Virus record (IMG/VR): IMGVR_UViG_3300044632_001498
Coordinates: 1-39,835 of that record
Strand: one strand, 5' to 3'
Length of the DNA: 39,835 bases
From: a virus
Below are positions 1 to 39,835 of the stretch, piece after piece; positions within the stretch are counted from its first letter, which is position 1, and each line of letters begins with the position of its first letter. The notes under the pieces are model-generated. The model saw nothing but the letters and a program-made list of their open reading frames with translations. It was not told the origin of the DNA and did not search any database. Both the position numbers and the translations under genes were made by a program.

Positions 1-365
1 CCGCTTGGCGACGACGATGGGTGCTTCGCTTCTGCACTCGCCAACGTGCGCCGCGTCGGCGGCGTGCTCGAGCACCCAGCGAACAGCAGCGCGTGGGCAG
101 CGCACGGATTGCACCGGCCGCTGTCTCGCGGATGGCACGCGGCAGACTTCGGGGGGGGTGGACGTGCCAGGTCGAACAAGGCCACTACGGGCACCGCGCG
201 CGCAAGGCGACGTGGCTCTACGCTGTGCGGTGTGGCCTCCCGTCGCTGACGTGGGGACCGTCGGTTGCGACGTGTACCGTTGAGCACATGGGACTGGCGG
301 AGCGGATCCACACCCCGCCCGCATTCGCTGAAATGCTGCTCACCATGGCGCGCAGCGTTCGTTGA
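1..365 (+). CDS. Uncharacterised phage protein, C-terminal half, frame-shifted and cut by left edge
   Basis: The reading frame is open from base 1 and looks coding (GC-rich third positions) up to a run of eight G at 151-158. Coding character then moves to the frame ending at 365. The two pieces join smoothly: GGVLEHP and SAW motifs upstream, then WTCQVEQGHYGHRARKATWL downstream. From memory these belong to one phage family whose members also carry an N-terminal HPPC-W motif resembling methyltransferase active sites; that half would lie off the left edge. Function is unknown. A ninth G would restore a single frame, so a homopolymer undercall, a true mutation or a -1 slip are all possible. It lies just upstream of the early promoter at 420. 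Confidence 0.55.
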   Translation, partial: AWRRRWVLRFCTRQRAPRRRRARAPSEQQRVGSARIAPAAVSRMARGRLRGGWTCQVEQGHYGHRARKATWLYAVRCGLPSLTWGPSVATCTVEHMGLAERIHTPPAFAEMLLTMARSVR

Positions 366-419
366 TCCCGCATCCCAACGCGCCCGCAAACTTTTTTCAC
401 AAAAACACCACCCTCATGC

Positions 420-447
420 TTGACAACTTGCGTGACTTGCGTAGGAT
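420..447 (+). promoter_or_regulatory. Sigma-70-like early promoter A
   Basis: TTGACA at 420-425 and TAGGAT at 442-447 are separated by 16 bp. The hexamers recur with the same spacing at 38952-38979 and, on the minus strand, at 31817-31790. All three start with CATGC just before the -35 box and carry CTTGCG just before the -10 box. Predicted start is near 454, leaving a leader of about 37 nt with a GGAG ribosome site before the ATG at 491. Confidence 0.85.
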
Positions 448-490
448 GTCCCTACGAGCTGCAAGTCGCAGCGAGTGAATGGAGTGACCA

Positions 491-652
491 ATGATCGACA
501 TCAGCAAGCCCATCGCCGCCACTCGCGAGAGTTTGGCCCTCACACGCGCCACGTTGGCCCGTATCGACGGGATGTGGCGGGCCCGCACGAGCACCGGCCG
601 TGTTGTCCGCAGCGTCTCACGAGCCGTTGTGCTCGCTGAGGTGACGAAGTGA
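491..652 (+). CDS. Small conserved early protein, copy A (53 aa)
   Basis: First gene behind promoter A, preceded by GGAG at a good distance from the ATG. The protein is small and basic (many Arg, Ser, Thr), begins MIDISKPIAATRES, and has no recognisable domain. It differs at only 3 of 53 positions from the protein at 39023-39184, so it is under purifying selection and surely translated. Its stop overlaps the GTG of the next gene. Role unknown; position suggests an immediate-early host-interaction function (inference). Confidence 0.8.
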   Translation: MIDISKPIAATRESLALTRATLARIDGMWRARTSTGRVVRSVSRAVVLAEVTK

Positions 653-822
653 AAACCTTTGACATTCGCGATCCTGCCGAAGCTGAGCAGACGCAAGAAG
701 AAGCCGATTGGGCTTGGTACGCGCATTTCTTCCCCGAGACTGTCGCCGATTTGTGGGAGTGCAGCGACGAAGAGTCGTGCGCGCGGTTGGCGGAGATCTT
801 TTTCGGAGGAAAGAGCAAATGA
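649..822 (+). CDS. Small acidic early protein, copy A (57 aa, GTG start)
   Basis: Starts at GTG 649, overlapping the upstream stop (GTGA). The protein is acidic, with an aromatic N-terminal half. Its C-terminal tail CARLAEIFFGG is shared with the counterpart at 39181-39339, while the N-terminal half has diverged almost completely. This mosaic conservation supports the frame and the unusual start. No known family recognised. Confidence 0.7.
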   Translation: MKTFDIRDPAEAEQTQEEADWAWYAHFFPETVADLWECSDEESCARLAEIFFGGKSK

Positions 823-1136
823 ACCAACGTCGAAACAGCGAACCGACAGCCTTTCCGGGTCCATGGAAACTGAGCGGCGACGAGAGCGCCATCGTCGACG
901 GAAACGGCGGGCGCATTTTGACCATCAACATGGGTTATGGCGAGGCGGACCTCGACTACTGGCCAAAGGCGCTAGCTATCATGCTGGCCGCGCCTGACAT
1001 GTTGGCTGCGCTGGAGACTGCGCGTGTCGCCCTCGACGTCGCAAAGGTCACCGCAAACATGAGCGTCTGCAAAAACATCGACGAGGCGCTGCCGCTTGTT
1101 GCTGCAGCACTTGCACGCGCCAAAGGCACCCCATGA
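819..1136 (+). CDS. FPGPW/AAPDMLAALE-type phage protein, copy A (105 aa)
   Basis: ATG at 819 overlaps the preceding stop. The protein has an FPGPW motif near residue 14 and the segment AAPDMLAALE near residues 58-67. This pattern is typical of a widespread group of uncharacterised phage early proteins (HTPGPW at the N-terminus, then IAAAPDLLEALE). The counterpart at 39336-39602 has the canonical HTPGPW. No catalytic motif is visible and function is unknown for the family. Confidence 0.75.
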   Translation: MNQRRNSEPTAFPGPWKLSGDESAIVDGNGGRILTINMGYGEADLDYWPKALAIMLAAPDMLAALETARVALDVAKVTANMSVCKNIDEALPLVAAALARAKGTP

Positions 1137-1411
1137 CCGACCCACGCCACGTCCACAGCGATGCTGTCATTCTCGCCGCCCTCCGCGCTGGCGAGAAGCC
1201 ACGCGACATCCAGCGTCGACTTGGGTGCACGTGGGCACGGGTCAAGGCGCTGGCGATTGCGCACGGGCTGTATCCGCCACGCACGCGACGCAGCTACATG
1301 ATCAACGGTCGGCGCTACATCGACAAGATCCGCGTCGGAGACAGCTGGCACGTCGTCAGTGTCGAGTACGACGGAAACAAGATTGTGATGATGAAGGGAG
1401 TTGAGGAATGA
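1133..1411 (+). CDS. Mini helix-turn-helix protein, copy A (92 aa)
   Basis: ATGA overlap with the upstream gene. Residues 9-46 form a compact helix-turn-helix-like unit (ILAALRAGEKPRDIQRRLGC, then TWARVKALAIAHGL). A basic linker and a short beta-rich tail (RRYIDKIRVGDSWHVV) follow. The first 47 residues match the truncated protein at 39599-39835 with two substitutions; the tails diverge. Similar HTH units occur at 2681-2920 and 3333-3629. Probably a small DNA-binding protein; target unknown. Confidence 0.75.
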   Translation: MTDPRHVHSDAVILAALRAGEKPRDIQRRLGCTWARVKALAIAHGLYPPRTRRSYMINGRRYIDKIRVGDSWHVVSVEYDGNKIVMMKGVEE

Positions 1412-1680
1412 GCGCAGCAGATTTCACGCGAATGCCAGTGATGGGCGACGAACACCCCGAGCACAACCCGCTGTTCTGGCACCAGTTCGCGCTCGTTGTG
1501 GCAATGATGCTCCTTGTGGCCATCACCGTCGCTGCGGTGCGCAACAGCGGGGACCGCGACGAGTGCAACGCAAGGGCACGCCTGCAAGGCGCCACGCGCG
1601 GTGAGTTCACCATGGCCGGTGGCTGCATCGGCATCAAGCCAGACGGAACCATGTTCCGCCCAACCAAGGAAACCCCATGA
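1408..1680 (+). CDS. Single-pass membrane protein (90 aa)
   Basis: ATGA overlap with the previous stop. One hydrophobic segment at about residues 26-44 (FALVVAMMLLVAITVAAV) is followed by a charged region with two cysteines (53 and 73). No signal-peptidase site is obvious, so it is probably membrane anchored. There is no second copy at the right end because that block is cut earlier. No family recognised. Confidence 0.7.
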   Translation: MSAADFTRMPVMGDEHPEHNPLFWHQFALVVAMMLLVAITVAAVRNSGDRDECNARARLQGATRGEFTMAGGCIGIKPDGTMFRPTKETP

Positions 1681-2243
1681 CCACCACCACCGAACGCATC
1701 GCACAAGCCATCGCACCCATCATTGCCGAGGAAATGCGCGAATACCGTGAGCGCATCGCGGAGCTGGAGAGGGACGCAGGCTCGTGGAAGGCATGGGCAA
1801 AACAGTCGATCTCGTCGATGGAATCAACCATCGCCGAACTGCGCGCCATCGACGCCAAGCAGACCGCACTCATCGACTACCTCAACCGCCAGCTCGACGA
1901 GGCGCACAAGGAGAACGCGCGGCTGGTGTTGGAGCGGGATTTCTACAAGGGTGCTGCGCCTAGCGCGATGCATGCTGCATCACCGGGCCAGACGTCAACT
2001 GCAACGGGTGGCGTCGAGGAGCAAGGCCCGTGGGTGGTGTATGACGACCCAAGCGATTTGCGGGTAAACCCATACATGGGGCTTAACGGTTGGGGTTGTA
2101 TCAGCGACGGCATCGGCCCATTTGTCGACCGTTCTCATGCTGTGGCCGCGCTCAGCGGGTGGGTTATGGGCGGATACTCCCGTGCCCCGCGCGTCATCAC
2201 CCTCGCCGAAGCACGCGCCATCGAGGCCAAGCGCAATGGATGA
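1677..2243 (+). CDS. Coiled-coil early protein (188 aa)
   Basis: ATGA overlap at the start. Residues about 15-85 are rich in Glu, Lys, Leu and Arg with heptad-like spacing, predicting a long coiled coil. A low-complexity linker and a compact C-terminal part follow, containing GPWVVYDDPSDLRVNPYMG and repeated Gly-Trp. The C-terminal half may be a small separate domain. Function unknown. It overlaps the next start by 8 nt. Confidence 0.7.
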   Translation: MTTTTERIAQAIAPIIAEEMREYRERIAELERDAGSWKAWAKQSISSMESTIAELRAIDAKQTALIDYLNRQLDEAHKENARLVLERDFYKGAAPSAMHAASPGQTSTATGGVEEQGPWVVYDDPSDLRVNPYMGLNGWGCISDGIGPFVDRSHAVAALSGWVMGGYSRAPRVITLAEARAIEAKRNG

Positions 2244-2505
2244 CGCGAATCGCTGCTACATCGCAGCCGATGCCCTTGACGGTAGCGGACTCGACGTCGT
2301 CAGCTACGGACACGTCCGCAAGTGGCTTGAGAGTTCGCGTGAACTGCCTCTCGGAAAGGCGTGCGAGATCCTCGACGAGGTCGACCGCAAGCGCAGTTAC
2401 CGTGAAGCCAACATCCCAGGCATCGGGCACCTCGTTTTCAAGCTGCGCCCCGACGCCAAAGACCCCACGCGGCACACACTGTGCCGCGTGTACCGAGTGG
2501 AGTGA
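2236..2505 (+). CDS. Hypothetical protein (89 aa)
   Basis: ATG at 2236 lies inside the end of the upstream gene, in keeping with the overlaps of this operon; longer starts would overlap that gene much further. The protein is mixed alpha/beta with many charged residues. A stretch near residues 60-80 (GIGHLVFKLRPDAKDPTRHT) resembles a small beta-sheet unit. No family recognised. Confidence 0.65.
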   Translation: MDDANRCYIAADALDGSGLDVVSYGHVRKWLESSRELPLGKACEILDEVDRKRSYREANIPGIGHLVFKLRPDAKDPTRHTLCRVYRVE

Positions 2506-2509
2506 GAAG

Positions 2510-2626
2510 ATGAGGACGATCACTGCAATTCTCGCCACGCTTGCGGTCGGCGCATTCACCGCCGCAAGCGTCACTGTACCGATTGTGATGTTCTTCGCTG
2601 CTGTGAAGTTCCTGCTCGCACGCTGA
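2510..2626 (+). CDS. Very small hydrophobic membrane protein (38 aa)
   Basis: The ATG is 4 nt after the previous stop; GTGAGAAG just upstream can serve as a weak ribosome site. Two hydrophobic stretches (residues 4-20 and 21-36) cover almost the whole protein, which ends in basic residues. Frame and context support translation, but its size and lack of homologues keep confidence moderate. Possibly an inner-membrane peptide. Confidence 0.5.
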   Translation: MRTITAILATLAVGAFTAASVTVPIVMFFAAVKFLLAR

Positions 2627-2680
2627 CCACCACACCCGCCGCAGTGACGATTGCGGCGCCCTTCAACTGGAGTGACCACG

Positions 2681-2920
2681 ATGGACATCACCCATCAAGC
2701 CCGCGCCATGCACGAGAGCGGCATGGGACAGAAGGCCATCTGCAAGCAGCTCAAGGTTGGCGCGCATCGACTCGCCCACATCATCGGCTTGCCAGAGTGG
2801 CGACTATTCGCGGCGTGTGAGGAGTGCGGTGTCGATGCTGCCCACTGCTGCCGACAGCCAGACAACAAACCAGCACACGCACCATGTCGTGGTCGTGTGT
2901 CCAGACCGAGAGCGAGGTAG
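2681..2920 (+). CDS. HTH protein with C-terminal cysteine cluster (79 aa)
   Basis: ATG at 2681 follows a GGAG ribosome site. Residues 3-37 form a helix-turn-helix-like unit (ARAMHESGMGQKAICKQLKV, then GAHRLAHIIGL) of the type seen at 1133-1411 and 3333-3629. The second half has cysteines 46, 49, 56, 57 and 69 around His55 and His66, suggesting a zinc-binding knuckle. Probably a small DNA- or RNA-binding protein; target unknown. Confidence 0.65.
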   Translation: MDITHQARAMHESGMGQKAICKQLKVGAHRLAHIIGLPEWRLFAACEECGVDAAHCCRQPDNKPAHAPCRGRVSRPRAR

Positions 2921-2922
2921 CC

Positions 2923-3336
2923 ATGACTGGAATCAGTCGCAACAGCCAGCGCGAACAACTGGCGCGCCGTATCGAGACCATGCGGCCCACGATCGACAAC
3001 GTGCACGAGGCGATGCTCGAGGCCACCCAGTTTGGCGTGACCTACGCGAGTCTCGCAGGCGCAACAGGAACGAACGAGACGCGCGCGCAACGCTGGTCCG
3101 CTGGTGCGGACATCCCTGAGAGCGTCGGCGAACGGCGAGCCATCCTGTCGACGCTGGCGCGGTTGCTGGCGGAGATGCCAGGCGCGCCAGATCGAAGGAG
3201 GAAACTTGTCGACGGGAAGCGTGAGACGCGCACGCAGCGCAACGAACGGGTGGCGAACGTGCTGTGCCTGCAGTGCATGCGTGCGGCCCGTCCGAGCGAG
3301 ACGTGTGGCCGTCGCATATGCAGGAGGTCGGCATGA
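2923..3336 (+). CDS. Putative DNA-binding protein with C-terminal zinc-finger-like motif (137 aa)
   Basis: Begins directly after the previous stop. The central helical region (residues 25-62) contains YASLAGATGTNETRAQRW, which fits a lambda-repressor-like or HTH fold: a helix, a turn, then a helix ending in RAQRW. A basic linker follows, and then CLQC (115-118) with C128 and C133, a plausible four-cysteine zinc site. Overlaps the next ATG by 4 nt. Function inferred only from composition. Confidence 0.6.
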   Translation: MTGISRNSQREQLARRIETMRPTIDNVHEAMLEATQFGVTYASLAGATGTNETRAQRWSAGADIPESVGERRAILSTLARLLAEMPGAPDRRRKLVDGKRETRTQRNERVANVLCLQCMRAARPSETCGRRICRRSA

Positions 3337-3629
3337 GCGCAACTGACGAGCAGATCGAAGCCGCCGTCAAAGCGGGACGTTCCACAAGGTGGATTGTCGA
3401 AGAGCTCAAAGTCGGCGTCCCACGAGTGAACCGCGTTCGCGCAGGCGCCCATGCGAAACCGCCAAGCAACATGTCGACGGTGGAGTACTTGACGAAGCGC
3501 CTGATCGCTGCCGAGTCCGAGGCGCGCGAATGCAGGTCACAGCTTGCGGCGATGCACAACGTGATCGAACGAAACCAGCAACTTCTGGCGATTCTCGACG
3601 AGATCGCAGACAAGGCCAAACGCAAATGA
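3333..3629 (+). CDS. Mini-HTH protein with coiled-coil tail (98 aa)
   Basis: ATGA overlap; AGGAGG lies just before the start. N-terminal residues 6-38 repeat the HTH-like pattern of this operon (AAVKAGRSTRWIVEELKVGV, then PRVNRVRAGA). Residues 48-95 are a Leu/Glu/Arg-rich helix, probably a coiled coil for dimerisation. A small dimeric DNA-binding protein is the simplest reading. Confidence 0.65.
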   Translation: MSATDEQIEAAVKAGRSTRWIVEELKVGVPRVNRVRAGAHAKPPSNMSTVEYLTKRLIAAESEARECRSQLAAMHNVIERNQQLLAILDEIADKAKRK

Positions 3630-4186
3630 CCATCCTCAACGACAAGCAGATCATAAACCTCGACAGCGACCCGTTCCCGATGATTGAGCCGTTCGAGCCA
3701 CGACAGGTGCGCGCCATCAACGGCGAGCCAGTCATCAGCTACGGGCTGTCGTCGTTCGGCTACGATGCGCGGTTGGCATGGGAGTTCAAGGAGCCCGTTG
3801 GTGGCGTGATTGACCCGAAGCAACCCGAACTCGCAACGTGGCGCTCGTGGGAGCAAGACGGCCGCGTCGTCATGCCCCCACACAGCTTTTACCTCGCAAG
3901 AACGATCGAGTACTTCAAGATTCCCGACGACGTATTCGGCGAGTGCCTTGGCAAGTCAACGTTTGCGCGAGGAGCAATCATCGTCAACGTCACCCCGCTG
4001 GAGCCGGGATGGGAAGGACACGTCACGCTGGAGTTGTCGAACACAGCAGACGTCCCGAGCGTCGTGTACGTGGGCGAGGGCATCTGTCAGTTCGTGTTTT
4101 TTCGTGGTGAGCGTCCTGCTGTCAGCTACGGCGACCGCAATGGCAAGTACATGAAGCAGGTCGGCGTGACGCTGGCGAGGGTGTGA
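3626..4186 (+). CDS. dcd: dCTP deaminase (186 aa)
   Basis: Converts dCTP to dUTP and ammonia in the cytoplasm; a member of the trimeric dCTP deaminase/dUTPase fold. Visible marks are ISYGLSSFGYDARL (37-50), the GKSTFAR loop (109-115), PGWEGHVTLELSN (127-139) with the catalytic Glu at 136, and a Gln-containing strand GICQFVFF. Length is normal for the family. ATG at 3626 overlaps the upstream stop. It is followed directly by a DNA methyltransferase, and no thymidylate synthase is in the window. Whether it is a pure deaminase or also hydrolyses dUTP cannot be decided from the motifs. Confidence 0.9.
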   Translation: MTILNDKQIINLDSDPFPMIEPFEPRQVRAINGEPVISYGLSSFGYDARLAWEFKEPVGGVIDPKQPELATWRSWEQDGRVVMPPHSFYLARTIEYFKIPDDVFGECLGKSTFARGAIIVNVTPLEPGWEGHVTLELSNTADVPSVVYVGEGICQFVFFRGERPAVSYGDRNGKYMKQVGVTLARV

Positions 4187-4188
4187 GC

Positions 4189-4878
4189 ATGATCCGACTC
4201 GGTCGATGGCAAGACGTGCTCGCCGACGTCGACATGGTGGACGCGGTCATCTGTGATCCGCCGTACGGTGCGAAGACTCACGACGGTCATGATGTCGGAA
4301 TTGCCAAAACTCCCGGCGAAAATGGTGCCGATACAAGCGTGCGTCGCTCAATCAACTACTCCGCATGGACTGCCGACGATGTCAGCGAGTTTGTTTCGTC
4401 GTGGTCGTCACGCACGCGCGGCTGGATGGCGTGCATGACTTCGCATGATCTGTGCGAGGCGTACACCGATGCCATGGAAGCCGCAGGCCGATACGTGTTT
4501 GCGCCGCTCCCGTTCTTCTCGCCGGGATCACGCGTGCGTCTCAGTGGTGACGGCCCGTCGTCGTGGACGTGTTGGATCGTCGTCTCGCGTCCACGGTGCA
4601 TGCCCTTTGCGAAATGGGGCACGTTGCCCGGTGGGTACGCTGGCCCGTCGCCGTCGTGTGAGGTTGTCGGCGGCAAGCCGCTGTGGTTGATGCAGGCTCT
4701 TGTGCGCGACTACACCCGCCCCGGTGACCTCGTGTGCGACCCGTTCGTTGGCAGCGGCACCACGGCCGTTGCGGCGCTTTCAGAGGGCCGTCGTTTCATC
4801 GGTGCCGAGGCCATGTCAGAGCACCACGCGATCGCAACTCGCCGGCTTGTCGCTGGCTTCACCCCGAGCATGTTTTGA
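4189..4878 (+). CDS. DNA amino-methyltransferase, beta-type motif order (229 aa)
   Basis: Transfers a methyl group from S-adenosylmethionine to DNA. The catalytic DPPY motif is at residues 23-26. The cofactor-binding motif DPFVGSGTT is near 184-192, at the C-terminal end, which is the beta-class order (catalytic motif before FxGxG). DPPY favours N6-adenine over N4-cytosine, but this is not proof. The middle region (60-170) would hold target recognition. ATG 4189 is preferred because GAGG sits about 9 nt upstream; GTG 4183, overlapping the dcd stop, is the alternative. No restriction enzyme is adjacent, so it is an orphan, plausibly an anti-restriction or modification enzyme. Confidence 0.88.
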   Translation: MIRLGRWQDVLADVDMVDAVICDPPYGAKTHDGHDVGIAKTPGENGADTSVRRSINYSAWTADDVSEFVSSWSSRTRGWMACMTSHDLCEAYTDAMEAAGRYVFAPLPFFSPGSRVRLSGDGPSSWTCWIVVSRPRCMPFAKWGTLPGGYAGPSPSCEVVGGKPLWLMQALVRDYTRPGDLVCDPFVGSGTTAVAALSEGRRFIGAEAMSEHHAIATRRLVAGFTPSMF

Positions 4879-5093
4879 CCATCCTCACCATCGCCGGCAC
4901 ACTGGCCGGCCTCGCCCTCATCGCTGTACTCGTCGCCACGCTCGAGCACCTCGACATGCGTGCGCGTGAACGACGATGGCAACGCGCCCTCGCATCGTTT
5001 CAACTCGACGACACACGCACCGAGATGGTTGACCCGCCGACAGGGGTCAAGCGCTCCCCGGTGTTCAGCTTGAAAGGACCGACGAGACTATGA
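4875..5093 (+). CDS. Single-pass membrane protein with TTG start (72 aa)
   Basis: TTG at 4875 overlaps the methyltransferase stop (TTGA), mirroring the ATGA/GTGA couplings around it. Residues 3-22 are a clean hydrophobic segment (ILTIAGTLAGLALIAVLVAT), followed by a basic, soluble tail. This looks like an N-in or N-out anchored small membrane protein. No family recognised. Confidence 0.6.
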   Translation: MTILTIAGTLAGLALIAVLVATLEHLDMRARERRWQRALASFQLDDTRTEMVDPPTGVKRSPVFSLKGPTRL

Positions 5094-5482
5094 AAATCAT
5101 CCACATCAACGACAGCTACAGCGCCGTCATCAAGCCGTGCGAAGGCATCGCGCACGACATCATCGCCGACTTCGAGATCTTCGAGTGTGTTGGCTTCACC
5201 GCCGACAAGGCCGGGGAGTTCACTGTCAGGCTCTACAGCAACGGTGAACACATGGGCGGCAGTGTCGAGGACATCGCCAAGGCTGTGCCCATCGTCGTTG
5301 GCGAGGTGAAGTGGGACGGGTGCAGCAACATCGATTTCAAAACGGAAATCTGCATGGCCCACTTCTGCGGGTACGATGGTCTTGAGAGCTACACGCAGGC
5401 GCTGCTCGAGACGTACAAGGCTGCAGCGTTGAGCATCCCGAAGCGTGAGCCAGATTTGCAAAGGCTCCCCAATGGCCAGTGA
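5090..5482 (+). CDS. Hypothetical protein (130 aa)
   Basis: ATGA overlap with the upstream gene, with GAAAGGA as ribosome site. A soluble mixed alpha/beta protein starting MKIIHINDSYSAVIKP; the first 75 residues look beta-rich and the C-terminus helical. Cysteines at 17, 33, 78, 88 and 93 have no clear metal-site spacing. No family recognised; overlaps the next gene by 11 nt. Confidence 0.65.
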   Translation: MKIIHINDSYSAVIKPCEGIAHDIIADFEIFECVGFTADKAGEFTVRLYSNGEHMGGSVEDIAKAVPIVVGEVKWDGCSNIDFKTEICMAHFCGYDGLESYTQALLETYKAAALSIPKREPDLQRLPNGQ

Positions 5483-5672
5483 GACTGACACCGAGCCCGA
5501 CATCGCAGAGCGCACCGATGCCGACGGGTGGACACGGTACGCGTTCCGTGAGCACCACCGTGTCATCGTCGTCACCGGTCGCTGCGTGAGCGGCGAGGGC
5601 TGGCACCGGTGGGACTGGGTGTCGCGTGTCGTGGTGGAGAGTGAGCAGCAGGCGCGCAACTTGGTTGGATGA
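5472..5672 (+). CDS. Hypothetical protein, last gene of the early operon (66 aa)
   Basis: ATG at 5472 is chosen; another ATG at 5445 would lengthen the overlap. Small, charged and Trp-rich, probably a compact beta-sheet (WTRYAFREHHRVIVVTGRCV). Its stop lies 3-4 nt before the terminator hairpin that closes the rightward operon. Confidence 0.6.
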   Translation: MASETDTEPDIAERTDADGWTRYAFREHHRVIVVTGRCVSGEGWHRWDWVSRVVVESEQQARNLVG

Positions 5673-5675
5673 AGA

Positions 5676-5697
5676 AAGCCCCGCGATTGCGGGGCTT
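5676..5697. terminator. Bidirectional intrinsic terminator between convergent operons
   Basis: A perfect 9-bp stem (AAGCCCCGC / GCGGGGCTT) with tetraloop GATT. T-rich sequence follows on the plus strand (TTGTTCGTTT) and TTTCTT on the minus strand. It sits between the last early rightward gene (ends 5672) and the last late leftward gene (ends 5705), so it can end both. Confidence 0.9.
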
Positions 5698-5704
5698 GTT
5701 CGTT

Positions 5705-6034
5705 TCAGAGCGTCATTCCGCGCACGGTGACCGTGAGGTCTTCCTCGTGCACCGTCATCCAGCGTGAAGCCTTGCTGCCGATGCGCTCACCGCTGATCGA
5801 GGTGTTGACGACCAGTGCCCCCAGGACAAGCCCGAACTGGCAGTCATCGCCAAGACCGCGAATCACCCACGCAATGGCGGTGCGGTGGTCGAACTCGGGA
5901 AGGTCCAACGTCGTCTCGATGGCTTCTTGCTCAAGCACTGCCTCAAGCAGAACGCGGCGACCGAGCGGCTTGAACGCCCCGTCCTCGCACAGCTTCTCGA
6001 GGTGTTTCGCTGTGATCCCGTGACCAGTCTTCAT
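5705..6034 (-). CDS. Hypothetical protein, last gene of the leftward virion operon (109 aa)
   Basis: The start at 6034 is preceded by AGGAGA. The protein begins MKTGHGITAKHLEKLCEDGAF, a helical segment, then a mixed domain ending in beta strands (SRWMTVHEEDLTVTVRG). Being last in the virion operon suggests a virion-associated or assembly role (inference). It overlaps the upstream gene by 92 nt, far more than elsewhere. Confidence 0.65.
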   Translation of the reverse strand: MKTGHGITAKHLEKLCEDGAFKPLGRRVLLEAVLEQEAIETTLDLPEFDHRTAIAWVIRGLGDDCQFGLVLGALVVNTSISGERIGSKASRWMTVHEEDLTVTVRGMTL

Positions 6035-6374
6035 GCAACGTCTCCTGCTTTGCCGTCGATGACGGCGGGTTTGCGTCCGTCGCCAACACCGTCGGCGCGC
6101 AGATTGTGGGCAGCATCTCAGCCAACGCCCGACGTGGCAAGGCATCACCGCGCATCTCGACTTTCGTCGGCGACAACGAGGCAACCCAGCCCATCTTGAA
6201 GCACTCACGGTAGGCCCGCTCGTACTCATTGCGGGAGATCTTGATGGCGTCACTTTCGATGCGTGGAAACATCGACGTCACGCCCGGTTTAAGCGTGCGG
6301 GCCAAATGGAGGGCCAAAACCTTCGCCGACGGCGAGACTTTGGCCGAGAGCAACTCAGCGAGTGCGTTCTGCAT
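5943..6374 (-). CDS. Hypothetical helical protein, possibly winged-helix-like (143 aa)
   Basis: A purine-rich ribosome site (GAAGGACAGG) precedes the ATG at 6374. The first 85 residues are a convincing helical domain with SRNEYERAYRECFKMGWVAS, reminiscent of replication-initiator or winged-helix segments (weak). The last 30 residues lie antiparallel in frame to the start of the next gene. A -1 shift near 6080-6110 would instead end this protein exactly at an ATGA junction at 6034-6031, as in most other pairs here, so an undetected indel is possible. Confidence 0.55.
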   Translation of the reverse strand: MQNALAELLSAKVSPSAKVLALHLARTLKPGVTSMFPRIESDAIKISRNEYERAYRECFKMGWVASLSPTKVEMRGDALPRRALAEMLPTICAPTVLATDANPPSSTAKQETLHEDWSRDHSETPREAVRGRGVQAARSPRSA

Positions 6375-6383
6375 ACCTGTCCT

Positions 6384-8135
6384 TCACTGTTGCACCCCGA
6401 GAATCGAGGCAATTTCTTCTTCCGACATCCCGCGCGAACGCAGGTCTGCGGCAAGACGTTGATCTTCAGAGCTCAACTCAAGCGGGATAGTCGCTGGTGT
6501 GTTGGCCGCAGCAGCCCCCATGGTTGCCTCGCCAAGCGCGCCAGCGGCCTGTGCACCGCCGCCGCTGAACATGGTTGGCGAGTATGCGGCGAGGCGCTGT
6601 GCAAGCTCACGCGATGCTTCAGCGGCTGTTGCACGGGTGCTGGCGGCAATGGGTGCCATCGTCTTCGCAGCGCCAGCCATCAGCAGCCCCTTCAGTCCGC
6701 CGCCTGCCGCGTCAACCAGCCCAACATCGCGCAAGCTGAACATGTTGTTCGTGCCTTGTCGGCCCAGCGCCACATCGCCAGCATCTTTGGATATGCGCGC
6801 TACTTGGTTCAGAGTCTTGGCCCCTTGGTATGCGGCAGGGTCAAGCCCAATGTCGGCCAGAGACTTTTTGATTGCCTCTTCGACGGCTGCACGACCCTTC
6901 ATCGCAGCGTCCGCTGGCGCTGTTGGGTTGCCACCAATGGTCGCGGCCTTGTAGCCCTGTGCGGCGTCCTTTCCCAGCTCAACCGCGAGGTCTTTCGCCT
7001 CACGCGGCGCTGCAGCGAGCGTGTCCTTGATGACCCCATCGTCAAACAGTGCACCGGGTTTGGCGTTCGCCTCAATGCGTGCCGCCAGCGCCAACAACGC
7101 CTCAGCCTCGCCTTCTGCTGACTTGCCGGCACCCTTGAGGCCAGCAGCACGCTCAGCGGCGGCAGCTCGAAGGCGAGCCACGATGGCGCCGACGTCGGTT
7201 TGCGCCCCGCGCTCGGTGGCGTCGTCGAGAATCTTGCCAATCGCTGCGCCTGATTCCTCGAGTGCTGCCGCAGAACGGTTGTTGATGCCCTGTGCAGTGT
7301 TGATGAACCTCGAGATGCCAGATTTGCGCATCATGTCGGCGGCGCCAGCCACACCGCCGGGGACGAGTGCGGCCTCCTGCAGAATACGCGGCCGAGACAG
7401 CGCGCCGCCAGTGCCAGCAGCCGGCGTCAACAGTCGCAACTCATCCGCCCGCTGGCCCGCCGCCTCAAGGGGCTTGCGCAACAGGTTTGCCGTCCCTTTG
7501 GCAAGGCTGCCAGCGGCTTGACCGAGTGCGGGGGCGGCGGCACCGGCAACAGTGCCAAACGCTGTCCCCTTGGCGACTTCCCACGGGACATCTGCGGCGG
7601 TTTTCGCCTCGCCGACGCCAGCAACGGCACCGCTGCCTGCGCCAATGGCTGCACTCGTCTTGGCCAACTGAAGCGCCGTTGCGCCTTCTTTGGCCTTGCC
7701 AAGCGCACCAAGTGGCACCAGCAACCCGCCCGCCACTTGCCCCACGCCGGTCTTGAATGGTTCAGCTTGTCGGGACTCGGCGAGTCGTGCGCGCTCTTCG
7801 TCGCGTGCGGTCTGGTATGCCTCGGGGTCACGTGGGCGGTCATCGCGGAACGCCTGGTATGCGTCACCCGCCGCACCGGCAACGCCAGCGAGCTCGTCGG
7901 CAAACGAGAAGGTCAGTCCCTGTTTGACACCGGTGGCAACGCTGCCCTCGCCGAGCGCATCAAGAAACCGCTCACCCGGCTTTGGTCGTGCCGCAATGCG
8001 CTTCTTTTGCGCCTCGGTGCGCATGGCGTCGGCTTCTTCTTCGGTGATGGCTGGTGCCTCATCGGCAGCAGCAAACGCGGCCGCCACTTCTTCAGGGGCA
8101 GCTTCCACCTTGGTGGCCTTATCTTTCCAGCCCAT
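6384..8135 (-). CDS. Ala-rich internal virion (ejection-type) protein (583 aa)
   Basis: Large, Ala/Gly/Lys-rich protein with long amphipathic helices and small-residue hydrophobic stretches (residues about 130-220). Such composition is usual for podoviral internal or ejection proteins that form a conduit through the cell envelope. No lytic transglycosylase motif was recognised. The N-terminus is acidic; the C-terminus (SEEEIASILG) resembles a short helix hairpin. It is the longest protein in the virion operon and sits with two other Ala-rich proteins. The role is inferred from composition and location. Confidence 0.6.
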   Translation of the reverse strand: MGWKDKATKVEAAPEEVAAAFAAADEAPAITEEEADAMRTEAQKKRIAARPKPGERFLDALGEGSVATGVKQGLTFSFADELAGVAGAAGDAYQAFRDDRPRDPEAYQTARDEERARLAESRQAEPFKTGVGQVAGGLLVPLGALGKAKEGATALQLAKTSAAIGAGSGAVAGVGEAKTAADVPWEVAKGTAFGTVAGAAAPALGQAAGSLAKGTANLLRKPLEAAGQRADELRLLTPAAGTGGALSRPRILQEAALVPGGVAGAADMMRKSGISRFINTAQGINNRSAAALEESGAAIGKILDDATERGAQTDVGAIVARLRAAAAERAAGLKGAGKSAEGEAEALLALAARIEANAKPGALFDDGVIKDTLAAAPREAKDLAVELGKDAAQGYKAATIGGNPTAPADAAMKGRAAVEEAIKKSLADIGLDPAAYQGAKTLNQVARISKDAGDVALGRQGTNNMFSLRDVGLVDAAGGGLKGLLMAGAAKTMAPIAASTRATAAEASRELAQRLAAYSPTMFSGGGAQAAGALGEATMGAAAANTPATIPLELSSEDQRLAADLRSRGMSEEEIASILGVQQ

Positions 8136-9301
8136 CAGCGCACCACCTTGTAGCCATCGGCGAGAGCATCGCCGAGGTCTGCTTTGTCGATCTCGAGGAT
8201 TTCTTGCCCGTTGCTCACGCGCACTTTCGCGGATGCGGCGGGGGCAGCAGCAGATGCAGCGGGAGCGGCAGCACGAGGAGCGCCGACGACGTCAACAGGG
8301 TCAAGCCCTGACTTTGTCGCCAAATCGCTGTAGCGCTGGATTTCAGCGTTGGCACGCGCCACAGCTTGGTCACGCAAGCCTTGCGCCTGTGCCAAGAAGT
8401 CCGCGCGCTGTGCGGTGGACAGACGCTCGCCGGACAGTGTCCGGTTCCACGCATTGCGCACGCGATCATCAACACCAGCCGCGTTTTGCGCGTTGGCAAA
8501 CTCGGTTTCTTTGACCACCGAGCCGGGGTCAAGAATCTTCATGAACGTGAAGATCAAAGCGAGGTCGCCCGCCGCAGACGGGTCTTTGCTGGCGTTCGTC
8601 ATCGTGTCGAAGTTGGCCGACGAATCCGCCGCCGCCTTCACCGAGGGCAACGCGTTGAACTCTTTCCGCAGCGGGGTTGCCGCCACGGTCTGGTTCTTCG
8701 GCGCTTTCGGCGCCGGCAAACGCGCCTTCTTCTTCGCGTCAGCCTCACGCTGGGCGCCCAATGCTTCGGTGGCGTCGGTCTTTGCGGCCTCAGCACCAGC
8801 CTTGGCGCGCTCTTCGGCCATGATGCCCGCAACGGCAGTGTCGTCGAGGTTGCCAAGCTCAGGATCGGCAACGGCGCGGCCGATGAGCGTTTCGACGTTG
8901 GCCGACGGGTCACGAGCAGCAGCCCGCAGGACCTCCATCGACGACTTTTCGCGCAACACCTTGCTGTCGCGCTCTGCCTTGTCGGCTTCTGCTTTGCGCT
9001 TGGCTTCTGCCTCGTCGACATCGGCTTTTGCGCGCATCATCGAAGCGTCATTCGCGCCTTGTGCGCGAAGCAACGACGCTTCGGCGCCCTTGTCGCGCGA
9101 AGACATGAGGCTTTCGCGCTCGGCAGTCTTTGCCGTGCGGTCCGCATCCTCCTGCTCACGCTTGCGCTTCTTCTCGTCGATGCCCTCGACGTAGTCGCCA
9201 GCGTCACCGACGGCGCCAATCAAGTTGGCCAACGCGCGGGCGTTCTCCGACTGAAACTTGCTCGATTGCGCACGTCGGCGCTCAGCTTGCCATGCGGTCA
9301 C
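8135..9301 (-). CDS. Helical virion protein of podovirus type (388 aa, GTG start)
   Basis: GTG at 9301 follows GAGGTG. The N-terminal 130 residues are a highly charged coiled coil. A conserved core lies around residues 240-310, with ALIFTFMKILDPGSVVKE and VRNAWNRTLSGERLS. I recognise this core from internal or structural proteins of short-tailed phages (family memory, not a search). The C-terminus has an Ala/Pro linker and a small terminal domain (SNGQEILEIDKADLGDALAD). Probably an internal/ejection protein paired with the 583-aa product. Confidence 0.65.
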   Translation of the reverse strand: MTAWQAERRRAQSSKFQSENARALANLIGAVGDAGDYVEGIDEKKRKREQEDADRTAKTAERESLMSSRDKGAEASLLRAQGANDASMMRAKADVDEAEAKRKAEADKAERDSKVLREKSSMEVLRAAARDPSANVETLIGRAVADPELGNLDDTAVAGIMAEERAKAGAEAAKTDATEALGAQREADAKKKARLPAPKAPKNQTVAATPLRKEFNALPSVKAAADSSANFDTMTNASKDPSAAGDLALIFTFMKILDPGSVVKETEFANAQNAAGVDDRVRNAWNRTLSGERLSTAQRADFLAQAQGLRDQAVARANAEIQRYSDLATKSGLDPVDVVGAPRAAAPAASAAAPAASAKVRVSNGQEILEIDKADLGDALADGYKVVR

Positions 9302-9309
9302 GTCGCACC

Positions 9310-10413
9310 TCAGAGGTTGTAGTAGCCGATTTCGCCGGTGACACGGTTGTACGCCTGACCTCGGCCATCCCCGTCTCGATCGTCGGCTCCTCCGAGCACG
9401 ATCCAGTCGCCACCGATGCTCACCGTCGGCAATGCACTCTTGTCCGGGGTGTCTTTGAACTTCTGGATGGCCGCCATTTTGTCCGTTGTCGATTTCCGTC
9501 GCTCGCCGTCGCTCACTTTACCATCGCCATTGAGGTCGTACCCCTGGTTGGTGAGATAGGCATCGCTTGCTGCGCGACGCTGCGCGTCGGTACCCGCCGC
9601 GACGGCCCCACCTACCCCCGTTGGCGTGCCATAGGCGGGCACGCCGCTACCGTCGCCCTCAAGCCCAGCCTGTGCCTGCAGCGTCTCCAATACCATGCGC
9701 CTCAGTGCGTCATCACTGGCGGCACTGCGCATGTCGGACTCAGTGGAGATAGCCTGTGTGGCGTTGTTGAACGCGCGCTGCTCTTCGCTTGAACGCAGAC
9801 CAAGGATCTGGTCCAGCGCCTCACGCGAAGCAGCTGTCCGAGCATCGGATTCGAGCGCCGCTGTGGCACCCGAAGCACCAAAGCCAGCACGCCCCATGCG
9901 GGCCCGTTGGTCGACGAGAGATGAGCCAAGTTTGCCCTCCATCTGCTGACGAATCAGCGCTTCTTGCTCGGTGGTGTCGACGTTGCCGGCCGAACGCAGT
10001 CGATCCTCAACGAATGAGCGAATCATCGCGTCGAGGTCATCCTGCGTCGCTGGCGCTGCGGGCTGCTCAGCTGGACGCGTTGCACCTGGCATCGTCTGCG
10101 TTGGAGTGACGGGGCCTGCAGGCATTGCGGGTGCTGTTGGCTTGACCACTCCGCCAGCCTGCGTGGTGCGCTGTTGCGACGGGATCCCCTGCGGCGCCGT
10201 TGGCTGACGAACCTGTGGGGAAGCACCACCACCAAAGCCCATCGGCTTGATGGCGGGGTTCATCTGCGGGGATGGCTGGCGTTGCGCTGTCGACAGCGTC
10301 GGGGGTGCCTTCGGTGCGGCCACATCGGCGATGACTTTCTGGTCCATGAGCGCGGCCATGGTGTCGGCTTTGACATTCGGCTTTTTCATCACCGTTGGTC
10401 GCATCATGGCCAC
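9310..10413 (-). CDS. Virion-associated protein with EF-hand-like motif (367 aa, GTG start)
   Basis: GTG at 10413 is the best start because GGAGGTGA lies 6-9 nt upstream; ATGs follow at 10407 and 10404. The first 130 residues are Pro/Gln/Ala-rich and probably disordered. A helical middle follows, and then YDLNGDGKVSDGE, a classic calcium-binding D-x-N-x-D-G loop. DDRDGDGRG occurs further on. Its place in the virion operon suggests a structural role. Confidence 0.6.
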   Translation of the reverse strand: MAMMRPTVMKKPNVKADTMAALMDQKVIADVAAPKAPPTLSTAQRQPSPQMNPAIKPMGFGGGASPQVRQPTAPQGIPSQQRTTQAGGVVKPTAPAMPAGPVTPTQTMPGATRPAEQPAAPATQDDLDAMIRSFVEDRLRSAGNVDTTEQEALIRQQMEGKLGSSLVDQRARMGRAGFGASGATAALESDARTAASREALDQILGLRSSEEQRAFNNATQAISTESDMRSAASDDALRRMVLETLQAQAGLEGDGSGVPAYGTPTGVGGAVAAGTDAQRRAASDAYLTNQGYDLNGDGKVSDGERRKSTTDKMAAIQKFKDTPDKSALPTVSIGGDWIVLGGADDRDGDGRGQAYNRVTGEIGYYNL

Positions 10414-10416
10414 GAG

Positions 10417-11352
10417 TCACCTCCAGTAGAGCACGCAAAAAACAAGGTCAGGAGTACCACTCGTGGGAGCCATCGACAACACACAGTCGTCGGTGGAGTC
10501 GGTGGGGTCATCGGCAAATGTCGCGCCGGTGCCTTGCCCGGTCACTGCTGACCCTGTTCCGGTCGCAACCAATGGGACAGCGGTTGCGCCAACGGTCACG
10601 GTCACAGCCTCACCAGCGGTCCCGACGATGCCACAACCAAAACCAGTGAGCACCGCACCTGCGCCAGACGGCAACCGCCACGTCAGCGTTGACGCCACAG
10701 CACGCGCAACGAAGATCTCCATTCGCAAGTCGCGGTCGTTGGCGAGGTCTGCAGCAACAGACGCCGCAACCGCAGTGAACTCGTTGTTCCACACCGTGTT
10801 CGTCGTCGCCGTTGCGGCATCAAACAATGTCGGGACGTAGTCGACACGCGCGGCACTTTGTTGGATCTGGCGATCGGCGCGCCAGTGCAGAATCAGCTTC
10901 CCGCTTGTGATGCTGCCAGTGGTGCCGCTGACGACGACAGACAGCGTTTCAGCCGCGCCCCATTTGAACGCAGCATTGCTTGAGTTGTACGCCTCGACGG
11001 TTGCACTGGTGGACGTCGCAGACACCGCGATGCTCTTCGTTCCGTTGCCGATTGTCGCGGTCCATGTTGCAGCAGCCGCGTAAACGCAGAGCTCAACACC
11101 AACCACCTCGGCGTAGTCGAACGTTGCAGGCGAGGCGCCCCAAAAGCCTTGCATCTTGATGGGCAGCGTGCGTGTTGCCGCCGTCGATGCGGAGTCGAGC
11201 CCACCGAGGTCAATCACCGCCGTCGAGTAGGTGTAGCGCGCGTCGTTGTTGCGACGGCACCCACGCTCAAGGGCTTGCCAGTTCTCGTTGATATCGGCGT
11301 CGTCAAGCATGGCGAAACCGCTGAAACGATTGGGAACAACTGTGATGCTCAT
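10417..11352 (-). CDS. Beta-rich virion protein (311 aa)
   Basis: ATGA overlap with the upstream gene. The short helical N-terminus (MLDDADINENWQALERG) resembles an attachment peptide. A Ser/Thr/Val/Gly-rich beta-sandwich-like body follows. Cys at 32, 89 and near the C-terminus show no pattern. Likely a tail or capsid surface protein; receptor binding is possible but not shown. Confidence 0.6.
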   Translation of the reverse strand: MSITVVPNRFSGFAMLDDADINENWQALERGCRRNNDARYTYSTAVIDLGGLDSASTAATRTLPIKMQGFWGASPATFDYAEVVGVELCVYAAAATWTATIGNGTKSIAVSATSTSATVEAYNSSNAAFKWGAAETLSVVVSGTTGSITSGKLILHWRADRQIQQSAARVDYVPTLFDAATATTNTVWNNEFTAVAASVAADLANDRDLRMEIFVARAVASTLTWRLPSGAGAVLTGFGCGIVGTAGEAVTVTVGATAVPLVATGTGSAVTGQGTGATFADDPTDSTDDCVLSMAPTSGTPDLVFCVLYWR

Positions 11353-11834
11353 CGGCGGCGTCTCCGTGTGCGAAGCACAAGCGCGGCAGACACGTTGGTC
11401 GCTGTGGCGCTGGGGCTCGAGATGGACAGGCGATAGCGCACACCACGCAAGAGGCGAACACGGATCGGGTTTGTCGTTGTCCTGGCATCGACGTTCCCGT
11501 GCGCCGTGCCAACGATGCTGGTCACGTTCACCGAAACGGTGTTGTCGAGCAGGTAGGTGGTGTCGCCATCAGTCACCGTCAACGCAGCGGTGACGACGAT
11601 GCTAGCGGTCCCGCTCGTCACCGAGCAACGCAACATGCGCAACTCGAGGTCGTCGGGTGCCGTGAAGTCGACGATACGTGCAGCGAGCGCCGTTGATGTC
11701 ACGAGCGCAGGCACCATGAGCGGAACGCAGAAATCCTTCTGCCCGCGCAGTGCTTGGTTCTGAAGATCAGTCAGCAGCGCGTCGTACTCGTCTTGGATGT
11801 CGTCAGCATCAATCAGCCCGGTCGGAATCGTCAC
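11349..11834 (-). CDS. Beta-rich virion protein with basic tail (161 aa, GTG start)
   Basis: GTGA overlap with the previous stop. The N-terminal helix (DADDIQDEYDALLTDLQNQALR) resembles that of the 311-aa neighbour in position and acidity. The rest is beta-rich, ending in a run of six arginines. The two adjacent proteins may share an architecture of anchoring helix plus beta-sandwich (inference). No family recognised. Confidence 0.6.
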   Translation of the reverse strand: MTIPTGLIDADDIQDEYDALLTDLQNQALRGQKDFCVPLMVPALVTSTALAARIVDFTAPDDLELRMLRCSVTSGTASIVVTAALTVTDGDTTYLLDNTVSVNVTSIVGTAHGNVDARTTTNPIRVRLLRGVRYRLSISSPSATATNVSAALVLRTRRRRR

Positions 11835-13306
11835 GGTGCACCTCGGTCGGTCTTGCGCGCCGTTGCAGACTCGCTGATTTGGTACTCGAGCACCTCGCCG
11901 ACACGCGCGTTTTGCACCGTCGTCGTCAACTCCATGGTGAGGTCACCAGAGTTGAAGTCAAAGTTCACGCTTTCGTCGAGACGGGACAGCGGGGTTGGCT
12001 GGTAGACAATGCCGGTGTCCCCCCAGCTGTTGACGGCAGAAACGACACCCCGAGAGTCAGCTGGTGGCGTGCCAGACACGACTTGCTGCCCGCGGACAGC
12101 AAAGGTCACCTCTCCATCACCACCCACGCCAACGCGCCACGTTGCCGAACGCAGCGTTTGATTGATTTGCGGCGGTGATGGCACGGGACCAGCGAGAACA
12201 GCGCGCGTCGTCGATCCTGAAGCGCCAGAGGTGAAGATCCCGTCGTAGTTTCCGCCGATTTGGTAGACGCCATCGGCCGAGAGCAGCATCAAGCCCCCAT
12301 CTTGGTCACGAAGCACTCCACACACGCTGAAATCAGCCGAAACGTCGGAGTCCCACCACGATTTGAGCCCATCGGTGAGGTTTGCGACGTTCAAGCGCCC
12401 GCCGTAGCCCACAAGGGGCCCGTCATCACCCGAATAGAGCCGAGCAGCGCGCCAATCCGACGACGAGACGCGTGGGCCGTAGAAACGAGGCTGCAGCGGG
12501 TCGTCAAGCAGCGCCTCTTCGTCGTTTTCGACGTCGACGAGGGCATACCCACGCTGTGTGAGCGCGTAGATGCGGCCACGGACGGCACACGAGCTGTCGT
12601 AGCTGTAGCTTTGGTGGTGGTTTGCAAGCCGCCAGTCAGCCCCGTTGCTCCCGACGACACCAACAGCAAACGCGGCGCTGTCGAGCACGTAGACGCCAGC
12701 CGAAGTGACCGCCACAAGGGCCCCGCCTGCACCTTCATGCACGCCAAAGATGACGCCGGGGCGTGCGTTGACGTTCTGGCCGACGAAAGTGCGGATCGTA
12801 CCCCCCGTGATGGCCGTCGGGTCGCTGATATAGAGCGTTGAGCCCTCAGCAATCACCGCGCGGTTGCAGATGGTCGCTGCAATCCCTCGAGGAATCGGTA
12901 GCGCGGTGGTGTTTGGGTTGTCGCTTGCAACCTTGGTGGCGAGCACAAGCCCACTGCCAACCAGCCCGTAGAGCGTCGGCATGTCTGGCGAGCAAATCAG
13001 CACTTCTTGATCGACGACGGCGACAGAAAAACCACGCGGGACACCGTCGACGCCTGTCGAGTAGGCTTGCCACTCGACGAAGTCCTCGTCGTAGATGCGG
13101 ATAGTGAGGTCTTTGCCGTTGGCGTCGGTGTCGGCGATGTAGTGCCACACCTCGAACGTCCACGGGTTGGCCACACTGTGGCCTGCAACGGTGCGGCGCC
13201 CGCTCAACGTCGAGAGACGACGCAGGCCGGGGCGTGCACACAAGTCACCAGTGGGCCGTCGCCAGATGTTGCGCTTGGTCCATGAGCGAATGTCGAGGAG
13301 CGTCAT
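11831..13306 (-). CDS. Possible tail nozzle/tubular or beta-propeller-like virion protein (491 aa)
   Basis: ATG at 13306 overlaps the upstream stop (ATGA); a longer open frame above it is a shadow of the preceding gene. The N-terminus (SWTKRNIWRRPTGDLCARPG) recalls nozzle proteins of podoviruses, which start with a similar arm. Repeated beta blades with aromatic and Gly-Val pairs follow. Size, position after the beta-helix and adaptor genes, and lack of other candidates make a tail-tube component plausible. This is inference; no hallmark motif fixes it. Confidence 0.55.
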   Translation of the reverse strand: MTLLDIRSWTKRNIWRRPTGDLCARPGLRRLSTLSGRRTVAGHSVANPWTFEVWHYIADTDANGKDLTIRIYDEDFVEWQAYSTGVDGVPRGFSVAVVDQEVLICSPDMPTLYGLVGSGLVLATKVASDNPNTTALPIPRGIAATICNRAVIAEGSTLYISDPTAITGGTIRTFVGQNVNARPGVIFGVHEGAGGALVAVTSAGVYVLDSAAFAVGVVGSNGADWRLANHHQSYSYDSSCAVRGRIYALTQRGYALVDVENDEEALLDDPLQPRFYGPRVSSSDWRAARLYSGDDGPLVGYGGRLNVANLTDGLKSWWDSDVSADFSVCGVLRDQDGGLMLLSADGVYQIGGNYDGIFTSGASGSTTRAVLAGPVPSPPQINQTLRSATWRVGVGGDGEVTFAVRGQQVVSGTPPADSRGVVSAVNSWGDTGIVYQPTPLSRLDESVNFDFNSGDLTMELTTTVQNARVGEVLEYQISESATARKTDRGAP

Positions 13307-14784
13307 TCGAAGTACCCGTTGATGAACACGCTGCCACGCAACGTGCCAGTCGCGGCGTTGCCGATGTAGCTTTGGATGATGTGCAAATAGGTGCCCGGTG
13401 GCACCACGAGCGGGGTCTCGAGGGGGACATGGAAACCAGGTGCAACGGTGCCGGCTGGCGCCGTTGCGAGGAACGACTGACTCCCAACGTTCTGGCGCTT
13501 GGGTGACGTCGTCGTTGGCGGCCCAACGGCATCGGCAGTCGCCAGCGTTGCGGCGCTTGAGCCCACGCCCACGATCCACTCGAGATGCGTGTACGTCGCA
13601 CCCAGCACCGCAGACGCGACAGTCTCGCCGATGCGAATCGCAGTGACGACGAGATCGCGACCCGGAATCGCGGCGGTGCCCGCAGGGTTGAGGTAGCTGA
13701 AGATCGGGTAGTGCACGTCGGCGATTGTGGCGAGGCCAGAGGTACCAGCAGGCAGTGGCGAGGGGGAAATCCACTTCCCGCCCAGTGCGTTGATGGCAGG
13801 CGCTGTGTTGGCGGTGAACGTCGGGGCGGCGAGTGCCGTGATCCCGCTGTTGCTCGTCGCTGCCACAGCGGTGCCGAGCTGCGTCTGGTAGCTGCCGTTG
13901 CCGTTGGCAGCCATCGCAGCGGTCCATGGGCGGGTAGTGTCACCGCTGCCCAACAGGACATTGACGAAGCCAACTTCGATGCGACGCGCGGCACTTGCGC
14001 CACCAGCGGAGTTGACGACGCGAAACTCAAGCGGGAGCGACTGCGACAGCGTCGGCGCCCCTTGGTTGGCCGGGGTCTTGATATTGCCCGCAAGGATGTC
14101 GTTGATCCAGAAAAACACCTCGTCATTGGCGACGACGATCGCGTATTTGTTGAGGTCGGTGGCGCTATACGTGCCACCGCCGCCGCGTGCGGGCAGCGCC
14201 GTTGTTGTGATGTTGGTGACAGTTTCCACACCGCCAAAGTTGACGACGCCCTGCAGCTGTCCGCCCGCCAAACGGCGCCAAAACACACCGTCGAGCGGGG
14301 TGGCAGTGCCAACCATGAGGCCGAGGCCCCACTCACTCAGCACACCCGTTGCCGCCGGGTTGGCCTCACGGATTTGCGTCTCGACATGCAGACCAAACGT
14401 GCCGAACAACGGCATCGACTTTTTCGTCGACAGTCGGATGGTTGCGTTGGCAGCGAGCGAGTTGCCCGAGTTGAGCACGCCAAGGCCCGACCCTTGCGCG
14501 TAGGTCATCGTCGTGGCGATTTGGACGAATCGCTCGTCGAGGATTGCCCCGCTGAACGCCTTGTTCAGCCACAGCGAGTCGATGGCGCACCGCAAGCGGT
14601 AGTCGTCGGTGACTTCAAACGCGCGCTGCAGCCGAGTGCCCAGCACGCTGCCTGCGTCGACTTCCGACGATACACACGCGAAGCCTGCTTGTTCCTCGGG
14701 AACCGGCAAGTTCACGTTGAGGTTGAAATCGGCGTCGACGTTCGCCTTGTTGGTGGTGTTCGATCCGCCTGTGATGCCAGCCAT
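13303..14784 (-). CDS. Large beta-rich virion protein (493 aa)
   Basis: ATG at 14784 has AGGG about 8 nt upstream; a TTG at 14790 overlapping the previous stop is an alternative. The protein is Gly/Ala/Thr/Val-rich with many predicted strands. It includes VFFWINDILAGNI and a terminal SYIGNAATGTLRGSVFINGYF. It resembles uncharacterised phage structural proteins with a lectin-like sandwich followed by a C-terminal domain (family memory, uncertain). Likely exposed on tail or capsid. Confidence 0.6.
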   Translation of the reverse strand: MAGITGGSNTTNKANVDADFNLNVNLPVPEEQAGFACVSSEVDAGSVLGTRLQRAFEVTDDYRLRCAIDSLWLNKAFSGAILDERFVQIATTMTYAQGSGLGVLNSGNSLAANATIRLSTKKSMPLFGTFGLHVETQIREANPAATGVLSEWGLGLMVGTATPLDGVFWRRLAGGQLQGVVNFGGVETVTNITTTALPARGGGGTYSATDLNKYAIVVANDEVFFWINDILAGNIKTPANQGAPTLSQSLPLEFRVVNSAGGASAARRIEVGFVNVLLGSGDTTRPWTAAMAANGNGSYQTQLGTAVAATSNSGITALAAPTFTANTAPAINALGGKWISPSPLPAGTSGLATIADVHYPIFSYLNPAGTAAIPGRDLVVTAIRIGETVASAVLGATYTHLEWIVGVGSSAATLATADAVGPPTTTSPKRQNVGSQSFLATAPAGTVAPGFHVPLETPLVVPPGTYLHIIQSYIGNAATGTLRGSVFINGYFE

Positions 14785-14786
14785 GT

Positions 14787-15167
14787 TCAATCCCTGGTGT
14801 AGTTGATGAGGTAGGCGCCGTCGGCGTCAGCGTCGGGGCACGTCACGAGAATATCGAACCCAACGCCCGCCGTCTTGCTCGCCACAATGGCGTGCACGGG
14901 GGCAAAGACGAACTCGTCAGCCTCACGGCCCGGTGCCGTCCCGATGCCCAGCACGATGTCGCTACCAGCACTCACGCCAGCGTCGACGACGGAAACGGTG
15001 ACGCTGTCGAGCCCGACAGTGAACGTTGCGGTAGCGCTCCCGTAGGTGCCACCACCGCCACCGCCAGACGCACCCCATGCCCCGCCATTCGGCGAAGCAG
15101 TGTCGCGAATGAACACCTGCCCCGTCGTGCCGGTCTCCTCGAAGGTCTGCACTCGCACACGCGTCAT
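14787..15167 (-). CDS. Small beta-rich virion protein with Gly-rich loop (126 aa)
   Basis: ATGA overlap with the upstream gene. The region around residues 28-45 is a Gly/Ser/Ala-rich hinge, then a single predicted beta-barrel-like domain. Such short proteins between adaptor and tail genes are often tail-fibre adaptors or caps. Assignment is only by position. Confidence 0.55.
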   Translation of the reverse strand: MTRVRVQTFEETGTTGQVFIRDTASPNGGAWGASGGGGGGTYGSATATFTVGLDSVTVSVVDAGVSAGSDIVLGIGTAPGREADEFVFAPVHAIVASKTAGVGFDILVTCPDADADGAYLINYTRD

Positions 15168-15952
15168 GTGTTCAGCCCCACGGCGTCGGTGACGTGATTG
15201 GTGATGGTGCCAGTGTTGACGTTGCTCGATATGACGTTGGATCCGAACGAACTGGCTGACGTGTCCACGCCGTCACCGCTGAACTCATTCCCCATGATGA
15301 GCGTTCGAGAACCAGAGGAAACAACGCGTAACGCGATGCCGGTGCCCACACCCTTCATCCTGCTGTTGGTGACTCGCCAATCGGGGGAGTTCAGTGAGAT
15401 GCCGTCAGCGTTCACATCGTTGGCAAACCGCTCCATGGTGCATCGATCAATCCATCCATCATCCGCGCCACTCGTTGTCTCGTCGGCGAGAAACTGGTTC
15501 ACGCCAAATGCATCGACGTTAATGATGCGCGCGCCGATAGGTCCAACACCAGAAACTGCTCCAGTGTCCACCATGACAAACGCGCGGTTGAATCGACGAT
15601 TGTTGGTGGCGTCAGCGTAAAGCAGCACATCGCGGATGATGACGAGCGGTGTGCGAATCTCAAACGCGTCAATCCCATCGACACCAGGCGAGAGCGGGAG
15701 GAACCCGTGCGACTCGATGATGGTGCCGGGGAGCGTTTCAGGAATCACGATCGTCGAGTGCAGCGTGATAGGTGCGGCAATGACGATGCGGCGTCCAGTG
15801 TTGGCCAACAGTGCCGCTTGGCCGGTCACATCAGCAGGCTGCAGCGCCACACGTAGCTCGTCCTCGGTGCGCACCTCACGAAACACCTGCGCCGTGGCCT
15901 GCGTGGGCAGGATTTGGCGCAGCGTGTTCCGATTGGCGAACAGCGAGTTCAC
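15164..15952 (-). CDS. Right-handed beta-helix protein, tailspike-like (262 aa, GTG start)
   Basis: GTG at 15952 overlaps the stop of the adaptor gene. After a helical N-terminus (about 40 residues), the sequence shows regular beta-helix rungs: RIVIAAPITLHSTIVIPET, IRDVLLYADA, ARIINVDAFG, WIDRCTMERF, WRVTNSRMKGVGTG and RTLIMGNEFSG. This pattern is seen in pectate-lyase-like and phage tailspike depolymerase folds. It is short for a complete tailspike, so it may be a compact spike or a capsid/tail decoration; catalytic residues cannot be assigned. Confidence 0.7.
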   Translation of the reverse strand: MNSLFANRNTLRQILPTQATAQVFREVRTEDELRVALQPADVTGQAALLANTGRRIVIAAPITLHSTIVIPETLPGTIIESHGFLPLSPGVDGIDAFEIRTPLVIIRDVLLYADATNNRRFNRAFVMVDTGAVSGVGPIGARIINVDAFGVNQFLADETTSGADDGWIDRCTMERFANDVNADGISLNSPDWRVTNSRMKGVGTGIALRVVSSGSRTLIMGNEFSGDGVDTSASSFGSNVISSNVNTGTITNHVTDAVGLNT

Positions 15953-16632
15953 AGCCACGCAGAATCCCGCGCAACGAGCTGGATGGTGCTCGCGTTCTGG
16001 TTGGCGGTGTACACGTAGCCAAGGCGCTGCCACCACCCATCGTATCCGAGCGTATACGCGTCGCTGTCGGGCAACGGGAGCGAGGTAGGGGTGTTGTCGC
16101 GCCCAAGAGCCGAAGCGCGCCCACGGGCCTCCAGCTTCTCCAGACCGGGGCGTTTGTCGTTGTCGGTGATTCCGATGAGCAACGCCGCGCTGGCGCACAC
16201 CCATTGATCAAACGCCATCCACGTGTTGGCGGTCGTTGCACCGCTTCCGATGAGCGGGTGAGAAGTCGTGGTCGGTAGCTGGTACTCGCGCACGATCTCC
16301 ACCAGCAGGTTGCGCGCGGTGTTGTCGATCTGCCGACGGTCGCTCCGCAACTGCGGCTCGAGCGTGTACATCGTGTTCCCGTTGGTCACCTGCACCGTGC
16401 GCACCAGCAGCGTGTGGCCGGTGATGGTGCCAAGCCCCGACGTCGATGTGGTGACGGCAACCTCGGTGTCGAACGCATCGCCACCAGCCGTGGCGTAGTC
16501 GCTCACACACGACGAGATCGACGCTTGAAGCGCCTCGTCAATCGCCGTGTCCGAGTAGCGTTTGTTCTGCCCGTTGTCGTCGAGCAGACGGCGCACGTTG
16601 GAGCGTGCCGCAAGCAGAGTCATGCCAGTCAT
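15949..16632 (-). CDS. Head-tail adaptor-like protein (227 aa)
   Basis: ATGA overlap. The N-terminal helical part (MTLLAARSNVRRLLDDNGQN, YSDTAIDEALQASISSCVSDY) resembles phage adaptor or tail-tubular-A proteins, which start with a similar helix pair and a tyrosine-rich loop. The middle is beta-rich and the C-terminus includes YDGWWQRLGYVYTANQ. Location directly downstream of the capsid genes fits an adaptor joining portal and tail. Confidence 0.6.
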   Translation of the reverse strand: MTGMTLLAARSNVRRLLDDNGQNKRYSDTAIDEALQASISSCVSDYATAGGDAFDTEVAVTTSTSGLGTITGHTLLVRTVQVTNGNTMYTLEPQLRSDRRQIDNTARNLLVEIVREYQLPTTTSHPLIGSGATTANTWMAFDQWVCASAALLIGITDNDKRPGLEKLEARGRASALGRDNTPTSLPLPDSDAYTLGYDGWWQRLGYVYTANQNASTIQLVARDSAWL

Positions 16633-17051
16633 GTGCGCCCCATCTTGATCAAGCCACGGGCTTGTGCCTCGTGGTAGGCCGCAGAGATCTCGTCGCTCCC
16701 GTAGATGCGCTCGAGGCGCTTCAGCTCACGGATGCGGTCTTGGTAGCGCTCGTTCATCGCCACCAGTTCAGCCGCGCGACGACGAGAAGCCGCCTCACGG
16801 TAGACGGCGGCGCTGTTGAAGTCCTCGCGTTGCTTGCGCGACTTCCACACGTTCGAGAGGGGGTGCTGCATGGTCACCGAACAGATGACGGTAACCTCTT
16901 CAGCCACGGTGGTGAGCAGCGCCCCGTGGTTGTAGCTGCGTTCCTTCTGGCCGACGAAGCACCGGCCATTCTGGATCACGGGATAGAGCCCATGTCGACG
17001 GCCCTCGCGTTCAATCTGTCGTTTGATTTCAGCGGGGGACACGTCAAACAT
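16629..17051 (-). CDS. Hypothetical virion assembly protein, basic and helical (140 aa)
   Basis: GAGG precedes the ATG at 17051. The C-terminal two thirds are a long charged helix (EAASRRRAAELVAMNERYQD). The N-terminus (SPAEIKRQIEREGRRHGLYP) is also helical. Lies immediately downstream of the major capsid gene. No family recognised; head-completion or connector role possible. Confidence 0.55.
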   Translation of the reverse strand: MFDVSPAEIKRQIEREGRRHGLYPVIQNGRCFVGQKERSYNHGALLTTVAEEVTVICSVTMQHPLSNVWKSRKQREDFNSAAVYREAASRRRAAELVAMNERYQDRIRELKRLERIYGSDEISAAYHEAQARGLIKMGRT

Positions 17052-17072
17052 GGGCTTTACCTCGTCGTCACA

Positions 17073-18329
17073 TCACTGGGTGACGGCCAGACCGGTCATC
17101 GCGGCGAACGCGTCGCGACGAGTCACACGGAGGTTGTACGCAGCCGACAAGAAGAGCGTCAACGAGTGACGATCCTGCGAGAGCTGCAACGACTCCTTCG
17201 ACCAGCGGCCATCCTTGCCGTTGGCATCCGTCGGCGAGGGACCCCAGAACTCATGCACCTGCGCAGCGTGCGAACGCGCGTTGATGAAGTCGATCCGGTC
17301 CTCGTTCTGCGAGTTGCACTCCACGATCTCGGCGCCGTCGAACGTCATACGGGGGCCGTAGACGTCGAGGGTGTCGCCGGGGCGGAACTGCAGCGACTGG
17401 TTCTGCGACTCGTAGATCTCCTGCGCCTGGTACGGGTGCACGAGGATGTGCGAAGCCTTCTCGCCGACGCTGGTGCTCAAGCGCGCCATGATGCGACGGC
17501 CTGCGCGGTTGCTCCACGAGGTCTCGCCAGTCTCGAGCAGGCCAGCGGGCTGGTCGGCAAGAGCCAAGCCGCTGTAGAGGATCACGCCAACACCGGTGAT
17601 GTCCTGCAAGTTGACCGGGCGAACCGGGTCGACGTTGAAGGGGTTCGCGGTGCCGCCGCTGCCTGCGATGAACAGCAACTCATTGACCGCCGAAACGGGC
17701 GAGAGGCTGGCCACGGTGATGGTGCCGGTGCCGTCGCCGTTGTCGACGACGTCGGTGATTTCCATGTTGGCCTGCACCAACGTGGTCCCGGCGCTGTCGT
17801 AGCGGTCGACGAGCATGTTGGGCCGCAGGCCAGCAACGACGTTCACGTTGATGGTGACGGCCGAACCGACACCAACAACCTGATTCACCGTCGAGAGCTT
17901 GTGGCCGATGAACGCACGCTCAAGCAAGCGCGCAAACGAGGCGCCCGCGATCTTGAGCTGCGCCATGGTGGCTTCGATACCACCGTCGGTGTCGCCGAGG
18001 CGAACGATGTCTTCGTCGAAGTCCACGTCCTGCTCGAACATCGCGTGCTGGTAGTTACCAGCCTTCGGCGTCGAGGAACGCGCGGCGCGACGGGTGGCGC
18101 CACCCTTGGTGATGCCGCCGCTGGCCAGACCGCCCTTGATCGGGTTGACGCGGCCCACGGGCTTCTTGCCGGGCACCTTGTCAAAGATCTTGGCGCTGTC
18201 CTTCTTGTCTTTGCCGGGGATCTGACCAAAGTCCATGATCGCCGTCGAGAAGTCGCCCTGCTCGATCAGGGTGTCCCGGCCGTACTCGGCAAGGAGCGTC
18301 GTCAGTGCTGCACGATTGAAACCACTCAT
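17073..18329 (-). CDS. Major capsid protein (418 aa)
   Basis: Strong AAGGAG ribosome site before the ATG. Evidence is mostly positional and compositional. It directly follows an acidic coiled-coil scaffold gene and has a typical size. It has an extended basic N-arm (residues 38-85, with KKPVGRVNPIKGG), an inserted beta region near 160-230, and a C-terminal domain with ASHILVHPYQAQEIYESQ and RIDFINARSHAAQVHEFWGP. These fit an HK97-fold podoviral major capsid protein. It should be the most abundant virion protein. Confidence 0.75.
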   Translation of the reverse strand: MSGFNRAALTTLLAEYGRDTLIEQGDFSTAIMDFGQIPGKDKKDSAKIFDKVPGKKPVGRVNPIKGGLASGGITKGGATRRAARSSTPKAGNYQHAMFEQDVDFDEDIVRLGDTDGGIEATMAQLKIAGASFARLLERAFIGHKLSTVNQVVGVGSAVTINVNVVAGLRPNMLVDRYDSAGTTLVQANMEITDVVDNGDGTGTITVASLSPVSAVNELLFIAGSGGTANPFNVDPVRPVNLQDITGVGVILYSGLALADQPAGLLETGETSWSNRAGRRIMARLSTSVGEKASHILVHPYQAQEIYESQNQSLQFRPGDTLDVYGPRMTFDGAEIVECNSQNEDRIDFINARSHAAQVHEFWGPSPTDANGKDGRWSKESLQLSQDRHSLTLFLSAAYNLRVTRRDAFAAMTGLAVTQ

Positions 18330-18346
18330 CTTATCTCACTCCTTGC

Positions 18347-19348
18347 TCAAGCGTCTGCGAAGCCTCGCGCCTTGAGGAGCTGGGCCCAGCCAGCGTGATC
18401 GTTTGGCGGCCGTTTCACAGCCGCCGTGGTTGCGGGTTTGCCACGCGCAAGAGTCGGTGCTTTGGCACTGGTCTTGGCTTGGCGGGTTGCGGAAATCGCC
18501 TTCATCTCGTCGACGGCATCGGCAACGGTGGGCTCTTCGCCCTGCTCGCCGCCATCCATCCAGTCTTTGACCGCCATCGCGTAGCGGCGTGCCAGCTGCT
18601 TGGCGTCGAGGTTGGATGCCTTGGCTGCCTTCGTCACTTCGCCGGTGATGCGCTTGACGTTGGTGTCGACCTCGGCCTTGTGGCGCGCCGTCTGCTCAGC
18701 AGTCTCCGACGTGGTCTTGATGTTGCCGAGCTCACCATCAGCGGCCTTCTCGGCCTCGATCTCCATGAGCTTGAGTGCCCTGGGGTCGACCTCGAGTTTC
18801 GCCGCTGTCAGCGCTTCCTTGAGCGCAGACTCGTAGAACTCGAGGCGCTTTTGCATCACAAGGTTTTCGCGCAGCACCTTGCCCGCACTCTCGCGGACCT
18901 CGGTGATGTGCTTCTCGTATGCCTTGACCTGCTCTTGCGCCTGCTTCAGTGGAGCATCGTCGACGACTTGGGCTTCTTCGCCTTGCGCCTCGACACCCTC
19001 CTCCTCACCCTTGACAGGCTCACCTTCACCGCTTGCGTCGTCTTCGGTGCCGCTCGCGTCGTGCGATGGCATCTCGTCGTCGTCTTCGGTGATGTCGTCT
19101 TTCACCGTCTCGCGCAGCTTGTTGCGCATCTCGGCAGACGGGTCAGCCTCGCGGGGGCCGCGTTCCTTCGGTGGCTCGCGCTTGGCGGGCTTGGCCGTCG
19201 GGTCGGTGCGGCCCTCTTCCCGAGCACTGCGCGTGGCACGTGCTGGGCGAGAGTGAGAGCGAACGCCAACAGCCACCGAGTCATCAGACGATGACGACGG
19301 CGCCGACGGCGCGTTGTTGTTGCTGTTGGCGTTCACATCAGCGTTCAC
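18347..19348 (-). CDS. Capsid scaffolding protein (333 aa, GTG start)
   Basis: GTGA overlap with the upstream stop. It has a disordered N-terminus rich in Asn, Ser and Arg, and a very acidic Glu/Asp/Gly stretch (residues about 90-130). A long coiled coil follows (PLKQAQEQVKAYEKHITEVR onward), and then a basic C-terminal tail that would bind the capsid subunit. This architecture and its place just upstream of the capsid gene are the hallmarks of scaffolding proteins. No protease is fused or adjacent. Confidence 0.75.
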   Translation of the reverse strand: MNADVNANSNNNAPSAPSSSSDDSVAVGVRSHSRPARATRSAREEGRTDPTAKPAKREPPKERGPREADPSAEMRNKLRETVKDDITEDDDEMPSHDASGTEDDASGEGEPVKGEEEGVEAQGEEAQVVDDAPLKQAQEQVKAYEKHITEVRESAGKVLRENLVMQKRLEFYESALKEALTAAKLEVDPRALKLMEIEAEKAADGELGNIKTTSETAEQTARHKAEVDTNVKRITGEVTKAAKASNLDAKQLARRYAMAVKDWMDGGEQGEEPTVADAVDEMKAISATRQAKTSAKAPTLARGKPATTAAVKRPPNDHAGWAQLLKARGFADA

Positions 19349-20010
19349 GGAAACACTCCAGTACGGCCGAAGCCGTCAACGTGGCGAGAGCGAAGGAACT
19401 CGACTTCGTAGTCGTCGGCAGCGACGAGCGTCAGTCCGATGATGGCGCTGTTTTCGACATCGACCGACGATGACGACACAGCGATCTGTGCTTCGGTGCC
19501 GGCGTTGTTGCGCGCGATCATCAGGACATCGGTGACCTTGTCGATCGGGTACGGAAGCCCGAAGCCAGCAGCCGAGATGCCGAGGAAGATCGCATCACCA
19601 GCGTCCGCCGCCGTCTTCGACTTGAGCACCGCAGAGGTGACTTGATCGAAGTACTTCGTCGACGTGACGGTGAGGATGGTCCCGCTGGTCGCCGTTGCGG
19701 TCAGTTCTTCGACGATACGAACGCCAAAGCGCATGCCGGTCACGATGACAGTGACGGACAAGCCGCCGCCGCCATCGTCGTCGTCGACGGAGAGGGTGAT
19801 TCGGCGAGCGTTGCGCAGCTTGCCGACGAAGGCGATGGTCAGCGAGGCACCAACAGCAACGCCGCTGGGGTCAACACTGGCCACGATGAGAGAGGTGTTG
19901 GCCGCGCGGGGCTTGACGACGTTGAAGCGCTCAAGGCGCATCAACGACCGTTCTCCGAGCTGGCCAGCGTCGATGCCGACGCCGCTGGATGAGGATGCGC
20001 CGTTGCCCAT
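19345..20010 (-). CDS. Beta-rich virion protein upstream of scaffold (221 aa)
   Basis: GAGGAGG lies before the ATG. A Gly/Ser N-terminus is followed by alternating Val/Ile/Thr strands, with an acidic DDDDGGGG loop near residue 76. Such proteins between portal and scaffold genes are often head decoration or fibre proteins, but no family is recognised. Overlaps the scaffold start by 4 nt. Confidence 0.55.
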   Translation of the reverse strand: MGNGASSSSGVGIDAGQLGERSLMRLERFNVVKPRAANTSLIVASVDPSGVAVGASLTIAFVGKLRNARRITLSVDDDDGGGGLSVTVIVTGMRFGVRIVEELTATATSGTILTVTSTKYFDQVTSAVLKSKTAADAGDAIFLGISAAGFGLPYPIDKVTDVLMIARNNAGTEAQIAVSSSSVDVENSAIIGLTLVAADDYEVEFLRSRHVDGFGRTGVFP

Positions 20011-20013
20011 GAC

Positions 20014-20493
20014 TCAGACCTCCTCGACGAGGATGAAGCCAGTGTCTGCGGTGAAGTTGCCGGTCGACCCGATGATCTTGAGCGTGACGACATCGCCGGC
20101 AGCAAGCTGCAGGATGACCTCACCAGCCACCTGACACGGGGCGCCGGTCAACTGGGTCTGGATGCACTTGCCGCCGCTGGCGACGGCGCCAACGTAGATC
20201 TCGGCGGTGATGACCTGCGTGGTGACGACGGTGATGTTGCTCAGCGAGTAGCGGGCGCGGACCTTCATCGCACGCGGGGCGGTGATTGTGCCGGCCGTCG
20301 CCGAGACGATGAAGCCGCCAGCGTTGGTGGCGGGGTCAGCAAGACCAGCAGCCATGTTGGCGCCAGCGAACGTGGTCGCGACGGTGGGAGTGGTGAGGGC
20401 AACGGAGCCCGTGGGGCGAATCTGCGCGAACGCGGGGCGGGACTGGAAGCCCTGCGGGACTGCCTTGCCATCTGAGCCGGTAACGAGTGCCAT
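20014..20493 (-). CDS. First gene of the virion operon, beta-rich, possible head decoration protein (159 aa)
   Basis: ATG at 20493 is chosen over an upstream one because AGGAGG lies 7-8 nt before it. The product resembles small trimeric decoration proteins in size and sequence style. It has an N-terminal extended segment with PQGFQSRPAFAQIRPTG, and then a beta-barrel with Gly-Thr-Ile-Thr turns and repeated Val-Thr-Leu strands. It follows the candidate late promoter at 20540-20551. Assignment is inference. Confidence 0.6.
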   Translation of the reverse strand: MALVTGSDGKAVPQGFQSRPAFAQIRPTGSVALTTPTVATTFAGANMAAGLADPATNAGGFIVSATAGTITAPRAMKVRARYSLSNITVVTTQVITAEIYVGAVASGGKCIQTQLTGAPCQVAGEVILQLAAGDVVTLKIIGSTGNFTADTGFILVEEV

Positions 20494-20539
20494 GAGCGGA
20501 CCTCCTGATTGGGACGCCACATTCTTGCCGTTCAGCACC

Positions 20540-20551
20540 GATTATGTCAAC
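20540..20551 (-). promoter_or_regulatory. Late promoter candidate (GTTGACATAATC motif), copy 1
   Basis: The 12-bp minus-strand sequence GTTGACATAATC lies 46 bp upstream of the first virion gene and occurs again at 26953-26964, upstream of the portal unit. TTGACA fits a -35 box; with an 18-bp spacer AAGAAT (20526-20521) is a possible -10 box. The leftward unit above ends at a terminator at 21342-21368, so a new start is needed here. Confidence 0.5.
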
Positions 20552-20583
20552 TGGCACACTTGTTGCGCACGTACGGTGCATGT

Positions 20584-20611
20584 TTGACGCCCATGCGGCG
20601 CGTGATATGGT
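20584..20611 (+). promoter_or_regulatory. Promoter of the moron-like island
   Basis: TTGACG at 20584-20589 and TATGGT at 20606-20611 with a 16-bp spacer. TGA just before the -10 box forms an extended -10. The predicted start is at or within a base or two of the ATG at 20619, so the transcript would be almost leaderless. CATG precedes the -35 box by one base, as in the other promoters of this phage. Confidence 0.7.
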
Positions 20612-20618
20612 CGCAGGC

Positions 20619-20765
20619 ATGAACACCAACCGACTCAACATGGCTTGGCCCGAGAACATCTACACGCGCCTCAAGGCATGGGCGCGCAATCGCGGGGTGT
20701 CGCTCAGCTCAGCAGTGCGCATGATTGTCAGCGAGCGTTTGCTTGCCGAAGAGGAACAGCGATGA
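20619..20765 (+). CDS. Ribbon-helix-helix (CopG/Arc-like) regulator (48 aa)
   Basis: The N-terminal strand NRLNMAWPENIYTRLKAWAR is followed by a turn (NRGVSLSSAV) and a second helix (RMIVSERLL). This is the ribbon-helix-helix pattern of CopG/Arc-like dimers, which bind DNA through the strand. ATG 20619 is favoured; an upstream ATG at 20544 would start before the promoter. No ribosome site is seen, consistent with leaderless start. As first gene of a self-contained unit it may repress its own promoter (inference). Confidence 0.75.
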   Translation: MNTNRLNMAWPENIYTRLKAWARNRGVSLSSAVRMIVSERLLAEEEQR

Positions 20766-20935
20766 CGCCGGCGAGCGGCCCATCTGGCGACAGCTACGAC
20801 TTGCACGCGCAGAACCGAAATCTGCGTGACGGCGTGTGGCTGCTCACCGTCATCGTGCTTGCGCTTGTGACGTTGTTCGTCGTCACCGAGTACGAGCGCA
20901 GCGATTTGCTCTGCTACGAAAGGCAGGACCGATGA
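20762..20935 (+). CDS. Small single-pass membrane protein of the island (57 aa)
   Basis: ATGA overlap with the regulator gene. The N-terminal 22 residues are hydrophilic, a hydrophobic segment spans about 25-42 (VWLLTVIVLALVTLFVV), and a short charged tail follows. Holin, superinfection-exclusion or other membrane function is possible; nothing discriminates. Confidence 0.65.
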   Translation: MTPASGPSGDSYDLHAQNRNLRDGVWLLTVIVLALVTLFVVTEYERSDLLCYERQDR

Positions 20936-21156
20936 ACGCGCGTGAACTGCTCAAAGACGTGACCCCACACGAGGTGGCGCGCCTGCTCGTCATCACCGCT
21001 GTCGTGGCACTCATCGCGTTTCTGGTGCGCGACACCAGGGATGATGACGTGCGCTCGAAGTCTTGCGCCCGCTCCGCCTACCGCGAGTGCATGCGCCACG
21101 CGAAAGATCCGGGGTGTGTCGACGCCGCGCTTGCGCTGTGTGGGCTGCGTCGCTAG
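20932..21156 (+). CDS. Small membrane protein with four-cysteine tail (74 aa)
   Basis: ATGA overlap. One hydrophobic segment lies at about 16-32 (ARLLVITAVVALIAFLV). The tail then carries cysteines 45, 53, 62 and 70 at 8-9 residue spacing. This periodicity suggests two disulfides in a helical hairpin, implying the tail is outside the cytoplasm (inference). Last gene of the island before its terminator. Confidence 0.65.
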   Translation: MNARELLKDVTPHEVARLLVITAVVALIAFLVRDTRDDDVRSKSCARSAYRECMRHAKDPGCVDAALALCGLRR

Positions 21157-21194
21157 GTTCTACCCATCGCGTACCGAATCGCTCGTGCACGATG

Positions 21195-21226
21195 AGGCCC
21201 CCATAATTCTTTGGGGGTCTTTTTTT
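21195..21226 (+). terminator. Intrinsic terminator of the moron-like island
   Basis: AGGCCCCCA pairs with TGGGGGTCT (9 bp with one G-T pair) around a loop of about 8 nt. A run of seven T follows (21220-21226). It lies 39 nt after the last island gene. Confidence 0.88.
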
Positions 21227-21332
21227 GCCCGCACCACAAAAGAACAACGCGCCCCCTGTCACACCATGTGAGAGGTAGGCGCGTGCCCCGTCAACCGTCA
21301 GTGAAGAAAAGACTCCGCCGACGTCGTCACGG

Positions 21333-21368
21333 TGCAAAAGAAAACGCCACCCGTCAAGAGTGGCGTTT
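21333..21368 (-). terminator. Leftward intrinsic terminator of the portal-lysis unit
   Basis: AAACGCCAC (21342-21350) and GTGGCGTTT (21360-21368) form a perfect 9-bp stem. On the minus strand it is followed by TTTTCTTTT. It lies about 150 nt after the endolysin candidate's stop, and before the next leftward unit starts near 20540. Confidence 0.85.
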
Positions 21369-21515
21369 CCCGTTTCGCTTCGGTTCCCCCTGATTCCCCT
21401 CTTGCTTGGCGGCCGAGGGAAACAGGGGTGGCCCACGAGGCGCATGGCGGGTGTTCTCGAGAGGTGACCCTCAATAGTTCCGCTGGCCCATCAATCCCAC
21501 TGCTTCCCGCGAAAG

Positions 21516-22079
21516 TCAAGCGCGGGTAAGCGGGTAGGCCCGCACGGCGTGGTAGGTCTTCGGCTTGCCAGCCCACACCGCTTGCCCGTGCATCGTGTCG
21601 ACGCCGAGCTTCTCCACTTTCGCTGTCGCCGAGTCGGTGATGTAGATCCACTTGTCGTCGTAGGCGAATGCACACGTCCAGTGGTCGCCCTTCCCGTCGT
21701 CGTTCTTGTCGACCTGCAACCACACCACGCCGCCACCGTCGATGTGCTTGCGGGTGGCCAGCGACATGGCTTCATCGGTGATGTCGCGCCATCCGAAGTC
21801 GCTGCAGATGAGCCCCGCAGACCGCGCCAGACGCGGCAGGACGGCCAAAGACGTTCCGGGCGCCCACACGGGCGGGGTTTCCTTCAACGCCTCGTGCACG
21901 ACGCTACGGGGCGTCGCTTCCGCATCCATCCCGAAGAACCGCAGCGCCTCGGCAATCGAGGCGGCAGGACAGCCCCATTGCCCGATGGTCTTGTCGCCAC
22001 GGCCGAACGGGTCTTTGCTCCATTCGGCATGGCTCTGCCACATCACGCGGGCGGGCGGATCGAATCCGTGTCGGGTCAT
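21516..22079 (-). CDS. C39-like cysteine peptidase, endolysin candidate (187 aa)
   Basis: Papain/C39-type layout is visible: Gln34 and Cys37 in GQWGCPAAS, followed by a helix (IAEALRFFGM), then His133 in GDHWTCAFAYDD and Asp149 in YITDSAT. The loop DKNDDGKGD (124-132) looks like a calcium or structural loop directly before the catalytic His. ATG at 22079 overlaps the upstream stop. Two small membrane proteins lie directly upstream, so the likely role is peptidoglycan peptide-bond cleavage at lysis. Known C39 proteins also process peptides, so a virion maturation role is the alternative. There is no signal peptide, hence release would need a holin. Confidence 0.7.
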   Translation of the reverse strand: MTRHGFDPPARVMWQSHAEWSKDPFGRGDKTIGQWGCPAASIAEALRFFGMDAEATPRSVVHEALKETPPVWAPGTSLAVLPRLARSAGLICSDFGWRDITDEAMSLATRKHIDGGGVVWLQVDKNDDGKGDHWTCAFAYDDKWIYITDSATAKVEKLGVDTMHGQAVWAGKPKTYHAVRAYPLTRA

Positions 22080-22504
22080 TGCTTCACCGTCGGCACTGGG
22101 CCGATGTTGGATGCTGGTAGTCTCCACGTCTCCAGACCACGCCCCACTGCGTCAGCGAGGTCGGCCCGGTCGTGGAGTCGGACAATGAGCGCTTCGGCGT
22201 TCTTGGGGCGTTGTGCGTGCGGGAGCGCCTCGAGTGCAAGGGCCCGACGCCTGGCATTGTCGCGCACTGCCAGCGCAAACACCGAACTCATCGCCACGAT
22301 GCGAGCAAACAGCCACGCAGCGAAGGGCCCGATCGCGAGGTAAAGCGCTACTTGTTCGCTGCTTGCACCCTCGGGGACTGGCACTTGGCCCACCATGACG
22401 CCGGCTGAAAGAAGGCTGCCGGCAACGCCAGCGGTGGCGCCGGCTTTCGTCGACAACAACACCGTAAGTGAAGAGACGAGGAACGCGCGCCACTTGTTCC
22501 TCAT
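22076..22504 (-). CDS. Holin-like membrane protein (142 aa)
   Basis: Hydrophobic segments lie at about residues 7-38 (with a Gly/Ala-rich break) and 52-80 (VALYLAIGPFAAWLFARIVA and onward). A charged cytoplasmic-type tail of 60 residues follows. It sits between another membrane protein and the endolysin candidate with 1-4 nt overlaps, which is the usual holin position. No named holin family is recognised. Confidence 0.55.
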   Translation of the reverse strand: MRNKWRAFLVSSLTVLLSTKAGATAGVAGSLLSAGVMVGQVPVPEGASSEQVALYLAIGPFAAWLFARIVAMSSVFALAVRDNARRRALALEALPHAQRPKNAEALIVRLHDRADLADAVGRGLETWRLPASNIGPVPTVKQ

Positions 22505-22848
22505 CAGCGAACCCCCACCGGTGCACCGCTCATGCTGGCGACGGACTTCGACACGACACCGCTGGCCACGTTGTTGACCTTCACGGGGTCAACCTTGCCG
22601 AGCTCACGCTCAACCATTTGTGAGATGGCAAGCAAGCGGTCGTCAAACCAGTTGGGCGTGCTTTTCACGATGGGGCCAAGCGTGTCGTTGGCGCCCTTGA
22701 CGGCAGCAAGAATGCGCTGGCGCTGAATCTCGGTCATCTGCGCGCGCCACAGAGGCACGAGGAACGGACCAAAGATCAACGCGCCGGTCGTCACAGCAGT
22801 GAACGCGGCGAGCATGGCGGGGATAGCGGCAAGAATCCAAGGGGGCAT
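22504..22848 (-). CDS. Small membrane protein of lysis cassette, holin-like or Rz-like (114 aa)
   Basis: AGGAGA lies before the ATG at 22848. The N-terminal hydrophobic region (residues 4-33, WILAAIPAMLAAFTAVTTGA onward) is followed by an amphipathic helical tail. One or two membrane passes are possible. Topology fits a holin with a long soluble tail, or an i-spanin-like anchored helix. The choice cannot be made from sequence alone. Confidence 0.55.
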   Translation of the reverse strand: MPPWILAAIPAMLAAFTAVTTGALIFGPFLVPLWRAQMTEIQRQRILAAVKGANDTLGPIVKSTPNWFDDRLLAISQMVERELGKVDPVKVNNVASGVVSKSVASMSGAPVGVR

Positions 22849-22856
22849 GTGGTCTC

Positions 22857-24356
22857 CTATGGGCCAATGGTGGGGCGAATCAACGACTCAAGCAAGTCCT
22901 GCCCGGCCTGATTCGGGTGCAGGCCATCGCCGCTGTCGTAGATGGCGGCGAGAGTGTCAGACCCTGGGGATTGTTCAAAGTTGGCGTAGACGTCGAGGTG
23001 TGAGCGGCAACCTGTGGCGGCGCTCGCCAAGCCTGCATTGAGCGCATCCATCTGGGTTTGCTTTCCTGCGGTCCAGCCTGCTTCGTTGCCAGACGGGAGC
23101 GCGCTCACCGTCATCACCTTGATGCCGGCCGCTGTCGCCTCGCTGGCCACGAAAGCGAGGTCAGAAAGCACCGTCGTTGCCGAAACATTGTCGTCGACGT
23201 CGTTTCGCCCGATGAACAACACCAGAGCCGCCAGCCCTTGCTGCTTCAGTCGGTTCGTCCACTGCGTGGTTTTCGCCGTCGACACACGCGCGCCACTCAC
23301 AGCCTCGTCGATCACAACGTACGTTGGAGACGCAAGGTTTGTCCGCATGGTGTCCGGCCATTCGGTCACACCACCAGACGCGAACGAGATCGAGTCACCC
23401 ATGACCCCGATGCGGCACGGCGACTGCGCACCGCACAGCTTGGCGGCGCCCGTCGCACAGCTGCCGGCCGGGTACGGTGACGCCGTGAGCTTCGTCTGGC
23501 CCCATGCATCGAGCGCGGTGACTTCCGCTGCACTCAGCGCCGACGAGTAGCAGACGACTTGGAAGATGTTGCCCACCCAGTAGAGGGCATTCAGGGCCGC
23601 GCCGATCTGGAACGTGCGCGTCGGTGCGATGTTGTTCGCCGCCGTGGGCTCCGTCGACGCGACGTTCGCGCCGTTGGTGTAGATGACGAGGTCGTTGCCT
23701 GCGTCGGCTGGCTTGTACCACGACATGTGCCGCGTCCACGACTGCTGCAGGTACGCGCCATTTGCTGACGACACACCGCCTGCTTTGGGTGCCGCTCCGT
23801 CGTAGAGGTCTGCGTTCGACGATGACGAGTTGTACTGGCTGTCGAGCAACCATGCGACCTCGCCCGTCTCGGCGACGTTGGCTCGAGCGGTGGCAAACAT
23901 GCCCATGTTGGCTGTCGTGCCCGTTGCTGCGCTGCGGACGGGCTGCCCGATCGCGTAACAGGTGGACGGGCCGACGTGCATGAACTGGAACGAGGACGCC
24001 GCCAGCGATGACGCCGCGACGTCGTTCGTTCCGTCGAACGCGAGGCAGCCCTGACTTCCGACACAGTTGGCCTTGTACGTCGGGGCAACACCAGCACCAC
24101 CACTGAACGTGCCGCCGAGACTCCCGCGATTGACGAACGTCGTCGACGAGAACTCAACGCCATTGGTCAACGTGCTGTTGTTCAAACCGTCGAGGTTGGC
24201 CCCATCGACCCAGACCAGCGGGGCACCTGGTGGGGGCGGTGCTGTCGAGGGCGATACAAACGTCACGGAAGCATCGCTCTTGACGCCAAAGCGAACCGCC
24301 GTCGATGACGACGGCAGCGAGAGTAGCACGGCGATGGCCATGATCTGGCGATTCAC
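22857..24356 (-). CDS. Exported LamG-like plus SGNH/GDSL hydrolase (499 aa, GTG start)
   Basis: GTG at 24356 overlaps the upstream stop (GTGA) and gives a clean signal peptide: a short basic start, AIAVLLSL, then SSSTA before the likely cut. Residues about 45-290 form a concanavalin/LamG-like sandwich (FDGTNDV, and VGNIFQVVCYSSALSAAEVT near its end). The C-terminal SGNH hydrolase shows block I GDS (Ser322), Gly355 in SGAR, GRND (Asn385) and DGLH (Asp477, His480). SGNH enzymes cleave esters, for example O-acetyl groups of glycans. Exported from the host during late infection, it could deacetylate surface polysaccharide or peptidoglycan. An alternative TTG start at 24368 is less likely. Confidence 0.8.
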   Translation of the reverse strand: MNRQIMAIAVLLSLPSSSTAVRFGVKSDASVTFVSPSTAPPPPGAPLVWVDGANLDGLNNSTLTNGVEFSSTTFVNRGSLGGTFSGGAGVAPTYKANCVGSQGCLAFDGTNDVAASSLAASSFQFMHVGPSTCYAIGQPVRSAATGTTANMGMFATARANVAETGEVAWLLDSQYNSSSSNADLYDGAAPKAGGVSSANGAYLQQSWTRHMSWYKPADAGNDLVIYTNGANVASTEPTAANNIAPTRTFQIGAALNALYWVGNIFQVVCYSSALSAAEVTALDAWGQTKLTASPYPAGSCATGAAKLCGAQSPCRIGVMGDSISFASGGVTEWPDTMRTNLASPTYVVIDEAVSGARVSTAKTTQWTNRLKQQGLAALVLFIGRNDVDDNVSATTVLSDLAFVASEATAAGIKVMTVSALPSGNEAGWTAGKQTQMDALNAGLASAATGCRSHLDVYANFEQSPGSDTLAAIYDSGDGLHPNQAGQDLLESLIRPTIGP

Positions 24357-24715
24357 TGTGCGCCCCAAATGACATCCACACCAGTGACGTCAGCACCGCT
24401 GGAAATCATCCACAGCCGCTTGGTGTCGATCGAGATTGCAGCGCCGCTTGCACAGCCGCTGCCGACCGAAAAGCCCGTGGTGGTGGTGACACCAGACCCG
24501 CCGACGCGAATGCACGTCGTGGACTCGTTCTGCACGGTGATGTTGCTACCCCACCCGCCCATGCATGTCTCAGAGCTGACCGGTGTCGAGGAAATGGTGA
24601 TGTTGTCGCAGTTCTTCAGCTGCGACAGCGGCATGCTCAACGCCTTCGCGGCAGGGGGCCCACCGAAGAACGCGACGAGTGCGAGAACGACGAGGCCAAT
24701 GTGCCAGCTTTTCAT
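24353..24715 (-). CDS. Small exported four-cysteine protein (120 aa)
   Basis: ATGA overlap with the portal stop. A textbook Sec signal peptide (MKSWHIGLVVLALVAFFGG, cut likely after AKA near residue 25) precedes a Ser/Thr/Gly/Val-rich mature domain. Cysteines at 36, 51, 68 and 88 could form two disulfides outside the cytoplasm. Repeated Thr/Ser/Val strands suggest a small beta-fold. It lies next to the exported LamG-SGNH hydrolase, so the two may act together (inference). No family recognised. Confidence 0.7.
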   Translation of the reverse strand: MKSWHIGLVVLALVAFFGGPPAAKALSMPLSQLKNCDNITISSTPVSSETCMGGWGSNITVQNESTTCIRVGGSGVTTTTGFSVGSGCASGAAISIDTKRLWMISSGADVTGVDVIWGAQ

Positions 24716-26556
24716 GCGATGCCCTGTTCTGGTTGTTCAACGGCTTGCGGGGCGCCTTGCGGTTGCTCCACCTGCTGCTGCATCTGTTGGTACTGCGCGA
24801 GAAGCTGCTGCAGCATCGGCGCGATGCTTTGGTCTGCCTGCTCGATGGCCAGCCCGATCTCGGCAAGCGCAATCGATGGGGTGACGTTGGGGTCGGCCTG
24901 CGCTGCAAACCCACGCTGCACGTCGGAGATTTGGCGCTGCACGATGCTGCGTGCCAGTACGTCCGCACGTGTGGACATCTGGCCGGACTGGCGCAACTCG
25001 GCACCACGGACAGGGTCCATGAAACCCGCCACGCTGGCTTGCTCGGCGTCGAGAGCCTGTGCCTTGCGCGTCTGGTCCTGTCCGCTGGTGGGCTCAAGGT
25101 ACGCGTCCACGCCGTTCAAGTCGGCCCCCTGGAATGCCATCACCTGCATGATGCTGCCTTGCCCCATGATGCGCACGGTGCGAGCCTCGGACACGAACTG
25201 CTGCCACAACCGGAGCGCTTGACGGTACACGCGCAGCAACGCGTGGTCGCGCGCCACGATGGTCGGGTTCAGCTTCTGGCCGTCGAGCTCGGTCGTGTAC
25301 GCCATCATGCGGGCGTTCTTCATCTGGCTGGTGTCGCTACCGCTCACGGCCTCATTCACACCGTAGACCTCACGCAACATGCGCTCAGCCTCTTCGATCT
25401 GCGTGTAGATGAGCGCGGGCGGAGGAGGCGCGCCAATGATCTTGGTGGCGTTGATGGCTGCGACGTCGTCAACACCGATGGATGACGGGTCGGCGCGCAG
25501 CTGCTTCTGAATCTCCCTCGTCGTCATGAACATGAGCCAACGCGCAGACTTCTGCGTGATGATGCTCAGATCAGAGTGACGGTCGTTCAGCACGCGCTGG
25601 ATGGGCACGGCGTCGTCGGCCGGCGTTGCTCCAAGTGGGGAGTCGGGCACGTCGGCCCACTTCCAGATCGAGAGAGGTAGTTCGCCATGATCATAGGGGA
25701 AATCCCGCACGTCGACGACGTGGCCGCCGATGAACATGATGAACAGACCTTTGGGGATGCGCTCGCACGGCTTGTGCCAGTACTCCCAGCACTCCACGCG
25801 CTCATCGCCACTGTCGCCCCAAATGGTCTTGATCTGCTGCTTCGCCGGCGGCTCTTCGATGTCGACGGTGAGCAGGCGCGCTTGCGCTTCCGATGGGCGC
25901 ATCCACCGACGCACAGCGCAATACTGGCTGTCCTCGATGTCCTCGCTCCCATCCGTCATCCAGTCGAACACCTGGATTGGCTGGGCCACGTCCACGTCAC
26001 CGAGGTATTGCCCGCCCTCGATGGGGCCCTTGTCGGTGGCCCACGTCGTGTAGAACGCGACGGTGCCTTGAGCCCCACACGTCCACGCTGCTCGAGAAAT
26101 ACGCTTGCGGTGGTCCTGCGAGGTGCGCAACGACTGCAGCAGCCCGTTGCCGACTTCGGACACAGCAAGATCACCGTTGCTGCCGTCACCGGCCCAGCAG
26201 CTCACGCTGGGGTCACCCTTGGTCACGCGGGCGATGTTGGTCAGATGCAGGTTGCGCATGAGGTTGCGGCACACGAAGCGGCCACGCCACTGCGGCCAGT
26301 CAACAATGAGCTCACTCACGCCCTTTTGCGTCGAGATGCCCCACTGCTGCTCGCCAGCAATGAAGCGCTCGTTCAGCTGGGCGCGCGGGTAGCGTTGGTC
26401 GGCGTACACCTGCCACGTGTCGAGGGCTTCAAGCAACAACCCACGCGCGGTGATGCGCTGCTCGATCTCAGTCCCATCGGACCGGAGCAACGGAGCAACC
26501 TCAATGTCGACGTCCCGCATGCGGTCGGGATCGCGTGGGCGGCGCTTGCTTGCCAT
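24712..26556 (-). CDS. Portal protein, P22-like size class (614 aa)
   Basis: The dodecameric ring at one capsid vertex through which DNA enters and leaves. Length and style fit P22-type podoviral portals. Features are the N-terminal YPRAQLNERFIAGEQQWGIS (residues about 55-75), a stem-like aromatic region (ECWEYWHKPCERIP), LSIWKWADVPDSPLG near 300, and an alpha-helical Gln-rich tail (YQQMQQQVEQPQG) typical of the barrel. It lies downstream of terminase and upstream of lysis and virion units. The start overlaps the preceding gene by one base (TGATG). Confidence 0.85.
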   Translation of the reverse strand: MASKRRPRDPDRMRDVDIEVAPLLRSDGTEIEQRITARGLLLEALDTWQVYADQRYPRAQLNERFIAGEQQWGISTQKGVSELIVDWPQWRGRFVCRNLMRNLHLTNIARVTKGDPSVSCWAGDGSNGDLAVSEVGNGLLQSLRTSQDHRKRISRAAWTCGAQGTVAFYTTWATDKGPIEGGQYLGDVDVAQPIQVFDWMTDGSEDIEDSQYCAVRRWMRPSEAQARLLTVDIEEPPAKQQIKTIWGDSGDERVECWEYWHKPCERIPKGLFIMFIGGHVVDVRDFPYDHGELPLSIWKWADVPDSPLGATPADDAVPIQRVLNDRHSDLSIITQKSARWLMFMTTREIQKQLRADPSSIGVDDVAAINATKIIGAPPPPALIYTQIEEAERMLREVYGVNEAVSGSDTSQMKNARMMAYTTELDGQKLNPTIVARDHALLRVYRQALRLWQQFVSEARTVRIMGQGSIMQVMAFQGADLNGVDAYLEPTSGQDQTRKAQALDAEQASVAGFMDPVRGAELRQSGQMSTRADVLARSIVQRQISDVQRGFAAQADPNVTPSIALAEIGLAIEQADQSIAPMLQQLLAQYQQMQQQVEQPQGAPQAVEQPEQGIA

Positions 26557-26936
26557 CAGACCAGCCCCATGACCTGCTGCAGGGCTTCAAGCTTGCGGCG
26601 CCGCGCGATGTCCTTCTCCTCGGATTCGCGCGTCTGCATGTCGGCCGCACCACCAAGCGCATTGCCGCCAAGGCCACCGAGAGCACTGCCGATCTTGGCG
26701 CCAGACTCCACACCGCCGAGGATACCAGCGGGTCCACCTGCAGCACCCAGCACGCCACCAGCCACCCCGCCGAGAGCCCCCCCCACGACAGGCGCAGCAC
26801 TACCAAGCATGCGCAAGAGGTCAGCGTTCGCCGAACCCTGCTTCGCCTTGGCCTGCTCTTCGGGCGAGGGGCCTTGCACGTCGACTTTGGTCAGACTGCC
26901 GTACGGGTTTGCGTAGGGGGATTTCATGCCGCACAT
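26556..26936 (-). CDS. Gly/Ala-rich protein upstream of portal (126 aa)
   Basis: The protein has a hydrophilic N-terminus (MCGMKSPYANPYG). A long Gly/Ala/Val-rich stretch (residues about 45-100, GGALGGVAGGVLGAAGGPAG) follows, and then a charged C-terminal helix. Such proteins are common beside podoviral portals and may be internal or membrane-inserting. The start may be the first ATG (26936) or the next at 26927. The candidate promoter at 26953-26964 would place the transcript start near the second ATG. Confidence 0.6.
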   Translation of the reverse strand: MCGMKSPYANPYGSLTKVDVQGPSPEEQAKAKQGSANADLLRMLGSAAPVVGGALGGVAGGVLGAAGGPAGILGGVESGAKIGSALGGLGGNALGGAADMQTRESEEKDIARRRKLEALQQVMGLV

Positions 26937-26952
26937 GTTCGCGATGGCAGCG

Positions 26953-26964
26953 GATTATGTCAAC
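26953..26964 (-). promoter_or_regulatory. Late promoter candidate (GTTGACATAATC motif), copy 2
   Basis: The same minus-strand 12-mer as at 20540-20551, located between the terminase stop and the first gene of the portal-lysis unit. TTGACA could act as a -35 box; the best -10 at 17 bp (GAACAT) is poor. A phage-specific regulator or sigma factor is an alternative reading. Confidence 0.45.
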
Positions 26965-26966
26965 TC

Positions 26967-28496
26967 CTACCAGTCAGCCGTTCCAGTGTCCCGACTCAAC
27001 ATCGCCTCGACATCCACTTGACCTTGCCGGCGTCGCGGGGCGGGCGGTTCCCATGGGGATTGACGCAAACGAATCAGGCCAAACCCGATGGCCATCATGA
27101 GGTCTTTCCGGCCTTTCCAGTTGCCGCGTTCGTCCTTGCACAAGTCGTCAGCTTCTTCGGCGAGTTCCTTTGGCCCAAACAACGTCCCGTCGACGCAGCC
27201 GGTGCGAACCAGCGTGAGCCCGTCGACCTTGCTCGCCTCGGTGGTGGGGAAGTCGATGGTCGACACGCCCAGTCGACGAAGCTCGAGTACCATCGCTTCG
27301 CCGATCCCGTTGTTCTCGACGACAACCTCAGGCGCAGACGGTGGCTCGAGCTGCACGCCCCAGCCAACACCCTTGGTCGGCGGTGGGTCGGTGTAACGGG
27401 CGACGAGGTCACGCACGACGCGCGCAAACGAGTGCACATCCATCGTGTTCGACACGAACACTGCACAGATGCGATGGCTGCGTTTGTCGAGCACCACGCA
27501 CGCTGTGCGGTCCTTCTCCACGCCCTTGCCGGTGTCGACGGAGACGACGACGCTTCCACACGTCTCGTCGCGTGGAATCCACACAGGCACACGTTGGCCG
27601 TCGCAGAGGTAGAACGTCTGCGGGGTGGTCACCTTTGGTTCGACGGGCACCCATCGCGAGGCACCAGCGGTGAACATGTGCGCGGGAATCTGCGGGTACT
27701 CACGCATGAGGCGCGAGACGTCGCCAGCGACGAAGTCGGGCAGGCCAACGGCAAGCCACCAGGCTGCAGACTCACGAATCGTGAACCCCTGCTCTTGCGC
27801 CCACATCCACTGATCCTCGCTGATTGCGTTCGCAGGTGCGCGGTACTCGTGCCCGTGGTCCTCGACGCTGAAGAACAACTTCCTGTAGCGGTTCTGCTGC
27901 CGCCACAGATCTCGAGCAAGCAGGCCGTTCGGTGCGTCGACGTCAAGCGTCGTCTCAATCACGATCTGTCCGTCGAGGGACAGCGACGGAATGAGCGCCC
28001 CATAGGTGCTGGGGTTGGCCCAGAACGGGAGTTCTGACAGGTGAAGGCGCTGGTAGCTACCGGATCGGCCCTCGCTCTTGCCGCTGCCCGTACCAAACAC
28101 AAGTACGCTGCCCTTCGGGAACACCACGCGCTCGCTGTTGATGTCGATGTCACCGAAGATGTCAACAAGCGACGGGGCGGATTTCACCGAGCGGGCAAAC
28201 GCCTCACGTTCTTTGCTCTTCGCCTCGGTGTCGACGTACAGCCCACAACGCACGCGGTTACCCGCAGCGTCGTTGATGGCGCACCACAACATGTCATCGA
28301 ACTGGGTGACTGTCGTCGCACCAACCTGCCGAGGCTTGGCAGCAAACGTCCACGCACCGGTGGAGATGGTGCGCAGCATCTGATGTTGCTCGGTGTTCAG
28401 CCGCCAGGGAGTGCTTGCGCCGGTCCTGTGGTCGGTGATCGAGATGGTCTCAGCCAGCGCCTGCGTCACATGGGCTGGCGCCCACAGCAGGCTCAC
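26967..28496 (-). CDS. terL: Terminase large subunit (509 aa, GTG start)
   Basis: ATP-driven motor and nuclease that packages DNA into the prohead through the portal. The Walker A variant KPRQVGATT lies at about residues 54-62 and the Walker B/catalytic Glu in HLSELPFW near 152-159. RNase H-like nuclease acidic residues are Asp321 in VSVDTGKG, Glu394 in VVENNGIGEA and an Asp in RKDLMMAIGFG near 468. GTGA overlap with the small subunit. Length is normal. No intein or insertion is visible. Confidence 0.92.
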   Translation of the reverse strand: MSLLWAPAHVTQALAETISITDHRTGASTPWRLNTEQHQMLRTISTGAWTFAAKPRQVGATTVTQFDDMLWCAINDAAGNRVRCGLYVDTEAKSKEREAFARSVKSAPSLVDIFGDIDINSERVVFPKGSVLVFGTGSGKSEGRSGSYQRLHLSELPFWANPSTYGALIPSLSLDGQIVIETTLDVDAPNGLLARDLWRQQNRYRKLFFSVEDHGHEYRAPANAISEDQWMWAQEQGFTIRESAAWWLAVGLPDFVAGDVSRLMREYPQIPAHMFTAGASRWVPVEPKVTTPQTFYLCDGQRVPVWIPRDETCGSVVVSVDTGKGVEKDRTACVVLDKRSHRICAVFVSNTMDVHSFARVVRDLVARYTDPPPTKGVGWGVQLEPPSAPEVVVENNGIGEAMVLELRRLGVSTIDFPTTEASKVDGLTLVRTGCVDGTLFGPKELAEEADDLCKDERGNWKGRKDLMMAIGFGLIRLRQSPWEPPAPRRRQGQVDVEAMLSRDTGTADW

Positions 28497-28816
28497 GGTT
28501 CAGACCGAGGCTTCGCAAGCGCCAAGATGGCTTCAAGTGCCTCGCTGCCGGTTGTCTCCACGTTGACGTTGGCGTCGGGTTTGCCCCACACGCGCTCAAC
28601 AACAACCTCAGCGGCGCGAAGGCGGTACTTGGTTTCAACGCCCCTCTCGACGCCCGTCGCCACGTTGACGATGTACTGTAGCGCCTCAGGGCCTGCAGCC
28701 TTGAGCCAGTCAGGGTATGCGGGCTTGCCACGGGGGTTGAGCGATTGGCCGGGCAACGGGCGACCTTTCTCGTCGCGCTTCACCACCAACGCCGTCGGTG
28801 TGTCTGGGTTCGTCAT
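28493..28816 (-). CDS. terS: Small terminase-like protein (107 aa)
   Basis: Contains LPGQSLNPRGKP (residues 21-32), the GQSGNPAGRP-like arm seen in phage small terminase or DUF5681-type proteins. YRLRAAEVVVERVWGKPD near 63-80 is the other familiar motif of the group. Stands directly upstream of terL with a 4-nt overlap. It should recognise viral DNA for packaging. No ribosome site is visible before the ATG at 28816, and the promoter -10 box ends only 6 nt upstream, so translation may be leaderless. Confidence 0.8.
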   Translation of the reverse strand: MTNPDTPTALVVKRDEKGRPLPGQSLNPRGKPAYPDWLKAAGPEALQYIVNVATGVERGVETKYRLRAAEVVVERVWGKPDANVNVETTGSEALEAILALAKPRSEP

Positions 28817-28822
28817 GAACTC

Positions 28823-28850
28823 AACATAGCAAATGAAAACAGGGTGTCAA
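28823..28850 (-). promoter_or_regulatory. Terminase promoter with extended -10
   Basis: On the minus strand TTGACA (28850-28845) and TATGTT (28828-28823) are 16 bp apart, with TGC before the -10 box (extended -10). The predicted start falls at the ATG of the small terminase. The -35 box lies inside the terminator hairpin at 28839-28863. Confidence 0.75.
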
Positions 28851-28863
28851 AACGACACCCTGT
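28839..28863 (-). terminator. Leftward terminator overlapping the terminase promoter
   Basis: ACAGGGTGTC and GACACCCTGT form a perfect 10-bp stem with a 5-nt loop. On the minus strand TTTTCATTT follows. It would end the accessory unit whose last gene stops at 28912, while its right arm supplies part of the next promoter. Confidence 0.75.
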
Positions 28864-28911
28864 GCTTATGTAACTTCCTGCATAGCCCCTGAAGCAGGAC
28901 CGCAGTCCGCT

Positions 28912-29328
28912 TTACGTCGTCGGCTCATCGTTTCGCTCATCCCAAGCATCAAGCACGGCCTTGATGTTGTCGACGGTCAAGCCAGAGCGCAGCACCCTGC
29001 GGCACTCTTTGATGTATCGCCGTTGCGCATGCATCTTCTCGCGCGTCTCGACCCACACCTTGCCGAGTGGACTTTGTCGTGTGGCCTCGATGTCGGCGAG
29101 CGCTTGCGCCAGCTGTTGACGCGTTCTCCCGTGTTCATTGCGCTCCTGCTGCAAGATGCTCGCGGCCATCGCGTCAGCATCGCCGCGCACTTGGCGCAAG
29201 GCTCGCTCTGCCCGCAGCTCGGTTTCAAGCTGGGCAAGACGCGCGCGGACAGCTTCGCGTGCCTCACATCCCGCCGTGTTCTCGCTGTCCATCATGTCGA
29301 GTTGATATTGTGTCAGTGGTTCGTTCAC
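28912..29328 (-). CDS. Coiled-coil hypothetical protein (138 aa, GTG start)
   Basis: GTG at 29328 overlaps the preceding stop, matching the coupling used by its neighbours; longer starts lie inside that gene. Residues about 25-85 are a charged coiled coil (LAQLETELRAERALRQVRGD). The C-terminal part (RYIKECRRVLRSGLTVDNIK) is a basic helical unit. Last gene of the accessory leftward unit. No family recognised. Confidence 0.6.
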   Translation of the reverse strand: MNEPLTQYQLDMMDSENTAGCEAREAVRARLAQLETELRAERALRQVRGDADAMAASILQQERNEHGRTRQQLAQALADIEATRQSPLGKVWVETREKMHAQRRYIKECRRVLRSGLTVDNIKAVLDAWDERNDEPTT

Positions 29329-30059
29329 GTCGTCACCATCCCCAGCAAGCGGCGGGTTGACGTCACAATGTCGTGCTCTTCTGCTGTGCCGAGGGCAACC
29401 ACCCCGAACGTCACCCACCGATCAAGCATCGCCTCCAACTCCCTTACCCGCTTCACCTGGGGGTCTTCCACTTGTTCCGTCACCGCCAGCAATCGTTTCG
29501 CCTCAAGCGGCTGAACGCCTTCTTCAACCCACCGCCGCAAGCATGAGTAAAGCACGTCCGACCTGAACCTCGTTCGCTCGATTTGCTCTTTCAGTTCGCG
29601 AATCTGCTTCACCTGGGGGTCGATGTCGGCGACGGGCAACACCTCGATCGTGATGGTGGACTTGAGCCCCTTGCCTTTCTCTTGCGTGTAGACCCAGTGG
29701 ATGCGCTCGCTCTTGTCGTCGACCCCGAGGAACGCGGCCACCTCGTCACGAACGCCCTTGAACGCGCCAGAGAGGTTGTCGGTGTCGAGCGGGATGCGCG
29801 CAATGGGTCGCATGAGGGTGACACGTGCGCCTCGGTCGTCGGTCATATGGGACGCCATCGTCGAGCCGTCCCACAACGTGGTCGGCAGCGCCCTCGCCGT
29901 CGCCTCCCGCTCCTCCTTCACCCTGTTCGCCCTCACACGATAGTGCTCGCGCATGTTTTGCCCACGCCCAAGCGTGACATCGATCGTCGTCGTGAGTTTC
30001 AAAGGTTCCTCCACTCTCGTCATCCCAAAGATCCCGAAGAACGCATCGGCGGCGTTCAT
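29325..30059 (-). CDS. RusA-like Holliday-junction resolvase fold, putative (244 aa)
   Basis: The N-terminal 145 residues fit a RusA-like arrangement: an initial strand (TTTIDVTLGRGQN), then LDTDNLSGAFKGVRDEVAAF (91-110) with Asp92 and Asp94 placed like the metal-binding D-x-D-N of RusA. DDKSERIHWVY and a final strand follow. RusA enzymes cut branched DNA during recombination or packaging. The C-terminal 100 residues are helical with two similar segments (DPQVKQIRELKEQIE and DPQVKRVRELEAMLD), an internal repeat. Catalysis is not proven; the fold call is from motif memory. Confidence 0.55.
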   Translation of the reverse strand: MNAADAFFGIFGMTRVEEPLKLTTTIDVTLGRGQNMREHYRVRANRVKEEREATARALPTTLWDGSTMASHMTDDRGARVTLMRPIARIPLDTDNLSGAFKGVRDEVAAFLGVDDKSERIHWVYTQEKGKGLKSTITIEVLPVADIDPQVKQIRELKEQIERTRFRSDVLYSCLRRWVEEGVQPLEAKRLLAVTEQVEDPQVKRVRELEAMLDRWVTFGVVALGTAEEHDIVTSTRRLLGMVTT

Positions 30060-30547
30060 CGCTTCACCCCTGTCAGCCGTTCGACGATGGCGTGGGCAAT
30101 CCGCTCAGACTCCACGTCGTAGTGGGCGGTGGCAATCAACGTCGACACAAACTGATCACGCATCTCGCGCATGTTGTTGTGCTCGCAGTTGAGCAGCGCC
30201 GCTCCGTCACCCCGCAGCGCCTTGATGTGGGCGAGGTGTGCGGCCTCGGTATGCATCGACCCACGCACGACGCCAGCCAGCTGCGCCTCCAGCTCCGCAA
30301 TCCGCGCGCGTGCAGCGTCGAGGTCGGCGGCTCGAGCCATGGATGACATCTGTGCGTGCCGCACCAGTGCCAACAGTGCGGCCTCACGCTCGGCGAGGAG
30401 GCGGGCGAGGGAGTCGACATTGTCCCCCTCGCAGCCCTCGCCGGTCTTCACCCACGCTGCAATGTAGGGGGTCAGCTCGCGGCCGTTCGCGTAGTAGTGC
30501 GCTGCGGCCATGCGCTGATCTTCGGTCGGTTCGATGGTGTTGGTCAT
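30056..30547 (-). CDS. Helical hypothetical protein (163 aa)
   Basis: ATGA overlap with the upstream gene. Ala/Leu/Glu-rich coiled coil over residues 45-95 (LARLLAEREAALLALVRHAQ). The rest is also helical. The N-terminus (PTEDQRMAAAHYYANGRELT) is found in various phage early proteins of unknown role. Function unknown. Confidence 0.6.
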   Translation of the reverse strand: MTNTIEPTEDQRMAAAHYYANGRELTPYIAAWVKTGEGCEGDNVDSLARLLAEREAALLALVRHAQMSSMARAADLDAARARIAELEAQLAGVVRGSMHTEAAHLAHIKALRGDGAALLNCEHNNMREMRDQFVSTLIATAHYDVESERIAHAIVERLTGVKR

Positions 30548-30849
30548 TTCTGCTCCTTCACTGGGAAGCGGCCCGCGTCAGGCATCCAGCTATCCTTGGT
30601 CCAGCCCTTCATCTCGCAGAACCGCCATTCTGATGGGCGCCAGTGCTTGGCGATGAGTGCCTTGGCCGATTCTTCTTCGCCGTTCATGTCGACGACGGCG
30701 CAAACAGTCGAGTAGCCATCACCACTGCCGCTACACCACCAATGCGGGATGCTCGCAGGCCTCGCCACCACTGGGCGCGGGTCAGCGCCGTGGGTGGCGT
30801 CGTCGGGCTCGTTCCAAGAAATCCAGTATCGCAGGCTTCCATTGCTCAT
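30544..30849 (-). CDS. Hypothetical protein, Trp-rich (101 aa)
   Basis: ATGA overlaps on both sides. Nine tryptophans in 101 residues; a compact alpha/beta domain is likely (RYWISWNEPDD, STVCAVVDMNGEEESAKALI, WRFCEMKGWTKDSW). The middle (VDMNGEEESAKALIAKHWRP) recalls small phage proteins of unknown function. No family name can be given. Confidence 0.6.
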   Translation of the reverse strand: MSNGSLRYWISWNEPDDATHGADPRPVVARPASIPHWWCSGSGDGYSTVCAVVDMNGEEESAKALIAKHWRPSEWRFCEMKGWTKDSWMPDAGRFPVKEQK

Positions 30850-31229
30850 TTCATCCCTCGTTTCTTGCGTGCGTTGATGATTTCATCGGTAGCGGTACAG
30901 ATCTTTTGGATCTCCTCGACGGAATCGCTGAATGCCGTCCATCCGAACGGCGTGGAGAATGCCGGCTCATCCATCCTCGGCGGTGTCCACGTCACCACCT
31001 CCGCCTCACCCGTCTCCACCTCGTCCACCTCGACGGGCTCAGGGGTCGGGAGAGGCAGGTAGACGGGGATGCACTCAATCCACAAGAACAAATCGCGCTT
31101 GCTCTCGGATGGGTCATTGCAGCAACACAGCGCTCCCCGCATGGCGCATAGTCCCGGTGTCCCGTACTCGTCGTAGGACTTTTTACACACCGGACACCAC
31201 CAGCCCACCGGGCACGAGTAGTCGATCAT
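30846..31229 (-). CDS. Cysteine-rich, zinc-ribbon-like protein (127 aa)
   Basis: Cysteines 6, 12, 15, 28 and 35-37 cluster in the first 40 residues (CPVGWWCPVCKK). This suggests a treble-clef or zinc-ribbon knuckle. A Pro/Glu/Val-rich linker and a helical C-terminal stretch with basic end (NARKKRGMK) follow. Likely a nucleic-acid or protein-binding adaptor; target unknown. Confidence 0.6.
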   Translation of the reverse strand: MIDYSCPVGWWCPVCKKSYDEYGTPGLCAMRGALCCCNDPSESKRDLFLWIECIPVYLPLPTPEPVEVDEVETGEAEVVTWTPPRMDEPAFSTPFGWTAFSDSVEEIQKICTATDEIINARKKRGMK

Positions 31230-31450
31230 GGGAGCACCCCTTCAGCAACCCAGCGCTTGGCCGCTTCCACGCTGTAGGCCAGCCCCTGCGAGACGCCCGC
31301 AGCAAGGCAGTAGAACACCGCTTCACCATGCCACCCGTGCTCCACGGCGCTCCGCTTGATGCTTTTGTCGGTCGGGTACCACCCACGAAAGCATGGTTCC
31401 CACTCAAGCGCGCCAGATGCCTTCTGTTCCACGTTCTTCGTCTCGCTCAT
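31226..31450 (-). CDS. Hypothetical protein (74 aa)
   Basis: TGGAG lies 7 nt before the ATG. The short soluble protein reads CFRGWYPTDKSIKRSAVEHG, then EAVFYCLAAGVSQGLAYSVE. A hairpin (GCCCGCT/AGCGGGC near 31468-31490) lies between this gene and the one upstream and may modulate read-through. No family recognised. Confidence 0.55.
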   Translation of the reverse strand: MSETKNVEQKASGALEWEPCFRGWYPTDKSIKRSAVEHGWHGEAVFYCLAAGVSQGLAYSVEAAKRWVAEGVLP

Positions 31451-31502
31451 GTCAGACTCCAGAGAAGCCCGCTACGTGCAGCAGCGGGCGTTGTGGGCGG
31501 TT

Positions 31503-31745
31503 TCAGGTGGACGCCGCGTCAGAGCGGGCGATGATCTCGGCGATGGACAGCTGCTCGAGACCAGAGGCAGCCAAAGCCGCCACAACAATGGCGGGCGCCA
31601 TCTGCTGAACACGGCCACAAGGGCGCTCAACACGAGCCATGCCCGCAGCAGTGAAGCCAAGGACGACACACACGCCGTCATCAGACTCCCAAGCGCGGCC
31701 AATCAAGCTGGCGTCAGTGGTGTAGGCGGTCTGGGTGGTCAGCAT
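31503..31745 (-). CDS. First gene behind leftward promoter C (80 aa)
   Basis: ATG at 31745 is chosen because GGAG stands about 9 nt upstream, in the same leader sequence (TGAATGGAGCGA) that precedes the first genes behind promoters A and B. The protein has a beta-rich first half (GRAWESDDGVCVVLGFTAAG) and a helical second half (IVVAALAASGLEQLSIAEII). No family recognised. Confidence 0.65.
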   Translation of the reverse strand: MLTTQTAYTTDASLIGRAWESDDGVCVVLGFTAAGMARVERPCGRVQQMAPAIVVAALAASGLEQLSIAEIIARSDAAST

Positions 31746-31789
31746 CGTTCTTCGCTCCATTCACCGAACCAACCCGGCCCGGTAAGCAC

Positions 31790-31817
31790 ATCCTACGCAA
31801 GTTGCGTGAGTTGTCAA
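31790..31817 (-). promoter_or_regulatory. Sigma-70-like early promoter C, leftward
   Basis: On the minus strand TTGACA (31817-31812) and TAGGAT (31795-31790) are 16 bp apart, with CATGC before the -35 and ACTTGCG before the -10, as in promoters A and B. It drives the accessory unit starting at 31745. Confidence 0.83.
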
Positions 31818-31832
31818 GCATGAGAGTTGCGA

Positions 31833-31922
31833 AGGTGTGAGGTTTGTCACACCTACATGTAGGCTACTGTAGGTCTCTATATATAGAGAAATCTATCAAT
31901 AAAGACTTCTTATTATAAGAAG
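31833..31922. repeat. Cluster of four palindromes in AT-rich DNA
   Basis: An 8-bp inverted repeat with 6-nt loop lies at 31833-31854, a perfect 12-bp palindrome at 31852-31863 and a perfect 16-bp palindrome at 31874-31889. A 7-bp inverted repeat with 3-nt loop lies at 31906-31922. CCTAC/GTAGG occurs repeatedly. These could be binding sites for dimeric proteins or melted hairpins. Confidence 0.85.
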
Positions 31923-31945
31923 GCTTCCCAATGCGGAAAACGTCA

Positions 31946-31970
31946 AAACCCCGCCTTGTCGGCAGGGTTT
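31946..31970 (-). terminator. Leftward terminator of the helicase-primase unit
   Basis: On the minus strand AAACCCTGCC and GGCGGGGTTT form a 10-bp stem with one G-U pair and a GACAA loop, followed by T, then GACGTTTT. On the plus strand the same position would be an A-C mismatch, so the structure favours leftward transcripts. It lies 110 nt past the prim-pol stop. Confidence 0.75.
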
Positions 31971-31976
31971 CGGGGG

Positions 31977-32056
31977 GGGTTCTTTCCTTCCTTCCCGTGG
32001 GAAAGAACCCTATCGGCTGCTGTCGGTCGGTCCGTTTGGCGCGGGAAGGAAGGAAA
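31977..32056. repeat. Overlapping inverted repeats beside the prim-pol stop
   Basis: GGGTTCTTTCC (31977-31987) pairs perfectly with GGAAAGAACCC (32000-32010). In competition, TTTCCTTCCTTCCC (31983-31996) pairs perfectly with GGGAAGGAAGGAAA (32043-32056). The two hairpins share an arm and cannot form at once. A run of eight G precedes them (31972-31979). Confidence 0.85.
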
Positions 32057-32079
32057 TAACGGTGGCAAAACGACGCAGG

Positions 32080-34344
32080 CTACTCCTTTAGCTTGTAGGT
32101 GTCAGATGGTCTGCCGCCTGCTTTGCCTTGGAGCACCTTAGTTTGGTCCAATCGGCCTTCGTCTGCAAGTCGTATCAGTGCCTCGGTGATTTGCTGCGTT
32201 GTGAGGCGTCGGCAAGCTCGGAGGATCTGTGTCCTGGTGGCCTCCCCACCGTGTGAACGCAGCGCGCTCACCACGAGGTCGACTTGTGCAGCGGGGTCAT
32301 CCCACGAGGCGCGGCGGTTGCCAGCGAGCGACTCGGCAAACGTCACAGCGGATTCCTCGACAAGCGCAATCGCCACCTTGACAATCTCAAGCGTGACGGT
32401 GGGGATTTCCTCTTCTGGTTGCGAGAGGGTGGCGAGCACCAACGCAACGCGAGCGGCGAACTCTGGCAATCTCCCCAAAGTGGCGCGCGGGATCTCCAGT
32501 CGCTTGTTGTCGCGGCGTTCTTCGTCGCACTGCATTTTGTGCTCAAGCAACTTTGCTGCGGCTTCTGGCGTCTCGTTGACCGTCAATGGAGCGTAGAGCC
32601 TGAGCGCGTCGAGCTCCCCACCCTCGCTCTTGCGACTCGGTGACCCCATGTGCCACTCGCTGTGGCGAACGTGGATCGCCTCAAGGGCCCCACGCACATC
32701 GTGCGGTAGGCCATCGTCCCCGCGCGTCTCTGGCGGCTGCCAGATGGGCAGCCGGTCTTGTGAGCGGAACCAGAGATGACGGCCAACGAAACCATCGGCG
32801 ACGTCGGTTGAGGTGAGCACGCTGTGCAAAGACTCTGGCGTCGTCGACCCCAGCAACGTGACGCAAGGGGCCCAGAGCTCGAGCTTGCCCCCACCTTTCA
32901 CTAGCGACAGCGCCGGGCTCCACTTATCGACCCCCTTGGTCGACAGCTCCGTCAGGCTTTGCTTGAGGTCTTGTCGATGGGTCGCCGCTCGTGGGCCAAT
33001 CATGGCGGCGAGCTGCATCCCATATTCGTCGAGCACGAGACACGTTCCGTTGCCACCATCGGTGGCCTTGCGGATCGTATCAATGAACGCTGGCCCAGAG
33101 CTGAAGCTGTTTGGCCCTTGCAAGTCTGACCACACCTCGTCGATGCAGCGCCCCAGGCACGATTGCGGGCGGTTTTTTCCCTCGGCGCTGCCAGCCAACG
33201 AGACGAGGTAGAGCGATGACAGCCCGCGACGGTAGACAAGCCGACGACCGGCGACGACGGACCCAAGCGCAAGCAGAGACGCGATCGTGAGCGCGGGTTG
33301 CGGATGGTCCGCCCCACGAATCACCCAGGCGCAATAGCTGTCACAGAGCCCCCCGAGGGCACGCACGCTATTGAGCAGCCCCCACCGTGTCTCGTCGCTG
33401 CTTTTCGATTGCGGCGCTCGTGGTGGTGGCAGTGGCGACAAGACCTCCGGTTCGTCGTCAAACTGAACAACGATGTCCGCCCCACCAAAGTGGTCAGGCT
33501 TGAATGCCACGAGCTCGGTACGTGGTGAGCGCGGGTGCTTCATGCCAGCATTCAGGCCGCTGCGAATGGTGCGCGCAGCTTCACGATCTTGCAGCCCGCA
33601 AGCCCTCGCTGCGTGCATCAACTCAACCTCGACGTCGCCCGCCGACAGGTGCCCACCAGCAACGATCTGCCCGAGCGAAAACGCGGCTTGATTCAGCCGG
33701 TGATTGCGCCCGCCCTCGCCTTGCTCGGCCACTGCGCGCGTCTCACCGTCGAGTGCTTTGCTGGCCCACGAGGTGGACTGCATCGCGTACGTCGCACGCG
33801 GCAGCAGTGCGACGGGTTTCGGTGTGAGCTCTTCAACAATCCACGAGGGCAGCTCGACGGGGTCAACGTGGTTGACCCACTCATAGCGTCCCGTCCCCGT
33901 CGCCCCCTTGTCTTTGTCGATGTCGACGATCGACGGGTAGACGAGCACGTACCCGCCTTCCCCACGCGTGTCGCAATCTTTGTGGATCTTCGCCGCCTTG
34001 CTTGAGTTTGGCAGCGACGTCACCCCTTCCGGGTAGCGGTAGACGTAGTGCCACCCGCCCGAACGGGTGCGCGCAATCCACGTCGTCGGAAGTCTCGGCA
34101 TGACATCGCTGCTTTGCGCGTCGACGTCGACAACGTGAAGGCCAGATTTTGACCCGGTGGCAATCGCTACGTTCGCTTCAGGGTTTGACCGCCACCAGGC
34201 GTTGATCTGTTCGACGTCCGTGGTTGCGTCATGAGAACCAGCCGACCCGCCGAACGGGAACTTCGAGCGGCGCGAGCAAGGGAACACCGCGTAGCCCATC
34301 GAGGCGTACCAGAGAGCAGCTTCGAGCATTGTCATCGTTTTCAT
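32080..34344 (-). CDS. Prim-pol domain fused to a DUF3987-like ATPase (754 aa)
   Basis: The N-terminal 170 residues match the bifunctional primase/polymerase (archaeo-eukaryotic primase) domain: VVDVDAQ with metal ligands Asp73 and Asp75, SGGWH (95-99), and RGEGGYVLVYPS (127-138). A primase C-terminal-like linker follows. An ATPase-like domain then carries a degenerate Walker A (GSAEGKN, 385-391, with Asn for Ser/Thr) and Walker B CLVLDE (435-440). Prim-pol makes primers and can extend DNA. GAGG precedes the ATG. Downstream of the helicase gene by 9 nt, it is probably the replication initiator or primase. Confidence 0.82.
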   Translation of the reverse strand: MKTMTMLEAALWYASMGYAVFPCSRRSKFPFGGSAGSHDATTDVEQINAWWRSNPEANVAIATGSKSGLHVVDVDAQSSDVMPRLPTTWIARTRSGGWHYVYRYPEGVTSLPNSSKAAKIHKDCDTRGEGGYVLVYPSIVDIDKDKGATGTGRYEWVNHVDPVELPSWIVEELTPKPVALLPRATYAMQSTSWASKALDGETRAVAEQGEGGRNHRLNQAAFSLGQIVAGGHLSAGDVEVELMHAARACGLQDREAARTIRSGLNAGMKHPRSPRTELVAFKPDHFGGADIVVQFDDEPEVLSPLPPPRAPQSKSSDETRWGLLNSVRALGGLCDSYCAWVIRGADHPQPALTIASLLALGSVVAGRRLVYRRGLSSLYLVSLAGSAEGKNRPQSCLGRCIDEVWSDLQGPNSFSSGPAFIDTIRKATDGGNGTCLVLDEYGMQLAAMIGPRAATHRQDLKQSLTELSTKGVDKWSPALSLVKGGGKLELWAPCVTLLGSTTPESLHSVLTSTDVADGFVGRHLWFRSQDRLPIWQPPETRGDDGLPHDVRGALEAIHVRHSEWHMGSPSRKSEGGELDALRLYAPLTVNETPEAAAKLLEHKMQCDEERRDNKRLEIPRATLGRLPEFAARVALVLATLSQPEEEIPTVTLEIVKVAIALVEESAVTFAESLAGNRRASWDDPAAQVDLVVSALRSHGGEATRTQILRACRRLTTQQITEALIRLADEGRLDQTKVLQGKAGGRPSDTYKLKE

Positions 34345-34353
34345 TTGGTCACC

Positions 34354-36204
34354 TCAAAAGGGCAATGTGTCGTCGTCAGACCAGACGGCGAGGCTGCCGG
34401 CTGGGTGCTCTTTCTGGTCTTTGCGGATGCACGCCCCACATGTCGGGCAGTGGTGCTTGTCTTCTCCGCTTGAGATGTCAGGCGTGAACCCGAGTTCAGC
34501 GATTCGCTGTGCGCAGCAGTCTTCATCTTCTCCCGGTTCGCGCGGCCGCTCTTGCAGCACCTTGACCACCTCGCGGTACTTCGGATTTGTCGGCGATGGC
34601 TTGGTCACGATCTCGACGACTTTGGCCATGTAGCCCATGTCAAGCAGTTCAATCGCGTCGTCGACAGAGATGGGAACACGACACCCGACATTGTCACGCC
34701 ACCACCTCACCGCCCCGCGATAGGCGCCGCTGTCTTCTGGGTGAGAGAAGCATTTCCACTCGCTGGCGATGCGTCGGTCAAACGACGTGGCCGACTCACC
34801 AGCGGGGGCATAGTACTCAATCCGCAGCGTAGGAGGCGCACCAGGCGAGTCTTTCTTGCTGTGCCGATGCCACTCCACCCGACCAACTTTCTCGCGTCGT
34901 GGTGGTTCCTGCTGTGCCATGAACGACAGCGCAGCTTTCTCGCTGGCCTTCTCTTCCAACTTCGATTTCGGCTCTGGTGGCGGGAACTCTTTCCCGCAGT
35001 GTGGGCACACGCGACACCCGGCGAGGCATTGCGCAAGGCATCCCTCGCACGTCTTCACGGGCGCCTCGCCGGTCCCTCGCTTCGGCTTCACACGCACTTC
35101 GTCGATCGGCCCGTGTCGGTCGATGTTCCCGCCGTAGTCGAGCAGCAGCGCGTTCGTCTTGCCCTCGGCAATGCGCGTCCCGCGTCCCACCATCTGCACA
35201 TAGAGCGCAGGCGAGAGCGTGGCACGCACAAGAGCGACAACGTCGACGACAGGCGCATCAAACCCCGTCGTCAACACCTCGCAAGAGCAGATGCATTGCA
35301 GCTTGCGCGCTTTGAACTTCGTGTAGATGGCGTCGCGTGTCTCTTGAGGGGTGTCGCCCTTCACCACCTCGCAACTCACACCACGAATCTGCAGCTCATT
35401 GCGCAAGCGCGCGGCGTGCTCAAGGTTCGCCGCGAACACGATCGCAGACGTGCGGCCAGCGTCGATCGCAGTGCGAACATCGTTCGCCACAGCCTCGTTG
35501 ATTTCATCGGTGTCGCTCACTGCCCCGAGCTCTTTCAGGTTGAACTCGCCGGCAGTCTTGCTCACCTTGCTGGTGTCGATCTTCGCCGACACAAACTGTG
35601 TGACGACGGGAGCGAGGTAGCCCGCTTCAATCAGCCGACGGATCGGCACGTCGATAGCAATCGCGGTAAACACTGCGCCCTCACCTTGCGTGAGGTACCC
35701 CTGCCCCAGCCGAAACGGGGTGGCGGTGTACCCGATCAAACGCATGTCGGGGTTCACCTTGCGCAGCGCCTCAATCAGCTTGCCATAGTGCTCTGACGAT
35801 GTCGGCGGGATCAAATGCGCTTCGTCAATCACCATGACGTCGATGTGCCCCAGCTTGCGCGCTTGGCGAGAGATCGACTGCACACCCGCGACGGTGATTT
35901 GCGCGATCTCCTTTCGCCCCAGGGATGCGCTGTAGATGCCGATGGGAGCGTCGAGCCACACGCTGCGAATCGCCTTGACGTCTTGCTTAATCAGCTCGGC
36001 GCGATGGGTCGCCACGAGCACACGACAACCCATCTCTTGCACCAGCCGTCGCACTGTCTCGCCGATTGTGGGGCTCTTGCCGCTGCCAGTGGGCATGACC
36101 ACGAGCGGAGACGCGGGACACTCTGGCGTCGACGGTGCGCGCTCCCAGTAGGAAAACACGGCGTCGACGGCCTCTTGCTGGTAGTCGCGGAGCGAGATTT
36201 TCAT
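34354..36204 (-). CDS. SF2 DEAD/DEAH-box helicase with zinc cysteines (616 aa)
   Basis: Motor motifs are clear: I MPTGSGKS (37-44), II DEAH (127-130), III TATP (160-163) and VI QMVGRGTR (337-344). Unwinding DNA at the origin or in recombination is likely. A cysteine cluster CEGC...C...CRVCPHC (386-403) and a second near 586-592 (CPTCGAC) suggest zinc knuckles. ATG 36204 has AAAGGA at good distance; an upstream frame to 36270 lies in the intergenic region and is rejected. Adjacent to prim-pol, so both probably form a helicase-primase pair. Confidence 0.87.
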   Translation of the reverse strand: MKISLRDYQQEAVDAVFSYWERAPSTPECPASPLVVMPTGSGKSPTIGETVRRLVQEMGCRVLVATHRAELIKQDVKAIRSVWLDAPIGIYSASLGRKEIAQITVAGVQSISRQARKLGHIDVMVIDEAHLIPPTSSEHYGKLIEALRKVNPDMRLIGYTATPFRLGQGYLTQGEGAVFTAIAIDVPIRRLIEAGYLAPVVTQFVSAKIDTSKVSKTAGEFNLKELGAVSDTDEINEAVANDVRTAIDAGRTSAIVFAANLEHAARLRNELQIRGVSCEVVKGDTPQETRDAIYTKFKARKLQCICSCEVLTTGFDAPVVDVVALVRATLSPALYVQMVGRGTRIAEGKTNALLLDYGGNIDRHGPIDEVRVKPKRGTGEAPVKTCEGCLAQCLAGCRVCPHCGKEFPPPEPKSKLEEKASEKAALSFMAQQEPPRREKVGRVEWHRHSKKDSPGAPPTLRIEYYAPAGESATSFDRRIASEWKCFSHPEDSGAYRGAVRWWRDNVGCRVPISVDDAIELLDMGYMAKVVEIVTKPSPTNPKYREVVKVLQERPREPGEDEDCCAQRIAELGFTPDISSGEDKHHCPTCGACIRKDQKEHPAGSLAVWSDDDTLPF

Positions 36205-36281
36205 GCTTGACGTTCCTTTGTGCTTGCGCTTAGTTTCTCCACACGGTAGAGAAACGAACACGAAACGCAAGGGAGAAACGA
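36205..36281. promoter_or_regulatory. Divergent regulatory region between helicase and Sak4-like genes
   Basis: GTTTCTC (36233-36239) and GAGAAAC (36249-36255) form an inverted repeat around a 9-bp spacer, and a third GAGAAAC (36273-36279) lies next to the rightward ATG. TTGACG at 36207-36212, preceded by CATGC, resembles the -35 of the other promoters, but the -10 is weak (CTTAGT at 16 bp or TAGTTT at 18 bp). Leftward, TTGCGT and TACCGT are 16 bp apart. Promoter boxes are tentative; the triple heptamer is solid. Confidence 0.5.
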
Positions 36282-37004
36282 ATGGCGCTCAAAATCAAAA
36301 CGCTGCGCGAAGCAACCGACGGACGCGGGGTCAAGCTGGCCATCTATGGGGGCAGCGGTGTGGGCAAGACGACGCAGATCGCCAGTCTGCTCGGACTGCT
36401 TGGTGACGACGACAAGTTGCTGATTGTGACGGCGGAGCACGGGTTGTTGACGCTGCGTCAAGACGCCCTCGGCGTGACCGACGATCCGCGCGTACTCGTC
36501 GCAGAAATCGCCAGCGTAGGCGAGGCACGAGAGGCAGTCGAGTTTGCCAAGTCGCCAGCAAATGGCGTTATCTGGGTCGTCGTCGACAGCGTCAGCAACC
36601 TTGCGGAACGCGAGTTGCGCGCGACGATGCAGCAGAAACCAGACCCGCGCCAAGCCTATGGCGAGGTCATGCTGCGCATCCCTGCGTTGCTGTGGCAGCT
36701 CGTCGACGTGGCGCACCTGAACGTGCTGTTCATCTTTCAAGAGCACCGCGACGAGCGCAACGAGGGCACCACGAAACAGCCCGACATGGTCAGCTACTAC
36801 GGGCCGCTGGTCCCGAGCAAAGCCATGCAGCAGGCCATGCCGTACATCTTTGACGCCGTGCTGCGCATGGAGCAGCAGCCCAACGGTGAGAGGCGTTTCC
36901 GCACGGCAAAGACCGCCACCATTGCCGCCAAAGACCGTGGCGGGAAGTTGGAGACGTTTGAGCCCGCAGACCTTGCAGCGCTCGTCGAAAAGATCCGCGC
37001 TTGA
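36282..37004 (+). CDS. RecA-like ATPase, Sak4-type recombination protein (240 aa)
   Basis: Walker A GGSGVGKTT at residues 23-31 and Walker B-like VVVDS near 99-103. The overall pattern fits the phage nucleotide-binding/Sak4-like RecA-core family: short, single-domain, with a Gln-containing LFIFQEHRDERN segment. Such proteins assist single-strand annealing, usually beside an SSB gene, as here. AAGGGAG precedes the ATG at 36282. A role in recombination-dependent replication is likely. Confidence 0.8.
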   Translation: MALKIKTLREATDGRGVKLAIYGGSGVGKTTQIASLLGLLGDDDKLLIVTAEHGLLTLRQDALGVTDDPRVLVAEIASVGEAREAVEFAKSPANGVIWVVVDSVSNLAERELRATMQQKPDPRQAYGEVMLRIPALLWQLVDVAHLNVLFIFQEHRDERNEGTTKQPDMVSYYGPLVPSKAMQQAMPYIFDAVLRMEQQPNGERRFRTAKTATIAAKDRGGKLETFEPADLAALVEKIRA

Positions 37005-37011
37005 AACACCC

Positions 37012-37031
37012 GCCCCGGTGACAATCGGGGC
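37012..37031 (+). other. Short hairpin between Sak4-like and SSB-like genes
   Basis: GCCCCG and CGGGGC form a 6-bp stem with an 8-nt loop, 7 nt after the ATPase stop. No T run follows, so it is more likely an mRNA stabiliser or attenuator than a full terminator. Confidence 0.45.
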
Positions 37032-37084
37032 CCAGCCTGACGCGGGATAGGCGCCGCATACCAAGACAGAAACGAGAAACACAC

Positions 37085-37672
37085 ATGGCATACCTCGACG
37101 ACGAATCCGGCCTTGACGAACTCGAACTCGACTTCGTTCCTGCGGAAGTCAAACGCGAATACGATACCCTCCCCACCGCTGACTACGTGGTCGACATCGA
37201 GAGCATCAAGCCCTCGTGGAACGAGGCAAACGACGTGATGACCCTCGTGGTCAAGCTGCGCGTTGCTGAAGGCGAGCACGAGCGCAAGGTGGTGTTTGCA
37301 CGCCACGTCGGCAAGATCGCCGACCCCAACAACGAGAAGGCTGCCAAGCGCCTCAAGTATGGGCGTGAGGCACTCGGCGAGCTTGCCCGCGCGGCCAGCG
37401 TACCAGGCGCGAATCTGGCGCCAGCGATTGGCCAGCGTGTCATTGCGCGGGTCAAGCTGCGCCCCGAGCAGAACGGGTACCCCGAGAGCAACGAGGTGGG
37501 CAGCTACAAGCCGATCGTGAAAGCGCCCGTCGCTGCCAAGCCTGCCGCCGCAAAAGCAGCAGCACCTGCGCCCGCCAAGACCAACGCCGCGCCCGCTTTC
37601 ATGAAGAAGCCACCCAAGCCAGCGCCAGAGCCTGAAGTTGTCGATGATGGCGACGAATCGGCCGACGACTGA
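37085..37672 (+). CDS. Single-stranded DNA-binding protein, DUF669-like (195 aa)
   Basis: Residues about 30-140 look like an OB-fold domain (TADYVVDIESIKPSWNE, VMTLVVKLRVAEGEHERKVV). A Pro/Ala/Lys linker (145-178) and a very acidic C-terminal tip (EPEVVDDGDESADD) follow. An acidic tip is the partner-binding hallmark of SSBs. It lies directly after the Sak4-like gene, the common recombination-module pairing. A purine-rich leader (GAGAAACACAC) precedes the ATG. Confidence 0.72.
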   Translation: MAYLDDESGLDELELDFVPAEVKREYDTLPTADYVVDIESIKPSWNEANDVMTLVVKLRVAEGEHERKVVFARHVGKIADPNNEKAAKRLKYGREALGELARAASVPGANLAPAIGQRVIARVKLRPEQNGYPESNEVGSYKPIVKAPVAAKPAAAKAAAPAPAKTNAAPAFMKKPPKPAPEPEVVDDGDESADD

Positions 37673-37681
37673 CACCACACC

Positions 37682-37712
37682 AAAGCGCCAGCCTCACCCG
37701 CTGGCGCTTTTT
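37682..37712 (+). terminator. Intrinsic terminator after the SSB-like gene
   Basis: AAAGCGCCAG and CTGGCGCTTT form a perfect 10-bp stem around a 9-nt loop; five T follow (37708-37712). Ribosome site GAGGT of the next gene begins right after, so some read-through is needed unless a promoter is hidden. Confidence 0.88.
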
Positions 37713-37721
37713 GAGGTCCAC

Positions 37722-37952
37722 ATGCACCACCGATACGATGAGCGCACGGGCGCAAAGACGACAGTCGACGGAGCCAGCTTGCGCACACAACGCCAAGCGC
37801 GCGATATGACGATGGCCGACGTCGCACGCAAAACAGGGCTGGCCGTGTCGACAATCCACGCAATCGAGACAGAGACCCGCTGGCCAGACGACAAGGCCAT
37901 CAAGCTGCTGACTAAGTACGTCGGCGCATTCACCACGACGGAGAAGAAATGA
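37722..37952 (+). CDS. Cro/cI-like HTH regulator (76 aa)
   Basis: GAGGT sits 4-5 nt before ATG 37722; a longer start upstream would run through the terminator. The HTH_3 fold is clear: LRTQRQARDMTMADVARKTG, then LAVSTIHAIETE, giving the classic Q/A-x3-V/A-x-G-L-S-x2-I pattern. Too small for a repressor with a cleavage domain, so it is Cro-like or an accessory regulator. Overlaps the exonuclease start by 4 nt. No integrase is seen, so it does not by itself indicate lysogeny. Confidence 0.78.
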   Translation: MHHRYDERTGAKTTVDGASLRTQRQARDMTMADVARKTGLAVSTIHAIETETRWPDDKAIKLLTKYVGAFTTTEKK

Positions 37953-38602
37953 CCCGTGAAAAACGCATCCTCGCCACCGTCTACGTCGACGTGGAGACAG
38001 TCCCCACTTTGCGCCCCGACGTCATGGCGCGCATTGCGACCAAGCACCTCGACGACAAAGACCCCGAGAAGACTCGCAAGAAAGTCGACGAGGAACACCG
38101 CAAGACCTCCCTCGACGGCACCTTCGGGGAGATCGTCTGCATCTCGTTCGCCGTCGACGACGGGCCGGTGCGCTCGTTCTCGCGTGACCTCATGGGCAGC
38201 GAGTGCGAAGTGGTGCGCCAGTTTGCGTTTGCGATGGATGACCTCGCTCGTGACGTCGGCGCGGAGAACATTCTCTATGTCGCGCACAACGCGGAGTTCG
38301 ATCGCAAGTTCCTGACGAAGCGGATGTGTGTGCATCGTCTCGACGGGCCAAAGGGTCTTGCTGCGCGCGGGGTCAAGTCCTGGGATTCGCAGTGGCGCTG
38401 CACGATGGACACATGGATGGACGAATGGAAGGGCCGCATCTCTCTCGCCGATCTCGCGTTGGCCCTCTCGCTGCCCGTCGGCAAAGACGATCTGCCCGGT
38501 AGCGAGGTCTACGACGCCATGCTTCGCGGCGAGGTAGCGCGCGTCGTCTCTCACTGTGAGCGTGACGTTGAACTCGTGCGCGCGGTGTGGCAGAGGTTGT
38601 GA
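37949..38602 (+). CDS. DnaQ/PolB-like 3'-5' exonuclease, DEDD superfamily (217 aa)
   Basis: Exo I is YVDVETVP (Asp14, Glu16). Exo II is VAHNAEFDRKFL (Asp118). Exo III is HCERDVELV (Asp206, with His202 in the position usually Tyr or His). This is a complete DEDD set for removing nucleotides from 3' ends. It stands alone, without a polymerase domain, and next to no polymerase gene other than the distant prim-pol. It may proofread, process recombination ends or degrade host DNA. Confidence 0.85.
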   Translation: MTREKRILATVYVDVETVPTLRPDVMARIATKHLDDKDPEKTRKKVDEEHRKTSLDGTFGEIVCISFAVDDGPVRSFSRDLMGSECEVVRQFAFAMDDLARDVGAENILYVAHNAEFDRKFLTKRMCVHRLDGPKGLAARGVKSWDSQWRCTMDTWMDEWKGRISLADLALALSLPVGKDDLPGSEVYDAMLRGEVARVVSHCERDVELVRAVWQRL

Positions 38603-38611
38603 GGTGTGAGG

Positions 38612-38875
38612 ATGCGTCGTCGTGACTGGTGGGTAATGCCTGCAGCGTGGGAGCCGAAACGTGCTCGAGCCTGCCGGCTGCTGATGCGCTGGTTTGGGTG
38701 GGAGGAGGGCGACACGTTGCGGTTGCAGCTGCGCATCACGAGCTGCCTACCCACTGGCTCGGGTCGTCCGTCGTGGTCGCTACGCCCCGCACCTGGTTGG
38801 GTGTGGGGCACGCCAGAAGAAGAACCACCGCCGCCAGCGCCTCCACCCCCCAAACAACCAGATCTGTTTTCATGA
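38612..38875 (+). CDS. Hypothetical Arg/Trp-rich protein with Pro-rich C-terminus (87 aa)
   Basis: ATG 38612 has GAGG 7 nt upstream. The N-terminus is basic and aromatic (RRRDWWVMPAAW), the middle has LRLQLRITSC. The end is EEEPPPPAPPPPKQPDLFS; the QPDLF pentapeptide resembles beta-clamp binding motifs (QxxL[F/L]), which often end such proteins, though this is inference. The last codon touches the terminator. Confidence 0.55.
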   Translation: MRRRDWWVMPAAWEPKRARACRLLMRWFGWEEGDTLRLQLRITSCLPTGSGRPSWSLRPAPGWVWGTPEEEPPPPAPPPPKQPDLFS

Positions 38876-38898
38876 CGCCGGCCTAGTGCCGGCGTTTT
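38875..38898 (+). terminator. Intrinsic terminator at end of the replication unit
   Basis: ACGCCGGC and GCCGGCGT form a perfect 8-bp stem with a 5-nt loop; TTT follows. It begins at the last base of the preceding stop codon, insulating early block B. Confidence 0.82.
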
Positions 38899-38951
38899 CG
38901 TCGCATCACAACGCGCCCACAAACTTTTTCACGAAAACAGCAGGTGCATGC

Positions 38952-38979
38952 TTGACATCTCGCGTGACTTGCGTAGGAT
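38952..38979 (+). promoter_or_regulatory. Sigma-70-like early promoter B
   Basis: TTGACA 38952-38957 and TAGGAT 38974-38979 are 16 bp apart, with the same flanks as promoter A. It follows the terminator at 38875-38898. Confidence 0.85.
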
Positions 38980-39022
38980 GTCCCTACGAGCTGCACGCCG
39001 CAGCGAGTGAATGGAGCGACCA

Positions 39023-39184
39023 ATGATCGACATCAGCAAACCCATCGCCGCAACACGCGAGAGTCTGGCCCTCACACGCGCCACGTTGGCCCGTATCGAC
39101 GGGATGTGGAAGGCGCGCACCAGCACCGGCCGCGTTGTCCGCAGCGTCTCACGCGCCGTTGTGTTGAGCGAGGTGGAGAAGTGA
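39023..39184 (+). CDS. Small conserved early protein, copy B (53 aa)
   Basis: Same leader and start as the gene at 491-652; the proteins differ at 3 of 53 positions (Arg/Lys, Ala/Ser, Thr/Glu). Basic, no recognised domain. GTGA-type overlap with the next gene. Confidence 0.8.
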   Translation: MIDISKPIAATRESLALTRATLARIDGMWKARTSTGRVVRSVSRAVVLSEVEK

Positions 39185-39339
39185 CCCACCCACGCGAGAC
39201 AGAAGACGAGCGCCCCGACTACCCCACCGACGACGAATGGCGCGCCATGCAGGAGCCGATCGACGACATGTGGGTCTGCAGCGACGAGGAAGCGTGCGCG
39301 CGGCTGGCAGAGATCTTTTTCGGAGGAGAGAGCAAATGA
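39181..39339 (+). CDS. Small acidic early protein, copy B (52 aa, GTG start)
   Basis: GTG at 39181 overlaps the preceding stop. The C-terminal CARLAEIFFGGESK matches copy A, while the N-terminal half (MTHPRETEDERPDYPTDDEW) is unrelated to it. The shared tail, retained while the rest diverged, suggests the tail is the functional contact. No family recognised. Confidence 0.7.
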   Translation: MTHPRETEDERPDYPTDDEWRAMQEPIDDMWVCSDEEACARLAEIFFGGESK

Positions 39340-39602
39340 GCAAGCACACACCGGGGCCGTGGATAATTGGAGCCATGGAGAGCGGGCTTGCCGCTGTTGA
39401 TGGCGCCAACGGCGAGGAAGTCACGGGATTCATCTCGCCAGCAGACGCCGCACTCATCGCTGCCGCGCCTGACATGCTGGCTGCGCTGGAGGCGGTTGAG
39501 GCGTACTTGAGCCGCAGGGTTGGACACGTTCCGTCGTCCATGGGTTACGACGTTCTTTCGCAAGTGCGCGCGCTCATCGCACGCGCCAGAGGCACCCCAT
39601 GA
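39336..39602 (+). CDS. HTPGPW-type phage protein, copy B (88 aa)
   Basis: ATGA overlap. Has the canonical HTPGPW motif at residues 4-9 and DAALIAAAPDMLAALEAVE near 50-68, both typical of this phage early-protein group of unknown function. Shorter than copy A (105 aa) and diverged outside the motifs. Confidence 0.78.
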   Translation: MSKHTPGPWIIGAMESGLAAVDGANGEEVTGFISPADAALIAAAPDMLAALEAVEAYLSRRVGHVPSSMGYDVLSQVRALIARARGTP

Positions 39603-39835
39603 CCGACCCACGCCACGTCCACAGCGACGCCACCATTCTCGCCGCCCTCCGCGCTGGCGAGAAGCCACGCGACGTCCAGCGCAGGTTGGGCTGCACGTGG
39701 GCACGGGTCAAGGCGCTGGCGATTGCGCACGGGCTGTACGCGTCACGCACCTCGACACTGCGCAGGAGCTACATCAACAAGGGCAGGCGCTACGTTGGCA
39801 ACACCCGCGTACCCGATGACTGGCACGTCGTGGCG
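39599..39835 (+). CDS. Mini-HTH protein, copy B (79 aa seen, cut by right edge)
   Basis: ATGA overlap. The HTH part (residues 1-47) matches copy A at 1133-1411 except for two substitutions. The following segment is diverged (ASRTSTLRRSYINKG, where A has PPRTRRSYMING) but re-joins at DWHVV. About 13 residues by comparison with copy A are missing past the edge. Confidence 0.75.
   Translation, partial: MTDPRHVHSDATILAALRAGEKPRDVQRRLGCTWARVKALAIAHGLYASRTSTLRRSYINKGRRYVGNTRVPDDWHVVA

Follow-up and report, generated by a model that had tools for sequence, protein, structure and literature searches.

The window analysed here is the complete 39,835-bp IMG/VR virus record IMGVR_UViG_3300044632_001498 (positions 1 to 39,835), and the region of interest is the gap that follows its PrimPol gene. 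An SF2 helicase gene and the PrimPol-DUF3987 gene, whose product is the putative initiator, form a leftward operon, and the helicase gene precedes PrimPol in most relatives with sufficient flanking sequence. Past the gap a second leftward operon carries small genes, a TerS-like gene (28493-28816, more than 3 kb from the gap) and TerL. About 20 bp separate the PrimPol stop, which ends at 32080, from a large inverted repeat, and the original prediction was right that the gap adjoins the prim-pol gene and sits between two transcription units. The features are as follows, L003 being the closest usable relative (L003/L062, with a PrimPol 78% identical to that of the window).

34354..36270, minus strand: SF2 helicase gene, member of the PrimPol operon (Pfam ResIII and Helicase_C; phrog_16)
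32080..34344, minus strand: PrimPol-DUF3987 gene, putative initiator (Pfam Prim-Pol 2e-36, DUF3987 1.4e-9)
31979..32060, no strand: large inverted repeat or stem-loop with 19-nt pyrimidine/purine arms and a 44-nt loop (0/100 shuffles)
31947..31969, minus strand: terminator-like hairpin of the PrimPol operon, AACCCTGCC-gacaa-GGCGGGGTT and then TT on the minus strand
31833..31925, no strand: AT-rich palindromic block, candidate unwinding element and candidate binding sites (AT maximum, palindrome score, identity to L003)
31906..31922, no strand: palindrome CTTCTTATTATAAGAAG, that is CTTCTTAT(1)ATAAGAAG, retained in L003, where one pair differs by a compensatory change
31874..31889, no strand: perfect 16-mer palindrome TCTCTATATATAGAGA, kept in L003 as TCTCTATTTATAGAGA
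31852..31873, minus strand: CCTACA repeats 10 bp apart (CCTACAgtagCCTACA) together with palindrome CCTACATGTAGG; the direct repeat is retained in L003
31852-31863: palindrome CCTACATGTAGG, lost in L003
31833..31854, no strand: palindrome AGGTGTGA(6)TCACACCT, of whose arms L003 retains the inner 6 bp
31790..31817, minus strand: promoter TTGACA-16-TAGGAT for the downstream operon; an inverted repeat, ACGCAAcTTGCGT, lies inside it
31503..31745, minus strand: first of the small genes in the leftward late operon (start set by alignment to L003)

Anatomy of the gap behind the PrimPol gene

Along the direction of leftward transcription the gap reads inverted repeat (32060-31979), hairpin (31969-31947), AT block (31925-31833) and promoter (31817-31790). 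Much of this had been predicted from the letters of the sequence and is borne out by the analysis: the four palindromes lie where they had been placed, each as a single-copy sequence in the window, and the large inverted repeat is real, its arms (32042-32060 pairing with 31979-31997) being matched in none of 100 shuffles. The predicted leftward terminator stands as far as a reading of the sequence goes, which yields the hairpin at 31947-31969, but it is absent from the list of the automatic scan. Overlooked in the original prediction was a strong leftward promoter, at 31817-31790, that lies after the palindromes and before the next gene; two sisters of its class are found on the plus strand, at 420 and at 38952. 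The three (420-447 and 38952-38979 on the plus strand, 31790-31817 on the minus strand) are near-identical TTGACA-16-TAGGAT elements with a TTGCGT motif in the spacer and likely form a common regulon. The two plus-strand copies belong to near-duplicate segments at the record ends (369-1284 and 38902-39750, in pieces 86-92% identical), each of which carries the same promoter class and a gene start. The right half of the window had zero megablast matches among GenBank phages.

The unusual AT-richness claimed for the region is also confirmed, as no 90-mer of the window is richer in AT than 31843-31932 (67%, versus 56% for the next best). The palindrome score of the 95-bp block is 24, against a mean of 1.7 for dinucleotide shuffles, none of 500 of which reach 24; across the genome, none of 1987 sliding windows of 95 bp attains this score, the runner-up scoring 22. 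The 16-mer TCTCTATATATAGAGA is the sole 8-0-8 palindrome in the window, where no second copy was found within 3 mismatches. The gap of the window holds no iteron array, its best 8-mer occurring twice, which is equalled in 165 of 200 shuffles.

Conservation among PrimPol relatives

Relatives of the PrimPol are encoded at 46 viral loci, at about 33-98% identity, and a second profile search added further, more distant loci; in bacterial genomes and prophages no relative was found with the PrimPol alignment. One of the viral loci, L078 (G004:C1:13733-15961), has a single TAG stop inside the PrimPol frame, which may reflect a real mutation, recoding or sequencing error. Nearly all relatives have a pyrimidine/purine inverted repeat or another stem behind PrimPol, followed by an AT-rich block. 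Of 10 long genomes, eight have their AT-richest 80-bp window 71 to 158 bp past the PrimPol stop, and in the remaining two the corresponding site ranks 3-4; four of the ten contigs have exact end repeats and are therefore probably complete.

Comparison with L003/L062 separates the parts of the gap. Identity between the window and L003/L062 is 93% over terminator, promoter and leader, and the AT block with its palindromes is 78-79% identical in L003, where the adjoining coding ends reach 61% and 56%. The stem-loop is only 40% identical, and no long stem is retained in L003/L062. Persistence of the palindromes in close relatives, which the original prediction had named as a check, holds in part in this closest one: the L003 counterparts of 31906-31922 and 31874-31889 are largely kept, 32.5 versus 33.5 bp apart from centre to centre, while palindrome 31833-31854 is shortened and CCTACATGTAGG is degenerate. 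The CCTACA repeat is kept at its 10-bp phase.

Further afield, pyrimidine/purine stems comparable to that of the window are present in many relatives, and stems cannot be aligned across clades. In many relatives taken singly neither the palindromes nor the stem is significant versus chance; combined over 38 non-redundant blocks the palindromes give p 2e-8, a value to be read with the phylogenetic non-independence of these samples in mind.

Three distant relatives (L099, L148 and L149), whose genes likewise encode Prim-Pol plus DUF3987 proteins, carry iterons at this locus. In L099, CAAGTGTCC units in both orientations flank an 87% AT stretch behind PrimPol, and in L148 and L149, whose PrimPols are only about 25% identical, CGTCAGCA and ACGGGGCA iterons, respectively, flank an AT-rich stretch just behind the gene. 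Each of these iteron sets was matched by 0 of 200 shuffles and by 0 of about 30 other windows of its own locus. By their sequence these loci are apparent textbook-type iteron replication origins, the candidate in L099 spanning 3353-3678. A phased 10-bp tandem repeat, CGTGAGCAAT, lies past the AT block in L096, L102 and L099 (3734-3770) and is common to these distant relatives.

Replication origin or transcription control

Besides the iterons of the distant relatives, two results separate an origin from a promoter at this site. The locus L061 provides one, as its promoter and leader are 97% identical to those of the window (60/62 nt) and its replication gene differs, being 28% identical to that of the window and nearer another clade. 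L061 has no window-like AT block, the 100 bp upstream of its promoter being 26% identical in an ungapped comparison. Because a near-identical promoter next to another replication gene comes without the block, the block tracks the PrimPol gene and not the promoter. The sister promoters at 420 and 38952 also lack an AT palindromic block. The gap of L061 instead holds the palindrome CACTTGATATTTGTCAAGTG and then GAGGGTAGG, like the L094 clade, and a RecD/Dda-like helicase gene (7623-8771) lies between its replication gene and the gap.

These observations bear most directly on the strongest alternative, that the region serves transcription control only, with the PrimPol operon ending in a terminator, then operator palindromes and the late-operon promoter. 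An operon boundary could indeed acquire AT-rich DNA, hairpins and palindromes for reasons other than replication. The hairpin at 31947-31969 and the strong promoter at 31817-31790 fit such a control region, palindromes are typical of operators, and many relatives have TTGAC promoters downstream of the block. However, the promoters of this class at 420 and 38952 and the near-identical one of L061 do without the block; in relatives such as L009, L012 and L016 extra promoters and a terminator or small gene intervene between the block and the best promoter; and the iterons and AT-rich DNA of L099, L148 and L149 are left unexplained. We consider control of transcription alone unlikely.

Less probable by a wide step is that the helicase-PrimPol mRNA carries a structured RNA at its 3′ end, acting as a stability or attenuation element. 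Strong stems occur in many relatives and the stem-loops lie inside the transcribed 3′ region, but a search against Rfam returned zero families above threshold and sub-threshold chance matches only, the AT block of the window lies beyond the terminator, and the iteron-bearing relatives do not fit. A packaging site (pac or cos-like) is the most improbable of all, for although TerS and TerL are encoded downstream in the next operon, L099 has a TerS-like ORF and inverted repeats are known at such sites, the TerS-like gene of the window is more than 3 kb away, the element goes with the PrimPol gene, and iterons and AT-rich DNA are not packaging features. Even jointly, an RNA element or a packaging site would be a long shot.

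A turn in GC skew at the gap, which the original prediction had tied to an origin there, did not appear: in most of ten genomes the cumulative minimum falls about 4-7 kb upstream of it, in a test confounded by gene orientation, and skew gives no support for a bidirectional origin at the gap. Among annotated GenBank phages with a PrimPol we found no consistent gap downstream of the gene; in Pseudoalteromonas phages H40/1 and C7 a long AT-rich gap lies on the other, upstream side of PrimPol, and S. thermophilus phage SWK6 has a 253-bp AT-rich gap behind its primase. Weighing the skew test against the anatomy of the gap, the conserved position and AT maximum, the linkage to PrimPol, the iterons that three relatives carry there and the precedent of pRN1, we conclude that the gap at 31833-32060 is probably a pRN1-like, initiator-linked replication origin of the phage, as the sequence comparisons and the analogy suggest.

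A putative PrimPol initiator and known systems

The protein itself points to the same precedent. ORF904 of pRN1 is the best PDB sequence match to the PrimPol profile (hmmsearch, E 5e-4), and Foldseek with the PrimPol model, whose confidence is moderate overall (mean pLDDT 69.5, pTM 0.47), retrieves the pRN1 primase-polymerase (3m1m, E 5e-7) and also NrS-1. For the middle of the protein, where model confidence is low, there are weak matches to MCM hexamers (E 7e-4), and Pfam assigns DUF3987. The AlphaFold model predicts a winged helix at 684-752 (H-E-H-H-E-E, pLDDT about 65-83) with many winged-helix matches in Foldseek, each weak alone. The putative architecture, as modelled, is that of pRN1 ORF904: an AEP primase-polymerase, an AAA+/MCM-like middle and a C-terminal winged helix. 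In several lineages small stand-alone genes past the AT block copy this C-terminal winged helix, which would fit a regulator sharing the DNA target of the initiator. Stand-alone winged-helix genes of this kind lie about 80-210 bp behind PrimPol in L072, L068, L063, L128, L130, L094 and L136.

In an origin of this type PrimPol, which the original prediction listed with the helicase and a dimeric regulator as candidate ligands of the palindromes, would bind just behind its own gene, at the AT block with its palindromes and also at the nearby stem-loop in phages that have one. By analogy to pRN1 it may assemble or oligomerise at the AT block, melt the AT-rich stretch and prime DNA synthesis at the melted site, with the SF2 helicase encoded next to it assisting initiation. 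The terminator would shield the site from transcription of the PrimPol operon, and the late-operon promoter would start just beyond. Extending this to the group, we tentatively propose, at somewhat less than even odds, that the origin always lies directly behind the PrimPol gene, that its architecture changed repeatedly (stem-loop, AT palindrome pair, iteron array) along with the winged helix, and that in some lineages the stand-alone winged helix competes with the initiator and sets copy number or timing.

To our knowledge the origins of phages replicated by a PrimPol are mostly unmapped. If our reading is true, the rule to look directly behind the PrimPol-DUF3987 gene would yield candidate origins in dozens of uncultivated phages, connect phage iteron origins with the stem-loop origin known from an archaeal plasmid, and offer substrates for PrimPols such as that of S-2L, which did not prime on generic templates (PMC8065100). 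The principle of an origin behind the replication gene dates from 2014, when it was proposed for replication proteins like that of pRN1, those of phages included. Added here is a phage case that is both broad and conserved: its architecture is AT-rich and palindromic, iteron forms occur at this locus in relatives, and stand-alone winged-helix genes can lie next to it.

Among known systems pRN1 is the closest in layout. Deletion and relocation experiments established that replication requires, in cis, a 100-nt stem-loop located behind orf904, that this element can be moved, and that the terminator beside it is dispensable (Berkner et al. 2014, PMC4234260); the same authors proposed this origin arrangement for Bordetella phage BIP-1. 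The two systems share an initiator with an AEP primase-polymerase, a C-terminal winged helix (predicted in the phage protein) and perhaps a hexameric-type helicase, and a terminator hairpin and large stem-loop directly behind its gene. Unlike pRN1, the window has an AT-rich palindromic block beyond the stem-loop, its protein is annotated as DUF3987 rather than the SF3 helicase of pRN1, and the phage encodes a separate SF2 helicase; the stem-loop, moreover, is missing in the closest relative and iterons occur in distant ones. The iteron origins of P4, plasmids and lambda resemble L099, L148 and L149 in having repeats and an AT-rich unwinding stretch beside the initiator gene, whereas the window has palindromes and two or three CCTACA units. 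For the NrS-1 PrimPol, also a phage PrimPol with a helicase-like C-terminal region, an 8-nt template recognition sequence is described and mid-genome sites are proposed as origin (PMC7102993); this motif is described for the NrS-1 and not for the window PrimPol, and the description of the NrS-1 sites mentions no AT-rich block of palindromes. Finally, cyanophage S-2L, compared by description only, likewise has its PrimPol and SF2 helicase side by side; the available part of the report describes no origin and proposes this PrimPol as the sole polymerase of the phage (PMC8065100).
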